A stretch of DNA of 64,000 nucleotides from Polaribacter vadi (GTDB lineage: Bacteria > Bacteroidota > Bacteroidia > Flavobacteriales > Flavobacteriaceae): the NCBI RefSeq assembly GCF_001761365.1, contig NZ_CP017477.1, forward strand, positions 1,262,501-1,326,500, written 5' to 3'. A program made the translations under genes and the position numbers. Of the stretch, positions 1-64,000 are shown piece after piece. The notes under the pieces were generated by a model. It saw only the letters and a program-made list of their open reading frames with translations. It searched no databases and was not told where the DNA came from. Every line of letters begins with the position of its first letter. Position 1 is the first letter of the stretch.

Positions 1-2085
1 CAAGATGAAATTTATAATAATAGTGCAACTTCTATTATAAATGCTTCTGCAAACGGAATGTTACTCAATAAAATACCTGCAAGAATTTCTATAGGAAGAA
101 CTTTTCAAGAAGGATTGCAGTTAACCTCTAGATTTGAAAGAAATAATGCCTCTTTTAATCTAAACCCTAACTTCTTAAACAACAGTTTAAAAATTAGTGT
201 TAATGGTAATGCTTCTTTTGAAAGAAATAGATTTGCTTCAGGTCAAGCAGCAAATGCATTAACTTTCGATCCTACACAACCTGTTTATGATGAAAACTCA
301 CCATTTGGAGGTTACTTTCAGTATTATACAGATAATAATGATGGTGTAATTAATGAAGATGATTTAACTGCATTAGCTCCATTTAATCCTTTGGCTGAGT
401 TATTACAAAGAAGAAGTATAAGTAATATTCAGCGTTTTTATGGGAATGTTAAAATAGATTATAATTTTAATTTTTTACCAGAATTATCTGCAGTTTTAAA
501 TGTAGGTATGGATAAACAAAATGCTGATGGTACAGTAAGGGTTTCTGATAAAAATCCTTTAGCTCAGAATGATGGAAGTTTGGTGGGTTCTTATTCAGAA
601 TACACAAACAGTCAAAATAACACACTTTTAGACGGGTATTTATCTTATAATAAAGAATGGAATAATTTTAATGTTGATGGAACTGCTGGATATTCTTATC
701 AAAAATTCACCAATAAAAGATATGTAAGTGGCGAATTGTTAGATGATGGTCCAGATTCTGAACCAGTAAACAATGTAGATCCTAATTTGGTACTAATTGG
801 TTTTTTTGGTAGAGCAAATTTTTCATTTTACGATAAATATTTACTTACACTTTCTTACAGAAGAGATGGTACATCAAGATTTAGTAAAGAAAATAGATGG
901 GGTAATTTTCCATCTGCAGCAATTGCTTGGAAAATAAAAGAAGATTTGTTTCCAGAATCTGAAAACCTATCATCTTTAAAATTAAGATTAGGTTGGGGTA
1001 TTACAGGTCAACAAGATATTGGTAGAAATAATTTAGATTTATTTTTATCTAGATATATAAGAGGTTTACCAAGTTCTCAATATATTTTTGGAGATACTAC
1101 AACACCTGTTGGGATACCACAATTTAGAAATGAAGAACTAAAATGGGAAGAAACTACAACGTATAACATAGGTTTTGATTATGGTTTATTTAACGATAAA
1201 ATTACAGGTTCTTTAGAAGGGTTTTATAAAGAATCTAAAGATTTATTATCTAATGCAGCTATTTCTGATGGTTCTAATTTTAGTAATTCTGGTTTTCAAA
1301 ACATAGGGAATTTCACTTCTCAAGGTATTGAATTTTCAATTGGAGGTGATTTAATTACCAATGATGATGGTTTAAATATCGATTTTAATTTCAACACTAC
1401 TTTTATCAAAACAGAAATTAAAAAGTTAGCATTAGATCAAGATCAATTAGTTGGTGGCGCAGATGGTGGAACAGGAAATACAGCCCAAATTCATAGAGAA
1501 GGTTTTACGCCATTTTCATTTTTTGTATATAAGCAAGTTTACGATAGCAACAATAATCCTATAGAAGGCGCTTATGCAGATTTAAATGGAGATAATTTAA
1601 TTACAGATGCAGATAAATATATTCATCATAATGGAGCTCCTTCTGTAACATTTGGTTATGCATCAAACTTTTACTATAAAAACTTTGATTTATCTTTTAA
1701 TTTAAGAGCCAATATAGATAATTACGTCTATAATAATGTAAACTCCTCTAGAGCTCAATATGATTTGCTAGAGAACAGTTCTGTAGTTGCAAATTTACCA
1801 ACATCAGTATTACAATCTAATTTTAATACCACAGAAAATGTAATACTTTCTGATTATTATATAGAAAACGCTTCTTTTTTAAGGATGGACAACATAACTA
1901 CTGGCTATACTTTTAATGAAATTTTTAGCAATAAATCTTCCATCAGATTATCAGCAAGTGTTCAAAATGTATTCGTAATTACAAATTACTCAGGTTTAGA
2001 TCCAGAAGTATTTAATAATGGAATAGACAATACTATTACACCAAGACCAAGAACTTTTACCATTGGTGCAAACATAAAATTTTAA
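1..2085 (+). CDS. SusC-like TonB-dependent outer-membrane transporter, 5' partial
   Basis: The reading frame is open from base 1 (starting Q-D-E-I-Y), so the first ATG at 58 is internal and the signal peptide, plug and TonB box lie upstream of the window. What remains is about 694 residues of beta-barrel rich in aromatic and Asn residues, ending in a typical outer-membrane C terminus (FTIGANIKF, terminal Phe). SusC proteins import oligosaccharides across the outer membrane with a SusD lid, powered by TonB. The next gene, 10 bp away, is susD, and GH53 and GH2 genes follow, so the cargo is inferred to be beta-1,4-galactan oligosaccharides. The SusC/RagA family assignment is firm; the substrate is an inference from neighbours. 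Confidence 0.93.
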   Translation, partial: QDEIYNNSATSIINASANGMLLNKIPARISIGRTFQEGLQLTSRFERNNASFNLNPNFLNNSLKISVNGNASFERNRFASGQAANALTFDPTQPVYDENSPFGGYFQYYTDNNDGVINEDDLTALAPFNPLAELLQRRSISNIQRFYGNVKIDYNFNFLPELSAVLNVGMDKQNADGTVRVSDKNPLAQNDGSLVGSYSEYTNSQNNTLLDGYLSYNKEWNNFNVDGTAGYSYQKFTNKRYVSGELLDDGPDSEPVNNVDPNLVLIGFFGRANFSFYDKYLLTLSYRRDGTSRFSKENRWGNFPSAAIAWKIKEDLFPESENLSSLKLRLGWGITGQQDIGRNNLDLFLSRYIRGLPSSQYIFGDTTTPVGIPQFRNEELKWEETTTYNIGFDYGLFNDKITGSLEGFYKESKDLLSNAAISDGSNFSNSGFQNIGNFTSQGIEFSIGGDLITNDDGLNIDFNFNTTFIKTEIKKLALDQDQLVGGADGGTGNTAQIHREGFTPFSFFVYKQVYDSNNNPIEGAYADLNGDNLITDADKYIHHNGAPSVTFGYASNFYYKNFDLSFNLRANIDNYVYNNVNSSRAQYDLLENSSVVANLPTSVLQSNFNTTENVILSDYYIENASFLRMDNITTGYTFNEIFSNKSSIRLSASVQNVFVITNYSGLDPEVFNNGIDNTITPRPRTFTIGANIKF

Positions 2086-2095
2086 ATAAAAAAAG

Positions 2096-3694
2096 ATGAA
2101 AAAAAGACAATTATTATTAATAACAAGCTGTTTTCTACTTCTTTTTATAGTAGGATGTACCAATGATTTAAACATACTTCCAGAAGATGAAAATACTTTT
2201 TTGGTCGATGATTTTTACAATTCTCCAGAAGCTTACAAACAAGGTTTGGCTGGTGTTTATGGAAATTTAACCTTAACAAGTTCTCAAGGTCCAGGAGAAT
2301 CTAATATTACTGGTTTAGATGCTGGTACAAGTCAATATGGAAGAGGATTATGGAATTTACAAGAACTAACTACAGATGAAGCAAAATGGACTTGGGAAAA
2401 TGATCCTGGTTTAAGAGATTTAAATAGAAATATTTGGACTTCAGAAAACGTAATTTTAAGAGGCTTTTTTGGAAGATGTATGACACAAGTGTCTTTTGCA
2501 AACGAGTATTTAAGACAAACTTCAGATGAAGTACTACAATCTAGAGGTGTTTCTGAAACCTTAAAAAATGAAATCGTTATTTACAGAGCAGAAGTTCGTT
2601 TTTTAAGAGCTCTTGCCTACTATCATATGATGGATTTGTTTGGAAAAGCAGGCTTCATTACAGAGGAAGATCCTGTAGGCGCATATCAATCACCACAATA
2701 TGACAGATTTCAATTATTTGAATATATAGAGTCTGAGTTGTTAGATATTTTACCAACTTTAAAAGATCCTTTACAAAACGAATATGCAAGAGTTGATAAA
2801 GGTGCAGCTTGGATGTTACTTGCAAAAATTTATCTAAATGCAGAAGTATATATACAAGAAGATAAGTATGCTGAATGTTTAGAATATTGTGAAAAAATTA
2901 TTGCTGGTGGATATATCCTAGCTCCTAATTACTCAAATATTTTTAAAGCAGACAACAATTCTAACAATGCCAGAAATGAAATAATTTTTCCAATAATTTC
3001 AGATGGAATTGTCTCACAAAATTATGGGCCAACAACAGTAGCTGTGAATGGTCAAGTTGGTTCTTTAGAAAGCAATGGTTCAGAATTTGGTGTAACTTCT
3101 GGTGGCTGGGGAGGCGCTTTGCGTGTAACTCGTCAATTTTCTGAAACGATGTTAAATGGTAATTATAATGCTGATGACAGAAATACCATTATAAGTGCCA
3201 ACAGAACCATTGAAATAACAAACATTAGCAATAATGGAACTGGATATGTAATTACTAAATGGTCTAATAAAACTTCTTCTGGGGCAAATGGTTCTGCGAA
3301 CGAAATTGTTGATACTGATTTTCCATTATTTAGATTGGCAGATGTGTATATGATGTATGCAGAATCTGTAGTTAGAGGTGGTGGTGGTTCTACAGCTACA
3401 GCCGTAAATTATATAAATCAGTTAAGAGCAAGATCCAATAACAACAATAGTATTTCATCATCAGATTTAAATCTAGACTTAATTCTTAAAGAGCGTTTAG
3501 TGGAATTACATTGGGAAGGTCATAGAAGACAAGACTTAATCCGTTTTAATAAATATACTGGAGGTAGTTACAACTGGTCTTGGAAGGGTAATTCAGTTTC
3601 TGGAATTCCTTTAGACAATAGCAGAAGTGTTTTTCCAATTCCTAGTGCAAGTTTAGCTGCAAATCCAAATCTTACTCAAAATCAAGGTTATTAA
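2096..3694 (+). CDS. SusD/RagB family glycan-binding lipoprotein
   Basis: A 532-residue protein with a lipoprotein signal (hydrophobic run followed by FIVGC, acylated Cys about residue 21). The helical SusD core contains EVRFLRALAYYHMMDLFG, the family's TPR-like helix, and the C-terminal half has RLADVYMMYAESV and the ERLVELHWEGHRRQDLIRF stretch characteristic of RagB/SusD. The family sits on the cell surface, closes over SusC and captures oligosaccharides. It lies 10 bp downstream of susC and 18 bp upstream of susE, so the three are co-transcribed. The ligand is inferred to be galactan from the downstream galactanases. Length is usual for the family. Confidence 0.95.
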   Translation: MKKRQLLLITSCFLLLFIVGCTNDLNILPEDENTFLVDDFYNSPEAYKQGLAGVYGNLTLTSSQGPGESNITGLDAGTSQYGRGLWNLQELTTDEAKWTWENDPGLRDLNRNIWTSENVILRGFFGRCMTQVSFANEYLRQTSDEVLQSRGVSETLKNEIVIYRAEVRFLRALAYYHMMDLFGKAGFITEEDPVGAYQSPQYDRFQLFEYIESELLDILPTLKDPLQNEYARVDKGAAWMLLAKIYLNAEVYIQEDKYAECLEYCEKIIAGGYILAPNYSNIFKADNNSNNARNEIIFPIISDGIVSQNYGPTTVAVNGQVGSLESNGSEFGVTSGGWGGALRVTRQFSETMLNGNYNADDRNTIISANRTIEITNISNNGTGYVITKWSNKTSSGANGSANEIVDTDFPLFRLADVYMMYAESVVRGGGGSTATAVNYINQLRARSNNNNSISSSDLNLDLILKERLVELHWEGHRRQDLIRFNKYTGGSYNWSWKGNSVSGIPLDNSRSVFPIPSASLAANPNLTQNQGY

Positions 3695-3712
3695 ATTAAA
3701 AATTATATAAAA

Positions 3713-4843
3713 ATGAAAAAATTACTTTTAAAATCTTTAGCAATAATTATTCTTATCACATTTTATTCATGTGAAGAAGAAAACGCTCCAATTTTTGTTG
3801 CACAACCAGATGTAGATGGTATTATATTTACAAATTCTTTTGCATCAAATTATTTAATTTCTGAGGCAACAAAAGAAAATATTGGAGATCGATTAATCTG
3901 GGAGTCTGCAGATTTTGGTGTAACCACTAACGTTACTTACGAGATTCAAGGTTCTATAGACCCTACTTTTAGTACGTTTACTATTATTGGTACTACAAAT
4001 GAAAACAACTTTCCAGTTACCATTTCTAATTTTTTAGATTTTGCAAAAGAATTGGGTTTAGATGCAGATCCAAGTACCACAGATAGTGCTGGTTTGGCAA
4101 ATAATGTTGGTCAATTTTTTGTTAGAATCAAAGCAAATGTGGGTACAACAGATAATTTAACTACATATTCTGAGTTCGAAACCATCAACATAACTTGGTT
4201 AGAAGATATCCCAACAAATACATGTAATTCTTTATATGTTTTAGGGGAAGGTATTACTGATATTGGATGGAACTTTCCAGGAATAGAACTTACTTGTGAT
4301 ACGAATGTTTTAAAAGCTAAAGCAAGATTAGGAAATGCTAATTTTAGGTTTTTTACAACTGTTGGAGATTGGGATTCTGGTTTAGATTACAACTACTTTG
4401 AAAATGAAGGGTATACTATTGATGCAAATTTAGAAAATGCAGGAGATAATTTTAGTTTTATAGGTACTCCTGGTATTTACACCATAACAATTGACGATGC
4501 TAACAAAACCATTCAATTAGAAGCATCATCTTCTCTTTGGGCAGTTGGAGATGCTGTACCTGGAGGTTGGAGTTTTAGTGGAGATACTGTAGAATTTATA
4601 GAAAACACTCCAGACATATGGTCTGCATCTATAGAATTAAACAATAACATCTTTAGATTTTTCCAAACATTTGGCACTTATGATACCAATAACAATTTTC
4701 AATATTATATAGATCAAGGATTTACTATAGATTCTAATTTTGAAAGTGATGGAGGTCCAGATGCAAATTTCAACTTTATAGGAACAGCAGGTAGCTATAA
4801 TTTAACTATAAATGCTGTAGAAAAAACGATTACACTAAATTAA
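3713..4843 (+). CDS. SusE-like surface glycan-binding lipoprotein
   Basis: A 376-residue lipoprotein (signal ending TFYSC, Cys about residue 20). The N-terminal part resembles the SusE Ig-like domain. The rest is two tandem modules of about 100 residues (about 170-268 and 273-376) that share FRFFxTxG, an aromatic stretch, FTID-N-E, NFxFIGTxGxY and a terminal KTIxL strand. Such repeated modules in SusE/SusF bind starch; here the same architecture in a galactan locus suggests two galactan-binding sites. It is the third gene of the susCDE block and is followed by a strong hairpin (4851-4884). The family is clear from architecture and position; binding specificity is inferred. Confidence 0.88.
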   Translation: MKKLLLKSLAIIILITFYSCEEENAPIFVAQPDVDGIIFTNSFASNYLISEATKENIGDRLIWESADFGVTTNVTYEIQGSIDPTFSTFTIIGTTNENNFPVTISNFLDFAKELGLDADPSTTDSAGLANNVGQFFVRIKANVGTTDNLTTYSEFETINITWLEDIPTNTCNSLYVLGEGITDIGWNFPGIELTCDTNVLKAKARLGNANFRFFTTVGDWDSGLDYNYFENEGYTIDANLENAGDNFSFIGTPGIYTITIDDANKTIQLEASSSLWAVGDAVPGGWSFSGDTVEFIENTPDIWSASIELNNNIFRFFQTFGTYDTNNNFQYYIDQGFTIDSNFESDGGPDANFNFIGTAGSYNLTINAVEKTITLN

Positions 4844-4850
4844 TAACCAT

Positions 4851-4884
4851 AAATAGAGAGAGGTAGAATAACCTCTCTCTATTT
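4851..4884 (+). terminator. Intercistronic hairpin after susE
   Basis: A perfect 14-bp stem (left arm 4851-4864, right arm 4871-4884) closes a 6-base loop, followed by TTAATTTT. It lies between the susE stop and the ATG at 4903. No TAnnTTTG promoter was seen between it and 4903, so it more likely attenuates read-through or stabilises the susCDE mRNA 3' end than ends the operon. Confidence 0.8.
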
Positions 4885-4902
4885 AATTTTAAACTTCAAA
4901 TT

Positions 4903-5562
4903 ATGAAAAAAAAATTACTTTTTACTGCACTATGCATTTCTTCTTTTTTAAATGCACAATCAATTAGCTTTACTTCTGCAGCGTTAACAAATGCAGAAAT
5001 AGGCAGTACAATTACTGTAGATTTTACATATTCTATATCTGCAGATGGTTATATTTATTCTGCTATAGAACTTCAAGATGATTTTACCTATCAATCTACT
5101 ATTGTAGATGCCGAATTAAATCCAGCAGTTGCTGGCACAGATGTTACTGGCTCTTTTACGTTTACCATTCCAGAAAGCACAACACCAACAAGTGATTTAA
5201 CAGGAAACTTAAATTATAAAATAAAAATTGAACTAAAAGATGGTAGTTTTAGTTATTTAGCAGGACAATTTCCTGATACAGAAATAAATATAACTTCATC
5301 TAATCTTAGTGTTGATGATTTTAGTAATACTTTAAGTGATATAGAAGCATATCCTAATCCTGCTAAAAATAAAATTTATTTTCAGAATTTAAAGAATGAT
5401 GTAGATTATAAAGCATTTATTTTTAATATTTTAGGAAAAAATATTTTATCAGTAAATCAATTAGAAAATGGCATTGATATTTCTAGTTTAAATGATGGTA
5501 TATATTTGTTATCAATTAAATCAAACAATAAGGTAAAGAATTTAAAATTCATTAAAAACTAA
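4903..5562 (+). CDS. Small T9SS-secreted protein, candidate galactan-binding domain
   Basis: A 219-residue protein with a Sec signal peptide (cleavage after LNAQ, about residue 19), a Ser/Thr-rich beta-type domain (about 20-132) and a T9SS type A sorting domain (about 145-219, starting near YPNP and ending LKFIKN). The middle domain resembles the N-terminal domain (about 20-145) of the T9SS-borne GH53 at 9002-10663: both begin QSI, share IY-x-x-(I/L)-E-x-x-D, then TYQST, and later Y-x-(I/V)-K-x-x-L. No catalytic motif is visible. I infer a secreted or surface glycan-binding protein of the galactan locus. The domain is not one I can name. Its position between susE and the glycosidases supports a role in substrate capture. 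Confidence 0.75.
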   Translation: MKKKLLFTALCISSFLNAQSISFTSAALTNAEIGSTITVDFTYSISADGYIYSAIELQDDFTYQSTIVDAELNPAVAGTDVTGSFTFTIPESTTPTSDLTGNLNYKIKIELKDGSFSYLAGQFPDTEINITSSNLSVDDFSNTLSDIEAYPNPAKNKIYFQNLKNDVDYKAFIFNILGKNILSVNQLENGIDISSLNDGIYLLSIKSNNKVKNLKFIKN

Positions 5563-5586
5563 TTTAATAAAAAGGAAAAATTATAG

Positions 5587-7905
5587 ATGAGCAAACAGAA
5601 TATTTTAGTTATTATTTGCATAAGCTTTTTATTTTTAAGCTGTAAAGAAAACAAAACTTCGGTTGTTGTTGATAAAATAAAATTTAATAACAATTGGGCG
5701 TTTAAACGTATTGAAAATCAAAATGTAGATAGTTTATTTTTTGAAAAAAAAATAGATACTAAAAATTGGGATGCTGTTCAATTACCTCACACAACAAAGG
5801 TTGAGCCAAAAATTGTAAACAATCAATGGCAAGGTATTTCTTGGTATCGTAAAAATTTTAAGCTTACCAATGAAATGAAAAATAAAAAATTATTTTTCAA
5901 ATTTGAAGGAGCAATGAATATTGCTGAAGTTTGGGTAAACGAAAAAAAGCTTATCAAACATCAAGGTGGCTATTTACCTTTTATGATAGACTTTACAGAG
6001 GTAGCTGATTTCGAAAACGAAAATACAATTGCAGTTAAGTTAAATAATGAAGACAATCCAGTTACTGGGCCAAAACCTCTTAAAACATTAGATTTTAATA
6101 CGTATGGTGGTATCTATAGAAATGTTTGGTTAATCGCTAAAAATCCTTTGCATATTACAGATCCTATTTATGCTAATAAAAAAGCTAGTGGAGGTATTTT
6201 TGTTTCTTATCCAGAAGTTTCAGAAGAATTGGCTAAAATTAAAATTCAAACTCATGTTAAGAATGAAGATTTGGGTAAAAATTCATTCATCATAAAAAAT
6301 ACTTTACTTAAAAATGATGTAGAAGTTATTTCTTTTGAAAGTAAAGAACAAATTTTAAACTCGAACCAAGAACAAGAATTCGTTAATAATTTAACGATAG
6401 ATAATCCAGAATTATGGTCGCCAAATTCACCAAGTTTATATCTTTTAAAAACAGAAATTATTCAAGATGGTAAAACTGTTGATAAAGAAATTACTAGAAT
6501 AGGTATTAAAACTGTAAAGTTTATTGATCAAGATTTGTATTTAAATGGGAAAAAAACTTTCTTGAGAGGTGTTAACAGACATCAAGAATATCCTTATATA
6601 GGGTATGCACTTTCAGATAATGCAAATTATAGAGATGCCAAAAAAATAAAAGAAGCTGGATTCGATTATGTACGATTATCTCATTATCCACAAAGCAACT
6701 CTTTTATGGATGCTTGTGATGAATTAGGTTTAGTTACTATTGATGCCATTTTAGGTTGGCAATATTTTAGCAAAGACAAAGAATTTCAAGAACATGTTTT
6801 TCAAGCTTCAAAAAATTTGATACGAAGAGATAGAAATCATGCATCTGTATTAGCTTGGGAAGTTTCTTTGAACGAATCTTGGATGCCAGAATCATTTATA
6901 GATAAACTAACCAAAATTGCGCACGAAGAATATCCAGGAGATCAATGTTTTACTGCTGGTTGGCAATCTTATGGATATGATATTTACTTACAAGCGCGCC
7001 AACACAGATTGCAACATTATGACTCTACTTTAACAAAACCATACAATGTTTCTGAATATGGAGATTGGGAATATTATGCCATGAATGCAGGTTTAAATCA
7101 AGATGATTGGAGTGGTTTATTGCAAGAAGAACGTTCTAGCAGACAATTAAGGTCTGCAGGAGAAAAAGCATTATTGCAACAAGTAAAAAATATTCAAGAA
7201 GCACATAATGACAATTTAAAAACGCCAGCATTTGCTGATGGTTATTGGGTGATGTACGATTATAACAGAGGATATTCTAACGATTTAGAATCCTCTGGAA
7301 TTATGGATATTTTTAGAGTTCCAAAACCCTCTTACTACTTTTATCAAAGTCAGAGAAATTACAACGATCCCTTTGGGAAACCTGTTTTATATATTGCCAA
7401 CAATTGGCAAGAAAACAGTCCATTAGAGGTCACAATTTTTAGCAATTGCGATGAAGTGGAGTTGTTTTTAAATGGTAAAAGCTTAGGACGTCAAAAACCA
7501 GATAGCAATCGAGTTTCAGATAAATTAAACCATCCACCATTTACATTTTCTATAGCAAAATTTGAAAAAGGAACATTAGAGGCGAAAGGTTATTTTGATA
7601 ATGAAATCATAATATCTGATAAAAGAGAGACTCCTGGCAAAGCATCAACAATAAAAATTAAAATTGATAATGATTATCAAAATTTAAAAAATGAAGATAC
7701 AGACGTATTTTTTGTCCATGCTTATGTTACAGATGATAATGGTATTCTTGTAGCTGATTCTACTGATAAAATTCTTTTCAAAGTTGATGGTAAAGCAGAA
7801 ATAATAGGTAAAGAATCAGTTATTGCAGAAGCAGGAATTGCATCAATATTAGTAAAAACAAGTGATATAAAAAACGTTACAATCGAAGCTAATTTTCATA
7901 ATTAA
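5587..7905 (+). CDS. GH2 beta-galactosidase, lipoprotein
   Basis: A 772-residue GH2 enzyme with a lipoprotein signal (FLFLSCKEN). The jelly-roll sugar-binding domain comes first (about 30-190, with QLPHT and NTYGGIYRNVWL), then the Ig-like domain and a TIM barrel that begins near KTFLRGVNRHQEYP. The likely acid/base is Glu430 (SLNESW) and the nucleophile Glu490 (NVSEYGDW). A C-terminal beta domain follows (about 600-772, with EVELFLNGKSLG). It would release galactose from the non-reducing ends of galacto-oligosaccharides. The lipid anchor suggests the periplasmic or outer-membrane face. It is placed 24 bp after the small T9SS gene and 23 bp before GH53. Another GH2 specificity is possible, but the GH53 neighbours favour beta-galactosidase. 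Confidence 0.9.
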   Translation: MSKQNILVIICISFLFLSCKENKTSVVVDKIKFNNNWAFKRIENQNVDSLFFEKKIDTKNWDAVQLPHTTKVEPKIVNNQWQGISWYRKNFKLTNEMKNKKLFFKFEGAMNIAEVWVNEKKLIKHQGGYLPFMIDFTEVADFENENTIAVKLNNEDNPVTGPKPLKTLDFNTYGGIYRNVWLIAKNPLHITDPIYANKKASGGIFVSYPEVSEELAKIKIQTHVKNEDLGKNSFIIKNTLLKNDVEVISFESKEQILNSNQEQEFVNNLTIDNPELWSPNSPSLYLLKTEIIQDGKTVDKEITRIGIKTVKFIDQDLYLNGKKTFLRGVNRHQEYPYIGYALSDNANYRDAKKIKEAGFDYVRLSHYPQSNSFMDACDELGLVTIDAILGWQYFSKDKEFQEHVFQASKNLIRRDRNHASVLAWEVSLNESWMPESFIDKLTKIAHEEYPGDQCFTAGWQSYGYDIYLQARQHRLQHYDSTLTKPYNVSEYGDWEYYAMNAGLNQDDWSGLLQEERSSRQLRSAGEKALLQQVKNIQEAHNDNLKTPAFADGYWVMYDYNRGYSNDLESSGIMDIFRVPKPSYYFYQSQRNYNDPFGKPVLYIANNWQENSPLEVTIFSNCDEVELFLNGKSLGRQKPDSNRVSDKLNHPPFTFSIAKFEKGTLEAKGYFDNEIIISDKRETPGKASTIKIKIDNDYQNLKNEDTDVFFVHAYVTDDNGILVADSTDKILFKVDGKAEIIGKESVIAEAGIASILVKTSDIKNVTIEANFHN

Positions 7906-7928
7906 AAGACTTTTAAAACTACTCAAAA

Positions 7929-8969
7929 ATGATATCAACAAAAAAAATAACACTAATTTTATTTTTAGTATTTCTATCTCAAACAACATTTAGTCAAGAA
8001 TATATGGTGGGTGCAGATTTATCATTTGTTAAAGAAGCAGAAGATAAAGGGTTTTCTTTTAAGGAAAATAACATCGCAAAACCAGGATTAGACATTTTTA
8101 GAGAACATGGTTATAATTGGATTCGATTGCGATTATTTAACTCTCCAAAAGAACTGCCAAACGATTTAGAATATACAATTGCTTTAGCTAAAGAAGCAAA
8201 AAAGAAAGGCTATAAATTTTTATTAGATTACCACTACTCAGATACTTGGGCAGATCCACAAAAACAATTTGTACCAAAAGCTTGGGAAGGAAAAACCCAA
8301 AAAGAAGTAGAACAGTTGGTTTATGAATTTACCAAAGAAACTATGATTGCTTTTCGAGAAGCAGACGTATATCCAGATATGGTTCAGATTGGTAATGAAA
8401 TAAGTAATGGAATGATTTGGCCTTATGGAAAATTACCAGAAAATTGGGATAATTTAGCGGCTTTTCTAAAGGCAGGTATCAACGGTGTTTACGCTAGTAT
8501 TGGTAACAATTCATCACCAAAAATTATGATTCATATTGATAAAGGAGGTGATAAAGAATTCACTAAATATTGGTTTGATAAATTACATAAATACGATATA
8601 AAGTATGATGTAATTGGGCAATCTTATTATCCTTGGTGGCATGGAAGTTTGCTAGATTTAAGAGAATGTTTAAACTTTGCAGCGCTAACCTATAAAAAAG
8701 ATATTGTTCTTGTAGAAACAGCTTACAACCACAGTCCTGCAGAATATATTAATAAAAAACCTCCTTTTCCTGAAACTGCTGAAGGGCAAAAAGAATTTTT
8801 AGAAGAAGTAAATAACATTATATTAAACATACCAGAAAATAGAGGAAAAGGTCTTTTTTGGTGGGAACCTGCAGCACCAAACAAAGGTTTTTCCTACAGA
8901 ACTTATTTTGATGAAAATGGAAATGTGAAGCCTGTGATAAATGTTTTCGATAAATATGTTAGACATTAA
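7929..8969 (+). CDS. GH53 endo-beta-1,4-galactanase, Sec-exported
   Basis: A 346-residue protein: signal peptide (to about residue 22, ending TTFSQ) followed directly by a complete GH53 TIM barrel. The family motif is MVQIGNEISNGMIWP with acid/base Glu157, and the nucleophile is Glu263 (VLVETAYNH). DYHYSDTWADPQKQ is also typical of the family. GH53 enzymes cut internal beta-1,4-galactosyl bonds in pectic galactan and arabinogalactan I. Unlike its neighbour at 9002 it has no T9SS sorting domain and no lipobox Cys, so I infer a soluble periplasmic enzyme acting on imported oligosaccharides. Confidence 0.93.
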   Translation: MISTKKITLILFLVFLSQTTFSQEYMVGADLSFVKEAEDKGFSFKENNIAKPGLDIFREHGYNWIRLRLFNSPKELPNDLEYTIALAKEAKKKGYKFLLDYHYSDTWADPQKQFVPKAWEGKTQKEVEQLVYEFTKETMIAFREADVYPDMVQIGNEISNGMIWPYGKLPENWDNLAAFLKAGINGVYASIGNNSSPKIMIHIDKGGDKEFTKYWFDKLHKYDIKYDVIGQSYYPWWHGSLLDLRECLNFAALTYKKDIVLVETAYNHSPAEYINKKPPFPETAEGQKEFLEEVNNIILNIPENRGKGLFWWEPAAPNKGFSYRTYFDENGNVKPVINVFDKYVRH

Positions 8970-9001
8970 AAAAACAAATACAACTAAAACAGATGTGTGT
9001 G

Positions 9002-10663
9002 ATGAATAAATTTTTGCTTACAATAATGTCTCTTTTTTTTACCTGTTTACTAACAGGTCAATCTATAGAAATTGTTTCTTATGGAGAAAACCCATTAGAG
9101 GTTAATCCTTTATTAGGAACTAATTTGAACATCAATTATAAGTATACAAGTGAAACTGGTTCTACTGGCAATCATATTTATATTGGCTTAGAAATATTAG
9201 ATGAAAATAACACCTATCAATCTACCGTAAAAGAAATTACGCTTAATAACCAACCTGTTGGTAATAATACCCAAAATTCAGTATCGTTTTTTATTGGGAG
9301 TATAAATACCTTATCAGAAAATTTACCTAATGGATATTATTATCAGGTAAAAGCTGTTTTATATGCAAGTGGTGGTTGGATACAAAATGCAATAGCTGAT
9401 TATAGAAATACTCCTGCATTAGTTTTACAAGATACAAGCAATACTGTTTTAAGTACAAACCCTATTGCCAAAGGAGCAGACATTAGTTGGATGACTGAAA
9501 TGGAATCTAGAGGTTTTGATTGGCAAGATAATAGTGGAACAAAAAAAGAATTATTACCTTTACTGAAAGAATATCAACTAGATGCTGTAAGGTTAAGAGT
9601 TTGGGTTAATCCAGAAAATTCTGCTGCAAATGGTTGGTGTGATATTGAGGATTTAGTAAAAAAAGCAGAATTAGCAAATGCCTTAAATATGGATATTATG
9701 GTCTGTATTCATTACAGTGATTGGTGGGCAGATCCTGGAAAACAAAATAAACCTGCAGCTTGGTCTAGTTATTCTGTTTCACAATTAGAAACAGCTGTAG
9801 CAAATCATACTACAGATATTTTAAATGCGTTAAATGAAAAAGGAATCATACCAAAATGGGTTCAAGTTGGTAATGAAACAAGTGATGGAATGCTGTGGAC
9901 AACAGGTAAAGCTTCAACAGGTGGTTTTGCAAATTATTCTAAATTTATAAATGCTGGTTTAAATGCAGTTAAAAATTTTAATACCAATATAAAAACAATA
10001 TTACATCTTGCAACAGGAAATGATAATCCCTTATTTAGATGGAATATTGGAGGTTTAGTAAATAATGGTTTAAATACGAATAAACTAGATATTATAGGTA
10101 TGTCTTTATATCCAAATGAAGACAATTGGAAAAATATGGTAGATGACACCTATAATAATATGGTAGATTTAAAAACTCGTTATCAAAAAGATGTTATGAT
10201 GGTAGAAATTGGCTTTAATGCAAATCAACCAGAAATTTCTCACCAATTTGTAAAATATATGATTGAAAAAACAAGACAAGCTCAAGGTTTAGGTGTTTTT
10301 TATTGGGAACCAATCGCACATAATAATTGGAATTCATATTCCAAAGGTGCTTGGGATTCAGATGGAAGTCCATCTATTGTTATGGACGCTTTTAAAAATG
10401 AAACTCCACTAAGTGTAGAAAATTTAATGGTTAGAAATAAACAAGAGTTTTCTGTATTTCCAAATCCTAGTAATAATTTAATTACTGTAAAATCTTCTTG
10501 CTCAGTTCTAAAATCGATCAAAATATATGATAGTTCAGGTAAATTAATTAAAAGTATAAAAAAAGAAAGTGCTTCTAAACCTATTGATATTTCTAAATTA
10601 ATAGCTGGTATTTATGTCTTAAAAATAAATAATTCGAAATCAATAAAATTTATTAAAAACTAA
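9002..10663 (+). CDS. GH53 endo-beta-1,4-galactanase with N-terminal accessory domain and T9SS sorting domain
   Basis: A 553-residue protein with the layout signal peptide, accessory beta domain (about 20-145), GH53 barrel (about 155-470), T9SS type A sorting domain (about 480-553, starting near FPNPS, ending KFIKN). Catalytic residues are visible: Glu292 in WVQVGNETSDGMLW and Glu402 in MMVEIGFN; the HYSDWWADPGKQ stretch is conserved. The accessory domain is related to the 219-residue protein encoded at 4903. The T9SS domain implies export through the outer membrane and surface attachment or release, so this is the enzyme that opens the polymer outside the cell. An in-frame ATG at 8993 would add MCV; I chose 9002 because it begins a normal MNKF signal peptide. 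Confidence 0.92.
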   Translation: MNKFLLTIMSLFFTCLLTGQSIEIVSYGENPLEVNPLLGTNLNINYKYTSETGSTGNHIYIGLEILDENNTYQSTVKEITLNNQPVGNNTQNSVSFFIGSINTLSENLPNGYYYQVKAVLYASGGWIQNAIADYRNTPALVLQDTSNTVLSTNPIAKGADISWMTEMESRGFDWQDNSGTKKELLPLLKEYQLDAVRLRVWVNPENSAANGWCDIEDLVKKAELANALNMDIMVCIHYSDWWADPGKQNKPAAWSSYSVSQLETAVANHTTDILNALNEKGIIPKWVQVGNETSDGMLWTTGKASTGGFANYSKFINAGLNAVKNFNTNIKTILHLATGNDNPLFRWNIGGLVNNGLNTNKLDIIGMSLYPNEDNWKNMVDDTYNNMVDLKTRYQKDVMMVEIGFNANQPEISHQFVKYMIEKTRQAQGLGVFYWEPIAHNNWNSYSKGAWDSDGSPSIVMDAFKNETPLSVENLMVRNKQEFSVFPNPSNNLITVKSSCSVLKSIKIYDSSGKLIKSIKKESASKPIDISKLIAGIYVLKINNSKSIKFIKN

Positions 10664-10666
10664 TTC

Positions 10667-12313
10667 ATGCAAATATTATCTTTTTTAGGCTTTACAATTT
10701 TAGTTGCAGTAATCTCTTATCTAGCCACTAGAAAAACAGCCGAGACTTCATCTGATGGGTATTTTTTAGGTGGCAGAAGTTTAACTGCAGGAGTTATTGC
10801 AGGGTCGTTATTACTAACCAATTTATCTACAGAACAAATTGTAGGTTTAAATGGATCCGCTTATACAAGTGGTTTATCTGTAATGGTTTGGGAAACTTTA
10901 GCGGCTATTGCCATGGTAGTTACAGCCGTTTATTTATTGCCAAAATATTTAAAAAGCGGATTAACAACAGTACCTGGTTTTTTAAAAAAACGCTTTGATG
11001 TTACTACAAAAACCTTAACCTCTATACTATTCTTAACAGGATATGTAGTTGTGCTTTTACCTGTCATTTTATATTCTGGATCATTAGCTATAAGTGGTAT
11101 GTTTGATATTCCTACTTTATTAGGAGTTACACATACTCAATCTATTTGGATCTGTGTATGGGGTATAGGAATTATCGGTTCTATTTACGCAGTATTTGGT
11201 GGTTTAAAAGCTGTTGCAGTTTCAGATTCTATAAACGCAGTAGGTTTACTAATTGGTGGTATATTAATACCTTTCTTTGGATTATTACTAATTGGTGATG
11301 GTAATTTATTTGACGGATTAAACATATTGGTAACAGAAAATCCAGAGAAATTTAAATCTATGGGTAGCAAAACAGATCCAGTACCATTTTACACCATTTT
11401 TACTGGAATGATGTTAGTTCAATTATTTTATTGGGGTACTAATCAGCAAATTATTCAAAGAGCTTTAGGTGCAAAGAACTTAAAAGAAGGTCAAAAAGGA
11501 TTGTTATTGGCCTCATTTATCAAAATTTTAGGGCCATTAATTGTAGTATTACCTGGTTTAATAGCATATCATATTTTTGAAGGAAGTTTAGAAACTGCAG
11601 ATAGTGCTTATCCAATGTTAGTGAAAAAAGTATTACCTCAAGAATGGGTTGGCTTTTTTGCAGCTGTTTTATTTGGAGCAATTTTAAGCTCTTTTAATAG
11701 TGTTTTAAATAGTTCTGTTACCTTATTTGGTATAGATGTTTACAAACAACATATCAATAAAAATGCGGATGAAAAAACAATCGTAAAATATGGAAAAACC
11801 TTTGGAGTTATTTTAGCAATAGCAGCCATGTGTATTGCTCCATTAATTGCAAATGCTGGTAGTTTGTTTGATTATTTACAGGAAATAAATGGTATTTATA
11901 GTATTCCTATTTTAACAATTATTGTGGTTGGTTTTACCACTAAAAGAGTACCAGCTATTGCTGCTAAAATTGGTTTAATATCTGGTTGTTTGCTCTATAT
12001 AATTAGTCAGTTTTTTTTACAACCTTATTTTATAAATACAGCTTTAGCAGAAGCAAAATTAAACGGAATTATAGAAGCTTCAGAATTAGCGTTAATAGAA
12101 TCACAAGCATATCCACATTTTTTAGATGTGATGGCAATTCTATTTGTTTTAAATATATTGATAATGCTTATAATAGGTAAATTAAAACCAAGAGAAATTG
12201 CGTATTCACAAGAGTACACAAAACAAGTAAATATTTCTCCTTGGAAATACGTGAATCAAGTAAGTATTATAATTTGTGTGATTGTTATAGGTGTTTATAT
12301 CTATTTTGCATAA
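10667..12313 (+). CDS. SGLT-like sodium/sugar symporter (SSS family)
   Basis: A 548-residue polytopic membrane protein of the solute:sodium symporter family, with about 14 predicted membrane helices. The N terminus has SSDGYFLGGRSLTAG and SLLLTNLSTEQIVGLNG, close to the pattern of the Vibrio sodium/galactose transporter; a QQIIQRALGAKN loop and a C-terminal pair of helices follow. It begins 3 bp after the secreted GH53 gene and is the last gene of the locus. I infer inner-membrane import of galactose released by the GH2 enzyme, coupled to sodium. The SSS family is certain; galactose as substrate rests on resemblance and context. Confidence 0.88.
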   Translation: MQILSFLGFTILVAVISYLATRKTAETSSDGYFLGGRSLTAGVIAGSLLLTNLSTEQIVGLNGSAYTSGLSVMVWETLAAIAMVVTAVYLLPKYLKSGLTTVPGFLKKRFDVTTKTLTSILFLTGYVVVLLPVILYSGSLAISGMFDIPTLLGVTHTQSIWICVWGIGIIGSIYAVFGGLKAVAVSDSINAVGLLIGGILIPFFGLLLIGDGNLFDGLNILVTENPEKFKSMGSKTDPVPFYTIFTGMMLVQLFYWGTNQQIIQRALGAKNLKEGQKGLLLASFIKILGPLIVVLPGLIAYHIFEGSLETADSAYPMLVKKVLPQEWVGFFAAVLFGAILSSFNSVLNSSVTLFGIDVYKQHINKNADEKTIVKYGKTFGVILAIAAMCIAPLIANAGSLFDYLQEINGIYSIPILTIIVVGFTTKRVPAIAAKIGLISGCLLYIISQFFLQPYFINTALAEAKLNGIIEASELALIESQAYPHFLDVMAILFVLNILIMLIIGKLKPREIAYSQEYTKQVNISPWKYVNQVSIIICVIVIGVYIYFA

Positions 12314-12370
12314 TTAAAAAATAGAAGAAATTATTAACAGAAGGATATAGTTATATTGGCTCTTATCCTA

Positions 12371-12405
12371 AAAAAAGCTGAATATTTAAAATATTCAGCT
12401 TTTTT
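12371..12405 (+). terminator. Intrinsic terminator of the galactan locus
   Basis: A long perfect stem (A-tract plus GCTGAATATTT, 12371-12387, pairing with 12389-12405) around a one-base centre, ending in a T-tract. It lies 57 bp after the symporter stop and has A/T tracts on both sides, so it may work in both directions. Confidence 0.85.
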
Positions 12406-12431
12406 ATTTTGTATTTTTTATTCAATTTAGT

Positions 12432-12467
12432 AAAAAAAAGAGCCTCAAAAATAATTTTGAGGCTCTT
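12432..12467 (-). terminator. Intrinsic terminator of prfA
   Basis: The inverted repeat AGAGCCTCAAAA / TTTTGAGGCTCT with a 4-base loop is followed, on the minus strand, by a run of eight T. It is 31 bp beyond the prfA stop. Confidence 0.85.
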
Positions 12468-12498
12468 ATATCTTTAAAAGAGTGCTAATTTCGGTCGT

Positions 12499-13575
12499 TT
12501 AAATTCCGTCTCCTAAACTTTTTAGTTTTTCAGTATTTTCTGCAAGCATCAATTCGTCAATAATTTTCTGAATATCCCCATTCATAATATTAGGTAAATC
12601 ATATAAAGACAAACCAATTCTGTGATCTGTAACTCTACCTTGTGCATAATTATACGTTCTAATTTTTGCACTTCTATCTCCAGAAGAAACCATAGAACCA
12701 CGTTTTAAAGCATCTTCTGCGTTTTTCTTCGCTAATTCCATATCGTATAAACGAGAACGTAAAACTTTAAAAGCTTTCTCTTTATTTTTATGCTGACTTT
12801 TTTGATCTTGACATTGTGCAACCAAACCAGTTGGAATATGTGTTAATCGAACTGCAGAATACGTTGTGTTTACAGACTGACCTCCAGGACCTGAAGAACA
12901 GAAAAAATCGATTCTTACATCTTTTGGGTTAATCTCTACATCAAATTCTTCTGCTTCAGGAAAAACCATACAGGTTGCTGCTGATGTATGCACTCTACCT
13001 TGTGTTTCAGTTTGAGGAACTCTTTGTACACGATGCACACCAGCTTCAAACTTTAAAATTCCATACACATTGTTTCCTGTAACTTCGAATTGTATTTCTT
13101 TAAAACCACCATTTGTTCCTTCAGAATAATCTACTGTAGAAACTTTCCAACCTTTACTTTCACAATATTTAGAATACATTCTAAACAAATCTCCAGCAAA
13201 AATACTAGCTTCATCTCCACCTGTACCTGCTCTTAATTCTACAACTGCGTTTTTGGAATCTTCTGGGTCTTTAGGAATCAATAAAAATTTAATTTCATCT
13301 TCTAATTGAGGTATTCTAGTATTGGCTTCCTCCATTTGCATCTTAGCCATTTCTGTCATTTCAGGATCAGAACCGTCTGCAATTATTTCTTTAGCCTCTT
13401 CTATATTGCCTGTTAATTCTCGGTATTCTTCACCTTTTTTATTAACATCACCTAAATCTTTATATTCTTTCATCAATTGCGCATAACGCTTTTGATCCAT
13501 GATAATTTCTGGCTGAATAATTAAATCAGAAACCTCATCATAACGTTGCTTAACAATTCTTAATTTATCTAACAT
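12499..13575 (-). CDS. prfA: Peptide chain release factor 1
   Basis: A 358-residue class I release factor that ends translation at UAA and UAG. The catalytic GGQ tripeptide lies in [19 protein letters not shown] (about residues 225-243), the [10 protein letters not shown] motif is near residue 115, and the N-terminal coiled region begins [19 protein letters not shown]. The decoding loop contains RVHTSAAT, which fits RF1 rather than RF2. It is a single gene on the minus strand with its own terminator. Length is normal for the family. Confidence 0.97.
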
Positions 13576-13643
13576 CTTCTACTCTTTTCTTAAGGTGCGA
13601 ATTTACAAATTTTATTCGTAATTATTTTTTATTTTCATTTAAC

Positions 13644-13651
13644 TATATTTG
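13644..13651 (+). promoter_or_regulatory. Bacteroidetes-type -7 element for the DUF6265-like gene
   Basis: TATATTTG matches TAnnTTTG 18 bases upstream of the ATG at 13670. It overlaps the alternative TTG start at 13649, which argues that translation begins at 13670. No clear -33 TTG was seen. Confidence 0.5.
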
Positions 13652-13669
13652 ATAAAAAATCTTTCTATA

Positions 13670-14104
13670 ATGAAAAAATTGCTTTTATTTAGTTGTTTTA
13701 TGTTGATGCTATCATGTACTAAAAATAGCAACTTAACACAAAAACCTACTTTTTTAATTGGAGAATGGAAGCGTTTGGACGATAAACCTGGCAACCAAAC
13801 TTATGAAATGTGGAACACTAATTTAGTTGGAATGGGGTACACAATTACAGACTCAAAAAAATCTTTTCAAGAAACATTGGCAATTGTTACTATTAAAGAT
13901 ACTTTATATTTAGAAGTAAGAGGTATAAATGAACAACCCACGCTTTTTAAATTTACGGAACAAACAGATTCTTCTTTTGTTTGCGAAAATCCGCAGAATG
14001 AATTTCCTAAAAAAATAAAATATTTTTTAGACAATAAACAGTTGAAAGCTATTATTTCTGCTGAAGATTTTAGAATAGATTTTATTTTTGAAAAAGTGCA
14101 TTAA
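13670..14104 (+). CDS. Small lipoprotein, DUF6265-like
   Basis: A 144-residue lipoprotein (MKKLLLF...MLSC). The mature part starts with FLIGEWKRLDDKPGNQTYE, then MWNTNLVGMGYTI, alternating beta strands and a FEFT-like KFTEQ strand, a pattern of the DUF6265 lipocalin-like group of small periplasmic proteins. The function is unknown. The TTG at 13649 would add seven residues before the signal peptide and lies inside a probable promoter, so the ATG at 13670 was chosen. It converges on the histidine kinase gene with only 9 bp between stops. Confidence 0.75.
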   Translation: MKKLLLFSCFMLMLSCTKNSNLTQKPTFLIGEWKRLDDKPGNQTYEMWNTNLVGMGYTITDSKKSFQETLAIVTIKDTLYLEVRGINEQPTLFKFTEQTDSSFVCENPQNEFPKKIKYFLDNKQLKAIISAEDFRIDFIFEKVH

Positions 14105-14113
14105 ATTACTTTT

Positions 14114-15388
14114 TTACTTTGAGATTGTAAAATAAAAAGTGGTTCCTACTTCTTCTTCGCTTTCAAGCCAAATTTTACCATTATAAAATGTTACTATTTT
14201 TTTTACGATAGATAATCCTATTCCAGAAGAAGAACTTGTGCTTTCTAATTTAGTGAAAACTTTAAAAATTTGATCAAAATAAGCAGCTTTAATACCAATT
14301 CCATTGTCTTTTACAAAAAACTGATACTGATTTTCTTTTTCAGTGAAACCAATTTCAATATTTCCATTTGGTTTGTTGTTGTATTTAATGGCATTTTGGA
14401 TTAAATTCTGAAAAAGTTGACTAAATTTCCAATTATTTCCTCTTAAAATCGGTAAATTTTCTTGAACTTTAATGGTAATGTGTTCAGGAATTAAAATTAA
14501 TTTTAAAACTTCTTGAATAATAGAATTTAAATTGACTGTTTGATTTTCAGAGTTTTGATTATCTATAGTTGAGTAATCTAAAATTCCATTAATTAAATAA
14601 TCTAACTTTTCTACATTAAACAACACTTCGTTTAAAGGCGCTATAGAACTCTTTTCTAAAATTATCTTATTATCTTCTTTAAACCAAGTAATTAGAGTAT
14701 GTATATTTATAAGTGGCGCTTTTAAATCATGAGAAACCATTTGAGCATAATCATTTAATTGCTCGTTTTGGAGTGATAAACTTTTTAATAATTCTTCTTT
14801 TTTTTCTTTTTGTTGTTTAATTAATTCTTCTTGCTCTTTTCTTTGGATGACATTTACAAGCATATTTGCGAAAACAAAAAGAATGTTTTTTTCATTTTCT
14901 GTATATTTATGAATCTGTTTAACCGAATCGAAACCAACAAAACCTATAAGCTCGCCATTTTTAATTTTAGGAATGGCAATTAAACTTTTAATTCCCTGAG
15001 GTTGTAATATATTATATAATCCTAATTTACCTTCTTTAGGTAAAAGACTTACATCTTCTACATAAAATGCTTCACCATTTTTATGAGAATTTAACCAAAA
15101 ATCTAAATGTTCTAAGGGTATTTCTTGTAAGTTTTCGATTTCTGCTTCAATCCCTTTATTACACCATTCGTAGGTGTTTTTTGTAGTATTTTTATTAAAA
15201 TCGTACGTAAAAATATAGCTTCTATCAGCACCAACAAACTCTCCAATTTGTTTTAAAGATTTTTCTATAAGTTCATCTATTTTAGATAAATCTGCATTAA
15301 TGTATTTTGTAGAAATACTAATTAATAAATCTTGAAAGCGTAATTGATAATCGATAATTTTATCTTTTTCGCTTTTTTGAGTATTCAT
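14114..15388 (-). CDS. Soluble GAF-domain sensor histidine kinase
   Basis: A 424-residue protein with an N-terminal GAF domain (about 20-185, containing GADRSYIF and SLIAIPKIKNGELIGFVGFD), a short coiled coil rich in Gln and Glu (about 185-210), a HisKA domain with the phospho-acceptor His in MVSHDLKAPL, and a C-terminal ATPase domain with NLIQNAIKYN (N box), DNGIGI (G1) and SSGIGLSIVKKIV (G2). There is no membrane segment, so it senses a cytoplasmic signal. No response regulator gene is beside it: an orphan kinase. The ligand of the GAF domain cannot be read from sequence. Confidence 0.9.
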   Translation of the reverse strand: MNTQKSEKDKIIDYQLRFQDLLISISTKYINADLSKIDELIEKSLKQIGEFVGADRSYIFTYDFNKNTTKNTYEWCNKGIEAEIENLQEIPLEHLDFWLNSHKNGEAFYVEDVSLLPKEGKLGLYNILQPQGIKSLIAIPKIKNGELIGFVGFDSVKQIHKYTENEKNILFVFANMLVNVIQRKEQEELIKQQKEKKEELLKSLSLQNEQLNDYAQMVSHDLKAPLINIHTLITWFKEDNKIILEKSSIAPLNEVLFNVEKLDYLINGILDYSTIDNQNSENQTVNLNSIIQEVLKLILIPEHITIKVQENLPILRGNNWKFSQLFQNLIQNAIKYNNKPNGNIEIGFTEKENQYQFFVKDNGIGIKAAYFDQIFKVFTKLESTSSSSGIGLSIVKKIVTFYNGKIWLESEEEVGTTFYFTISK

Positions 15389-15546
15389 TTATAATGTTTT
15401 TAGGCTGTTTTTACTTACAATTAATCAAAAACCACAAAAGTAGGTTTATTTTAATAATAAGTTTGAAATTAAAATGGTTTGAAAATTTGATAAATCAACT
15501 TTTATTTATTTTTAAGGTAATAAAAAAAGAGCAGAAACATATATAA

Positions 15547-16917
15547 CTACTCCAAATCCTTTTTAAAATCGATGATTAGTTTTTGAACTTTCTTATTGTC
15601 TAAAACAATTGGGTAAATTTCTTTTAAAATTACGTGGTATTCGTAATCTAAATTTAGCCCTACAATTAAATGATTAAAACCATAATTTTCATTATTTAAA
15701 GTCAAAAACAAACCTGCCAATCTATATTCTATTTCAGCAAAGTTTTTATATATTTTTTGAGCATCATACAAGACTGAAATCGCTTTATTAAAATCACCTA
15801 AAAACGATAATACATCAACTAAAGCTATATAAATTTCAAGATCGTTATTCCCTAGCTCCAAGCATTTCTCGAAACCAGATACTGCTTCTTCATAAAAATT
15901 AAGCTTCATTTTAATTTCTGAATATCGTTTCCAATAAGCAGAATTATCATCATCTATCTTTAAGGTTTCTGCAATATAATAGGCTGCTTTTTGGTAATTT
16001 TTATCATCATAATAAATATCAGCTAGTAAAATCCAACCTTTTTCTAATAAAGGATCTTCGTGAACGGCTTTTTTATAGTACGAAATTGCAGCATCATATT
16101 TGTCTAATTTTTTATAACATTCTCCAATCCTAATATTAACAAATGCTGTAGGATCGTCTATATTTAACGTTATTAAATAATTATCAATAGCTTCTTGGTA
16201 TTCGCCTAATTCTTCTAACGTTTTTGCTTTTTCTAAATAACCACCAATAAAATGTTCATCAACTAAAAGAGCATAATCAAAAGCAATTAAAGCATCTTTA
16301 TAATTACCTAAAATATAATGTTGGCATCCTAATTGATGCCAAGCAACTTCACTATATGGGTTTTTATCTATGTAGCTATTTAAATATATAATTGCCTCTT
16401 TATGTTCTTTTTTCATATCAAAACAATACACAATGTTACAAAGTGCAAGATAATCATCAATATGTGCATTTATACAATTTATAAAGTTTAAACGTGCGTT
16501 TTCATAATCGTCTAAATACAAACATTCCATCCCTATTAAAGTCCATACATAAGGTTTATCGAATGTAATGGGTAGTGCTTTTTTTAGGTTGTTAATTGCT
16601 TCTTCATGATTACCAGATTTAGAATCTATAAGAGCTCGTTGTGTATAAACTTCAAAATTATTTGGTTCTAATTCTTCTATTTTCGATAAAATTAAAATGG
16701 CTTTATCAACCTCATTATCAAAGACATGCATCTCAACTTGAAAAAATTTCAAGTCAGTAGATTCAGGATGTTGTTCTAAACCTAACTTAATTGCTTGTTT
16801 TGCAAGCGCGTGCTTACCCATATCTAAATATTGGATAATAATATCCTCAAACTCATCCAAATCAAAAAAATAGACATTTTTGGTTTTGAGCATCGATTCA
16901 AATTTTGTTAAAGACAT
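15547..16917 (-). CDS. Tetratricopeptide repeat protein
   Basis: A 456-residue protein made almost entirely of TPR units, for example EVAWHQLGCQHYILGNYKDA, TAFVNIRIGECYKKLDKYDA and KGWILLADIYYDDKNYQKAA, each about 34 residues apart. It has no signal peptide or membrane segment, so it is probably a cytoplasmic scaffold. Such proteins are common in Flavobacteriia, and the partner is unknown. It is divergent from pyrR across a 288-bp gap. Confidence 0.85.
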   Translation of the reverse strand: MSLTKFESMLKTKNVYFFDLDEFEDIIIQYLDMGKHALAKQAIKLGLEQHPESTDLKFFQVEMHVFDNEVDKAILILSKIEELEPNNFEVYTQRALIDSKSGNHEEAINNLKKALPITFDKPYVWTLIGMECLYLDDYENARLNFINCINAHIDDYLALCNIVYCFDMKKEHKEAIIYLNSYIDKNPYSEVAWHQLGCQHYILGNYKDALIAFDYALLVDEHFIGGYLEKAKTLEELGEYQEAIDNYLITLNIDDPTAFVNIRIGECYKKLDKYDAAISYYKKAVHEDPLLEKGWILLADIYYDDKNYQKAAYYIAETLKIDDDNSAYWKRYSEIKMKLNFYEEAVSGFEKCLELGNNDLEIYIALVDVLSFLGDFNKAISVLYDAQKIYKNFAEIEYRLAGLFLTLNNENYGFNHLIVGLNLDYEYHVILKEIYPIVLDNKKVQKLIIDFKKDLE

Positions 16918-17136
16918 ACTTACTAGATTCGAATTATTAATCTAAAATACTACAACTCTTTTGAAAGACATTAAAAAGGATTTTTTGTTTTCAACAATTT
17001 AATTAACAAGAAATATACGAAAAATTTTTAACATATTAAATTGATAAGAATTGAACTTACTTCATTTAAAAATATTAAAACTTACTTTTGATGAGTAAAA
17101 TCTATGATATTTTGTTAAATTCGAGCCTGCTTATAT

Positions 17137-17167
17137 TTTGCGCATACGTTTATTTACCTTAATTTTG
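17137..17167 (+). promoter_or_regulatory. Promoter of the pyrR-pyrB operon
   Basis: A near-ideal Bacteroidetes sigma promoter: -33 TTTG at 17137-17140, a 19-bp spacer, and -7 TAATTTTG at 17160-17167. Transcription would start near 17173, leaving a leader of only about 30 bases before the pyrR ATG at 17206. A second TAnnTTTG (TACTTTTG, 17083-17090) lies further upstream. Confidence 0.75.
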
Positions 17168-17205
17168 ATTCTAGCAACTATCCTCTTAAATTTGATAGCT
17201 TTCTT

Positions 17206-17745
17206 ATGAGCAAAAAAACTTTATTAAACTCAAAAGATATTGAAATTATCCTTCATAGATTGGCTTGCCAGCTAATTGAAAATCATAACGATTTTTCTAA
17301 TACTGTGTTAATTGGCTTGCAACCTAGAGGAACTTTTTTGGCAAATCGATTAGCAAATTTGTTAAAAACAGCTTACAATATTAAAGATTTAAAATTGGGC
17401 TTGTTAGATATTACATTTTACAGAGACGATTTTAGAAGAAAAGACACACCTTTAGCTGCAGAAACTACAAAAATCGATTTTTTAATAGAAAATAAAAAAG
17501 TGGTTATTATAGATGATGTACTTTTTTCTGGTAGAAGTATTAGAGCTGCTTTAACTGCAATTCAATCTTTTGGAAGACCAGATTCTATTGAACTATTAGT
17601 GTTAATTGACAGACGATTTAGCAGACACTTGCCAATTCAACCAAATTATAGAGGCAGACAAGTAGATGCCATTAACGAAGAAAAAGTATTAGTTTCTTGG
17701 AAAGAAACACATAAAAAAGATGCTGTATATATTGAGCAAACATAA
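17206..17745 (+). CDS. pyrR: PyrR-type phosphoribosyltransferase
   Basis: A 179-residue type I phosphoribosyltransferase. The PRPP loop is VVIIDDVLFSGRSIRAAL (about residues 102-119), and GLQPRGTFLANRLA, LGLLDITFYRDDF and VLIDRRFSRHLPI match PyrR, the bifunctional uracil phosphoribosyltransferase and pyrimidine-responsive mRNA-binding regulator. It begins an operon, 2 bp ahead of pyrB. In Firmicutes PyrR works by attenuation, but the short leader here shows no terminator/antiterminator, so RNA-level control of this operon is not supported. Confidence 0.93.
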   Translation: MSKKTLLNSKDIEIILHRLACQLIENHNDFSNTVLIGLQPRGTFLANRLANLLKTAYNIKDLKLGLLDITFYRDDFRRKDTPLAAETTKIDFLIENKKVVIIDDVLFSGRSIRAALTAIQSFGRPDSIELLVLIDRRFSRHLPIQPNYRGRQVDAINEEKVLVSWKETHKKDAVYIEQT

Positions 17746-17747
17746 AT

Positions 17748-18677
17748 ATGGATACATTAAGCGTAGAACATTTATTAGGCATAAAATATCTGAATGAAAA
17801 TGATATTAACCTTATTTTTAAAACTGCAGATCATTTTAAAGAAGTAATTAACAGACCTATTAAAAAAGTACCTTCTTTAAGAGATATTACGATTGCCAAT
17901 TTATTTTTCGAAAACAGTACAAGAACAAAACTTTCTTTTGAATTAGCAGAAAAAAGGCTTTCTGCAGATGTTATTAATTTTTCTGCTGGGCAGTCTTCCG
18001 TAAAAAAAGGAGAAACTTTAATTGATACCGTAAACAACATTTTAGCTATGAAAGTAGATATTGTTGTAATGCGTCATGGAAATGTTGGTGCAGGTGTTTT
18101 CTTATCAAACCACGTAAATGCAAAAATTATAAATGCTGGAGATGGAACGCATGAACACCCAACGCAAGCCTTATTAGATTCTTATTCTATTAGAGAAAAA
18201 CTAGGTTCTGTAAAAGGAAAAAAGATTGTAATTATAGGCGATATTTTACACTCTAGAGTTGCTTTATCAAACATATTTGCATTGCAATTGCAAGGTGCTC
18301 AAGTAAAAGTTTGTGGCCCAACAACCTTAATACCAAAATATATTACAAGTTTAGGAGTTGAAGTGGAAACTAATCTTAAAAAAGCTTTAGAATGGTGTGA
18401 TGTTGCCAATGTTTTACGGGTGCAAAATGAAAGAATGGATATAAAATATTTCCCATCTACCAGAGAATACACACAACTTTTTGGCATAAATAAAGAAATT
18501 TTAGACAATCTTGGCAAGAAAATTGTTATAATGCATCCAGGACCCATTAACAGAGGTGTAGAAATTACAAGTGATGTTGCAGATTCTGATCAATCTATAA
18601 TATTGAATCAAGTTGAAAATGGTGTTGCTGTAAGAATGGCTGTAATTTATTTATTAGCGCAGCAAATTAAAAGGTAA
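17748..18677 (+). CDS. pyrB: Aspartate carbamoyltransferase catalytic chain
   Basis: A 309-residue enzyme that joins carbamoyl phosphate to aspartate in the second step of pyrimidine synthesis. Carbamoyl-phosphate binding motifs are FFENSTRTKLSFELAEKRL (about residues 52-70) and HEHPTQALLD (about 131-140); the C-terminal MHPGPINRGVEI is also typical. It follows pyrR by 2 bp. No pyrI regulatory subunit is adjacent, so this is the PyrB type that works without one. Confidence 0.97.
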   Translation: MDTLSVEHLLGIKYLNENDINLIFKTADHFKEVINRPIKKVPSLRDITIANLFFENSTRTKLSFELAEKRLSADVINFSAGQSSVKKGETLIDTVNNILAMKVDIVVMRHGNVGAGVFLSNHVNAKIINAGDGTHEHPTQALLDSYSIREKLGSVKGKKIVIIGDILHSRVALSNIFALQLQGAQVKVCGPTTLIPKYITSLGVEVETNLKKALEWCDVANVLRVQNERMDIKYFPSTREYTQLFGINKEILDNLGKKIVIMHPGPINRGVEITSDVADSDQSIILNQVENGVAVRMAVIYLLAQQIKR

Positions 18678-18708
18678 AAGTTAGAAGTTGGAATAAATAG
18701 AATGTAAA

Positions 18709-19041
18709 ATGAACATCAAAAATAAAGAGTCTTATATACTTATTTCTTCGGATGAAAATTCATTCTCAGAATTCTATGCTTTATTTTTAGAAAAAGTAGC
18801 AATTTATAAAAAACAACATATCGTTTTAAAAATTTCTGATAAAATAAACATAACTAAAGAAGATTTTTTATTATTTTTAGATGTTGCAGCAGAAAAAAAG
18901 AAAGAAAAAACATCTTTTGTTATTGTTTCTGACGCTGTAAATATGGATGATTTTCCTGAAAACTTTAATATTGTACCTACTTTAATTGAAGCAGAAGATA
19001 TTATAGAAATGGAAAATATGGAAAGAGAATTAGGCTTTTAA
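18709..19041 (+). CDS. Conserved hypothetical protein, STAS-like
   Basis: A 110-residue cytoplasmic protein with alternating strands and helices (SYILISSDE, HIVLKISD, LLFLDVAAEKKKEKTSFVIV, IVPTLIEAEDIIEMENMERE). The order and spacing resemble a STAS/anti-sigma-antagonist fold, but no Ser phosphorylation motif is obvious. It lies 31 bp after pyrB and 12 bp before the T9SS stub, inside the operon that ends in rnz. Homologues in this position may be labelled ribonuclease Z by transfer from the neighbour, but nothing in the sequence supports nuclease activity. Confidence 0.7.
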   Translation: MNIKNKESYILISSDENSFSEFYALFLEKVAIYKKQHIVLKISDKINITKEDFLLFLDVAAEKKKEKTSFVIVSDAVNMDDFPENFNIVPTLIEAEDIIEMENMERELGF

Positions 19042-19053
19042 ACCCCAAAAATC

Positions 19054-19374
19054 ATGATAAAAAAATTACTTTTTACACTTTTATTATTTGTTTCTCTTCT
19101 TGGGTTTTCTCAAGAAAAAACAATTGAAGATATTTCTACAGCTCCAAATCCTTTTACTATAAGTACAAATATTACATTTTATACAGCAACAAAATCGACT
19201 ATAACTTTAAAAGTTAAAAATGTTTTAGGTAAAACTGTATTTAAAAAAGAATATGAAACTAAAATTGGTAAAAATGCTATTGTTTTTTACAAAAACGATT
19301 TAGCTGCTGGCATGTATATTTATAGCATTCAAAACGAAGAAAGTATTACTTCTAAACGTTTTGTAATTCAATGA
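19054..19374 (+). CDS. Minimal secreted protein consisting of a T9SS sorting domain
   Basis: A 106-residue protein with a signal peptide (to about residue 19, ending LLGFSQ) and almost nothing else except a type A T9SS sorting domain (about 28-106: APNPFTISTNITFYT, a VLGKTVFKKEYE strand, DLAAGMYIYSI and a final SKRFVIQ). T9SS sorting domains are normally C-terminal tails on much larger cargo. Its stop overlaps the rnz start by 4 bp, so it is translated from the pyrR-rnz mRNA. The function is unknown: it could be a degenerate cargo or a small surface protein in its own right. Confidence 0.8.
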   Translation: MIKKLLFTLLLFVSLLGFSQEKTIEDISTAPNPFTISTNITFYTATKSTITLKVKNVLGKTVFKKEYETKIGKNAIVFYKNDLAAGMYIYSIQNEESITSKRFVIQ

Positions 19375-20288
19375 GTTTAAGCCTTACTATTTTAGGCTGT
19401 CATTCAGCAACTCCTAGAGCAAATGCTTTTCCTACTTCACAATATTTAGAAATAAATAACCGCCATTTTTTAATAGATTGTGGTGAAGGCACTCAACGTC
19501 AAATGCGTAAGTATAAAGTTGGTTTCACTAAAATAAATCATATTTTTATTTCTCATTTGCATGGAGATCATTTTTATGGTTTGGTTGGTTTATTATCTAC
19601 TTATGGAATTTTAGGAAGAGAAAAAGAATTGCATATTTATGGTCCAAAAGGCATTAAAAAAGTAACGCTGTTACAGTTAAAAATCTCTGAAAGTCATGCT
19701 AAATATCCAATGATTTTTCACGAATTAACATCCAAAGAAAGTGAACTAATTTTTGAAGACGATAAAGTTTCTGTGCGAACAATTCCTTTAAAACACAGAG
19801 TTTATACAAATGGTTATTTATTTACTGAAAAGGAAAAGCCTTTAAAATTACATATTGATAACATCAACAATTATGATGAAATTGATAGAGCTGATTTTAA
19901 CAATATAAAAGCTGGTAAAGATGTTGTTTTATCAACTGGAGAAATTATTCCAAATGCTGAACTTACTTTACCACCAAAAAAAGCATTAAGTTTTGCTTTT
20001 TGTAGTGATACAGTCTATAAACCAAACATTATTCCTATCATAAAAAATGCTGATCTTTTATATCATGAAGCTACTTTTTTAGCTGACAAACAAGAATTGG
20101 CAAAAAAAACAAAACATTCCACATCAAAAGAAGCTGCACAAATTGCCAAGGATGCTAATGTTGGTCAATTAGTTGTTGGGCATTATTCAGGACGATATAA
20201 GAATATTGACTTGTTTAAAGAAGAAGCACAAGAAATTTTTGAAAATTCAGAATTAGCAATCCCTGGAAAGGTTTTTACGATTCAATAA
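19371..20288 (+). CDS. rnz: Ribonuclease Z
   Basis: A 305-residue metallo-beta-lactamase-fold endonuclease that removes tRNA 3' trailers. The zinc motif is ISHLHGDHFYGLVGLLSTYG (about residues 60-80, HxHxDH); further ligands are in AFCSDTVY and a C-terminal VGHYSGRY. Length fits the short bacterial form. The ATG overlaps the previous stop (ATGA), so it is translationally coupled to the T9SS stub gene. It is the last gene of the operon that starts with pyrR. Confidence 0.95.
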   Translation: MSLSLTILGCHSATPRANAFPTSQYLEINNRHFLIDCGEGTQRQMRKYKVGFTKINHIFISHLHGDHFYGLVGLLSTYGILGREKELHIYGPKGIKKVTLLQLKISESHAKYPMIFHELTSKESELIFEDDKVSVRTIPLKHRVYTNGYLFTEKEKPLKLHIDNINNYDEIDRADFNNIKAGKDVVLSTGEIIPNAELTLPPKKALSFAFCSDTVYKPNIIPIIKNADLLYHEATFLADKQELAKKTKHSTSKEAAQIAKDANVGQLVVGHYSGRYKNIDLFKEEAQEIFENSELAIPGKVFTIQ

Positions 20289-20322
20289 ATTCTCTTATTT
20301 TTTTTAGATCAACAGAAATATT

Positions 20323-20685
20323 TTAATATTGGTTTGTAGATAACAATACTAAAGTACAAGCAATTTCAGATTCTATCTGATTATTTTTTAACAGTTTTAT
20401 AAACTCCATATTTTCTGTTCCAGGATTAAAAATTACTCTTCTTGGTTGTAAACTAATAATATAATCATAATACTCTTCCTGTCTTTTAGGATTTAAATAT
20501 AAAGTAACAGTATCGATGTTTTTATAAGCCACTTTTTCATCATCAATATCAACATCCAAAACTTTTCCTTTTCTTAAACCTAAAGCTAAAACTGATAAGT
20601 TTTTATCTCTTAGTCTTTTTATAGCAATATTTGAATATCTATTTGGATTTGTGGAAGCACCAATTACTAATGTTGTATTATTCAT
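20323..20685 (-). CDS. CoA-binding domain protein
   Basis: A 120-residue single-domain Rossmann protein of the CoA_binding_2 (YccU-like) family. It begins NNTTLVIGASTNPNRYSNIA, the dinucleotide/CoA-binding loop, followed by LRDKNLSVLALGLRKGKV and VTLYLNPKRQEEYYDYI; the last third has RRVIFNPGTEN. The family binds CoA in vitro but its cellular role is not settled. It is a single minus-strand gene divergent from the TonB-dependent receptor. Confidence 0.88.
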   Translation of the reverse strand: MNNTTLVIGASTNPNRYSNIAIKRLRDKNLSVLALGLRKGKVLDVDIDDEKVAYKNIDTVTLYLNPKRQEEYYDYIISLQPRRVIFNPGTENMEFIKLLKNNQIESEIACTLVLLSTNQY

Positions 20686-20831
20686 AATTCTAAAATAGGT
20701 TAAACAAAATTAAAATCAATTATAAAATTTGTAATTTTAATTGAATAATTTAAATATACTTAAATAAAAAATGATACTTTTGTTAAAAAATTGTTAATTA
20801 CCTCTACGTTTTAGTATTACTAAGCCTACAT

Positions 20832-23243
20832 ATGGAAATAAAAAAGATTAGTTTCTTATTTTGTTTTTTGTTTGCAATTACTGTTGTTTCACAAAATAAT
20901 AAGAAAAATACAGGTATTATATCTGGTATCATATTGGATTCTAAATCAAACAAAAAGCTTGCATACGCAACAATAGTTTGTAAGGACAAACACAATACTA
21001 TTTTAAATGGTAGTGTTACAAATAAAAAAGGTGAATTTAAAATAACTCAACTCCCTTTAGACTCCATTTTTTTAAATATTCAATTTATTGGCTATAAGAG
21101 TTTTGATAAAAAAATCTTGCTAAGCGAAAAAAAACCAAGTTTTAATTTGTCTAAAATTTATCTTCAAGAAATTATAGTAAATTTAGATGAAGTTGTTGTT
21201 GATGCAGAAATTTCTGTAACAGAACAAAAAATTGATAGAAAAGTTTATAATGTTGGTGAAGATTTAAATGCAACTGGCTCAAATTCTTTAGAATTGTTAG
21301 AAAATATTCCATCTATACAAGTAGATTTTCAAAACGGCACCATTAATTTAAGGGGTAATAATAATGTAAGGGTTTTGGTTGATGGTAAACCTTCCAACTT
21401 ATCTTCGGCTCAATTATTAAAACAAATTCCTTCTTCATCTGTAAAAAGTGTTGAAATTATTACCAATCCATCAGCGAAATATAATCCTGAAGGAATGAGT
21501 GGTATTATTAATATTATTCTGAAAAAAAACACGTCTATTGGTTTTAATGGAAGTGTAACTTTGGGTGTAGAACAAGGCATAAATACGAGACCAACTGGTT
21601 CTTTTGATTTTAATTATAGAGTTCATAAATTCAATTTTTATGGGAATTATGGTTTAGATTTTGGAAAGTTCGAAACTATTTCTTTTTTAAACAGATTGGA
21701 TAAAGATTTAAAACAGGACATTAATTTTTTAGATAACTCCACCACCAATTTCGCTAAAATTGGTGTCGATTTTTACATCAATCCAAAAAACACACTTTCT
21801 TTTTATACCACACAAAGCAATACAAATACCGACTTTTTTGTAGATACAAAAACAGTTTTTGACGGAAATTTAATTTTTGATTCAGAAAATTTATCAATCT
21901 TTAAAAACAGAGAAACTGCTTATAATTTAGATTATAAATTAGATTTTAAAGAAGATGGCGAATATATTGAGTTTGAAGTAAACTATACTAAAACCGACAA
22001 TCCACAAGAAGATAATATTACCGAAAATTTAAATAGAAACAATCGAGAATTCAATTTTACAAATACAACTGTAAGTGATAACTCCATCTTTTTAGCAAAT
22101 TTAGATTACGCAAAACCCTTAAAAAATGGTGTTTTAGAATTGGGTTTAGAAGCTAGAATTCAAAATGTTTTTAACGCAGTAGAAACTAGTCAAGAAATAC
22201 AAACTGGAGCAGGCCAGCCATCTATTCGTCAAGGAAACTCAGCATTAACTTACGATAGAGAGATTTATTCAGGGTACATCAATTTTTCTAAAGAATATAA
22301 AAAAATAAGTTGGCAAGTAGGTTTGCGTTTTGAGCAATTTGCTTTAGATGGCAAATTTTCTAATACAGAGCAAGCTAATTTAGAAGCCATTTCAGATAAA
22401 ATATTTAGCGTTTATCCATCAACTTATTTAACTTTTACACCCTCAGAAAAAAATCAATTTCAAATAGGTTATAGCAGAAGAGTAGACAGACCAAGTATTG
22501 GGCAAGTAACACCAATTCAAGAATGGAATTCTCCTTTATCTATTTCTGTTGGAAACAGGAATTTAGTGCCACAATTTACCAATTCGTTCGAACTTAATTA
22601 TACAAGAACTCTTGAAAAAGGGTCTATAAATCTTGGCACTTTTTATAGAAGAACATCAAATTTAATTGGAAGAATTTTTAATGTTGATGCTACAAACGAA
22701 GACCGACAAATAATTTCGTACGCAAATTTTGATAGTGCAGAAAGCTATGGATTTGAATTCTCATCTAGCTTTAAACCTTTTTCTTGGTGGACTTTAAGAC
22801 CAAGTGCAAATCTTTATTTTCAAGACAATCAAGGATATATTAATAATAATTTAGAAGTAGCTAATAATACGTTGTTTACTGCAAGAGTTAGCAATAGTTT
22901 TAAAGCTACTAGCAAACTTCGTTTTAGTTTATCAGCTTCCTACAGAGGAAAAAATGAAACTGTTTTAGCGAAGGTTGATGATTACTATTTAGTAAATCTT
23001 TCTGCAAGATATTCAATTTTAAAGGGTGATGGTTCAATAACTTTAAGAGGAACAGATATTTTTGATGGCTATAAAATAAATTTCTTAAGCACAAATCCAT
23101 TTGAGCAAAATGGCCAATATACTTTAGAATATAGCAGTATATATTTAGGTTTTACTTATAATTTTGGGAAAGGTAAAAATAGAGAAAGAGCAAGAAAATA
23201 TAGAGAAGAAAACGAAACTCAAGGAAGTGGAGGCGTTTTGTAA
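20832..23243 (+). CDS. TonB-dependent receptor (outer membrane beta-barrel family)
   Basis: An 803-residue outer-membrane protein: signal peptide (to about residue 21), carboxypeptidase-regulatory-like beta domain (about 29-110, GIISGIILDSKSNKKLAYATI), plug (about 125-240, LLENIPSIQVDFQNGTINLR and VRVLVDGKPSNLS) and a barrel of the OMP_b-brl_3 type. The C terminus runs past the last strand into a charged tail. It has no SusD neighbour and is not the SusC type, so it probably imports a small ligand such as a metal chelate or peptide. A -7-like TACTTTTG lies at 20775-20782. The substrate is unknown. Confidence 0.88.
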   Translation: MEIKKISFLFCFLFAITVVSQNNKKNTGIISGIILDSKSNKKLAYATIVCKDKHNTILNGSVTNKKGEFKITQLPLDSIFLNIQFIGYKSFDKKILLSEKKPSFNLSKIYLQEIIVNLDEVVVDAEISVTEQKIDRKVYNVGEDLNATGSNSLELLENIPSIQVDFQNGTINLRGNNNVRVLVDGKPSNLSSAQLLKQIPSSSVKSVEIITNPSAKYNPEGMSGIINIILKKNTSIGFNGSVTLGVEQGINTRPTGSFDFNYRVHKFNFYGNYGLDFGKFETISFLNRLDKDLKQDINFLDNSTTNFAKIGVDFYINPKNTLSFYTTQSNTNTDFFVDTKTVFDGNLIFDSENLSIFKNRETAYNLDYKLDFKEDGEYIEFEVNYTKTDNPQEDNITENLNRNNREFNFTNTTVSDNSIFLANLDYAKPLKNGVLELGLEARIQNVFNAVETSQEIQTGAGQPSIRQGNSALTYDREIYSGYINFSKEYKKISWQVGLRFEQFALDGKFSNTEQANLEAISDKIFSVYPSTYLTFTPSEKNQFQIGYSRRVDRPSIGQVTPIQEWNSPLSISVGNRNLVPQFTNSFELNYTRTLEKGSINLGTFYRRTSNLIGRIFNVDATNEDRQIISYANFDSAESYGFEFSSSFKPFSWWTLRPSANLYFQDNQGYINNNLEVANNTLFTARVSNSFKATSKLRFSLSASYRGKNETVLAKVDDYYLVNLSARYSILKGDGSITLRGTDIFDGYKINFLSTNPFEQNGQYTLEYSSIYLGFTYNFGKGKNRERARKYREENETQGSGGVL

Positions 23244-23274
23244 TCGTTTTAAAAAATATTTTAAATTATATTAA

Positions 23275-23311
23275 AAAAAGAAGTCATTAAAAATATTAAT
23301 GACTTCTTTTT
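23275..23311 (+). terminator. Intrinsic terminator after the TonB-dependent receptor
   Basis: A 16-bp stem (AAAAAGAAGTCATTAA / TTAATGACTTCTTTTT) with a five-base loop, 31 bp after the stop. The A/T tracts on both sides would also allow termination of the minus-strand small gene at 23379. Confidence 0.85.
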
Positions 23312-23378
23312 GATTTTGCCCTTTTCAAAATTAAATGCTTATTTTTTTAACACATAATTTTATTCGTATTAAAAAAAA

Positions 23379-23570
23379 TCACTTTTCATTAGTGGCATCA
23401 AAGGAAGCTTTTAGCGCTAAAGAAACATTGATTAAACAAAAAAATAAAATTAAAATTGAATTTATTTTCGAGCTTCCAAAAGGAATAAAATTCATAAAAA
23501 CATTCATACCAATTACAATTAAGCAAATATTTGATATCAATAATAGTACTTTATATTTTTTCTTCATCAT
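23379..23570 (-). CDS. Small two-helix membrane protein downstream of fabH
   Basis: A 63-residue protein with two predicted membrane helices (about residues 7-27 and 38-56) joined by a short loop with Pro-Phe-Gly, and a charged tail. The ATG lies 18 bp after the fabH stop on the same strand, and a terminator follows, so it looks like a second gene of a fabH transcript. I do not recognise the family. The opposite-strand frame over the same bases lacks such features. Its reality rests on operon position and the clean hydrophobic pattern. Confidence 0.55.
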   Translation of the reverse strand: MMKKKYKVLLLISNICLIVIGMNVFMNFIPFGSSKINSILILFFCLINVSLALKASFDATNEK

Positions 23571-23588
23571 TTTAAATATCGGAAAAAC

Positions 23589-24596
23589 TTACCATCGAAT
23601 TACAACAGAACCCCAAGTAAAACCACTACCAAAAGCAGCTAAAACAACCAAATCATTGTCTTTAATTTTACCCATTTCCCAAGCTTCAGTTAAGGCAATA
23701 ATTACAGAAGCTGCAGTTGTGTTTCCATATTTTTGAATGTTATTGTGAACTTTATCATCACTCAAACCAAATTTCTTTTGAATAAATTGTGCAATTCTCA
23801 AATTCGCTTGGTGAGGAATTAACATATCAATATCTTCCTTCTTTAAATTATTGGCTTCTAAACCTTCTACAATAGCTTCCGAAAAACGAACAACTGCATG
23901 TTTAAATACAAATTGCCCATTCATATAAGGAAAATACGATTGATCTTCTGGGTTATTTTCTGCAATAATTTCTGGAACCCATCTTCCAGTTGCTGGGCCA
24001 TCTAACATTAATTCTCTTGCATGAGAACCTTCTGAATGTAAATGAGATGATAAAATTCCTTTACCTTTTTCTTCACTTCTAGATAAAATTGCTGCTCCTG
24101 CTCCATCACCAAAAATTACAGTAACTCCTCTACCTCTAGTCGATTTTTCTAAACCTCCAGAATGATTTTCTGCACCAATTACCAAGATGTTTTTATACAT
24201 GCCTGTTTTTATAAATTGATCTGCCACAGACATTGCATAAATAAACCCAGAACATTGGTTTCTAACATCTAAAGCACCAATAGTTGGCATCTCTAACATA
24301 TCTTGCACACGAACTCCACCTCCTGGAAAATACATATCTGGACTCAAAGTTGCAAACACAATAAAATCGATATCATCTTTTGTTAAACCTGCTCTTTCAA
24401 TGGCAATTCTTGCAGCTTTTGCACCCATTGAAGAAGTATTGTCATCGGTTTTTGGATCTATCCATCTTCTTTCCTTGATTCCTGTTCGTTCTTGAATCCA
24501 TTCATCTGAAGTATCCATAAACTCTTTTAAGTCGTTGTTGGTTACAACATTTTCTGGAACATAATATCCTAAACCAGTGATTTTTGAATTATACAT
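23589..24596 (-). CDS. fabH: 3-oxoacyl-ACP synthase III (KAS III)
   Basis: A 335-residue condensing enzyme that joins acetyl-CoA (or a branched acyl-CoA) to malonyl-ACP to start fatty acid synthesis. The catalytic triad is visible: Cys in DVRNQCSGFIYAM (about residue 116), His in MLIPHQANLRI (about 263) and Asn in QKYGNTTAAS (about 293). The N-terminal GLGYYVPENVVTNND is typical. It lies alone on the minus strand apart from the tiny gene downstream; the fabD, rpmF and plsX genes that often flank fabH are not here, suggesting a second KAS III copy elsewhere is possible. Confidence 0.95.
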   Translation of the reverse strand: MYNSKITGLGYYVPENVVTNNDLKEFMDTSDEWIQERTGIKERRWIDPKTDDNTSSMGAKAARIAIERAGLTKDDIDFIVFATLSPDMYFPGGGVRVQDMLEMPTIGALDVRNQCSGFIYAMSVADQFIKTGMYKNILVIGAENHSGGLEKSTRGRGVTVIFGDGAGAAILSRSEEKGKGILSSHLHSEGSHARELMLDGPATGRWVPEIIAENNPEDQSYFPYMNGQFVFKHAVVRFSEAIVEGLEANNLKKEDIDMLIPHQANLRIAQFIQKKFGLSDDKVHNNIQKYGNTTAASVIIALTEAWEMGKIKDNDLVVLAAFGSGFTWGSVVIRW

Positions 24597-24777
24597 AATT
24601 TATTGAGCTGTATTTTATTATTTGTCTTTTTTTAACATACAAAAATAGTGAATTTTCAATTTATAAACTATTATTGGATTTTTGTTTCTTTCTGTCATCT
24701 TGTCATAATATAATCTTTGGTATTTTTTTTGACTACTTGTAATCACAATTAAAAAAGTCAAATTAAATACATATAAA

Positions 24778-26688
24778 ATGGCAAAAGGAAATATTAATGT
24801 ATCTGTAGAAAATATTTTTCCACTGATAAAAAAATTCTTGTATTCTGATCACGAAATCTTTCTACGTGAATTAATTTCTAACGGAACAGATGCAACTACA
24901 AAATTGAAACACTTAATTTCTATTGGCGAAGCTAAAACAGAATTAGGTGATGCAAAAATTACAATTTCTATTGATGAGAAAGCAAAAACCTTAACAATTA
25001 AAGATCAAGGTTTAGGAATGACAATGGATGAAGTTGAAAAATACATCAACCAAATTGCGTTTTCTGGAGCTGAAGAATTTTTAGAAAAATATAAAGATGA
25101 TAAAAACGAAACAGGTGTTATCGGACATTTTGGTTTAGGTTTTTACTCAGCTTTTATGGTAGCAGAAAAAGTAGATATTTTCACAAAATCTTTTAAAGAC
25201 GAACCTGCTGCACATTGGAGTTGTGATGGTTCTCCTGAATACACATTGGTTGAGCATGACAAATCTGACAGAGGTACAGAAATTGTTTTACACATTGCAG
25301 AAGATTCTTTAGACTTTTTAAAAGAAGATAAAATTAAAGGTTTACTAAACAAATACAATCGTTTTAACCAAGTGCCAATTAAATTTGGAACTAAAAAAGT
25401 AAACGATCCAGATTTTACGCCTGCAACTACAAAAGATAAAGACGGAAAAGAAACAACTGAACCTCACAAACAAATTGAGGTTGATAATATCATTAATAAT
25501 ACTGAACCTGCTTGGACAAAAGCGCCTGCAGATTTAAGTGATGAAGATTATACGAATTTCTATAGAGAATTGTATCCAATGCAATTTGAAGAATCTTTAT
25601 TTCACATTCACTTAAATGTTGATTATCCTTTTAACTTAACAGGAATTTTGTTTTTCCCAAAGTTGAGCACTTCTATGGATATGCAAAAGGACAAAATTCA
25701 ATTATATCAAAATCAAGTGTATGTAACTGATAATGTTGAAGGAATTGTGCCAGACTTTTTACAAATGTTAAAAGGTGTTATTGATTCTCCAGACATTCCT
25801 TTAAATGTTTCTCGTTCTTATTTACAGGCTGATGGTGCTGTAAAGAAAATATCAGGATATATTACTAAAAAGGTTGCTGATAAATTATCTTCTTTATTCA
25901 AAAAAGATCGTCCAGATTTTGAGAAAAAATGGAACGATATTAAAGTAATTATTGAATATGGAATGTTGTCTGAAGATAAATTCTTTGACAAAGCAAAGAA
26001 ATTTGCATTGTATCCAACAGTTGCAGATTCTTATTTTACGTTTGATGAATTAATTGAAAAAACAAAAGATGCTCAAACTGATAAAGATGGGAATCACGTA
26101 GTTTTATATACTTCAAATAAAGAAGCACAACACAGTTATATTGAAGCTGCAACAGCTAAAGGTTATGAAGTTTTAGTATTAGATTCACCAATTATTTCGC
26201 ATTTAATGCAGAAATTAGAAGGTGGAGATGCTAAAGTGAAGTTTACGAGAGTAGATTCAGATTTTATTGATAATTTAATCAAGAAAGATGAAACTACAAT
26301 TTCTAAATTATCTGACGAAGAAAAAGAAACTTTAAAGCCAATTATTGAAGCAAACGTTCCTAAAGAAACGTATACAGTTCAATTAGAAGCTATGGATTCT
26401 GATGCTTCTCCTTTTATAATTACGGTTCCAGAATTTATGCGTAGAATGAAAGAAATGCAAGCTTCTGGTGGTGGAGGAATGATGGGAATGGGTAATTTCC
26501 CAGATATGTACAATTTAGTGGTAAACACAAATAGTCCATTAATTGCGAACATCTTAAACGAAAAAGATGAAGCTTCTCAGAAACACTTAATTTCTCAAGC
26601 TTTTGATTTAGCAAAATTATCTCAAAACCTTTTACATGGTAAAGAGTTGACGAGTTTTATTAAGCGTTCTTACGAATTGATTAAGTAA
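24778..26688 (+). CDS. htpG: Chaperone HtpG (bacterial Hsp90)
   Basis: A 636-residue Hsp90. The N-terminal GHKL ATPase has LRELISNGTDAT (about residues 27-38), KDQGLGMTMDEV and GVIGHFGLGFYSAFMVA; the middle domain has PLNVSRSYLQ (about 340), and the C-terminal domain carries a Met/Gly-rich insert (MKEMQASGGGGMMGMG, about 560-577). It refolds and holds client proteins in an ATP-driven cycle. It is a single gene with a terminator at 26739-26769. Two TGTCA repeats lie upstream (24693-24705). Confidence 0.97.
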   Translation: MAKGNINVSVENIFPLIKKFLYSDHEIFLRELISNGTDATTKLKHLISIGEAKTELGDAKITISIDEKAKTLTIKDQGLGMTMDEVEKYINQIAFSGAEEFLEKYKDDKNETGVIGHFGLGFYSAFMVAEKVDIFTKSFKDEPAAHWSCDGSPEYTLVEHDKSDRGTEIVLHIAEDSLDFLKEDKIKGLLNKYNRFNQVPIKFGTKKVNDPDFTPATTKDKDGKETTEPHKQIEVDNIINNTEPAWTKAPADLSDEDYTNFYRELYPMQFEESLFHIHLNVDYPFNLTGILFFPKLSTSMDMQKDKIQLYQNQVYVTDNVEGIVPDFLQMLKGVIDSPDIPLNVSRSYLQADGAVKKISGYITKKVADKLSSLFKKDRPDFEKKWNDIKVIIEYGMLSEDKFFDKAKKFALYPTVADSYFTFDELIEKTKDAQTDKDGNHVVLYTSNKEAQHSYIEAATAKGYEVLVLDSPIISHLMQKLEGGDAKVKFTRVDSDFIDNLIKKDETTISKLSDEEKETLKPIIEANVPKETYTVQLEAMDSDASPFIITVPEFMRRMKEMQASGGGGMMGMGNFPDMYNLVVNTNSPLIANILNEKDEASQKHLISQAFDLAKLSQNLLHGKELTSFIKRSYELIK

Positions 26689-26703
26689 AAACTATAATTT
26701 GTT

Positions 26704-26724
26704 ATGCTGAATTTACTTCAGCAT
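26704..26724. repeat. Short perfect palindrome, REP-like
   Basis: ATGCTGAA and TTCAGCAT arms (8 bp) around TTTAC, just after the htpG stop. It lacks a T-tract, so it does not look like the terminator, which follows at 26739. Confidence 0.5.
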
Positions 26725-26738
26725 CTCATAAATATTTT

Positions 26739-26769
26739 AAACCTCCTTGTGAAAACTTGGAGGTTTTTT
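26739..26769 (+). terminator. Intrinsic terminator of htpG
   Basis: AAACCTCC pairs with GGAGGTTT around a 12-base loop, followed by a run of T, 50 bp after the htpG stop. Confidence 0.75.
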
Positions 26770-26815
26770 CGTTTAAAAACAGTAGTTTAGTATCAACCAA
26801 AAATCAATATTAAAA

Positions 26816-27628
26816 ATGATTATAGACGTACACACGCACCTTAATAATTATCATGAAGATAGAGTAACATCAATTACCGAAAGTTTAGATTTATTATCTA
26901 ACACAATGAAGGACAACCATGTAGACTATGCCCTTATTTTATCATCTTACAAAGTAAACGAACACAGACCCAGCACAAAACAAGTAGTGGAAGCTGTAAA
27001 AGGATATAAAAATTTAGGTGTTGTTGCAGGCATTAGTTATTTGCATTATAATTATAAAGACATCATAGAAATTAGTCAATATCTAAAAGAAGGCCATATA
27101 AAAGCTTTAAAATTTTATCCTGGTTACGAACCTTTTTATCCAAATGATATTCGCTTTAAACTTGTGTATGAAATGGCTATTGAATATGATGTGCCAGTGA
27201 TGTTTCATTCTGGAGATACGTATGCACCCAATGGAAAAGTAAAATATTCTCATCCCTTACATATTGATGATTTGGCTGTAGATTATCCAGATTTAAAAAT
27301 TGTAATTTGTCACGTTGGGAATCCTTGGATTAAGGATTGCATGGAAGTTGTTTATAAAAACAAAAACGTGTATGCAGATATTTCTGGTTTGGTTTTAGGC
27401 GATTTTTCTTACAAGTTCGAACGTTACATGAAAAAGGAAATCGAAGAAATGATTATTTATGCTGGGAACCCAAAATATTTATTATATGGAACAGATTGGC
27501 CAATTTCTAACATGAAATCGTATTTACAATTTATGAAACAATTAGATTTACCCGAAGATAAAAAAGAATTAATTCTTTGGCAAAATGCTGCAGAATTGTT
27601 TAAAATTGATGTTAAGGAATTGAGGTAA
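26816..27628 (+). CDS. Amidohydrolase-family metal-dependent hydrolase
   Basis: A 270-residue TIM-barrel protein of the amidohydrolase 2 (ACMSD-like) group. Metal-ligand motifs are visible in order: IIDVHTHL (HxH, residues 5-8), PVMFHSGDTY (His about 140), VICHVGNPW (His about 164) and LLYGTDWPIS (catalytic Asp about 226). The family includes decarboxylases and hydrolases of small carbonyl compounds; the substrate here cannot be told. No signal peptide is present, so it is cytoplasmic. The next gene begins 68 bp later; a shared transcript is possible but not shown. Confidence 0.83.
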   Translation: MIIDVHTHLNNYHEDRVTSITESLDLLSNTMKDNHVDYALILSSYKVNEHRPSTKQVVEAVKGYKNLGVVAGISYLHYNYKDIIEISQYLKEGHIKALKFYPGYEPFYPNDIRFKLVYEMAIEYDVPVMFHSGDTYAPNGKVKYSHPLHIDDLAVDYPDLKIVICHVGNPWIKDCMEVVYKNKNVYADISGLVLGDFSYKFERYMKKEIEEMIIYAGNPKYLLYGTDWPISNMKSYLQFMKQLDLPEDKKELILWQNAAELFKIDVKELR

Positions 27629-27696
27629 AAAAGTATATTTTAAATTGAAACTAATAATAATAGTAATAATAATTGATTAATAAATTTTGAAAAAAT

Positions 27697-28002
27697 ATGA
27701 AAGCAATAAAAAAAATCGGATTCATAATTTGCTTATTAATTTTAGCCTCCTGCTCTTCAACAAAGAATATTTCCACTATTGATAGAGATGGGAGTTCATT
27801 TGAAAAAGCAATTATAGTAAACAGCATTTCAGAAGAGTATGAATATGCTAGAAAAGTTTGTTCAAATTGCCAATTATTAGGTCAATCTTTAACTTTTAAT
27901 AAGAAAAAGAAACCTTTTGATGTTTTAGAATTTAAAAAAGAAAATGACGAAAAAGTTTCCTATTATTTTGATATTTCTAAATTTTTCGGAAAAGGATTTT
28001 AA
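27697..28002 (+). CDS. Small hypothetical lipoprotein
   Basis: A 101-residue lipoprotein with the signal ending LILASCSST. The mature part has KVCSNCQLLGQSL, a CxxC pair that might form a disulfide or bind metal, followed by a Lys-rich segment and KVSYYFDISKFFG. I do not recognise a domain. It lies between the amidohydrolase and an SDR on the same strand, with only 39 bp to the SDR. Confidence 0.7.
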   Translation: MKAIKKIGFIICLLILASCSSTKNISTIDRDGSSFEKAIIVNSISEEYEYARKVCSNCQLLGQSLTFNKKKKPFDVLEFKKENDEKVSYYFDISKFFGKGF

Positions 28003-28041
28003 ATAGTTTACTTTTATTAAAAATTAACCACTACAAACGAA

Positions 28042-28848
28042 ATGCAACTAACAAACAAAACAGTTTTAATTACAGGAGGTGCTTCTGGTATTGGTAAAAT
28101 AATGGTTCGTTTGTGTTTAGAACGAAAAGCAAAAGTGATCATTTGGGACATCAACCAAACAGGAATTGACAACACAATAGCAGAATTCAAAAACCTTGGC
28201 GAGATTTCTGGTTTTGCTGTGGATGTTTCAAACCCAATACAAATAGAAGAAACTGCACAAAAAGTGAAACAAGAAATTGGTTTTGTTGATGTTATTATTA
28301 ATAACGCAGGTATTATTGTTGGTAAATATTTTCATGAGCATTCAAGTAATGAAATTGATAAAACAATGGCAATTAATGCCAATGCTCCAATGTATATCAC
28401 CAAAGCTTTTTTAAGTGATATGTTGCAGAAAAACACAGGTTATATTTGTAATATTGCTTCTTCTGGAGGTTTAATCTCGAATCCAAAAATGGCAGTTTAT
28501 GTAGCAAGTAAATGGTCTTTAATTGGCTGGTCTGATAGTTTGCGTGTTGAAATGAAACAGCTTAAAAAGAACATTAAAGTAACTACAATAATGCCTTACT
28601 ATATTAATACAGGCATGTTTGATGGCGTAAAATCATCTAAAATAAAAATTCTAGAACCTGAAGCAGCTTCTTTAACAATTATTAAAGCGATCGAGAAAAA
28701 TAAAAAAATGGTTACAATTCCTGGTTATTTATACAGATTTGTAAAAATTGGGCAAGCAACAATGTCCATCAACTTTTTTGATTGGTTTGCAGGTTCTGCT
28801 TTAGGAATTTACAAAACAATGGACGCTTTTACTGGCCGTAAAAAGTAG
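28042..28848 (+). CDS. Short-chain dehydrogenase/reductase
   Basis: A 268-residue Rossmann-fold oxidoreductase of the SDR family. The cofactor loop is VLITGGASGIGKIM (TGxxxGIG), the NAG motif is IINNAGIIVG, and the catalytic Ser-Tyr-Lys set is in ICNIASSGGLIS and YVASKWSL (Tyr about 153, Lys about 157). The C-terminal 70 residues, with a hydrophobic VKIGQATMSINFFDWFAGSA segment, suggest membrane association, as in SDRs acting on lipids or retinol-like substrates. The substrate is unknown. Confidence 0.88.
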   Translation: MQLTNKTVLITGGASGIGKIMVRLCLERKAKVIIWDINQTGIDNTIAEFKNLGEISGFAVDVSNPIQIEETAQKVKQEIGFVDVIINNAGIIVGKYFHEHSSNEIDKTMAINANAPMYITKAFLSDMLQKNTGYICNIASSGGLISNPKMAVYVASKWSLIGWSDSLRVEMKQLKKNIKVTTIMPYYINTGMFDGVKSSKIKILEPEAASLTIIKAIEKNKKMVTIPGYLYRFVKIGQATMSINFFDWFAGSALGIYKTMDAFTGRKK

Positions 28849-28882
28849 TAAAAATTTTCGAAAACGATTGTTTCAATTAAAC

Positions 28883-28890
28883 TACCTTTG
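28883..28890 (+). promoter_or_regulatory. -7 element of the DEAD-box helicase gene
   Basis: TACCTTTG matches TAnnTTTG and would start transcription about 8 bases before the ATG at 28905. A TTTTC at 28855-28859 is a possible weak -33. Confidence 0.5.
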
Positions 28891-28904
28891 TAAAAAAATA
28901 ATCA

Positions 28905-30140
28905 ATGCAGTTTACTGAGTTTCCTTTCCAAACATCCATCTTAAAAGCAGTTGCTGAAGAGCGTTTTCACACACCAACTTTAGTTCAAGAACAAGCAATT
29001 CCTTTAGTTTTATCGAAAAAAAATGTAATTGTTTCTGCACAAACTGGTACAGGAAAAACAGCCGCTTTTGCGTTGCCAATTATTCAATTGTTGCTGGATA
29101 AAGAAGTTGATGAAAATGAAACTAAAAAGATAAAATCTTTAATTGTTACACCAACTCGTGAGTTGGCAATTCAGATTTTAGAGAATTTTAAAAGTTACAG
29201 CAAATACACAGCATTAACTACTACTGCTGTTTTTGGAGGGGTTTCTTTAGAACCTCAAAAAGAAGAATTAGCAAAAGGAATTGATATTTTAGTAGCAACT
29301 CCAGGAAGATTAATTGATTTGCATTTACAAGGTTATATCGATTTAAGCTCCATTGAAATCTTTGTTTTAGATGAAGCAGATTTAATGCTAGATATGGGTT
29401 TTATCAATGATGTAAAAAGAATTGAAAAGCTTACACCAAGAAAAAAACAAACCTTATTATTTTCGGCAACTATTCCTGAAAAAATTGATGAGTTAGCAAA
29501 ATCTGTGATTAAAAACGCAGTTAAAGTTGATATAAATCCTCAAGAAACTACTGCAAAAAACATTGGTCAGTTATTGTATTATCTACCAAAAAAGCATAAA
29601 ACAGAGTTGTGTTTAAATTTATTGAGACATACAATTAACGGAAAAATTATCATTTTTAGACGCACCAAAATGGGCGTTGATAAATTAGAACAAACACTTT
29701 TAAAAAATGATTATAAAGTAACGAGTATTCATGGTGATAAAACTCAAATCGTAAGAAACAAAGCGATTATTGATTTTAAAAATAAAAAAGTTAATATTTT
29801 AATTGCTACAGATGTTGCTGCAAGAGGAATTGACATTACAAATGTAGATGCGATTATCAATTTTGATATTCCAAATGTGCCAGAAACCTACATTCATAGA
29901 ATTGGTAGAACTGGTAGAGCTGGTAAATCTGGAATTGCTTTTTCATTTTGTTCACCAGATGAAAATGGTTATATTAAAACGATAGAAGCTTTAATTGAAA
30001 AACCAATTAAAATTATTACAGATCATCCTTTTATCATCAACAAACCAAAACACAAAAAACTACAACCCAATACAATTAGCCAAAATAAAAAAGGTAGAAA
30101 ATCTGAAAATTCTAAAAAGAATAAAAAACGTTGGTATTAA
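28905..30140 (+). CDS. DEAD-box RNA helicase, RhlE-like
   Basis: A 411-residue ATP-dependent RNA helicase. Motifs in order: Q motif (TPTLVQEQAIPLV), motif I SAQTGTGKTAAF (about residues 44-55), Ia PTRELAIQ, Ib TPGRLIDL, II VLDEADLML, III LFSATIP, V ATDVAARGIDI and VI HRIGRTGRAGKSG. A basic tail of about 50 residues rich in Lys and Asn follows the core, as in RhlE proteins acting on rRNA or cold-induced structures. It is a single gene ended by the terminator at 30174. The exact RhlE assignment is likely but not certain. Confidence 0.92.
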   Translation: MQFTEFPFQTSILKAVAEERFHTPTLVQEQAIPLVLSKKNVIVSAQTGTGKTAAFALPIIQLLLDKEVDENETKKIKSLIVTPTRELAIQILENFKSYSKYTALTTTAVFGGVSLEPQKEELAKGIDILVATPGRLIDLHLQGYIDLSSIEIFVLDEADLMLDMGFINDVKRIEKLTPRKKQTLLFSATIPEKIDELAKSVIKNAVKVDINPQETTAKNIGQLLYYLPKKHKTELCLNLLRHTINGKIIIFRRTKMGVDKLEQTLLKNDYKVTSIHGDKTQIVRNKAIIDFKNKKVNILIATDVAARGIDITNVDAIINFDIPNVPETYIHRIGRTGRAGKSGIAFSFCSPDENGYIKTIEALIEKPIKIITDHPFIINKPKHKKLQPNTISQNKKGRKSENSKKNKKRWY

Positions 30141-30173
30141 TTAAACTTTGAAAGATTAATTAAATTTATCCCA

Positions 30174-30214
30174 CAAAAAAAGTTTCATCATTTTAAAAAT
30201 GATGAAACTTTTTT
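30174..30214. terminator. Bidirectional intrinsic terminator
   Basis: A long stem AAAAAAAGTTTCATCATTTT / AAAATGATGAAACTTTTTTC lies between the convergent helicase and DUF6263 genes. A-tract and T-tract flank both sides, so it can serve both strands. Confidence 0.88.
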
Positions 30215-30243
30215 CTTTTTACTTTTATAAATATGGTTAAAAC

Positions 30244-30978
30244 CTATTTTTTTATTGTTTTCATAGTTACTTTAGATATCATTTCTTGCCCACTTACATT
30301 CATCGACATATTTATATTTGAATTTACAGGAATCCCAGAAGCTCCATCAATTTGCATATCTCCAGTTATTTTACCAGTAGCTATTCCTGAAATTTCGCCA
30401 GAAATATCTAAAATTACATCATTTTCAGAAATCGTTTTTACAGTATAAACAAAGTCCATTTTCATGCCTTTTTCTTCTTTAGTCATTGACCAATTGTCAC
30501 CAACTTTCACTGCCTCTTTTGGGTAAACTACATTGCTAGATTGTTTTGCAATATCTTCCATTCCCATAACATTTGGCTCAATTTTTATCTCTAAAATTTC
30601 ACCTAAATTATTTCCTTTTGCATACATTAAAGCGTCTAACATTGGTTGCATTTGTGTTTTCATTTGCTTTCCTCCAGCATCCAAATCTTCCTCACTTTTA
30701 GTAGAATCGAAACTTATAGCATTACCTCCTTGCAACATATCCATTGTCATTTTGGTAAATTTCATTTCACTATCATACGTATCTTCATATACTTCTGTAA
30801 TTTTCAAATTTATAGTAATACCCATTCCCATAGACATTACAGCTCCCATATCTTGAGACATGTTCATAGTAACATCGTAAGTAGCACCTTTTTCATAATT
30901 TAAACGAAGTAAAGCCGTTTCTTGAGCCAAAGAAATGTTTGCAGAAACAACGAACAATAAAAGAATTAATTTTTTCAT
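30244..30978 (-). CDS. DUF6263-like periplasmic protein
   Basis: A 244-residue protein with a Sec signal peptide (cleavage about residue 18, SLAQ). The mature part begins LLRLNYEKGATYDVTMNMSQ, has many Met residues (about 10% of the chain) and long alternating beta strands, and ends VSGQEMISKVTMKTIKK. The pattern agrees with DUF6263, exported proteins of unknown role in Bacteroidota. No lipobox Cys follows the signal. It is a single gene convergent with the helicase. The Met-rich strands could be metal-binding, but this is speculative. Confidence 0.75.
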   Translation of the reverse strand: MKKLILLLFVVSANISLAQETALLRLNYEKGATYDVTMNMSQDMGAVMSMGMGITINLKITEVYEDTYDSEMKFTKMTMDMLQGGNAISFDSTKSEEDLDAGGKQMKTQMQPMLDALMYAKGNNLGEILEIKIEPNVMGMEDIAKQSSNVVYPKEAVKVGDNWSMTKEEKGMKMDFVYTVKTISENDVILDISGEISGIATGKITGDMQIDGASGIPVNSNINMSMNVSGQEMISKVTMKTIKK

Positions 30979-31201
30979 TTTTTAAAATTGTAGTTTAATA
31001 TTATTTTTTTGCGCGAATATACTTTATTTTTAAATAGTTTTTTAAGTTGATAAAAAAATATCAAAAAAACAACATTTCTGATTGTTGAGTTCCCTAAATA
31101 AAAAGTAACTTTAACCTTTAAAAATGAATCAGTTACTCAATATCATTTTTAAAAACATCCTTAAACCTATAAGTTTGAAATGAATTTAAAAACATACTAT
31201 T

Positions 31202-31612
31202 ATGAAAACATTTAAAACAATCTCATTAAACAAGTCGAAATTTACTTGCATCGCTTTTTGCGTATCATTTTTCTTTTTTACAGCTACTTTACAAGCACAA
31301 GAAATAGAAATTTCAGGAACTGTAAAAGGTAAAACTTATGATAAAACAACATTATTAGATGGTGTAAATATTCTTTTAAAAGGAACAAGAACTGGAACCA
31401 CGACTAATAAAAAAGGAGAATTCACATTCCCGAAAAAATTAAAAGTTGGCGATATTTTAGTATTTTCTTATTTGGGTTTAGCAAAACAAAATATAAAAAT
31501 TAAAGAAAATTCTTCGGTTTTAAACATCACATTAGTAGAAGATGATAGTCAGATTTTTGGGGCTTTAAATAGCAATAAACGTTATTCCTCTAAAAAATCT
31601 AAAAACAAATAA
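31202..31612 (+). CDS. Exported carboxypeptidase-regulatory-like domain protein
   Basis: A 136-residue protein with a signal peptide (to about residue 32, LQAQ) followed by one CarboxypepD_reg-like beta-sandwich (about 36-117: ISGTVKGKTYDKTTLLDGVN, TNKKGEFTFPK, GDILVFSYLGL) and a basic tail. This domain usually precedes TonB-dependent receptors; here it stands alone. It is 4 bp upstream of a transglutaminase-like gene, so the two are co-translated and probably act together in the periplasm. A TAAGTTTG -7 candidate is at 31170-31177. Confidence 0.78.
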   Translation: MKTFKTISLNKSKFTCIAFCVSFFFFTATLQAQEIEISGTVKGKTYDKTTLLDGVNILLKGTRTGTTTNKKGEFTFPKKLKVGDILVFSYLGLAKQNIKIKENSSVLNITLVEDDSQIFGALNSNKRYSSKKSKNK

Positions 31613-31616
31613 AAAT

Positions 31617-32624
31617 ATGCAAAAAACTCTTTTTGTATGTATTTTCTTTGTCAATATTTGTTTTGCGCAAAAAGCTGATTTTAACAACATCAATTTCTCA
31701 AAAGCAGATGGTATTGCAAAATCGTATCGAAGCAAAAACTTACTAAATCTAAATGAAATCACTTTTAATATTACCAAAGATTTAGAGACTGATGTAGAAA
31801 AATTACGTTCTATTTATGTTTGGATTTGTAATAATATTGCTAATGATTTTGGTTTATACACAAAAAATAAGCGAAAAAGAAAACGTTTTCAAGAAGATTC
31901 CATTCGTTTGCACGAATGGAATTCTGAATTTAAAACACTATTGTTTAAAAGATTACTCAAAAGAAAGAAAACCATTTGTACTGGATACGCATATTTACTC
32001 AAAGAAATGTGCACTATTGTTGGTATTGAAGCCAAAATTGTAAATGGTTTTGGCAGAACTAGTACTGTTGATTTCACCACACTTACAGAAGCAAATCATT
32101 CTTGGAATCTAGTTAAAATTAACGAAAAATGGTATTTGTGCGACCCAACTTGGGCAACAGGAATCTCTTTTCCTGAAGAAGGTAAATTCTATTTTCAGTT
32201 TAATGAAGGTTATTTTTTAACAGCACCTCAACTATTTTTTAAAAATCATTTTCCGATTGAAAAAGAGTTTTCTTTGTTAAAAGATAAAACCCCTACTCTA
32301 CAAGAATTTATAGAAATGCCACTTTTATATGGAGAAGCTTATAATTTTTTAGAAACGCATCTATATCCAACTAAAATGCATCAAGAAATCAAACAAAATG
32401 TTTTTTTTACATTTGAATATCAACTAAAAAAAGAGATTAAAGTTGATGATTTAAAACTCGTTATTTCATCTGGAAGCAATGAAAGAACTGTACAACCTGA
32501 AATTAATTTACAGGATAAAAAATTGGCAATAACGTATCAATTTAAAAATAGAGGTTTTTATGATGTGCATTTATATCATCAACAAAAAATAATTGCAACC
32601 TATACTTTTGAGATTTCAAGATGA
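31617..32624 (+). CDS. Exported transglutaminase-like domain protein
   Basis: A 335-residue protein with a short signal peptide (to about residue 17, CFAQ) and a transglutaminase/papain-like core: Cys in KTICTGYAYLLKEM (about residue 121), His in EANHSWNLVKI (about 162) and Asp in WYLCDPTWATG (about 177) form the Cys-His-Asp triad. The C-terminal 120 residues look beta-rich. Bacterial members include peptidases and cross-linking enzymes, so the reaction is not settled. It is tightly linked (4 bp) to the carboxypeptidase-regulatory-like gene upstream. Confidence 0.83.
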   Translation: MQKTLFVCIFFVNICFAQKADFNNINFSKADGIAKSYRSKNLLNLNEITFNITKDLETDVEKLRSIYVWICNNIANDFGLYTKNKRKRKRFQEDSIRLHEWNSEFKTLLFKRLLKRKKTICTGYAYLLKEMCTIVGIEAKIVNGFGRTSTVDFTTLTEANHSWNLVKINEKWYLCDPTWATGISFPEEGKFYFQFNEGYFLTAPQLFFKNHFPIEKEFSLLKDKTPTLQEFIEMPLLYGEAYNFLETHLYPTKMHQEIKQNVFFTFEYQLKKEIKVDDLKLVISSGSNERTVQPEINLQDKKLAITYQFKNRGFYDVHLYHQQKIIATYTFEISR

Positions 32625-32747
32625 TGTTTGTCAAATTAAAATTTCATAAAAATAAATACTAAAATTTGAAAAAGTTGTTTTTTTCCACAAAAGCACTCCT
32701 AGAATTTATAAATAAAGAGTAATTTTATAGCTCCAAAAAATAAATAT

Positions 32748-33632
32748 ATGAAGTGGAGAAGCAATCGTAAAAGTAGTAATGTAGATGATAGAAGAGGAAT
32801 GTCTTCTGGAAGATCTGGAGGTGGACTAAGTCCAATGTTAATTGGCTTATTATTGAAATTAGTTACATCTAAAAAAGGGCTAATTATTGTTGCTGTAGTT
32901 TTAGGACTCATGTATTTTACAGGTTTTAATCCACTACAGTTTATTTCTGGAGGTGCAACAAATCAAATTCAAAACACAAATTATAAAGGCTCTGCATCAG
33001 AAAATGAATTGGTAACATTTAGCAATCGTGTTTTAGTTAGTACAGAAGATGTTTGGAACAAAATAATTCCGAACTATAAAGAACCGACTTTGGTACTTTT
33101 TAGAAATTCGGTTTCTTCTGCTTGTGGTTCTGCATCAAGTGCAACTGGTCCATTTTATTGTCCTGGAGATCAAAAATTATATATCGATTTAAGCTTTTTT
33201 GAAGAAATGGCAACCAGGTTAAATGCACCTGGAGATTTTGCACAAGCCTATGTAATTGCACATGAAGTTGGGCATCACATTCAGAAATTGATGGGCACAA
33301 CAGATAAAATGCAACAACTTCGAGGTCAAGTAAGTCAAAAAGAATACAATAGTTATTCTGTAAAATTAGAATTACAAGCCGATTTTTTAGCAGGTGTTTG
33401 GGCACATCATGCTCAAAACATGGATTTAATTTTAGAGAAAGGAGATTTACAAGAAGCCTTAGATGCTGCTTTTGCAATTGGCGATGATCGTTTGCAAAAA
33501 CAATCTTCAGGAACTGTGGTGCCAGATTCTTTTACACATGGTACTTCTGCTCAAAGAATGCGTTGGTTTAAAAAAGGTTTTGAAACTGGTGACATTAATC
33601 AAGGAGATACTTTTAACACAAATTCCTTATAA
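32748..33632 (+). CDS. Neutral zinc metallopeptidase, YpfJ/KPN_02809 family
   Basis: A 294-residue membrane-linked protein: a short charged and Gly/Ser/Arg-rich N terminus, one membrane helix (about residues 40-65, GLIIVAVVLGLMYFTGFNPL) and a C-terminal metallopeptidase domain. The zinc motif is VIAHEVGHHIQ (HExxH form HEVGH) with a following ELQADFLAGVWAHH that supplies the third ligand. FYCPGDQKLYIDLSFF is typical of the family. Its substrate is not known. It is 17 bp ahead of the acetyltransferase gene. Confidence 0.9.
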   Translation: MKWRSNRKSSNVDDRRGMSSGRSGGGLSPMLIGLLLKLVTSKKGLIIVAVVLGLMYFTGFNPLQFISGGATNQIQNTNYKGSASENELVTFSNRVLVSTEDVWNKIIPNYKEPTLVLFRNSVSSACGSASSATGPFYCPGDQKLYIDLSFFEEMATRLNAPGDFAQAYVIAHEVGHHIQKLMGTTDKMQQLRGQVSQKEYNSYSVKLELQADFLAGVWAHHAQNMDLILEKGDLQEALDAAFAIGDDRLQKQSSGTVVPDSFTHGTSAQRMRWFKKGFETGDINQGDTFNTNSL

Positions 33633-33649
33633 ATTTTTATTTTTTATTG

Positions 33650-34165
33650 ATGATTAAAATTGTAAAAACGACTGTTAAAGATGCGTTTCTTTTATCGAAA
33701 TTAAGTGTTGAAACTTTTTTACCAGCTCATGGACATGCAGCCAGTAAAGAAATAATATACAATTATATTGCCAATAATTTTAATGAAGAAAACTTTGTAA
33801 AAGAACTTTCTAATCCTAATTATCAGTATCATTTAATCTACTATAAAAATGAAATTGCTGGTTTTTCTAAAGTTATTTTTAATACTGAAAATGAAAATTT
33901 AGAACATAAAAACGTTACTAAAATGGAGCGTTTGTACCTAAAAAAAGAGTTTTACAATCTTAAATTAGGGAAAGAACTAATGGACTTTAATATTAAGTTG
34001 TGCAAAGAAAATAAGCAATCTGGAGTTTGGTTATATGTTTGGGTAGAAAACCATAAAGCCATTAATTTTTACAAAAAAGTTGGTTTTACACAAGCAGCAA
34101 CTTATAATTTTCCACTTACAAAAACTGAAACCCGACCAAATTATGTATTGTACTTAGAATTCTGA
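33650..34165 (+). CDS. GNAT-family N-acetyltransferase
   Basis: A 171-residue acetyl-CoA-dependent acetyltransferase. The acetyl-CoA-binding region is MERLYLKKEFYNLKLGKELM (about residues 94-113) followed by WLYVWVENHKAINFYKKVGF, the classical motif A and B of GNAT proteins. The substrate (amine, polyamine or protein N terminus) cannot be told. An upstream TTG at 33647 would add one residue; the ATG at 33650 was chosen. It follows the metallopeptidase by 17 bp, suggesting one transcript. Confidence 0.88.
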   Translation: MIKIVKTTVKDAFLLSKLSVETFLPAHGHAASKEIIYNYIANNFNEENFVKELSNPNYQYHLIYYKNEIAGFSKVIFNTENENLEHKNVTKMERLYLKKEFYNLKLGKELMDFNIKLCKENKQSGVWLYVWVENHKAINFYKKVGFTQAATYNFPLTKTETRPNYVLYLEF

Positions 34166-34215
34166 TTCCGTTAAAATTTTATGTTTTTGCGTTAATGCTT
34201 TAAAGAATGTAGCTT

Positions 34216-34223
34216 TACTTTTG
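34216..34223 (+). promoter_or_regulatory. -7 element of the SDR gene at 34247
   Basis: TACTTTTG matches TAnnTTTG 23 bases before the ATG. A TTTG at 34186-34189 could act as -33, though the 26-bp spacer is longer than usual. Confidence 0.5.
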
Positions 34224-34246
34224 ATGCTCAATCAACGCAAAAATAA

Positions 34247-35032
34247 ATGAAAAAAACGGCTTTAATTACAGGTGCAAGTAATGGTTTAGGAAAGGAGTTT
34301 GCAAAAATTCATGCTAAAAAAGGTGGAGATTTAGTAATTGTTGCCAGAAGCAAAGAGAAATTAGTAGCTTTAAAAGAGGAACTAGAAAAAGAATATGGAG
34401 TTCATGTTAGTGTTATTGAAAAAGATTTAACAGAACCAAATGCAGCACTTGAAGTTTATAATTTTGTGAAATTTAGTAAAATTGAAGTCGATTATTTAAT
34501 TAACAATGCTGGTTTTGGTGGAATTGGTAAATTTCATGAAAGACCTTGGGATAAAGATTTATCCATGATTCAACTAAATATTATTGCTTTAACAGATTTA
34601 ACTCGTAAATTTTTACCAGATTTTGTTGAAAAAAATAGTGGTAAGGTTTTAAATATCTCATCTACTGCAAGTTTAATGGCTGGCCCAATGCAAGCTGTGT
34701 ATTTTGCTACAAAAGCTTACGTAACTTCTTTTAGCAATGCAATTGCAGAAGAATTACATGATACAAATGTTACTGTAACTGCTTTAATGCCAGGTGCTAC
34801 AAAAACCGATTTTGGCAAAACATCTGGAATGGATAAAACTGATATGTTTAAAAGTACAGCAGATCCTAAAAAGGTTGCAGAAGATGGTTATAATGCTATG
34901 ATTAATGGCGATTTAGAAATTATTTCTGGAGTTTCTTTCGCTCAGAAAATAATGATGAAAGCAATTCCTGTAACACCAAAGAGTATCCTTTTAAAACAAA
35001 TAAGAAAAATGCAAGAACCAAATAATAGTTAG
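34247..35032 (+). CDS. Short-chain dehydrogenase, YdfG/DltE-like
   Basis: A 261-residue SDR oxidoreductase. Cofactor loop ALITGASNGLGKEFA (residues 5-19), Arg33 after the second strand (VIVARSKEKL) suggesting NADP(H) preference, NNAGFGGIG, catalytic Ser in ISSTASLM and Tyr/Lys in AVYFATKAYVTSF (about 153/157). It resembles the group annotated as DltE or YqjQ type dehydrogenases, with substrate unknown. It has its own promoter and a perfect 14-15-bp palindromic terminator. Confidence 0.9.
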   Translation: MKKTALITGASNGLGKEFAKIHAKKGGDLVIVARSKEKLVALKEELEKEYGVHVSVIEKDLTEPNAALEVYNFVKFSKIEVDYLINNAGFGGIGKFHERPWDKDLSMIQLNIIALTDLTRKFLPDFVEKNSGKVLNISSTASLMAGPMQAVYFATKAYVTSFSNAIAEELHDTNVTVTALMPGATKTDFGKTSGMDKTDMFKSTADPKKVAEDGYNAMINGDLEIISGVSFAQKIMMKAIPVTPKSILLKQIRKMQEPNNS

Positions 35033-35054
35033 AACGTTTTTTGAGAACTTGTAG

Positions 35055-35085
35055 AAAACCTCTTTGCAATTGCAAAGAGGTTTTT
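35055..35085 (+). terminator. Intrinsic terminator of the SDR gene
   Basis: A perfect palindrome AAAACCTCTTTGCAA / TTGCAAAGAGGTTTT followed by T-rich sequence, 22 bp after the stop. Confidence 0.88.
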
Positions 35086-35103
35086 GTTTTTAGTTTATTT
35101 TGT

Positions 35104-35156
35104 AAAAAAAAACTCAACTTTTTGAAACATTTATTTCAAAGAGTTGAGCTTTTTTA
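35104..35156 (-). terminator. Intrinsic terminator of the SHOCT gene
   Basis: An imperfect long stem (AAAAACTCAACTTTTTGAAA / TTTCAAAGAGTTGAGCTTTTT) between the convergent SDR and SHOCT genes, with A/T tracts on both sides. Confidence 0.75.
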
Positions 35157-35170
35157 TTTTAAATCAATTT

Positions 35171-36034
35171 TTACAATCTTGCTAGTAATTCTGCTTTCTT
35201 GTTTTCAAAATCTTCCACAGAAATAAATTCTTTGTTTTTTAAGTTTGCTAACTTTTCAATTTTAGCAAAAATATCTTCCTCCAAATTGCTGTTAGAAAAT
35301 TCTTGCTTCTTTTCTTGAACAATTACATCAGGCTGATTTTGATTATTATTTTGGATATTATTGTTCTGATTATTATTAATCTGTTCTGGTTGCTGTTTCG
35401 GTTTATTTTCGCCTCCAGAAACAATTGGTAAAGAACTTAAATCTACAGTTCCATATTGGCTCGAAAAATTCACGGAATAATTTCCTCCTTGTTGTTGTCC
35501 AACCCCACCAATTTGATGATCTAAGGTATCAAACACAATTACTTTTCCATGTTGCTGAATTGCCAAACGATGTATGTTTGAGAAAATAGCATAACTTGTA
35601 TCATTCTGACTTCCAGTAGAATTTGGGAAACCTAAATCTCCCCACCAATTTCCAGCAGAATTATTATTAAAACCTCCTTGACTTTGGCTTTGTTGGCTAT
35701 AATTTTGGTTGTTTTTTTGTCGATTATTATGATTTTGAACTTTAGGTAAAGGTTTGTATTGAATGCCTCCTTGATGAATTAAGTTTGAAATTTCTATACA
35801 CAAACCATCTACTGTATATTTTAATTGATTGTTAAACATATCACCAACCATCGTCATTCCTCCTTGCATCCATTGACCTCCACCACCTAATTCAGCAATG
35901 TTAAATTGTGCCATGGTTCCATTACTCCTTATTAAAGTGTGCGTTAAATCTGTAACTGCACCAATACTAATGTTATAACGATTCGCTATGTTATTCATAT
36001 TTTGAAAACTAGCATCTGTGAATATTGCATTCAT
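35171..36034 (-). CDS. SHOCT-domain protein with Asn/Gln-rich linkers
   Basis: A 287-residue cytoplasmic protein. Residues 1-98 form an ordered domain with a GGGGQWMQGGM Gly/Met turn, 145-208 a second beta-rich part, and 252-287 a SHOCT-like helical hairpin (EEDIFAKIEKLANLKNKEFI, then EDFENKKAELLARL). Between them are two low-complexity linkers, 99-128 and 209-240, where Asn and Gln make up more than half the residues. The SHOCT domain is often C-terminal and oligomeric. The rest is not a family I can name. It is a single gene with its own terminator. Confidence 0.8.
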   Translation of the reverse strand: MNAIFTDASFQNMNNIANRYNISIGAVTDLTHTLIRSNGTMAQFNIAELGGGGQWMQGGMTMVGDMFNNQLKYTVDGLCIEISNLIHQGGIQYKPLPKVQNHNNRQKNNQNYSQQSQSQGGFNNNSAGNWWGDLGFPNSTGSQNDTSYAIFSNIHRLAIQQHGKVIVFDTLDHQIGGVGQQQGGNYSVNFSSQYGTVDLSSLPIVSGGENKPKQQPEQINNNQNNNIQNNNQNQPDVIVQEKKQEFSNSNLEEDIFAKIEKLANLKNKEFISVEDFENKKAELLARL

Positions 36035-36211
36035 AATTTATTCTTATTTAATAAAAATGTTTGTTTTACATTTTCGCGACAAAGGTAGTCTTAAAGAATA
36101 CAATTAAGTTTCTTTTTCAAATTAGTTTTTAGGTAATTTATGTTAAAAATAAAGATTTAACATTTTGAAATTGTGCAACTTAAAAACGTTTATCAATAAT
36201 TAAAATAAACG

Positions 36212-36252
36212 AAAAAATCTAGAGCTTTAAAAGTAAAAAACTCTAGATTTTT
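36212..36252 (-). terminator. Intrinsic terminator of the flavodoxin-like gene
   Basis: AAAAATCTAGAG and CTCTAGATTTTT arms (12 bp) with a 16-base loop; on the minus strand a run of T follows. It is 36 bp beyond the stop of the gene at 36289. Confidence 0.75.
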
Positions 36253-36288
36253 AATTCAAACTAAAAAAGTTTTATAAGTTGTTTTTAA

Positions 36289-37014
36289 TTATCTATACTC
36301 TGGGTTTTCAAAACCCCAATGTGTTCCATCATCCCATTCTTCTCTTGAGTTTCCATAATTATCATAGCCATTATTTTCTTTTAGCATTTTTGCTAGGTGC
36401 AATAAATTGTATGTCATAAATGTGGTATTTCTGTTTGTAAAATCTGAATCGAAACCAACTGGAGGATTTATTTTTTTATCCTTAAACTCAGTATCTCCAT
36501 AACTTGGTCCTGGACCTACTCTACCAATCCAACCACAATCTGCTTGAGGTGGAATTGAATAACCAACATGTTGCATTGCATACAAAATACCCATTGCACA
36601 ATGTTTTATTCCATCTTCATTACCAGTAACTAAACAACCACCAACTTTTCCGTAAAATATATATTGACCTTTCTTATTTGTTTTGCCACTCATTGCATAC
36701 AAACGCTCAATTAATTTTTGAGCTTCAGAAGATTTTTCTCCCAACCAAATTGGCGTTCCAATAATTAAAACGTCTGCAGCCATTACTTTTTTAAATATTT
36801 CTGGCCAACTATCTTTCTCAAAACCATGTTCTGTCATATCTGGATAAATACCAACTGCAACATCTTCATCTATAAGTCTTATGGTTTCAAAAGCAACATT
36901 TTCTTTTTCTAAAATTCTTTGAGAAACTTTCATTAATGTTTCTGTATGACTTTCTTGAGGAGATTTTTTCAAGGTACAATTGATGTATAATACTGATAGG
37001 TTGGAAAATTTCAT
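36289..37014 (-). CDS. Flavodoxin-like NAD(P)H:FMN reductase family protein
   Basis: A 241-residue protein of the flavodoxin-like fold. The N terminus SVLYINCTLKKSPQESHTE carries the FMN phosphate loop, followed by VLIIGTPIWLGEKSSEAQK (about residues 88-106), which binds the flavin ring, and YGKVGGCLVTGNEDG. The C-terminal region (about 150-241) is longer than in minimal flavodoxins and holds Trp- and Asn-rich sequence. It would move electrons from NAD(P)H to a small acceptor. The substrate is unknown. It is divergent from the small lipoprotein at 37374. Confidence 0.87.
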   Translation of the reverse strand: MKFSNLSVLYINCTLKKSPQESHTETLMKVSQRILEKENVAFETIRLIDEDVAVGIYPDMTEHGFEKDSWPEIFKKVMAADVLIIGTPIWLGEKSSEAQKLIERLYAMSGKTNKKGQYIFYGKVGGCLVTGNEDGIKHCAMGILYAMQHVGYSIPPQADCGWIGRVGPGPSYGDTEFKDKKINPPVGFDSDFTNRNTTFMTYNLLHLAKMLKENNGYDNYGNSREEWDDGTHWGFENPEYR

Positions 37015-37373
37015 AAAGTGTAGAATTTTAAATTAGATAAAAACTTTCAAAAAAAGAATTTAATTATTTTTCTGAAGTAGTAAAATTAACTTAAAAATAA
37101 GAAGACTTTGAACTGTAATCAGTTTAATTAGAACTGCTTTGCACTTTATTGCTTATCATTTTTATAATTAATATTGAAAACAATTAAAGTTATAACTTTT
37201 TAGCTATCAAACAAATAGAATGTTTCTTTTAATTAAAAGATTTCATTATAATGTTAAAAACCCTGTTTTATAAAAACATTACAAATTTCAAGTAGGTAAA
37301 GAATTACCTATTCTTAGGTATAAACACAAAGTACTGATTACCATATATTTGAAAATAACTTAAAACTTAAATT
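37015..37373. promoter_or_regulatory. 359-bp divergent intergenic region with a possible operator
   Basis: No gene fits here. It contains a perfect 16-bp palindrome (TCTTTTAATTAAAAGA, 37225-37240), an inverted repeat TAGGTAA/TTACCTA at 37293-37310 with a third direct half-site TTAGGTA at 37314-37320, and a -7 element TATATTTG at 37344-37351 for the small lipoprotein gene. The half-sites lie just upstream of where polymerase would bind, as expected for an operator. No regulator is nearby to name. Confidence 0.45.
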
Positions 37374-37664
37374 ATGAAAAAAAGAAAAATTTTATTTTTT
37401 GCTCTATTTACATTTTTAACAATTACAATGTTTAGTTGTGAAGAACTTTTTGGACTTGAAGAAGAAGAGGAAGCAGTTGTAGAAACTGTTGCTTGTGGCG
37501 ATTATAATCGACCAAATAATATTGATAATCAATATGACTATCAATGCCAAGCTGCATACGTTTACAAGTGTAATGGGCAAACTGAAGCTTTAGCCAGCCA
37601 GTGTGCATATTATAAACAATTACAACAAGATCTTAATCTGCCAGATTGTGATTATTGTGATTAA
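37374..37664 (+). CDS. Small Cys-rich lipoprotein
   Basis: A 96-residue lipoprotein: signal with lipobox Cys22 (TMFSC), an acidic stretch of Glu (about 23-37), and a mature domain with six Cys (41, 58, 66, 77, 92, 95) that could make three disulfides, ending DCDYCD. I know no named family. A probable promoter and possible operator lie upstream (37293-37351) and a hairpin follows the stop. The even number of Cys and the export signal suggest a disulfide-stabilised surface or periplasmic mini-protein. Confidence 0.75.
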   Translation: MKKRKILFFALFTFLTITMFSCEELFGLEEEEEAVVETVACGDYNRPNNIDNQYDYQCQAAYVYKCNGQTEALASQCAYYKQLQQDLNLPDCDYCD

Positions 37665-37665
37665 A

Positions 37666-37689
37666 AAAAAGCCTCCAAATTGGAGGCTT
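37666..37689 (-). terminator. Intrinsic terminator of lon
   Basis: AAGCCTCCAA / TTGGAGGCTT with a one-base centre; on the minus strand it is followed by a run of eight T. It also lies directly after the + strand lipoprotein stop and may help end that transcript. Confidence 0.82.
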
Positions 37690-37695
37690 ATATAT

Positions 37696-40149
37696 TTACA
37701 CTAATTTCTTAGCGTTTGTTACTTTTTGCTTTGTGAGCGCAATTTCAATAACTTGTTTCATGTCTGAAACATAATGGAAAGTTAAGCCTTTTAAATAGCT
37801 TTCTTTAATTTCAAGAATATCTTTTCTGTTGTCTTCACACAAAATAATTTCTTTGATGTTTGCTCTTTTAGCTGCAAGAATTTTTTCTTTAATTCCACCA
37901 ACTGGCAACACTTTTCCACGTAAGGTAATTTCACCAGTCATTGCTAACTTGTTTTTCACTTTACGTTGCGTATAAGAAGAAACTAACGAAGTTAACATGG
38001 TAATACCTGCACTTGGTCCATCTTTTGGAGTTGCACCTTCAGGAACGTGAATATGTACATTATATTTCTCTAAAACTTCTGGCTTTATACCAAATTCTTC
38101 TGCGTTCGATTTGATGTATTGTAAGGCAATTGTTGCAGATTCTTTCATAACAGTTCCTAAATTACCTGTTATGGAAAGTGTTCCTTTTCCTTTCGATAAA
38201 ATAGATTCTATAAATAAAATATCGCCACCAACTCTTGTCCAAGCCAAACCTGTAACAACACCAGCAACATCATTATTTTCGAATTTATCTCTGTTTCTTG
38301 GTGTTCCTAAAATTGCTTCAATTTTTTCTGATGATAATGAAATATCATATTCTTCTTCTAAAGCAATACTTTTAGCTGCAAAACGAACCACTTTTGCGAC
38401 TTGTTTTTCTAAACCACGAACTCCAGACTCACGTGTATATCCTTCTACAATTTGCTCAATTTGTTTTTTACCTAACTTTAAATCTTTGGTAGTTAAACCA
38501 TGTTCTTTTAATTGTTTTGGTAATAAATGTCTTTTTGCAATTTCTGTTTTTTCTTCGATAGTATAGCCAGTTACATTAATAATTTCCATTCTATCTCTTA
38601 AAGCCCAAGGAATTTGCCCTAAATTATTGGCTGTAGCAATAAAAAGTACTTTCGATAAATCGTACCCAACTTCTAAATAATTATCGTAAAAAGCTTCATT
38701 TTGTTCAGGATCTAAAACTTCTAACATTGCAGAAGATGGATCTCCTTGATGACTTTGTCCTAATTTATCGATTTCATCTAAAACAAATACAGGATTTGAT
38801 GTTCCTGCTTTTTTAAGATTTTGGATTAACCTTCCTGGCATTGCACCAATATAGGTTTTTCTGTGTCCTCTAATTTCTGCTTCATCTCTTAAACCACCTA
38901 AAGACATACGTACATATTTACGTCCTAAAGCTTCTGCAACCGATTTTCCTAAAGAAGTTTTACCAACTCCTGGAGGTCCATATAAACAGATTATTGGCGA
39001 TTTCATATCGTTTCTCAACTTTAAAACTGCCAAATGTTCTATGATTCTTTCTTTAACTTTTTCTAAACCAAAATGATCTCTGTCTAAAACTTTGGTTGCA
39101 TGTTTTAAATCGAATTTATCTTTAGAAAAAATTCCCCAAGGCAATTCTAACATCAACTCTAAATAACTTCTTTGCACACCATAATCTGCAGCTTGTGGAT
39201 TCATTCTTTTTAAGCGATTTAACTCTTTTTCAAAAGTTTCACCAACTTCTTTCGTCCACTTTTTTGATTTGGCTTTTTTACGCATTTCTTCCAATTCTTG
39301 ATCGTTAGAAACACCACCCAATTCTTCTTGTATGGTTTTTAATTGTTGATTTAAATAATATTCACGTTGTTGTTGATCTAAATCTTCGCGAGTTTTAGAC
39401 TGAATATCATTCTTCAACTTTAATTTTTGAAGCTCTTTATTTAAATTTTTCAGCGTTAATAATGCTCGTTCTTTTAGACTGTCTTTTTCTAAAATTACTT
39501 GTTTTTGCATTACTGATAAATCCATATTAGAAGCAATAAAATTGACCAAAAAAGAATTTGATTGGATATTTTTTATCGCAAAAGAAGCTTCACTTGGTAA
39601 CATCGGGTTTTCCTTAATTACAGCTAAAGCTTGTTCTTTTATAGCATCGATAATTGCTTCAAATTCTTTTTCATCTTCAATTTGCTTGTCTTCTACAGCT
39701 TCTTTTACAGTTGCTTTTAAATACGGTTCATCTTGAATTATTTCCTCAATTTCAAAACGTTTTTTACCTTGAATGATGACTGTTGTGTTACCATCAGGCA
39801 TTTTTAAAACACGTAGAATTTGTGCTACAACTCCTGTAGTATTGATGTCTTTTAAAGTAGGATCTTCCTCATCTTCATTACGTTGTGCAACTACTCCAAT
39901 TATTTTATTACCTTTATTAGCATCTTTAATTAATTGAATCGATTTATCTCTACCAGCTGTAATTGGTATTACAACTCCTGGAAATAAAACAGTATTTCTT
40001 AAAGGTAAAATTGGTAATATTTTTGGAACGCTTTCTTTATTGATGATCTCTTCATCTTCTGGCGTCATTAAAGGAATTAATTCTGAATCTTCATTCATCA
40101 TTTCCTGAAAAGACAAATTGTCTAAATTTATAACTTTTGTTTTGCTCAT
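37696..40149 (-). CDS. lon: ATP-dependent Lon protease
   Basis: An 817-residue soluble protease that degrades misfolded and regulatory proteins. It has an N-terminal substrate-binding domain ([19 protein letters not shown]), a coiled-coil region (about 220-330), an AAA+ module with Walker [18 protein letters not shown] and Walker [14 protein letters not shown], and a protease domain whose catalytic Ser is in [16 protein letters not shown], with Lys further on in [15 protein letters not shown]. An in-frame ATG at 40203 would add 18 residues; the inner start [14 protein letters not shown] was preferred because it begins the region I expect from flavobacterial Lon. Confidence 0.96.
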
Positions 40150-40356
40150 GTGCTGTATATCTGTCATTCTGACATTGATTTTCTTTGAATTGAAAAACGA
40201 CATCGTTCTTATCTTTATATATTATTGATAATAAACTACTTAAAACACAAATAGGTATTATCTTTTACTAATAAGTCAATTGTTATGCCAAAGGAAAATT
40301 TAACTAGAGTTCTTATTTAAAAGTTTATTTTTATAGCCTCAATTCAAATAGCAATT

Positions 40357-40641
40357 ATGATATCACATTTTGGTGAATTAAAGAAAAAAGAGGAATCGAA
40401 TCAAAATCATAAAAACTCTTTAAGAAGAAAATTAAAAAAAATAAAAGAAAGCTATATTGGTTATGGTAATAAATTTGAAAAAAAATATAACTTTCCAAAA
40501 ATGTCAGAAAATGAATTAAAATCTTTCGAATTAAAATGGAAAAGAAAAAAAGAAATTGAAAAAAGAAAAACAATGCTAATAATTTTAATTGCTATCATAA
40601 CAGGAATAGCAATAGCAATTTATTTACGTTTCTTTTTCTAA
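40357..40641 (+). CDS. Small basic protein with a C-terminal membrane helix
   Basis: A 94-residue protein: about 70 residues that are very rich in Lys, Glu and Asn and probably helical, then one membrane helix (about 74-90, LIILIAIITGIAIAIYL) and a short FFF end. It could be a tail-anchored membrane protein. No family was recognised. The Lys-rich strand is A-rich, which makes spurious frames likelier, but the hydrophobic segment sits where a real protein would put it, and the gap between lon and the sigma factor is otherwise empty. Confidence 0.55.
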   Translation: MISHFGELKKKEESNQNHKNSLRRKLKKIKESYIGYGNKFEKKYNFPKMSENELKSFELKWKRKKEIEKRKTMLIILIAIITGIAIAIYLRFFF

Positions 40642-40650
40642 TTTATTTCC

Positions 40651-40682
40651 ACAAAACTGTCACAACTTAAAAACAGTTTTGT
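40651..40682. promoter_or_regulatory. Inverted repeat upstream of the ECF sigma gene
   Basis: ACAAAACTG (40651-40659) and CAGTTTTGT (40674-40682), perfect 9-bp arms around 14 bases, 21 bp before the sigma factor start. It may be the weak terminator of the small membrane-protein gene or an operator for the sigma operon. Confidence 0.45.
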
Positions 40683-40702
40683 CTTTAGTATAGAAGTTTA
40701 AT

Positions 40703-41269
40703 TTGGAAGCAAATCAACCACATATAACCAACCTATTAAAACGCTGTAAATCTTCGGATAAAAACGCGCAGTTAGAAATTTATAACGGCTATTACAAAGC
40801 CATGTATAATGCTGCTCATCGTATTTTAAAAGATAGTTTTGAAGCTGAAGATATAATGCAAGAAGCTTTTTTAACGGCTTTTACAAAACTGCATACATAT
40901 AAAGGTGAAGTTGCTTTTGGAGCTTGGTTAAAACGTATTGTAATTAATAAAAGCTTAACGCAATTAAAGAAAAACAATCGCTATCAAGAAGTAAAAATGG
41001 ATGTAATTCCTACAGATGAAATTGAAAATGAAGCAATAGATTACAAAGGTTTAAATCCGCAAAATGTTTTAAAAACTTTACAAAATTTAAAAGATAATTA
41101 TAGAATTGTGTTAACCTTAAATTTAATTGAAGGTTTTGATTATGAAGAAATAGCGCAAATATTAAATTACACAAATGAAAATGTGAGAACCACAATTTCT
41201 AGAGCAAAGAAAAAATTAAAGCAAGTAATCCTTGCAGAAAATATAAGTATACAAGAATATGGAAGATAA
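40703..41269 (+). CDS. ECF-type RNA polymerase sigma factor
   Basis: A 188-residue group 4 sigma factor. Region 2 is in the first half (AMYNAAHRILKDSFEAEDIM, then QEAFLTAFTKLHTYKG) and region 4 near the end (LNLIEGFDYEEIAQILNYTN, then VRTTISRAKKKLKQ). The start is a TTG at 40703 (EANQPHITNLLKRC follows); the nearest in-frame ATG (MYNAA) would remove part of region 2, so the TTG was kept. Its 3' end overlaps the next gene by 11 bp. It should direct transcription of a stress or envelope regulon, perhaps including its own operon. Confidence 0.9.
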   Translation: MEANQPHITNLLKRCKSSDKNAQLEIYNGYYKAMYNAAHRILKDSFEAEDIMQEAFLTAFTKLHTYKGEVAFGAWLKRIVINKSLTQLKKNNRYQEVKMDVIPTDEIENEAIDYKGLNPQNVLKTLQNLKDNYRIVLTLNLIEGFDYEEIAQILNYTNENVRTTISRAKKKLKQVILAENISIQEYGR

Positions 41270-41783
41270 ATTCGACAACTTCTTTTCTGAAAATGATTTC
41301 GATTTTCAAGAACCACATGCTGGTCATAAAAATCGTTTTGAGCGTAAATTAAATCAATCTAAAAAAACGACTAAAGTTTCTTGGAAATGGCTGTCAGTTG
41401 CAGCTTCTGTTTTTTTAGTACTTGGATTTTGGTTGGGAAATACACATCAGAAAAAACAATTAAAATTAGCTGATACAACTCCTAAAATTGAGAAGGTTCA
41501 AGATTTTTTTGTGGCAACTATCAATAAAAAATTAAGAAAAGTTGAAGGCAATAGAAGCTTGGAAACAGAAATGATTATTGAACGAGCTTTAAATGAATTA
41601 GAAGATTTAGAAGAGAGTTATATTGTTTCGCTAACTGAATTAAATGTTGAAGGTGAACAATCAAAAACATTATTAATGATGATTAAAAATTACCAGCAAC
41701 GTTTAGTAATTTTAGAAAATTTATTAAAACAAATAGAACAAATTAAAAATCCTTCATTTTTAGACAAGGATGCATTTATCTAA
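41259..41783 (+). CDS. Probable anti-sigma factor, single membrane helix
   Basis: A 174-residue protein with an acidic and aromatic N terminus (about 1-40, DNFFSENDFDFQEPHAGHK), one membrane helix (about 46-62, WLSVAASVFLVLGFWLG) and a mostly helical periplasmic part rich in Lys, Glu and Leu. It overlaps the sigma gene by 11 bp, the usual arrangement for sigma/anti-sigma pairs; the N terminus would bind the sigma factor. No zinc motif (HxxxCxxC) is visible, so it would be a non-ZAS type. Assignment is from context and topology. Confidence 0.7.
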   Translation: MEDKFDNFFSENDFDFQEPHAGHKNRFERKLNQSKKTTKVSWKWLSVAASVFLVLGFWLGNTHQKKQLKLADTTPKIEKVQDFFVATINKKLRKVEGNRSLETEMIIERALNELEDLEESYIVSLTELNVEGEQSKTLLMMIKNYQQRLVILENLLKQIEQIKNPSFLDKDAFI

Positions 41784-41812
41784 CAAATATCAATTAAATA
41801 AAAATAACTATT

Positions 41813-42547
41813 ATGATTAAAAAAACTACCCTTCTTATACTTTTTATAACTGCAAGTTTCTCTACAAATGCACAAAACTGGTGGGGAAATAGTAAAAAAA
41901 TAAAAGGAAATGGAAACGTTGTTACTGTAAAAAGAACAACTTCTGATTATGATGGAATTGCTGTTGGTGGCTCTTTTGATGTTATTTTGATTAAAGGAAA
42001 AGAAGGCGCAATTAGCATTGAAGGTGAAGAAAATATAATTCCTTACATAGAAACTGAAGTGAATGGAAATACCTTACAAATAAGGTATCAGAAAAACACA
42101 AATATCAGTACAAGTAAAAGATTAACAATTACGGTTACGTACAATGATCTGGAAAAAATATCGATAGGTGGTTCTGGAAACATTTCAAGTGAAGGTGTTA
42201 TAAAAAGCAACGATTTATCGATTTCTTTAGGAGGTTCTGGAAACATTACTTTAGATGTAGATGCAGACGATTTAAGCGTAAATATTGGTGGTTCTGGAAA
42301 CGTAAAATTAACAGGAAGATCTGATGATTTATCTTGCGCTATTGCTGGTTCTGGAAGCATAAAAGCTTATGACTTAACTACAGATACTTTAAACGCTTCA
42401 ATTGCTGGTTCTGGAAGTATTAAAATTACAGTTTCAACAAAAATTAAAGCAAAAGTTGTAGGTTCTGGAAGTGTTTATTACAAAGGAAACCCAAGTAATG
42501 TTGATGCAAAATCTGTTGGTTCTGGAGAAGTTGTCGATAAGAATTAA
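41813..42547 (+). CDS. Exported GIN (DUF2807) domain protein
   Basis: A 244-residue protein with a signal peptide (to about residue 20, TNAQ) and a head GIN domain: ordered beta strands with GGSGNI/GSGSI motifs repeated at about residues 119-124, 138-143, 156-161 and 175-218. The repeats suggest a right-handed beta-helix. The family is common in Bacteroidota, often as periplasmic or surface proteins of unknown role. It is the third gene of the sigma/anti-sigma operon, 29 bp after the anti-sigma gene, so it may be a target of that sigma factor. Confidence 0.88.
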   Translation: MIKKTTLLILFITASFSTNAQNWWGNSKKIKGNGNVVTVKRTTSDYDGIAVGGSFDVILIKGKEGAISIEGEENIIPYIETEVNGNTLQIRYQKNTNISTSKRLTITVTYNDLEKISIGGSGNISSEGVIKSNDLSISLGGSGNITLDVDADDLSVNIGGSGNVKLTGRSDDLSCAIAGSGSIKAYDLTTDTLNASIAGSGSIKITVSTKIKAKVVGSGSVYYKGNPSNVDAKSVGSGEVVDKN

Positions 42548-42571
42548 TAAAAGCCTAAAAGCCCATCTAAA

Positions 42572-42588
42572 TCTTCCCAAAGGGAAGA
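42572..42588. repeat. Short hairpin repeat in a flavobacterial intergenic motif
   Basis: TCTTCCC and GGGAAGA arms around AAA, within CATCTAAATCTTCCCAAAGG and following bases. It resembles a repeat (CTAAATCTCCCCAAAGGGGAG type) that I recall as frequent in intergenic DNA of Flavobacteriia. Other copies in this genome cannot be checked here. Confidence 0.45.
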
Positions 42589-42631
42589 CTTGGAAATGTG
42601 AACGATGCTTTTAGTTGGTTTCCATATAAAA

Positions 42632-42672
42632 CTTAAAAAGCCTAAAATGAATTTTCATTTTAGGCTTTTTAA
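42632..42672. terminator. Bidirectional intrinsic terminator
   Basis: A perfect 20-bp stem, CTTAAAAAGCCTAAAATGAA (42632-42651) with its inverse to 42672, lies 84 bp after the GIN gene. It can also end minus-strand transcription from the GlmU-like gene, whose stop is at 42754. Confidence 0.8.
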
Positions 42673-42683
42673 GTTTCTTTTTT

Positions 42684-42742
42684 TCTTGGCTCTTGGCTCT
42701 TGTATCTTTTTTCTTTTTTCCTGTTTCCTGTTTCCTGTTTCT
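42684..42742. repeat. Two short tandem repeats between convergent genes
   Basis: TCTTGGC occurs twice plus a part copy (42684-42702), and TTCCTGT three times plus a part copy (42718-42742), separated by T-rich sequence. Both have a 7-bp unit. They sit at the 3' ends of both neighbouring genes, so they are not placed to switch a promoter. Confidence 0.8.
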
Positions 42743-42753
42743 AAAAAAAAAAT

Positions 42754-43929
42754 CTAATAGTTTCTATATTGAGCTGTTTCGTTAAAAACGTGTTCTAAAA
42801 TTCGTTGATCAACTTCGCCAAAAACCATATTTTTACGATTCATAACAACAGTGGCTACTTCGTACACTTTATTTGTTTTGTATTCTGTAAAACCAGCAGC
42901 TCCTCCCCAACTAAAAGAAGGGATAAAATTTCTTGGAAATCCACTTCCATAAATATTAGCAGAAACACCAACAACTGTTCCTGTATTAAACATGGTGTTT
43001 ATACCACATTTTGAATGATCTCCCATCATTAATCCACAGAATTGTAAACCTGTTTTTGCAAATCTACCAGTTTCATAATTCCATAACTTTACTTCTGCGT
43101 AATTATTTTTTAAATTTGAATTGTTAGTATCTGCACCTAAATTACACCATTCACCTAAAACTGAATTTCCTAAATAACCATCATGACCTTTGCTAGAATA
43201 GCCGAACAAAACTGAATTATTAATTTCTCCTCCAACTTTGCAAAAAGGTCCTAAAGTAGTTCCTCCAAATATTTTTGTTCCTAATTTTACAACTGCATCA
43301 TTACACATAGCAAAAGGTCCTCTTATTGCTGAATTTTCCATAACAACAGCATTTTCACCAATATAAATTGGGCCTTCAGAGGCATTTAAAGTTGCGAAAG
43401 TAATTTCTGCACCTTCTTCAATAAAAATATTTTCTTTATTAATATATCTAGTTCCTTCAGGAATTGGTTGTGAAGTTCTGTCTTTTGTAAGCAACTCAAA
43501 ATCTTGCTGAATCGCTTCATAATTGAACGAAAAAATATCCCAAGTATTTTTTATTTGGATAATCTCTTCATCAAACTCAATGTGTGTATAATCATCAAAA
43601 TTTACTTCTTCTTGAGAGTCTGATGTAAAAAAAGCAATTACATCATCACCTTTAAAAATAGCTTCGTTTTTAGATAAATTCTTAACTTTTTTAACCAAAC
43701 TTTTTGTTGGGCAAAAAGAGGCATTTATCAAAATATTTTCTTCCAATTCAACCATTGGATATTTTTCCTCTAAATATTCTTCTGTAACTGTTGTAGTTGT
43801 TAAATTTAAATATTTTTCCCATTTTTCTCTAATCGTTAAAATACCAATTCTAATATCTGCAACAGGTCTTGTATAGGTAAAAGGTAATAACGATTTTCTA
43901 ACATCGCCATCAAATAAAATATAATTCAT
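42754..43929 (-). CDS. GlmU-family putative sugar nucleotidyltransferase
   Basis: A 391-residue two-domain protein. The N-terminal half begins MNYILFDGDVRKSLLPFTYT, then RPVADIRIGILTIREKW, and looks like a divergent nucleotidyltransferase. The C-terminal half is a left-handed beta-helix of hexapeptide repeats (IYIGENAVVMENSAIRGP, KLGTKIFGGTTLGPFC). The canonical G-x-G-T-R-M loop of true GlmU was not seen in the N-terminal domain, so activity as a uridyltransferase is doubtful. The group is widespread in Bacteroidota. It is probably cytoplasmic and linked to sugar-nucleotide or envelope synthesis. Confidence 0.82.
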   Translation of the reverse strand: MNYILFDGDVRKSLLPFTYTRPVADIRIGILTIREKWEKYLNLTTTTVTEEYLEEKYPMVELEENILINASFCPTKSLVKKVKNLSKNEAIFKGDDVIAFFTSDSQEEVNFDDYTHIEFDEEIIQIKNTWDIFSFNYEAIQQDFELLTKDRTSQPIPEGTRYINKENIFIEEGAEITFATLNASEGPIYIGENAVVMENSAIRGPFAMCNDAVVKLGTKIFGGTTLGPFCKVGGEINNSVLFGYSSKGHDGYLGNSVLGEWCNLGADTNNSNLKNNYAEVKLWNYETGRFAKTGLQFCGLMMGDHSKCGINTMFNTGTVVGVSANIYGSGFPRNFIPSFSWGGAAGFTEYKTNKVYEVATVVMNRKNMVFGEVDQRILEHVFNETAQYRNY

Positions 43930-44213
43930 TTTTAAAAAATTTTATAGCGCTACAAATCTACTTTAATTAATGTTAAAAAAAAACTGATTGTAAAATACAA
44001 TGCGCTTTAAGTTATTCGTTCCGAATATTTTACTTTTAAATAAAATTCCAATTCCTTTTTATTATTAAAAAATAGTTGAACAATAAGATTCAAAAAAAAC
44101 AAAATAGGCTCTAAACAATAAAACTCTTATAATAAAAAATACTTTTATCTGATAAATAGTACATTTTGACTTATAAAAATATTTTCAGTAAAAAAGATTT
44201 GTATTTTTGATTT

Positions 44214-44597
44214 ATGAAAAAAATTATTGGTGTTTTATTAAGTACTGTAGTTATAATTACAATTCTTTACTACCTTTTTATATATTTTGTAACGTATAGT
44301 ACAGGTGTTAGATCTGGAGAATTGATAAAAATAAGCAGAAAAGGCGTTATCGTAAAAACTTGGGAAGGAGAAATTAGCCAAGGAATTTCTGGAGCACAAA
44401 TTTTTACTTTTTCTGTAGAAGACAAGAATGAACAAGTCATTGAAAATTTGCAAAAATATCAAGGTAGCTATGTAAAACTCACTTATAAAGAACGTTATAA
44501 AACCTTCTTTTGGTTGGGTGATACAAAATATTTTATTACAAAAGTAACACAAGAAAACTCACCACATTTTAGAAGTAAAAACGAAAAAAATGATTAA
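44214..44597 (+). CDS. Conserved hypothetical membrane-anchored protein
   Basis: A 127-residue protein with one N-terminal membrane helix (about residues 3-26) and an extracytoplasmic part with alternating beta strands (SGELIKISRKGVIVKTWEGE, GAQIFTFSV, YVKLTYKER). Homologues may be labelled 6-phosphogluconate dehydrogenase in databases, but nothing here supports such an enzyme. It overlaps the thioesterase gene by 8 bp, so the two are translationally coupled. A -7 element TATTTTTG lies at 44202-44209, which would put the transcript start almost at the ATG. Confidence 0.75.
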   Translation: MKKIIGVLLSTVVIITILYYLFIYFVTYSTGVRSGELIKISRKGVIVKTWEGEISQGISGAQIFTFSVEDKNEQVIENLQKYQGSYVKLTYKERYKTFFWLGDTKYFITKVTQENSPHFRSKNEKND

Positions 44598-45144
44598 AGA
44601 TTTTAAACAAATTAGCGAATCTCAAGTTAGCATTACACAGCTAATGTTACCTTCACATTCTAATTTTAGTGGTAAAATTCATGGAGGACATATTTTAAAT
44701 TTGATGGATCAAATTGCGTTTGCTTGCGCTTCCAAACATTCAGGAAATTATTGTGTAACTGCGTCTGTAAATAAAGTCGATTTTTTAAACCCGATTGAAG
44801 TTGGTGAATTACTTACCTTAAAAGCTTCTATTAATTTTACTGGACGAACCTCTATGGTTGTAGGTTTGCGAGTAGAATCTGAAAACATAAGAACTGGTAC
44901 TAAAAAGCATTGTAATTCATCTTATTTTACAATGGTTGCCAAAGATGAAAATGGAAAAAGCACAGCAATTCCTGGAATTATTTTAACAACAAAACAAGAA
45001 ATAAGACGTTTTGCAAGAAGTATTACTAGACAGCAAGAAGGTAAAAATAGAACATCTCGTTTTCATAGTAAAACGTTTAAAGTTGATGATTATTTGCATC
45101 TTTTTGAGACAAGCAATTCTAAAATCGACTTAAAAGAAAACTAA
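44590..45144 (+). CDS. Hot-dog fold acyl-CoA thioesterase
   Basis: A 184-residue protein of the YciA-like acyl-CoA hydrolase group. The catalytic region is FSGKIHGGHILNLMDQIAFA, then CASKHS (about residues 26-51, with the Gly-Gly turn and Asp of the hot-dog active site), followed by VDFLNPIEVGELLTLKASI and GRTSMVVGLRVESEN. A basic C-terminal tail follows the domain. It cleaves acyl-CoA to free acid and CoA; chain length is unknown. It overlaps the upstream membrane protein gene by 8 bp. Confidence 0.9.
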   Translation: MIKDFKQISESQVSITQLMLPSHSNFSGKIHGGHILNLMDQIAFACASKHSGNYCVTASVNKVDFLNPIEVGELLTLKASINFTGRTSMVVGLRVESENIRTGTKKHCNSSYFTMVAKDENGKSTAIPGIILTTKQEIRRFARSITRQQEGKNRTSRFHSKTFKVDDYLHLFETSNSKIDLKEN

Positions 45145-45201
45145 AATTATTTTTTTGGTTGATGAATTCTCAGCCACTTTAAAAAACTTATACATTTATT
45201 T

Positions 45202-45747
45202 TTGGACGAACTCATAGATATTTTAACTCCTGAAGGAAAATTTACAGGAAAAACCGCTCTAAAATCGGAAGCTCATAAAAATGGTTGGTTTCATGCAACT
45301 GTGCATATTTGGCTTTTTACTTCGGATAAAAAAATATTGCTTCAAAAAAGAGCACTGTCTAAAAAAGTATTTCCTGGTTTGTGGGATATTTCTGTTGCAG
45401 GACATATTGGAGCTGGAGAAGAAATTTTAACATCAGCAAAAAGAGAAGTTTTTGAAGAAATTGGTTTGGAATTAAATGAAAAGGACCTCATCAAAATCGG
45501 AACAAGAATTCATCAAGTTTCTCACAAAAACGGAATTCAGGATAACGAACATCATCATGTTTTTATTGCTGAATTAAAAATTTCTTTATCAGAATTAACT
45601 ATTCAAACAGAAGAAGTTGATGACATTCAATTATTCGATCTAGAGATTCTTAAAAATACAGAGAAACATGAAAACGTTTTACTTTCTAGGTTTCATGAAT
45701 ATTATGTTTCAGTTTATAATAAAATTTATCAAAAAGTAAATAAATAA
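45202..45747 (+). CDS. Nudix hydrolase, YfcD/IDI-like
   Basis: A 181-residue Nudix enzyme. The Nudix box is GHIGAGEEILTSAKREVFEE followed by IGLEL (about residues 75-99), and flanking TVHIWLFTSDKKILLQKRAL and FPGLWDISVAG are typical of the group that includes YfcD and isopentenyl-diphosphate isomerase. The start is a TTG at 45202 (DELIDILTPEG follows, the conserved N terminus of the family). Its stop overlaps the next ATG by one base. Substrate not known. Confidence 0.9.
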   Translation: MDELIDILTPEGKFTGKTALKSEAHKNGWFHATVHIWLFTSDKKILLQKRALSKKVFPGLWDISVAGHIGAGEEILTSAKREVFEEIGLELNEKDLIKIGTRIHQVSHKNGIQDNEHHHVFIAELKISLSELTIQTEEVDDIQLFDLEILKNTEKHENVLLSRFHEYYVSVYNKIYQKVNK

Positions 45748-47657
45748 TGAAAAATACAATTGCAGAACGCGTTTACGATTTTCTAAAAGATTTCCCTCCA
45801 TTTAATTTATTGAGCAGTAAAAAATTACTTCAAATTGCTAGCGAAGTAAAAATTATTTATTTAGAAAAAGGAAAACCTGTATTTAATGAAAATGATGATT
45901 TACATGAAGATTTTTATGTTGTTAGAAATGGTTCTATTGGTCTTTACAAAAGTAATGACCTTAACACAACACTAATAGATATTTGTGATGCAGGAGATAT
46001 TTTTGGGCTAAGACCACTTATCAGTAAAGAAAATTATGCGCTAAATTCTGTTGCTAATGAAGAGGCAATTATTTATGGAATTCCGATTGAAGTTTTTGAA
46101 GCGGTTTCAGAAAAAAGCACAAAAATCAACAAATACTTAATTACTTCTTTTGCTTCAAAATCTTTTGATCCTTATACAATTGAAGAAAGTAGCAATGTTT
46201 TTACAGATTATATTGAAAAAAATAATTTATCCGAAGAAAATTTACAAACGGCAAATTACACAAAAAATCCACTAACTTGTAATGCTGAAACTTCTTTAAA
46301 AGATGCTGCAATAACGATGAGCCATCGTAAAATTGGTTGTATTGTAGTGGTTGATAACAACGATTTTCCTATCGGAATTATTACCAACAGCGATATTAAA
46401 AATAAAATTGCTACAGGTTTATTTCCTATTGAAACTTCTGTTGTAAACATCATGTCATCACCAGTAATTACACAGCCAAGAAACATTACAATAATGGAAA
46501 CCCAACTACAAATGATAAAACATAGAGTTGGCCATTTGTGTATTACAAAAGACGGAACAAGTAATTCTAAACTTGTTGGTATTTTAACGCATCATGATGT
46601 TTTGGTTTCTTTTGGTAACAATCCAACAGTAATTTTAAAAGAAATAAAAAAGGCAAAAAGAACAAGAGAAATTAGAAAAGCAAGAAATAAAGCAAACACT
46701 TTATTAAGATTATATTTAGAGCAAAACATTCCATTATCACATATATTAAAAATTATTTCTGAAATAAATGATGCTGTAACCATGAAAGTTTTAGAACTTT
46801 CTATTAACAAAATGGAATCAGAACCACCAGTAAAATTTTCTTGGTTAGCAATAGGAAGTCAAGGTAGAAAAGAACAATTACTATATACAGATCAAGATAA
46901 TGCACTCATTTTTGAAGATGTTGATGCAGATAAGTACGATGAAACCAAACAGTATTTTATAAAATTAGCACAACATGTTACTAAATCTTTACATAAAATT
47001 GGTTACGAATATTGCCCAGCAGAAATGATGGCAAGCAATCCAAATTGGTGTAAATCTTTAACTGAATGGAAAGAACAATTTAATGATTGGATTTTAAATC
47101 CTGATGAAAAAGCAATTTTATTATCTTCAATTTTCTTTGACTTTAATGTTATTTATGGTGATGTAGAAATGGCTAAAAAATTGTCAAAAAGTATTTTTGA
47201 AACTGTAAACAAAACCTCACTTTTCTTTTTATTTTTAGGAAGAGATGCTGTAAAAAGCCCTTCTCCATTAGGTTTTTTTAAACAGTTTTTATTAGAAAAC
47301 AATGGTGAACACAAAGACTTTTTTAATATAAAAAATAGAGCTTTAATGCCTCTAATTGATGCTGCTCGTTTGTTAATTTTATCAAAGAATATTTTTGAAA
47401 TTAACAACACTTCTTTGCGTTATGAAAAATTAGCTGAATTAGAACCCAATAACAAAGAACTCTATCATTCATGCGCTTATGCTTTTAAGGCATTGCTAAA
47501 ATTTAAAACAAAGCAAGGTATTTTACATAATGATTCTGGAAAATTCATAGAATTAGAAACGCTAACAAAAGAAGAAAAACTAAAATTAAAACGCTGTTTT
47601 AAACCCATAAGAGAAATTCAAGAATTATTATTTATACGATTTAACTTAAAAATGTAA
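45747..47657 (+). CDS. cNMP-binding, CBS and DUF294 nucleotidyltransferase-like regulator
   Basis: A 636-residue cytoplasmic protein. Domains in order: cyclic-nucleotide-binding-like (about 20-140, EDFYVVRNGSIGLYKSND), a CBS pair (about 170-295, KIGCIVVVDNNDFPIGIITN), the DUF294 nucleotidyltransferase core with IGSQGRKEQLLYTDQDNALI (about 371-390) and a helical DUF294 C-terminal domain. It resembles GlnD-like regulatory nucleotidyltransferases. It overlaps the Nudix stop by one base and is 6 bp ahead of the DnaQ-like exonuclease gene. The same pair is often found near acetate-type symporters, and one lies 8 kb away here. Confidence 0.9.
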   Translation: MKNTIAERVYDFLKDFPPFNLLSSKKLLQIASEVKIIYLEKGKPVFNENDDLHEDFYVVRNGSIGLYKSNDLNTTLIDICDAGDIFGLRPLISKENYALNSVANEEAIIYGIPIEVFEAVSEKSTKINKYLITSFASKSFDPYTIEESSNVFTDYIEKNNLSEENLQTANYTKNPLTCNAETSLKDAAITMSHRKIGCIVVVDNNDFPIGIITNSDIKNKIATGLFPIETSVVNIMSSPVITQPRNITIMETQLQMIKHRVGHLCITKDGTSNSKLVGILTHHDVLVSFGNNPTVILKEIKKAKRTREIRKARNKANTLLRLYLEQNIPLSHILKIISEINDAVTMKVLELSINKMESEPPVKFSWLAIGSQGRKEQLLYTDQDNALIFEDVDADKYDETKQYFIKLAQHVTKSLHKIGYEYCPAEMMASNPNWCKSLTEWKEQFNDWILNPDEKAILLSSIFFDFNVIYGDVEMAKKLSKSIFETVNKTSLFFLFLGRDAVKSPSPLGFFKQFLLENNGEHKDFFNIKNRALMPLIDAARLLILSKNIFEINNTSLRYEKLAELEPNNKELYHSCAYAFKALLKFKTKQGILHNDSGKFIELETLTKEEKLKLKRCFKPIREIQELLFIRFNLKM

Positions 47658-47663
47658 TTTAAA

Positions 47664-48329
47664 ATGACGTTTAATTGGTTTCAAAAAAAAGTTGATAAAA
47701 ATAACTATCCAGATTTTTGGAAAGAGTATGAATCTAACTTTTTAAATACAGAAAAATTAAAACTTGATAAAGTACGTTTTGTTGTTTTTGATACAGAAAC
47801 TACTGGTTTTAGCAAAAAAAATGATCGAATTTTATCTATTGGCGCCATTTCTTTAACTGGTAATATTATTAGAGTAAATGATAGTTTTGAGATCTATGTA
47901 GAACAAGAAATTTTTACACCAGAAACTGTTAAAATTCATGGAATTTTAAAAAAAGGCGATATTGAAAAATTTGATGAAATTGAAGCTATCAAACAATTTT
48001 TAAAATATATAAAAAATGCTGTTCTAGTAGCACATCATGTTGGTTTTGATGTTGGTATGATGAATCAAATGCTAGAAAGACACAATTTACCAAAACTTAA
48101 AAACACAGCTTTAGATACAGGAGAATTACACAAAAAATCTAAACACGAAGTGTATCAAAATAATTTAAAACAGTACACTTTAGATGAATTGTGTGATGAG
48201 CTAAATATTTCAAAAAGTGATAGACACACTGCAAGTGGTGATGCGTTAATTACAGCAGTAGCTTTTTTAAAGATACTTTCTAGACTCAACAAAAAGAACG
48301 GTTTAGAATTAAAAGATTTAATAAAATAA
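47664..48329 (+). CDS. DnaQ-like 3'-5' exonuclease
   Basis: A 221-residue DEDDh exonuclease. Exo I is VVFDTETTGFSKKNDRILSI (Asp and Glu, about residues 41-60), Exo II AHHVGFDVGMMNQML (Asp about 128) and Exo III HTASGDALITAVAF (His-x4-Asp). It resembles the epsilon-subunit family but stands apart from a polymerase gene; it is coupled to the DUF294 gene 6 bp upstream. It is likely a regulatory or repair exonuclease rather than replicative proofreading. Confidence 0.88.
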   Translation: MTFNWFQKKVDKNNYPDFWKEYESNFLNTEKLKLDKVRFVVFDTETTGFSKKNDRILSIGAISLTGNIIRVNDSFEIYVEQEIFTPETVKIHGILKKGDIEKFDEIEAIKQFLKYIKNAVLVAHHVGFDVGMMNQMLERHNLPKLKNTALDTGELHKKSKHEVYQNNLKQYTLDELCDELNISKSDRHTASGDALITAVAFLKILSRLNKKNGLELKDLIK

Positions 48330-48344
48330 ATAATAACTTTTTAG

Positions 48345-49343
48345 TTAGTTTTTTATTTGAATTTCATCTCTCGTGATTGTATTTTTATAATCGTACACAT
48401 TTTTAACACGCTCTTCTGTATTTGCAGTTTCTAACCAATTAGACCACACCATAAACCAAGACCATTTTGGTTGTACTTCTAAAATATTCGTTTTTGGTAG
48501 TTGACCAACTTCACCTAAAGCAATAGGTTTGCCATCTGCTAATTTTAATAATTGTTCATATTCGTTTTGTTCATAATCATAATGATAAACATCGGTTGCA
48601 AGAATATCTACATAATCGTGTCCTGGATAAAAAAGTTCATAATCAAAACCTTCATCTTTAGGAATATCTCTTGGTGCATTTGCATTCCAAACCCAAATTA
48701 AATTATTCAATTTATGATGATTTGTAAAACGATCAAACAACATTTTCCAAAGTTTGGTAAATCCTTGTTCACCTCTTTTATTTCCCCACCAAAACCAAAC
48801 ACCATTCATTTCGTGATATGGTCTCCAAAGTACTGGAATATTAGCATCTTGCAATTCTTTTAAGGAAGAAGCTACATGATCTACTTGTGCTAACCACCGT
48901 TTATGAATATCTGTACCTGGTGTAATTAAATCTTGCCATTCTTTGTCCGTTATTTTATTTTGAACACTTTCTTTCCACCCAAAAGGGGCATCATCAGTTG
49001 GTCTACCCACATGCCACATCAATGTAACTATAGCACCTTGCTTGTGCATTTTTTTTGCAGCTTCAACAACTCTTTTTCCTGGGTCTTCTCCACTACTCCA
49101 ATAAAAATCTGTGCCCCAAACTGCTGGAAATTTTCCTGTAATACTTTCTACTTTATTATAATAACGCTGGCTTTCTCCATTATAACTATGTTGTCCTGAT
49201 AAAATATTATCACCTAAAGTATTAATATAATTGAATAAAGCCTTTGCTTCTTCATTTGCATTTTTATTTACTAACGGATTTTGACTACAACCTGTAGTCA
49301 TAAAAAATATACTGCTTATTACTGTTAAAAATAGTTTCTTCAT
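48345..49343 (-). CDS. GH26 beta-mannanase, lipoprotein
   Basis: A 332-residue GH26 enzyme with a lipoprotein signal (FMTTGCSQN). The acid/base Glu178 is in LWRPYHEMNGVWFWWG and the nucleophile Glu278 in PIALGEVGQLP; SGQHSYNGESQRYYN near the N terminus is also typical. It cuts beta-1,4-mannan, galactomannan or glucomannan. The ATG overlaps the GH9 stop by one base (TAATG on the minus strand), so both are translated from one mRNA. The lipid anchor places it on an outer or periplasmic membrane face. Confidence 0.92.
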   Translation of the reverse strand: MKKLFLTVISSIFFMTTGCSQNPLVNKNANEEAKALFNYINTLGDNILSGQHSYNGESQRYYNKVESITGKFPAVWGTDFYWSSGEDPGKRVVEAAKKMHKQGAIVTLMWHVGRPTDDAPFGWKESVQNKITDKEWQDLITPGTDIHKRWLAQVDHVASSLKELQDANIPVLWRPYHEMNGVWFWWGNKRGEQGFTKLWKMLFDRFTNHHKLNNLIWVWNANAPRDIPKDEGFDYELFYPGHDYVDILATDVYHYDYEQNEYEQLLKLADGKPIALGEVGQLPKTNILEVQPKWSWFMVWSNWLETANTEERVKNVYDYKNTITRDEIQIKN

Positions 49344-51871
49344 TAGTTTTTATCTTTTAATAATTTATTTGCTGCTAAAATTAAATGCATATAATCTGTT
49401 GTTCCTCCCCCTAAAACATATTCAGTTTGCTGCCATAAAAAAGGCCATTCTAATAACTCAGGGAAATCTGGACGAATTAAAGCTGTACCAGAACCAATAC
49501 CTCCTGGAATATGTGAATGTTCTCCTCTTGTTGTTCCATAAGCTTGCATTAATGAACGTGAACCTACACCCGATGCAAATGACGATGTGTTTACTCCTGG
49601 ATGAACACCTAAAACAAAATTCATAGCATTTAGCATATAAGTATCTGGAAATATATCTGGAAAACAAGTATGTAAATAATACTGCTGTACACCAAAACTT
49701 TGTATCCCCCAACCTGCTCCCCAAATATTGGGTTTATATGGCATACCATAAGGTGTTTCTTTTCCTAATTTTACAACTTCTTTTAAATACTCTTTTACTG
49801 ATTTTCTTATTTTTTCTTTAAAATTATCATTTGCTACTAAGTCTAAAACTGGGCCAACTATCCAACCTGTTCTATCTATGCCTTTTTCAATATCATCTGT
49901 ATTTTCTATTAAAAATTCTGCAAATTTTTTATCCTTAGTTGTTTTTAATAGCTCAACAGCTAAACTAAGTTTTGCTACTGGAAATTTTGGTTTTGTAATC
50001 TCCCAAATTTCTTTTGCAATAGTTAAACAGTCGTCTGCTAAAGCATCATTATAGCCTCTTAAACTTCTTGAAGCTGCTGCTAAATCTGCTGCTGCATTTA
50101 ATTCTCTCATAGGATTTTTCTCTGTAAATACCCAACGATCATCAGGTGCGCCTTTTAATCCTTTTTCTATGGCTAAAGTATCAACATCAGATGCATTTAT
50201 TTCTTTTGAATAAATATCGCCATCACTATGATTAACAGCATCACCTAACAAAATATACTGTCTTTTATGTGGTACAATAATTCCTCTATAAAATCGTCCT
50301 AAAGATTTATATCCACCAACAACAGATAATGCTCCATGTTCAATTTGTTGTAGAATATCTGGTACACCATCAGGTTGTAACATTTCAACTGTTTTTGTTT
50401 GTTGATTTATTGTTGTGTTATCATATTTAACATCAAACAATTCATAAATATGAGACAAGCCACCAACTGTTGAAGCTTGTGATTCTACACGTAAATCATA
50501 ATCACCTGCATCATGCCAACCTCCAACATTAATTCCTGGAACATGCTCTCCAGATTTGTATTTGGTTAAAGTTTCTTCACCTTGTATATATCCATCAAAA
50601 TGATTGTGATTTGTTGGCGCCATTCTTGCATCATCTAAATGACAACGTCCATGCCATACTTTATATCGATCATTTACACGCATATGGCACATTTGTACTG
50701 GTAAAAAATATTCTAATGTTGGCTGCCAAACATGACGATCGTAAACATTTTCTGCAATTTGAAAAGCGTGCGTAACTTCATTATTATATTTCACTACATA
50801 CATCCCTGATTCTGTAATCTTAGAAAAATCAAATTGATAGTAGCGATATCTTAAAAAATCTCCCCAAAGTGTTGATTTTTCTTTTAAGACTTCAGTAAAT
50901 CCGCCTTTTTCATTTACTTTTAATAGAGATACTTCTTTACTAGAAACATCATTTTTATCAGTTTCAATTACTGCTATTTTAGGTTGATTTGTTTGATAAC
51001 CAACTTGAGATACCTGAACTACAGATTTATAAGTATATTCTTTTACAACATTTGGTGTAATAATCCATTCTATTGCATTTTTTGTTGCTCCTGCTGACAC
51101 TAACGATCGCACTACAAACCAACCATTACTATGTTTTGCTCTTCCATCAATCAATTGCAAGTCATTTCCTTTTAGATTTTTGATGCTTAAAGTCTGCTTA
51201 TTATCTTCAGGTGAAATAACTAATTCTTTACCAACCGCCATTGGTTTTAACTGAAATTCTTTATCCGAATCATAAAAACCTGGGCCATTTGCTTGACGCG
51301 TAAATATTCCGAATTTGTTATCCATATAATAAGACTTCCCAAAAAGATATCCAGGAAATAATTCTATATTCATACCTACTTTACCAACCCATTCTGCTGG
51401 AATTGGCTCTTCTAAATCTACTGTAACTTTAAATGATTCTCCTTCTGCAGTAACTTTTAAGGTATATTTCATATCCAAATTTGGATAAAAAATCGGGTTA
51501 AAACCTTTACCGTTTTTTCCATCATCTGGATACTGCATTTTTACACTAATTGTTTGTGAATCTAAATCCACTAATCGTTTACCAACTTTAGGAACAGGTT
51601 GCCATTGACCTGGTGTTGGTTCTAAACGTAAATCTCCATTTGTGGCAACTCGAATTCCGTTTTGAATTAATCCAACTCCACCTTGATGACTTTCAGGATA
51701 AAAATCGTGTGCCAACATCACATTAGCTCCACGCATTTCTAAATATTCTAAATTATTAATTTTAAAAATATGTGTTGAATCCTTTTTATTTTCAACTTGA
51801 GCATTAATTATGCTGAAACAAAAAAATGATAATAAGTAGAAATATGGCTTTATACTTTTAATTGATTTCAT
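49343..51871 (-). CDS. GH9 glycosidase with N-terminal extra domain
   Basis: An 842-residue protein: signal peptide (to about residue 24, INAQ), an extra N-terminal beta domain (about 30-280), a cellulase N-terminal Ig-like domain (about 285-385, VVQVSQVGYQTNQPKIAVIE) and a GH9 alpha/alpha barrel. The base and partner Asp are Asp454 and Asp457 in GGWHDAGDYDLRVES, and the acid is probably Glu817 in LWQQTEYVLGGGT. GH9 enzymes cut beta-1,4-glucans, and some act on glucomannan or as exo-glucosidases. With the GH26 neighbour, glucomannan is the most likely target. The N-terminal domain is not one I can name. Confidence 0.88.
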   Translation of the reverse strand: MKSIKSIKPYFYLLSFFCFSIINAQVENKKDSTHIFKINNLEYLEMRGANVMLAHDFYPESHQGGVGLIQNGIRVATNGDLRLEPTPGQWQPVPKVGKRLVDLDSQTISVKMQYPDDGKNGKGFNPIFYPNLDMKYTLKVTAEGESFKVTVDLEEPIPAEWVGKVGMNIELFPGYLFGKSYYMDNKFGIFTRQANGPGFYDSDKEFQLKPMAVGKELVISPEDNKQTLSIKNLKGNDLQLIDGRAKHSNGWFVVRSLVSAGATKNAIEWIITPNVVKEYTYKSVVQVSQVGYQTNQPKIAVIETDKNDVSSKEVSLLKVNEKGGFTEVLKEKSTLWGDFLRYRYYQFDFSKITESGMYVVKYNNEVTHAFQIAENVYDRHVWQPTLEYFLPVQMCHMRVNDRYKVWHGRCHLDDARMAPTNHNHFDGYIQGEETLTKYKSGEHVPGINVGGWHDAGDYDLRVESQASTVGGLSHIYELFDVKYDNTTINQQTKTVEMLQPDGVPDILQQIEHGALSVVGGYKSLGRFYRGIIVPHKRQYILLGDAVNHSDGDIYSKEINASDVDTLAIEKGLKGAPDDRWVFTEKNPMRELNAAADLAAASRSLRGYNDALADDCLTIAKEIWEITKPKFPVAKLSLAVELLKTTKDKKFAEFLIENTDDIEKGIDRTGWIVGPVLDLVANDNFKEKIRKSVKEYLKEVVKLGKETPYGMPYKPNIWGAGWGIQSFGVQQYYLHTCFPDIFPDTYMLNAMNFVLGVHPGVNTSSFASGVGSRSLMQAYGTTRGEHSHIPGGIGSGTALIRPDFPELLEWPFLWQQTEYVLGGGTTDYMHLILAANKLLKDKN

Positions 51872-51997
51872 GTTACTAAGTTAAATATTAACAAATACTT
51901 GATATGGTATTATTTTGTTATTTTATAGTACTATATTTTACTTATACGTCAATTTTGAAGATATTATTCTATCTTTAAATATCAAACCAATAATATC

Positions 51998-53365
51998 ATG
52001 AAAAAAACAGTTGTTTTTTATTTTCTAATTTTTGCTACATTTTTAAATTGTAAACAAAAAACTAACCTAGAAAAAGAAGAAAATTTATCAATAAAAGAAA
52101 GCGCTTTAATATCAAAATTAGAGTTTGAGGCTAAAGATAATCTTCTTGATAAATGGTATCCTTTAGTTTTAGATTCAGTTGATGGTGGCTATTTTAGTGA
52201 TGTAACTTATGATTTTAAAATTGGAGAACATCATACTAAAATGATTGTTACACAAGCTCGTCATATTTGGGTAAACTCTAAAGCTTCACTAATTTATAAT
52301 GATACCCTTTATAGAGAATATGCAAAACACGGTTTTGAATTTTTAAAAAACAAAATGTGGGATACCAAAAATGGTGGATTTTATAATTTTGTAGAAAAAA
52401 ATGGAACTCCTATTTTACGAAGAGGACAAGAAAAAACAGCATATGGAAATGCTTTTGCAATTTATGGTCTTGCAGCATATTATGCAGCATCACAAAACGA
52501 AGAAGCGCTAGAATATGCTAAAAAAACCTTTCATTGGTTAGAAGAACATAGCCATGATAATAATTTAAAAGGGTATTTTCAAACCATGAATATTGATGGA
52601 AGTCTTTTAAAAAGGCCAGAGAACGAACCATCTACTTCTGATATTGGTTACAAAGACCAAAACAGTTCTATACATTTATTAGAAGCTTTTTCTGAATTAT
52701 ATAAAGTTTGGCCAGATAAATTACTTAAAGAACGTTTAGAAGAATTATTACTTCTTATTAGAGATACAATTGTAACCGAAAAAGGGTATATGAATTTATT
52801 TTTCTTAGTTGATTGGACTCCAGTTTCTTTTAAAAACACATCAAAAGAAAACATACAAAAACATTATTATTTGAATCATGTGTCTTTTGGTCATGATATT
52901 GAAATTGCATATTTACTATTAGAAGCATCTCATGTATTAGGAAGAAAAATCGATACTATAACTTTACAAAAAGCAAAATTATTAGTAGACCATACTGTAA
53001 AAAATGGAATTGATAAAAAAGTTGGAGGTTTATATGATGGTGGTTATTATTATCAGAATGAAGATACAATTTCAATTATAAATGACAAAAAAAATTGGTG
53101 GGCGCAAACAGAAGCTTTAAATAGTTTGTTAATTATGAATCATTATTTTCCAAATGATGAAATGAACTACAAAGCAGAATTTGATAAACTTTGGGAATAC
53201 ACAAAAACTTATTTTATTGATGATGAATTTGGTGGTTGGTACGAATGGGGAATTGATAAAACACCAGAGTCTAAAACAGCTCTAAAAGGGCATGTTTGGA
53301 AAAGTACTTACCACAATTTTAGAGCTTTAATCAATTGTATAGACACCTTAAAAAAATTTAATTAG
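51998..53365 (+). CDS. AGE-family epimerase (cellobiose 2-epimerase-like) with lipoprotein signal
   Basis: A 455-residue protein: lipoprotein-type signal (ATFLNC, Cys18) followed by an (alpha/alpha)6 barrel of the N-acylglucosamine 2-epimerase family. Conserved residues include Arg88-His89 (QARHIW), His299 and Glu302 (SFGHDIEIAYLL), NWWAQTEAL and His439 (TYHNFRALIN); the His299/His439 spacing matches the catalytic pair of cellobiose 2-epimerases. Such enzymes turn the reducing-end mannose or glucose into its C2 epimer and are normally cytoplasmic, so export is odd. It is divergent from GH9 and overlaps the DUF6503 gene convergently by 8 bp. Confidence 0.85.
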   Translation: MKKTVVFYFLIFATFLNCKQKTNLEKEENLSIKESALISKLEFEAKDNLLDKWYPLVLDSVDGGYFSDVTYDFKIGEHHTKMIVTQARHIWVNSKASLIYNDTLYREYAKHGFEFLKNKMWDTKNGGFYNFVEKNGTPILRRGQEKTAYGNAFAIYGLAAYYAASQNEEALEYAKKTFHWLEEHSHDNNLKGYFQTMNIDGSLLKRPENEPSTSDIGYKDQNSSIHLLEAFSELYKVWPDKLLKERLEELLLLIRDTIVTEKGYMNLFFLVDWTPVSFKNTSKENIQKHYYLNHVSFGHDIEIAYLLLEASHVLGRKIDTITLQKAKLLVDHTVKNGIDKKVGGLYDGGYYYQNEDTISIINDKKNWWAQTEALNSLLIMNHYFPNDEMNYKAEFDKLWEYTKTYFIDDEFGGWYEWGIDKTPESKTALKGHVWKSTYHNFRALINCIDTLKKFN

Positions 53366-54134
53366 CTGGTTTCTCATAAAATGAATCTGCTAATTTTGCT
53401 TCACTTATTAAAGGCAAAGTAAATACTGTTGCTGGTTTTGCAGGCATTGTTGGGTTTCCAGCATCATCTTTCTTAAACCAAGTAATTTCTTGAGGTAAAA
53501 TCAACCCATTTACATTTTCCCATTTGTTATATTTAATTAGTTTATATTTCTCACTTGGTTCTTTTGAATTAAAAGTAACAGTGTACGCCAACCATTCCAT
53601 TTGGTAAGTTTTGGGATTGTAATAAATGATATAATTATCATCAGGAGAACTACCAACATTTGCCTCATAAGAGATTTTATAGCCAGGAAAATCAGTTCCT
53701 TCAAAAGAAATTGCCTTTACTTTTTCGTAGACAATTCCATTATCTGACAACACAAAAGGCATTGCATAAAAGTAGAAATACAGGTTATAATAAAAATTAG
53801 GATTTCCTTTAAAAGTTCCTTTTTCATCTTCACTTAACCAAACTTCTTTTCCATCAAAACCTAAAGAATATTTTGAATGATTCACAACTATTTTTCTTGA
53901 CTGTAAATCTGATGTATGTACTTCTTCTCCTTTATTAAAAGATAAAACTTTTGCTTTTCTCCAAGCATTTATTCCTCCATGAGTTTGAAAAACTTTACCT
54001 AATTCCTCAGGAAACTTCTCTTTTTTAACTTTTTTAGTTTCTTTAATTTCTTCTTTTTTAGAAGATTCTTTTTTAGTTTCGTTTTTACAAGAAATTACAG
54101 TAATTGCAATTAATAATAAGATTAATTTTTTCAT
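53358..54134 (-). CDS. DUF6503-like lipoprotein
   Basis: A 258-residue lipoprotein (signal ending ITVISCKNE) with a Lys/Glu-rich spacer (about residues 18-42) that may hold the body away from the membrane. The mature domain has KVFQTHGGINAWRKAKVLSF, NHSKYSLGFDGKEVW and YNPKTYQMEWLAYTVTF, the pattern of DUF6503 exported proteins of unknown function, with a LolA-like beta fold expected. The 3' end overlaps the epimerase gene by 8 bp on the opposite strand. Confidence 0.75.
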   Translation of the reverse strand: MKKLILLLIAITVISCKNETKKESSKKEEIKETKKVKKEKFPEELGKVFQTHGGINAWRKAKVLSFNKGEEVHTSDLQSRKIVVNHSKYSLGFDGKEVWLSEDEKGTFKGNPNFYYNLYFYFYAMPFVLSDNGIVYEKVKAISFEGTDFPGYKISYEANVGSSPDDNYIIYYNPKTYQMEWLAYTVTFNSKEPSEKYKLIKYNKWENVNGLILPQEITWFKKDDAGNPTMPAKPATVFTLPLISEAKLADSFYEKPAN

Positions 54135-54335
54135 TATTTGGTTTAATTTGATTGTTATTTGATGACAAAGTCGGTTTTAATACTTAGTAATTACAAAATA
54201 CAACGCATAACTTTTGTTTATATTTGAGTGATTGCGTTAGGGATTGAAGCATTTGTTTGAGCTCTTTTTTCTTTTTCTGAAAAAAAGCGAGTGCTGAAAG
54301 CCTGTTAAAACGCCCAAAAAAATAAAAATCTATTT

Positions 54336-56102
54336 TTAAATCTTAGATTGATAGGTATACAAATCAAAATATCTTCCTTTAGCTTCAATTAGTTCATCAT
54401 GAGTTCCTCTTTCTGCAATTTTACCAGCTTCAATAACCAAAATTTGATCCGCTTTTTTAATGGTGCTTAATCTATGGGCAATTACAATAGTAGTTCTATC
54501 TTTTACTAATTCTGATAAACTTTTTTGAATTAATGATTCACTTTCGGTATCTAAACTAGAAGTTGCTTCGTCTAAAATGATGATTTTTGGATCTGCCAAA
54601 ATTGCTCTTGCAATTGCCAAACGTTGTCTTTGTCCTCCAGAAAGTTTCACACCTCTTTCTCCAATTAATGTATCTAAACCTTTATCAAATCTGTCTGTAA
54701 ATTCATTTACATACGCAGCATTTACTGCGTTTTGTAATTCCTCTTCTGTGGCATTTGGTCTTGGAAATAGTATGTTTGCTCTAATTGTGCCTTCAAACAA
54801 AAATTCATCTTGCAAAACAACGCCTAAATATTTACGATAGCTAGATAATTTTACTTTAGACATATCTTGATCATCAATGGTAATTTTTCCCGATTTCGGA
54901 TTTAAAAACGTTGCTGATAAACCTGCAATTGTAGATTTCCCTGAACCAGAACTCCCAACTAAAGCTGTTACAGAGCCTGCAGGAACTTGAAAATTAATGT
55001 TATGTAAAACTGATTTTCCCTCTTCATATGCAAAAGAAACATCATCAAAAATAATTTCTCCATCAATTTTTTCTAACTCAATTGTCCTGTTTTTATTATC
55101 TTCTTCAGCAGTCATATTCATTAACTCTTCAGTTCTATCCAAACCAGCCAAAGCCTCTGTTAACTGACTTCCAATATTGCTCATTTGCACAATTGGAGCC
55201 ACCATAAATGCTAGTAGAAATGTAAATTGAATAAAGTCTCCAAAAGTCAACGTTCCTTGCATCATATAATAACCACCAATTCCCATAACTCCTGTAGTTG
55301 CCAAACCAATTAAAAAAGTAGATGAGCTCGTCATTATAGCAGTTGCAGTCATGCTCTTTTTTACATTCTGATAAATATTTTCTACACCTTCTTCGAATAT
55401 TTTACTTTCTTGATCTTCTGCATTAAAGGCTTTTATCACCCTAATTCCACCTAAAGTTTCTGTTAAACGTCCTTTAACTTCTGCATTAATTTTTCCTCTA
55501 GCTCTAAATATTGGTCTTATATATTTAAATGATTTTAAAGCAATTAATCCAAATATCGATAAAGGAACAAATGTAAAAAGCGTCATCCAAACATTCATTC
55601 TTAACAAAATTATTAAGGTTAAAATTGCTGTAAATGAACCTCCTATTAATTGCACTAAACCTGTACCAATTAAATTTCTTACACCTTCAACATCGCTCAT
55701 AATTCTAGAAACTAAAGCTCCAGATTTTGTGCTGTCAAAAAAACTGATGGGTAGAGACAAGACTTTCTTTTGTACTTGTGCTCTTAATTCTGATATTAAA
55801 TATTGTGCTTGAATGCTCAATACTTTTGTCAACAAAAATGATGTGATTGCTTGTACTAAAATTGCGCCAATTACAATTAAGATTAAAGTATATAGTTGAT
55901 TAACATCGTTATTAGGCACAACTTCATCTAACAAAACTTTACTTTGTAATGGTAAAACAAAACCAGCTAAACTTCTTATTATTATTAAGATTAAGCCTAC
56001 AAAAACAATACCTCTTCTTGGCCAAATAATGGTCTTGAAAGCTTGTTTTAAGGTTACTTTTGGTTTTGATTTAGTTGTTTTTGATTCTTTTAAATATTGC
56101 AT
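54336..56102 (-). CDS. ABC exporter, fused permease and ATPase
   Basis: A 588-residue half-transporter of the MsbA/LmrA type. Six membrane helices occupy about 30-320, and the C-terminal ATPase carries Walker A VGSSGSGKSTIAGLS, the Q loop (LGVVLQDEFLFEGT), signature LSGGQRQRLAIARAI, Walker B KIIILDEATSSLD and the switch His in VIAHRLSTI. It would act as a homodimer to export a lipid, peptide or drug. The substrate is unknown. It is a single minus-strand gene; the palindrome at 56174 lies upstream of it. Confidence 0.93.
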   Translation of the reverse strand: MQYLKESKTTKSKPKVTLKQAFKTIIWPRRGIVFVGLILIIIRSLAGFVLPLQSKVLLDEVVPNNDVNQLYTLILIVIGAILVQAITSFLLTKVLSIQAQYLISELRAQVQKKVLSLPISFFDSTKSGALVSRIMSDVEGVRNLIGTGLVQLIGGSFTAILTLIILLRMNVWMTLFTFVPLSIFGLIALKSFKYIRPIFRARGKINAEVKGRLTETLGGIRVIKAFNAEDQESKIFEEGVENIYQNVKKSMTATAIMTSSSTFLIGLATTGVMGIGGYYMMQGTLTFGDFIQFTFLLAFMVAPIVQMSNIGSQLTEALAGLDRTEELMNMTAEEDNKNRTIELEKIDGEIIFDDVSFAYEEGKSVLHNINFQVPAGSVTALVGSSGSGKSTIAGLSATFLNPKSGKITIDDQDMSKVKLSSYRKYLGVVLQDEFLFEGTIRANILFPRPNATEEELQNAVNAAYVNEFTDRFDKGLDTLIGERGVKLSGGQRQRLAIARAILADPKIIILDEATSSLDTESESLIQKSLSELVKDRTTIVIAHRLSTIKKADQILVIEAGKIAERGTHDELIEAKGRYFDLYTYQSKI

Positions 56103-56173
56103 ATCTGTTTGTTGTCAATTTATATGCCATAGAAATAAATTGTGACAGATTAACAAACTTATAGATTTTAAAA

Positions 56174-56206
56174 AGACCTGTCAGGTTTTAAAAACCTGAC
56201 AGGTCT
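56174..56206. repeat. Perfect 16-bp palindromic repeat
   Basis: AGACCTGTCAGGTTTT and its exact inverse around a single A. It lies between the symporter gene (stop 56242) and the ABC exporter start, 35 bp downstream of the symporter on the minus strand, and can act as its terminator. It resembles the hairpin at 61781-61816 in sequence. Confidence 0.75.
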
Positions 56207-56241
56207 AAAGAAAATAGCAATCTGAATTAACAATATATTTA

Positions 56242-57927
56242 TTAATGAGTAGCTTCTCCTGCTCCACTTGGAATTCTAATATTTTCTACAATTTCTTGCA
56301 CATCTTCTGGAGGTGCAGCTGTAAATCTAGAAACAATTAAAGAAAGTATAAAGTTTACAAACATAGCAACTGTACCAAAACCTTCTGGTGAAATTCCAAA
56401 CCACCAATCTTCTTTTGTACCTCCTCCAAACCAATCGAATTTGAATTTCAGCATATAAAAAAGCATTAATAAAATTCCGACAACCATTCCTAAAATAGCG
56501 CCTTCTTTATTCATTCTTTTATCAAAAATACCCAATATTATTGCTGGAAAAAAAGAAGCTGCTGCCAAGCCAAAAGCTAAAGCAACTGTGGCTGCCACAA
56601 AATCTGGTGGATTAATTCCAAAATAACCTGCCACACAAACTGCAACAACTGCAGATAATCTTGCTGCAATTAATTCGCCTTTTTCTGTGATGTTTGGATT
56701 GATCATTTTCTTAATTAAATCGTGAGAAACTGATGCAGAGATCACCAATAATAAACCTGCTGCTGTAGATAAAGCTGCAGCTAAAGCACCTGCAGCAACT
56801 AATGCAATTACCCAATTTGGCAATCCTGCAATTTCAGGGTTTGCCAAAACCATAATATCTTTATCAACAATTAATTCGTTTTTATTAGCATCTGCAACAT
56901 ATTGAATTTTTCCATCTTTATTTTTATCATCAAACTGTATTAAACCTGTTTCTTCCCAATTGCCAAACCAATCTGGCATTTTTTCATATTCTTTATTACT
57001 TACAGTTTCAATTAAATTAGTTCTTGAAAACAATGAAATTGCTGGAGCTGTTGTATATAAAATTGCAATTAACAACAAAGCCCAACCAGCAGATTTCCGA
57101 GCATCAGCAACTTTTTTAACAGTAAAAAAACGCACAATCACATGTGGCAAACCTGCTGTACCAAACATTAAAGCTGCTGTAATTAAGAAAACATCTAATG
57201 TAGATTTACTTCCTGATGTATATGCTGCAAACCCTAATTCTTTGTGTAACCCATCTAACTTATCTAATAAATAAATTCCATTTTCATCTGCACCACCAAA
57301 ACCTACTTGAGGAATTGGATTTCCTGTCATTTGGATAGATATAAAAATTGCTGGCACCATAAAAGCAAAAATCAACACACAATATTGTGCAACTTGTGTA
57401 TAGGTAATTCCTTTCATACCTCCTAAAACTGCATAAAAAAGTACAATTAACATACCTATAATAACACCAGTATTGATATCTACTTGTAAAAAACGAGAAA
57501 AAACCAACCCAACTCCACGCATTTGGCCAGCTACATAGGTAAATGAAACTAAAAGTGCACAAAAAACGGCGACACTTCTTGCTACATTTGAGTAATATCG
57601 ATCTCCAATAAAATCTGGAACTGTAAATTTTCCGAATTTTCTTAAATAAGGAGCCAATAATAAAGCTAACAAAACGTAGCCTCCTGTCCAACCCATTAAA
57701 TACACAGAACCATCATAACCATCAAAGGAAATTAAACCTGCCATAGAAATAAAAGATGCTGCAGACATCCAATCTGCTGCAGTTGCCAAACCATTTGCTA
57801 AGGGTGAAACTCCACCTCCTGCAACATAAAATTCTTTTGTTGATCCAGCTCTGGTCCAAATTGCAATACCTATATAAATTGTAAAAGTAATTCCTACTAA
57901 AATCCACGTCCAAACTTGAATACTCAT
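56242..57927 (-). CDS. Sodium:solute symporter, VC_2705 (acetate-type) subfamily
   Basis: A 561-residue polytopic membrane protein of the solute:sodium symporter family. The N terminus has STKEFYVAGGGVSPLANGLA and ADWMSAASFISMAGLISF, typical of the ActP/VC_2705 group; the long hydrophilic insert at about 300-380 (KNKDGKIQYVADANKNEL) is also a mark of that subfamily. It is 10 bp downstream of the DUF4212 gene, its usual small partner. Substrates in the group are acetate or related short organic acids. Export through this subfamily has not been demonstrated here. Confidence 0.9.
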   Translation of the reverse strand: MSIQVWTWILVGITFTIYIGIAIWTRAGSTKEFYVAGGGVSPLANGLATAADWMSAASFISMAGLISFDGYDGSVYLMGWTGGYVLLALLLAPYLRKFGKFTVPDFIGDRYYSNVARSVAVFCALLVSFTYVAGQMRGVGLVFSRFLQVDINTGVIIGMLIVLFYAVLGGMKGITYTQVAQYCVLIFAFMVPAIFISIQMTGNPIPQVGFGGADENGIYLLDKLDGLHKELGFAAYTSGSKSTLDVFLITAALMFGTAGLPHVIVRFFTVKKVADARKSAGWALLLIAILYTTAPAISLFSRTNLIETVSNKEYEKMPDWFGNWEETGLIQFDDKNKDGKIQYVADANKNELIVDKDIMVLANPEIAGLPNWVIALVAAGALAAALSTAAGLLLVISASVSHDLIKKMINPNITEKGELIAARLSAVVAVCVAGYFGINPPDFVAATVALAFGLAAASFFPAIILGIFDKRMNKEGAILGMVVGILLMLFYMLKFKFDWFGGGTKEDWWFGISPEGFGTVAMFVNFILSLIVSRFTAAPPEDVQEIVENIRIPSGAGEATH

Positions 57928-57937
57928 TTTTTATCTT

Positions 57938-58195
57938 TTATTGTTCGTTAAAACCAAATTTTTTATCCAATTTGTTCATCAATTTAATGTAAACAAAAAT
58001 TAACACTACAAAAACGTAGATTGCACCTTGTTGTGCAAACCAAAAGCCTAGTTTAAAACCACCCAATCTAATCGTGTTTAGTTCATCAACCAATAATATT
58101 CCGAATACAAAAGACACCAAAAACCAAATAGTTAAAAGAATTGCTAAATATTTGAGGTTTTCTCTCCAGTATTTTTTTTTATTCAAAGAATCCAT
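57938..58195 (-). CDS. DUF4212 symporter small subunit
   Basis: An 85-residue membrane protein with two helices (about residues 14-35 and 52-72) and the signature YWRENLKYLAILLTIWFLVS, then GFKLGFWFAQQGAIYVFVVL, of the DUF4212 family. Members are found directly before VC_2705-type symporter genes, as here with 10 bp between them, and are taken to be a small subunit. The last residues KKFGFNEQ are cytoplasmic. Confidence 0.9.
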   Translation of the reverse strand: MDSLNKKKYWRENLKYLAILLTIWFLVSFVFGILLVDELNTIRLGGFKLGFWFAQQGAIYVFVVLIFVYIKLMNKLDKKFGFNEQ

Positions 58196-58329
58196 AATGT
58201 ATAAATTTTAGTTTTTATGTTCTGCAAATTAAATTAAATAGTATATTTTTATATGTCTGAAAACATTTTGTTTATGCATTATTAAACAAAGGTTTATCAC
58301 AAAATAATTTTTAAATATAGATTTTTTTT

Positions 58330-59097
58330 TTGATTCTTGAACCATTATTTCAATATTGGCACGTTATTATCCTTTTTTTTACGGTTGCCATTTTATATTC
58401 TTCTGTGGGTTTTGGAGGTGGTTCCAGTTATTTAGCCATTTTAGCTTTAACAGGAATCGTTTTTACACAAATTAGAGCAACTTCGTTACTTTGTAATATT
58501 GTTGTAGTTACTGGTAATGTATTTTTATTTTATCAGCAGAAAATAATCGATTTTAAAAAAATAACTCCTTTAGTATTATTGAGTATTCCTTTAGCTTTTT
58601 TAGGTGGATATTTAAAAATAAGTCAGCAATTTTTCTTTATTCTTTTAGGTTTTACACTTCTATTTGCAGCAATAACAATGTGGCTTTCTAAACGTATTAT
58701 TTCTTCGGATGAAAAAAACAACAATGTAAAACCTTTCAAAAACGCAAGTTATGGAGGTATTATTGGTTTTATTTCTGGAATGGTTGGTATTGGAGGTGGT
58801 ATTTTTTTAGCACCACTTTTACATCTTACAAATTGGGACACTCCTAAAAAAATTGCAGCAACTGCCAGTTTTTTTATTTTAGTAAATTCCATAGCTGGTT
58901 TTATTGGACAATATTCAAATCCTGATTTTATAATTGATTGGAATTTAACATCAATTTTATTAATTACCGTTTTTATTGGCGGACAAATTGGAAGCAGAAT
59001 TAGTCATAAATTTTTAACTCCTATTCAGCTTAAAAAAGCAACTGCTATTTTAATTGCTTTTGTAAGTACTCGGATTTTATGGAATGTTCTTTTTTAA
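58330..59097 (+). CDS. TauE/SafE family (TSUP) membrane transporter
   Basis: A 255-residue polytopic protein of about eight membrane helices. The two family repeats begin SSVGFGGGSSYLAILALTGI (about residues 24-43) and GGIIGFISGMVGIGGGIFLA (about 139-158), each with the Gly-rich loop typical of sulfite/organosulfur exporters. Substrate not known. The start is a TTG at 58330; no in-frame ATG lies near the expected N terminus. It is a single gene, 90 bp ahead of the TerC gene. Confidence 0.88.
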   Translation: MILEPLFQYWHVIILFFTVAILYSSVGFGGGSSYLAILALTGIVFTQIRATSLLCNIVVVTGNVFLFYQQKIIDFKKITPLVLLSIPLAFLGGYLKISQQFFFILLGFTLLFAAITMWLSKRIISSDEKNNNVKPFKNASYGGIIGFISGMVGIGGGIFLAPLLHLTNWDTPKKIAATASFFILVNSIAGFIGQYSNPDFIIDWNLTSILLITVFIGGQIGSRISHKFLTPIQLKKATAILIAFVSTRILWNVLF

Positions 59098-59130
59098 AAT
59101 TGATATGCGTTTAAATTTACATTAAAAAAG

Positions 59131-59162
59131 ATTGTTTTCTAAAAGATGAAAAAATATCTTTG
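59131..59162 (+). promoter_or_regulatory. Promoter of the TerC-family gene
   Basis: -33 TTG (59132-59134) and -7 TATCTTTG (59155-59162) with a 20-bp spacer. Transcription would start near 59169, giving a leader of about 19 bases before the ATG at 59188. Confidence 0.65.
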
Positions 59163-59187
59163 AAGCCATTAACCAAAAAAAATAAAT

Positions 59188-59979
59188 ATGTTAGAAAATA
59201 TTTTCACCCTATTAATGTTAGTTTTATTACAAGCTGTTCTTGGTTTTGATAACTTACTGTACATATCCTTAGAATCTAAAAAAGCACCAGAAATTAAACA
59301 AAAAAGAGTTCGTAAAGTGGGTATTTTAGTTGCCATTGTTTTAAGAATTATTTTATTGTTTTTATTAGTTTCTATAATCGATTATTTTAAAGAACCTTTT
59401 TCATTTTTAACTGGTGGCATTGATGATATTGTAAATTTCGCTTTTAATGGTCATAGTATTATTGTACTTTTAGGAGGTGGATTTATAATTTACACAGCCA
59501 TAAAAGAAATCTGGCACATGATTGGAACTCCAGATTTAGAGCATTCTGAAATGGTTGAAGCAAGAAGTAAAAAAACTGCAAATGCAGCTATTGTAAGCAT
59601 TGTTATTATGAACTTAGTTTTTTCTTTCGATTCCATTTTGGCAGCTATTGGCTTAACTAGTGAAATTGAAAATTCTACAACCGCTTTTATTATTATGGCA
59701 ATTGCTATTGTTGTAAGTGGTTTATTAATGTTGTTTTTAGCTGATAGAGTATCTGCGTTTTTAGCAAAAAATAAAATGTACGAAGTTTTGGGTTTATTTA
59801 TTCTTTTTATAGTGGGTATTATGTTAGTTACAGAAGGTGGCCATTTAGCACACATAAAAATATTTGGAAATGAAATTGTACCAATGAGCAAAACAACGTT
59901 CTACTTTGTAATTGTTATTTTAATTATTACAGATATTGTGCAAGGAAAATATCAGAAAAAATTATTAGCGAAAAAATAA
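59188..59979 (+). CDS. TerC-family integral membrane protein
   Basis: A 263-residue protein with about seven membrane helices. The two conserved acidic motifs are LLQAVLGFDNLLYISLES (about residues 14-31) and MNLVFSFDSILAAIGLT (about 143-159), which in the TerC family are thought to bind metal during manganese or tellurite-related export. It has its own promoter and a terminator at 60002. No other ter genes are nearby, so a general metal-homeostasis role is more likely than a dedicated tellurite system. Confidence 0.88.
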   Translation: MLENIFTLLMLVLLQAVLGFDNLLYISLESKKAPEIKQKRVRKVGILVAIVLRIILLFLLVSIIDYFKEPFSFLTGGIDDIVNFAFNGHSIIVLLGGGFIIYTAIKEIWHMIGTPDLEHSEMVEARSKKTANAAIVSIVIMNLVFSFDSILAAIGLTSEIENSTTAFIIMAIAIVVSGLLMLFLADRVSAFLAKNKMYEVLGLFILFIVGIMLVTEGGHLAHIKIFGNEIVPMSKTTFYFVIVILIITDIVQGKYQKKLLAKK

Positions 59980-60001
59980 AATATATTTTACTTAAAATTT
60001 C

Positions 60002-60032
60002 AAACCACTTTTATACAAAAGTGGTTTTTTTT
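60002..60032 (+). terminator. Intrinsic terminator of the TerC gene
   Basis: AAACCACTTTT / AAAAGTGGTTT around TATAC-type loop bases, followed by eight T, 22 bp after the stop. Confidence 0.85.
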
Positions 60033-60060
60033 ATCACTAATTTATTTTTGTTTACTTATT

Positions 60061-60106
60061 TTAACATTTAATTAAACAAATTTTACTACAATCTATTATA
60101 ACTTTG
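60061..60106 (+). promoter_or_regulatory. Upstream element and -7 box of the fasciclin gene
   Basis: A -7 element TAACTTTG lies at 60099-60106, 24 bp before the ATG. The 19-bp sequence TTAACATTTAATTAAACAA at 60061-60079 recurs with one change at 60769-60787 ahead of the candidate small RNA. No canonical -33 TTG was seen. Confidence 0.5.
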
Positions 60107-60130
60107 TTTTGAATTTAAAAACTAATCAAA

Positions 60131-60721
60131 ATGAAAATTAAAAAATTTATTACATTATTATTGATGGTATCCTTAGTAACTGCCTATAGCTGTGTAAACT
60201 CTAAAGAAAAAAAGGAAGCAGAAGTAGAAACTAAAATAGAAATGGAAACTCAAGAAGAGGAAGAAATTGAAGAAGTTGGTACTATAGTAGAAGTTGCAGT
60301 TTCAAACGATAACTTTAAAACATTAGTAGCAGCAGTAAAAGCAGCTGATTTAGTTGCTACTTTAAGTAGCGAAGGCCCTTTTACCGTTTTTGCACCCGTA
60401 AACGCTGCATTTGAAAAATTACCAGAAGGAACTGTCGAAACATTATTGAAACCAGAAAATAAAGAAATGTTAACTGCTATTTTGACATATCATGTAGTTT
60501 CAGGAGAATTTAATGCAGAAGCTGTTATTGGAGCAATTAACGATAACAATGGAAAGTTCGAAATTAAAACTGTACAAGGTGAAATGTTAACAGCATCTTT
60601 AGTGGATGGAAAAGTAATTTTAACAGATGCTATAGGAAATACAGCTACTGTTGTTATGACAGATGTTGAAGCATCAAATGGAATTATACACGCTATTGAT
60701 ACTGTTGTAATGTCGAAATAA
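60131..60721 (+). CDS. Fasciclin-domain lipoprotein
   Basis: A 196-residue lipoprotein (signal ending VTAYSC, Cys about 21) with a Glu-rich spacer (about 24-52, many consecutive Glu) and one FAS1 domain (about 55-196). The FAS1 motifs are FTVFAPVNAAFEKLPEGTVE and AILTYHVVSGEFNAE, with IIHAIDTVVMSK at the end. FAS1 domains mediate adhesion in many organisms; bacterial single-domain lipoproteins of this sort are surface or periplasmic with unknown ligands. It is a single gene. The acidic spacer may keep it clear of the envelope. Confidence 0.9.
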   Translation: MKIKKFITLLLMVSLVTAYSCVNSKEKKEAEVETKIEMETQEEEEIEEVGTIVEVAVSNDNFKTLVAAVKAADLVATLSSEGPFTVFAPVNAAFEKLPEGTVETLLKPENKEMLTAILTYHVVSGEFNAEAVIGAINDNNGKFEIKTVQGEMLTASLVDGKVILTDAIGNTATVVMTDVEASNGIIHAIDTVVMSK

Positions 60722-60768
60722 GAAATCTTAATCTTACAATAAACAAATCTTATTACTGTTTATTTAAT

Positions 60769-60804
60769 TTAACATTTCATTAAACAATAAGTTATTTATC
60801 TTTG
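60769..60804 (+). promoter_or_regulatory. Promoter of the candidate small RNA
   Basis: -7 element TATCTTTG at 60797-60804, preceded by TTAACATTTCATTAAACAA (60769-60787), which matches the element upstream of the fasciclin gene in 18 of 19 bases. No coding sequence begins downstream before the hairpin at 60901. Confidence 0.55.
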
Positions 60805-60809
60805 TAGCA

Positions 60810-60930
60810 GGAAAGTAAAAAGTTATAATATACTTCTCCAAAATTTTTTTCGTAGATAATACGAAATTAATATAAAGGAAGTTTTTTGGTTGATTGATTG
60901 GAAACCACTACTTAAACGTAGTGGTTTCTT
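60810..60930 (+). ncRNA. Candidate small structured RNA (possibly 6S-like)
   Basis: A stretch of about 120 bases without an open frame lies between a promoter-like TATCTTTG and a terminator-like hairpin (60901-60928). It can fold: TTCGTA (60849-60854) pairs with TACGAA (60860-60865) as an inner hairpin, and ACTTC (60832-60836) with GAAGT (60878-60882) outside it, leaving large internal loops as in 6S RNAs. The size and layout fit a 6S-Flavo-like RNA, but I could not compare it with that family's consensus, so the identity is open. It could also be a long 3' region of the fasciclin mRNA. Confidence 0.4.
60901..60928. terminator. Hairpin ending the candidate RNA and the convergent hypothetical gene
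   Basis: GAAACCACTAC / GTAGTGGTTTC, an 11-bp perfect stem with a six-base loop. The flanking T-tracts are short on both strands, so it is a moderate terminator. Confidence 0.7.
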
Positions 60931-60934
60931 ATGT

Positions 60935-61291
60935 TTAAAAACTATCTTGAAACCTTTTAATAGTAATCTTTACGATTCTCCTATTCATTTCAGAGGCACT
61001 ACTATAGTATTGCTGATATTCTTCTAATGAGAAATGGCCAAGAATACTACCTATAATCATATTTCTAAACTGAATATCTTTTTCTAAAATAGATTTAATT
61101 TTTAGTTTCTTTTTTTCTTCGGAAATATCAGAGAAATCTATTTTTCTTTTTTGCAAATAATTATTAAAAAATGCAATCAATAACTCATGTTGCATTTTAA
61201 TAATCGGACGAATTGTTTTATTCTGAAACAATTCAAAATCTGACATATTTTCTTTGATAATTTCGTTGATTACAGGTCTTCCTTTAGTCAT
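60935..61291 (-). CDS. Conserved hypothetical protein
   Basis: A 118-residue, mostly helical, charged cytoplasmic protein (TKGRPVINEIIKENMSDFEL, IIKMQHELLIAFFNNYLQK, FRNMIIGSILGHFSLEEYQQ). It starts 8 bp inside the upstream hypothetical gene, so the two are translationally coupled. No domain was recognised. The RNA/DNA-binding look of its basic residues is only an impression. Confidence 0.7.
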   Translation of the reverse strand: MTKGRPVINEIIKENMSDFELFQNKTIRPIIKMQHELLIAFFNNYLQKRKIDFSDISEEKKKLKIKSILEKDIQFRNMIIGSILGHFSLEEYQQYYSSASEMNRRIVKITIKRFQDSF

Positions 61292-61781
61292 TGTCTAAAA
61301 TGGCATCTAATTCTAATTGATAATCATACTGTAAATCTTCATGCAGTTTATCTATTGCATTTTTAGCCATTTTTATTTGTGTCTGAAAGATATTTTGCAA
61401 ACGATTACTTCTTTTAAAATAAGGATTATAATTTTTTAGTTTTTTTGAAAAATGAAGCAAAATTTCTGCTTCTGTTTCTTTTTTCTTAGAAAAACGGATA
61501 AACTTTTTACAAGAAGTTAAAATTTTTCTGATTTTTTTTCTGACATAATACCCATTTTTAGTATCAATATCTTTAAACTCATGATCTATAAAAAGCTTTA
61601 TATTTTCTATATATTGAGCTTCATTATGTGCTTCAAACAACAAATAAGTGAGTAATTCTTTATTTTCGACTTTAAATCTTGCCAATTGTAAGCACAATTC
61701 TTTTAACTCATTAGCAGTTTTGTGAGTTAATTCGTCTTTAAGTTGTTTAATTGTTGATGCTTTCACCTCTTTTTTATACAA
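61284..61781 (-). CDS. Conserved hypothetical helical protein
   Basis: A 165-residue protein, almost wholly alpha-helical with repeated charged and Leu residues (STIKQLKDELTHKTANELKE, VRKKIRKILTSCKKFIRFSK, QIKMAKNAIDKLHEDLQYDY). It is coupled to the 118-residue gene by an 8-bp overlap and follows fabV across a hairpin. No family recognised; a TPR- or coiled-coil-like fold is possible. Confidence 0.7.
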   Translation of the reverse strand: MYKKEVKASTIKQLKDELTHKTANELKELCLQLARFKVENKELLTYLLFEAHNEAQYIENIKLFIDHEFKDIDTKNGYYVRKKIRKILTSCKKFIRFSKKKETEAEILLHFSKKLKNYNPYFKRSNRLQNIFQTQIKMAKNAIDKLHEDLQYDYQLELDAILDND

Positions 61782-61816
61782 AAAACCTCACAGGTTTTAG
61801 AAATCTGTGAGGTTTA
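61781..61816 (-). terminator. Hairpin after fabV
   Basis: AAACCTCACAG / CTGTGAGGTTT with an 11-base centre that is itself partly paired (GTTTTAGAAAT). On the minus strand it is followed by a T-tract. It resembles the palindrome at 56174-56206. Confidence 0.75.
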
Positions 61817-61832
61817 TTAAAATCTATATTAT

Positions 61833-63020
61833 TTATTTTTCACTAGGTATTTTAACAACTTCGTTAACATCAGCTTCATAATTTACACCAGGAACTTTAA
61901 AACCAAATAAGTTGAAAAACTCATCACTATACCCTTGTAAATCTCCTATTTCAGCTAAGTTTTCTGTTGTTGCTTTTTCCCAAAGTTCTGCAACTTCTTC
62001 TTGCACATCATCATACATTTCCCAATCGTCAACTCTAATTCTTCCTTTTTCATCCAAAGCTAAATCGCCTCCAAACAAACGCTCACTATACAAACGTTGA
62101 ATCTGCTCAATACAACCTTCGTGAATTTCCTTATCCTTCATCACTTTAAACAACAAAGAAATATACAAAGGAATTACAGGAATTGCAGAACTAGCTTGTG
62201 TTACCAGAGCTTTATTCACAGAAACATAGGCTTTTCCACCAATCGATTTTAAATCGTCAGTAATTTCAAAAGCAGTTGCTTCTAAATGATCTTTTGCAGC
62301 ACCAATTGTTCCATTTCTATATACAGGTTTTGTAACTTCTGGGCCAATATAAGAATAGGCAACAGTGGTTGCTCCTTCAGCAAGTAAATTTTCTGCTTTT
62401 AAAGCATCAATCCACATTTTCCAATCTTCACCACCCATTACTGTAACTGTATTTTCAATATCATCTCCTTCTGCAGGATTTATAGATATTTCTGAGACAA
62501 CTCCTGTGTGAAAATCGACTGTTTTATTGGTAAAAACTTCGCCAATTGGTTTTAAAACCGATTTATATCTTTTTCCAGTATTTGGATGTGTTCTTACAGG
62601 TGATGCTAAACTATATATTACCAAATCGATTTGCCCTAAATCTTCTTTGATTAAGTTAACAACCTCTTGTTTTATTTCGTTTGAAAAAGCATCTCCATTG
62701 ATACTTTTTGCATATAAACCAGCTTTATGAGCATGTTTTTCAAAAGCTGCTGTATTATAATAACCTGGAGAACCTGGTCTACCTTCTGTTGGAGCTTTAT
62801 CAAAAAAGACACCAATTGTTGCAGCATCAGATCCAAAAGCACTTGTAATTCTTGAAGCCAAACCAAAACCTGTTGATGCTCCTAAAACTAATACTTTTTT
62901 TGCTCCTTCAATTTTCCCTTTCGATTTTACATACTCTATTTGATTGAGTACATTTTGCTCACAACCTGTTGGGTGTGATGTTAAACAAATAAAGCCTCTT
63001 GTTCTTGGTTCTATAATCAT
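61833..63020 (-). CDS. fabV: Trans-2-enoyl-CoA/ACP reductase, FabV type
   Basis: A 395-residue enzyme that reduces the trans-2 double bond in the last step of fatty acid elongation, using NAD(P)H. Features are the N-terminal MIIEPRTRGFICLTSHPTGC, the cofactor loop VLVLGASTGFGLASRI (about residues 42-57), and the FabV/TER active site YSYIGPEVT with a Lys about nine residues on. It is larger than FabI (about 260 residues) and unrelated in motif spacing. FabV is often less sensitive to triclosan than FabI. It is a single minus-strand gene 69 bp beyond purC. Confidence 0.95.
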   Translation of the reverse strand: MIIEPRTRGFICLTSHPTGCEQNVLNQIEYVKSKGKIEGAKKVLVLGASTGFGLASRITSAFGSDAATIGVFFDKAPTEGRPGSPGYYNTAAFEKHAHKAGLYAKSINGDAFSNEIKQEVVNLIKEDLGQIDLVIYSLASPVRTHPNTGKRYKSVLKPIGEVFTNKTVDFHTGVVSEISINPAEGDDIENTVTVMGGEDWKMWIDALKAENLLAEGATTVAYSYIGPEVTKPVYRNGTIGAAKDHLEATAFEITDDLKSIGGKAYVSVNKALVTQASSAIPVIPLYISLLFKVMKDKEIHEGCIEQIQRLYSERLFGGDLALDEKGRIRVDDWEMYDDVQEEVAELWEKATTENLAEIGDLQGYSDEFFNLFGFKVPGVNYEADVNEVVKIPSEK

Positions 63021-63089
63021 TTTTAATAGTTTTTATTATTTCTAAAACTCAAAGCTTTAAAAACTTAGGAGTTCTTTAATATTTTATAT

Positions 63090-64000
63090 TTAATTTGAAG
63101 CTAAAAACTCCAAAACATTCTTTTCAATTCTTTCCAACACATTTTCAGAAGAAGCTTTTACAAATTTTTCTCCAGTAATTTGTTCGTATAATTCTATATA
63201 TCTGTTAGAAATTTCGATGATTTTATCATCATCCATTACTGGAATTTGCTGATTTTCTTTTCCTTGGAAACCGTTTTCAATTAACCATTGACGCACAAAT
63301 TCTTTTGATAATTGCTTTTGATGTTCTCCTTTATCTTGTCTTTCTTGATAGCCATCAGCATAAAAATAACGAGAAGAATCTGGCGTATGAATTTCATCAA
63401 TCAAAACAATTTTACCTTCTTTGGTTTTACCAAATTCGTATTTTGTATCCACCAAAATTAAACCTCTTTTTGCAGCGATTTCTGTACCTCTTTGAAATAA
63501 TTTTCTGGTATAATCTTCTAAAACTAGATAATCTTGCTCACTTACAATACCTTTTGATAAAATTTCTTCTCTTGAAATATCTTCATCATGATCTCCATTA
63601 TCTGCTTTGGTTGATGGTGTAATTATCGGATTTGGAAATTTATCATTTTCTTTTAAACCTTCAGGCATTTCAACACCACACAAAACTCGCTTTCCTAATT
63701 TGTATTCACGAGCTGCATGACCAGAAACATAACCACGAATTACCATTTCTACTTTAAAAGGTTCACATAAATGACCAACAGCCACATTTTCATCAGGGTT
63801 TGCCAATAACCAATTAGGAACAATATCAGCAGTATCATTCATCATTTTGGTAGCAATCTGATTCAAAATTTGCCCTTTAAACGGAATTTGGCGTGGTAAA
63901 ATAACATCAAACGCAGATAATCTGTCTGTTGCAATCATTACCAAAAGGTCATCATTTATATTATAAACTTCTCTTACTTTTCCTTTATAAACAGATTTCT
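63090..64000 (-). CDS. purC: SAICAR synthetase, 5' partial
   Basis: The C-terminal about 300 residues of phosphoribosylaminoimidazole-succinocarboxamide synthase, which adds aspartate to CAIR in purine synthesis. The frame stays open to base 64000: upstream of the first internal start (TTG at 63944) the codons read [20 protein letters not shown], the conserved N-terminal region, so the true start lies outside the window. Motifs include [27 protein letters not shown], and [15 protein letters not shown]. It is the longer PurC form seen in yeast and Bacteroidota. Confidence 0.95.

Follow-up and report, generated by a model that had tools for sequence, protein, structure and literature searches.

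A beta-sandwich domain shared by a free T9SS protein and a GH53 endo-galactanase of Polaribacter vadi: a candidate galactan-binding module related to the agarose-binding module 8WAC

A galactan utilisation locus of Polaribacter vadi encodes the same domain twice, once in a 219-residue protein with a type IX secretion (T9SS) tail (the free form) and once at the N-terminus of a GH53 endo-beta-1,4-galactanase. This shared domain is probably a non-catalytic, beta-sandwich galactan-binding carbohydrate-binding module (CBM), employed in two ways and forming a sister family to 8WAC, the agarose-binding module found in marine agarases. The DNA analysed, referred to as the window, is the whole stretch of 64,000 nucleotides. 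The results from open reading frame, Pfam and NCBIfam analyses indicate that it contains most of the locus, in the gene order regulator-SusC-SusD-SusE-free module-GH2-GH53-GH53 with module-symporter. The features are as follows (window positions).

58..2085, + strand: SusC-type TonB-dependent transporter, 3' part of a 991-aa gene (TIGR04056, 2.2e-108)
2096..3694, + strand: SusD-type lipoprotein (PF07980, 1.5e-34)
3713..4843, + strand: SusE-type surface lipoprotein (PF14292, 5.7e-8)
4903..5562, + strand: free form, predicted secreted protein of 219 aa (open reading frame; signal peptide by eye, domain, T9SS type A tail)
4957..5304, + strand: domain in the free form, residues 19-134, beta-sandwich
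5347..5559, + strand: T9SS sorting tail of the free form, residues 149-219 (TIGR04183, 149-219)
5587..7905, + strand: GH2 beta-galactosidase-like enzyme (PF02836, 2.5e-23; PF02837, 1.3e-16)
7929..8969, + strand: second GH53, without the domain (PF07745, 3.5e-89)
8993..10663, + strand: predicted secreted GH53 endo-beta-1,4-galactanase, 556 aa, with the N-terminal domain and a T9SS tail (alternative start ATG at 9002)
9059..9436, + strand: domain in the GH53 protein, residues 23-148 (blastp/Smith-Waterman, profile-profile comparison, model)
9458..10402, + strand: GH53 catalytic barrel, residues about 156-470 (PF07745, 160-455; model range 156-468)
10454..10660, + strand: T9SS sorting tail of the GH53 protein, residues 488-556 (TIGR04183, 488-556)
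10667..12313, + strand: sodium:solute (sugar) symporter, final gene of the locus (PF00474, 1.8e-48; NF007790 above cut-off)

The susC gene, whose TIGR04056 score is just below cut-off, is partial in the window and starts upstream of it; beyond the edge lies its remaining part, preceded by a 1340-aa regulator that has 49% identity to a protein with Reg_prop, HisKA, response-regulator and HTH domains. For the GH53 at 7929..8969, Pfam and NCBIfam gave PF07745 alone above cut-off and no T9SS tail match. The T9SS type A C-terminal sorting domain TIGR04183 is above cut-off in both the 219-aa and the 556-aa protein (free form: 1.1e-12 in NCBIfam, and PF18962 at 2.4e-11 in Pfam), and each has, by eye, a signal-peptide-like start. 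Judging from signal peptide and tail, both proteins would be exported and displayed at the surface. Two conserved Glu residues of the 556-aa protein, which we take to be the GH53 catalytic positions, are kept in 48/48 rows of the GH53 alignment. In the model of this protein the domain is a separate fold ahead of the barrel (strands 24 to 135, plus two short ones reaching about 146), that is, a discrete, contiguous and non-catalytic unit as is generally demanded of a CBM; such a unit also stands alone as a free protein and, in a GH95, lies close to the C-terminus. The 219-aa model has a mean pLDDT of 86.5, with domain strands spanning residues 20-131.

Homology between the two domains had been proposed from shared motifs, and it was confirmed. 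The free and GH53-borne domains match by blastp (E value 7e-8) and have a Smith-Waterman score of 94, which was reached by 0/5000 shuffles (mean 30.9, s.d. 5.8, maximum 70); chance similarity is thereby rejected. The pairwise profile comparison suggested with the original prediction gave 98.4% (E value 8.4e-15) for the full proteins, and 98.35% (E value 1e-14) for the cut-out domains. In a public protein search the 219-aa protein had 107 relatives, of which two match by the tail only, and the GH53-borne domain had 110, each listed with a GH53 Pfam domain; the source names of some are Polaribacter, Flavobacterium, Mariniflexile and other Flavobacteriaceae or Flavobacteriales. The free-form profile, built from 50 of 87 single-domain sequences after removal of near-copies, retrieves 110/110 of the GH53-borne relatives (worst domain E value 4.3e-7 in a set of 217). 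The two weakest matches, P0106 and P0107, are similar in the tail only and were dropped before profile building, and a similarity produced by the T9SS tail alone is likewise rejected; 18 two-copy relatives and the tail-less P0105 also stand outside this profile. The models of the two domains have the same main strands in the same order rather than different folds. No Pfam-A, NCBIfam or PHROG model of the releases searched exceeds its cut-off over either domain, and membership of a known family in these collections, related or unrelated, was rejected. A recent Pfam family, PF27624, which may or may not correspond to the domain, is assigned by the protein database to relatives P0078 and P0096.

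The four motifs first noted are present in the 219-aa and the GH53 protein, respectively: QSI at residues 19 and 23, IYxx(I/L)ExxD at 51 and 62, TYQST at 62 and 74, and Yx(I/V)KxxL at 105 and 117. By eye, QSI sits on the apparent signal-peptide junction, and given this position it is probably less telling than it looked. TYQST is no signature of the family, because most free relatives carry W at column 61 (39/50) and column 63 (43/50).

The two best structural matches of the free-form domain are 8WAC, which binds agarose, and 8WAE, which binds porphyran, and the domain has the beta-sandwich fold of 8WAC, with 19% identity in the structural alignment. Many unrelated Ig-like proteins rank below these two in the fold search. 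With the whole two-domain free-form model, Foldseek places 8WAC 15th (E value 3.3e-5, target TM 0.70), after two-domain Ig-like proteins; with the whole GH53 model, GH53 and other barrels dominate the fold matches, and a viral fold library gave generic matches only. Having such modules as best solved matches, the domain is plausibly what the original prediction had made of it, a CBM both enzyme-borne and stand-alone. At the sequence level, 8WAC is the sole solved relative of weight in the PDB profile search (E value 6.5e-5). It is missing at E ≤ 10 from single-sequence searches with both window proteins, and only profiles find it; 8WAE gave no sequence match up to E 10 in profile searches. Against a profile built on 12 agarase-type (8WAC-type) copies, profile-profile comparison gave 92.5% for the free, 92.1% for the GH53-borne and 95.5% for the combined profile, each with 0/200 shuffles as high and with reversed controls at no more than 1.2%; the other profile-profile option gave 81.2% (free) and 73.0% (GH53-borne).

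When the 8WAC stretch was compared with 349 genomes of the family, 42 matched at E ≤ 0.1, mostly weakly. Five proteins of 832-863 aa have clear 8WAC-type copies close to their N-terminus; the two that were scanned both have porphyranase-type domains, and one of these two closely resembles the beta-agarase 8H97 and is also related to the GH86 porphyranase 4AW7. Further copies are borne by an 873-aa protein that matches GH16 weakly and a 600-aa protein alike by eye, and by free proteins of 218, 209 and 232 aa, two of which have tails resembling those of the window (blastp). Genomes, stretches and relatives carry our G, L and P numbers where these are needed. One free agarase-type copy (L103) stands beside SusC, SusD and a porphyranase-type gene. 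Another (L107) is near an aldehyde dehydrogenase, an enolase-superfamily enzyme, an epimerase and a sodium symporter, which together presumably resemble the known anhydro-L-galactose route. A third, in G169 (L104:8544-9173), has glycosyltransferase and YfhO-type genes nearby; its stretch has no SusC, SusD or GH53 relative and no recognisable polysaccharide locus, and among five scanned neighbours (three and two) none is an agarase by Pfam.

The 12 agarase-type copies (eight on enzymes, four free) included in a 62-domain tree fall on one side of a branch with support 98/97, and their clade includes 0/39 galactan-locus copies. The branch uniting these 39 has moderate support (86/88) and excludes a distant group with this fold. 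The galactan-locus domain thus appears, in the sequence tree, as the sister clade of the 8WAC-type agarose-binding module. An undescribed CBM had been predicted; the domain may well represent a new family or subfamily, and "undescribed" has to be qualified because its sister clade is an established CBM type. The 11 GH53-borne copies form one branch (100/100), while the GH95-borne copy and those on T9SS proteins of 642 and 652 aa have separate origins within the free forms. A recent duplication of the free gene into the neighbouring GH53 gene was considered and rejected, because the GH53-borne copies form a clade of their own.

The domain was found in 16/97 genomes of the genus sample, three of which (G222, G243, G267) have a distant, weak or decayed copy only. 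With up to 11 first-look candidates scored per genome, it was present in at least 8/397 genomes of the family sample and at least 3/395 of the phylum sample, the two beyond the genome of the window being marginal. Stretches were read in batches of 20, 10, 5, 1, 2 and 3, and 30 were annotated on the galactan side (L118, L119 and L122 duplicate others under named records); unread are places in G520 and G725 and the second place of G477 (358-359 kb). Free or multi-copy galactan-locus forms occur at 13 distinct loci: the window, G234, two in G213, G204, G212, G259, G250, G140, G113, G302, L120 and L121. This count covers such forms only, and lies apart from the distant copies (L061, L062, L066, L067, L070, L073), the decayed remnant L124, the GH86-like carrier L125, the agarase-type copy of G169 and the weak matches in G005, G180 and G002, in which the domain profiles find no copy at E 0.01.

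In the survey of galactan loci, a check proposed with the original prediction, GH53 is the one enzyme family present in the same cluster at 13/13 loci (in G140 about 11.6 kb from the free gene), and a GH2 relative is present at 9/13. In the genus sample GH53 occurs in 25/97 genomes, and in 7/7 of those with a galactan-locus form that is not GH53-borne (3.7e-5 by simple draw, not corrected for kinship); the 7/7 leaves out G222 and G243, with distant or agarase-type copies and no GH53. Among the 12 genus genomes with a GH53-borne domain, six have no free form (three of these six are at most 82% complete), so that the pair is not obligatory. G204 has free copies and no GH53-borne one. The distant group stands in assorted T9SS proteins (L061, L062, L066, L067, L073) with no GH53 match in the stretch read; thus the fold overall is not specific to galactan. 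The specificity for beta-1,4-galactan that we propose for the window domain rests on gene context, and we infer both this ligand and carbohydrate binding itself.

The free form has 11 mostly aromatic columns (50 rows). At columns 61, 63, 118 and 123, an author's selection (column 41 also swaps Y and F), an aromatic residue is present in 48, 50, 49 and 50 of 50 rows with W, Y and F exchanging, and these columns would behave as sugar-stacking positions do. In the GH53-borne domain of the window, Ile134 and Arg138 replace Trp residues that are kept in 39 and 44 of 48 rows, respectively. Among relatives examined, both Trp are absent in P0108 (a near-copy), P0110 and P0112, the G234 protein is without one, and P0113 retains both. 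Because of this loss the window GH53-borne copy may bind more weakly, and the free form is read as the surer predicted binder here.

In the mechanism that we propose, the T9SS-exported GH53 endo-galactanase would be tethered to its polymer by its N-terminal copy of the domain. The free protein, also exported by T9SS, would either stay at the cell surface or be released, and would retain beta-1,4-galactan chains close to the SusCD pore and the enzyme, serving as an additional surface glycan-binding protein that travels by T9SS and not by the lipoprotein route. It would thereby do the same job in the same locus as SusE/SusF-type surface glycan-binding proteins but, unlike these, ends in a T9SS tail, shows no lipoprotein signal by eye and matches no SusE model in Pfam. 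Among known modules, we take 8WAC to be CBM101 and 8WAE to be CBM99. The table of one review lists CBM101 as a beta-sandwich binding agarose and CBM99 as binding porphyran (PMC11122601). The window domain is like 8WAC in fold and, at profile level, in sequence; it differs in that the agarase-type copies form a separate clade on GH86-type or GH16-like enzymes, whereas the partners of its own family are GH53, GH95 and an unnamed T9SS protein and not agarases or agarose loci. The ligand of 8WAE, a red-algal galactan, is of another kind. CBM61 also occurs on GH53 enzymes. It is named as galactan-binding in two papers (PMC5943554, PMC3824205), and the window domain would have the same ligand; no CBM61 structure was named among the matches listed in the PDB profile and fold searches, and a distant likeness is possible.

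The domain might instead bind a decorated or different galactan, such as an acetylated, fucosylated or L-galactosylated algal galactan or a pectic side chain, of which linear beta-1,4-galactan is only part of the epitope. This reading overlaps with ours, and we regard it as quite possible while leaning against it. GDSL-type esterase relatives at 9/13 loci, GH43 relatives at 2/13 and one locus with a domain-bearing GH95, a fucosidase/L-galactosidase family, are consistent with it, as are nearest solved relatives that bind agarose and porphyran and not beta-1,4-galactan; the recognised enzymes of the window locus, however, are one GH2 and two GH53, and across the loci GH53 is the one enzyme family at 13/13, with GH2 relatives at 9/13. 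That the domain is an Ig-like structural spacer, or a folding or export aid for T9SS cargo that binds no sugar, seems unlikely to us. The many Ig-like proteins in the fold search and the distant copies in assorted T9SS proteins would fit, as would a sub-threshold match of P0003 to NPCBM_assoc (20.1 bits, cut-off 24.4), which accompanies binding modules. Those Ig-like proteins nevertheless rank below two structures that are binding modules, and a spacer would need neither a stand-alone gene with constantly aromatic columns nor five- and three-copy arrays in a galactan locus, nor steady GH53 company. Least probable is a protein-protein adaptor, in which the free form docks GH53 or SusCD through self-pairing of the shared domain, free to enzyme-borne: the free gene does directly follow susE and shares a cluster with the enzyme, but half of the genus genomes with the enzyme-borne copy lack the free one, and G204 shows the converse.

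With a galactan-binding module as the preferred reading, the domain belongs, as far as sequence and models tell, to a fold with agarose and porphyran binders as its solved members, and makes up the beta-1,4-galactan-locus branch of that fold. A wider proposal, to which we give somewhat less than an even chance, is that of one flavobacterial beta-sandwich superfamily split by galactan type (agarose, porphyran, beta-1,4-galactan), used in the two branches traced by sequence both as an enzyme appendage and as a free exported protein, with up to five copies in a row, and constituting a second surface glycan-binding class beside SusE/F, the galactan branch being a new CBM family. No description of the domain was found in titles and abstract openings of the open-access literature. 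If it binds galactan, the loci of marine Bacteroidota gain a T9SS-delivered binding protein now annotated as hypothetical, and the domain would be a probe for beta-1,4-galactan. The module family would then have ligands that differ by galactan type, and the evolution of specificity could be tested with few constructs.

Several further arrangements were observed. In Flavobacterium luteum (L121:9932-14846), three domain proteins, a single-domain one of 138 aa, a five-copy one of 888 aa and a three-copy one of 458 aa, sit between SusC and the directly following GH53 and GH2; the five-copy protein has extra non-matching stretches ahead of its T9SS tail. The GH95 with the domain near its C-terminus (L056:5535-9728) also has a galactose-binding-like domain. 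The 642/652-aa T9SS proteins (L054:13510-15468) carry it at the N-terminus, and the PDB search gave no match of weight for the 652-aa fusion. An enzyme-like protein of 849-854 aa recurs in the richer galactan loci (L054:10751-13309, with relatives in L056, L057, L058 and L060); two that were scanned have no Pfam match, and the 852-aa protein gave only partial GH5-like matches in the PDB, part of it resembling GH5 mannanases. In G267 (L124:9718-10071), a decayed remnant of the GH53-borne domain, with no catalytic part, lies between GH2 and the symporter in a locus related to that of the window. An 815-aa protein of G302 (L065:10317-12764) joins GH53 to a SusE-like part, and in G140 (L113:3382-6429) one protein combines a GH2 beta-galactosidase-like enzyme with a polysaccharide deacetylase domain. 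The genome of the window itself encodes a 351-aa T9SS protein with two distant domain copies (G000:C1:2328747-2329451; L061:8676-9731), which adjoins GH3 and has a similar protein in G222. Finally, a two-copy family protein accompanies SusCD and GH53 on a metagenome-assembled contig (L120) labelled Porphyromonas cangingivalis, a label that looks doubtful for such a locus.
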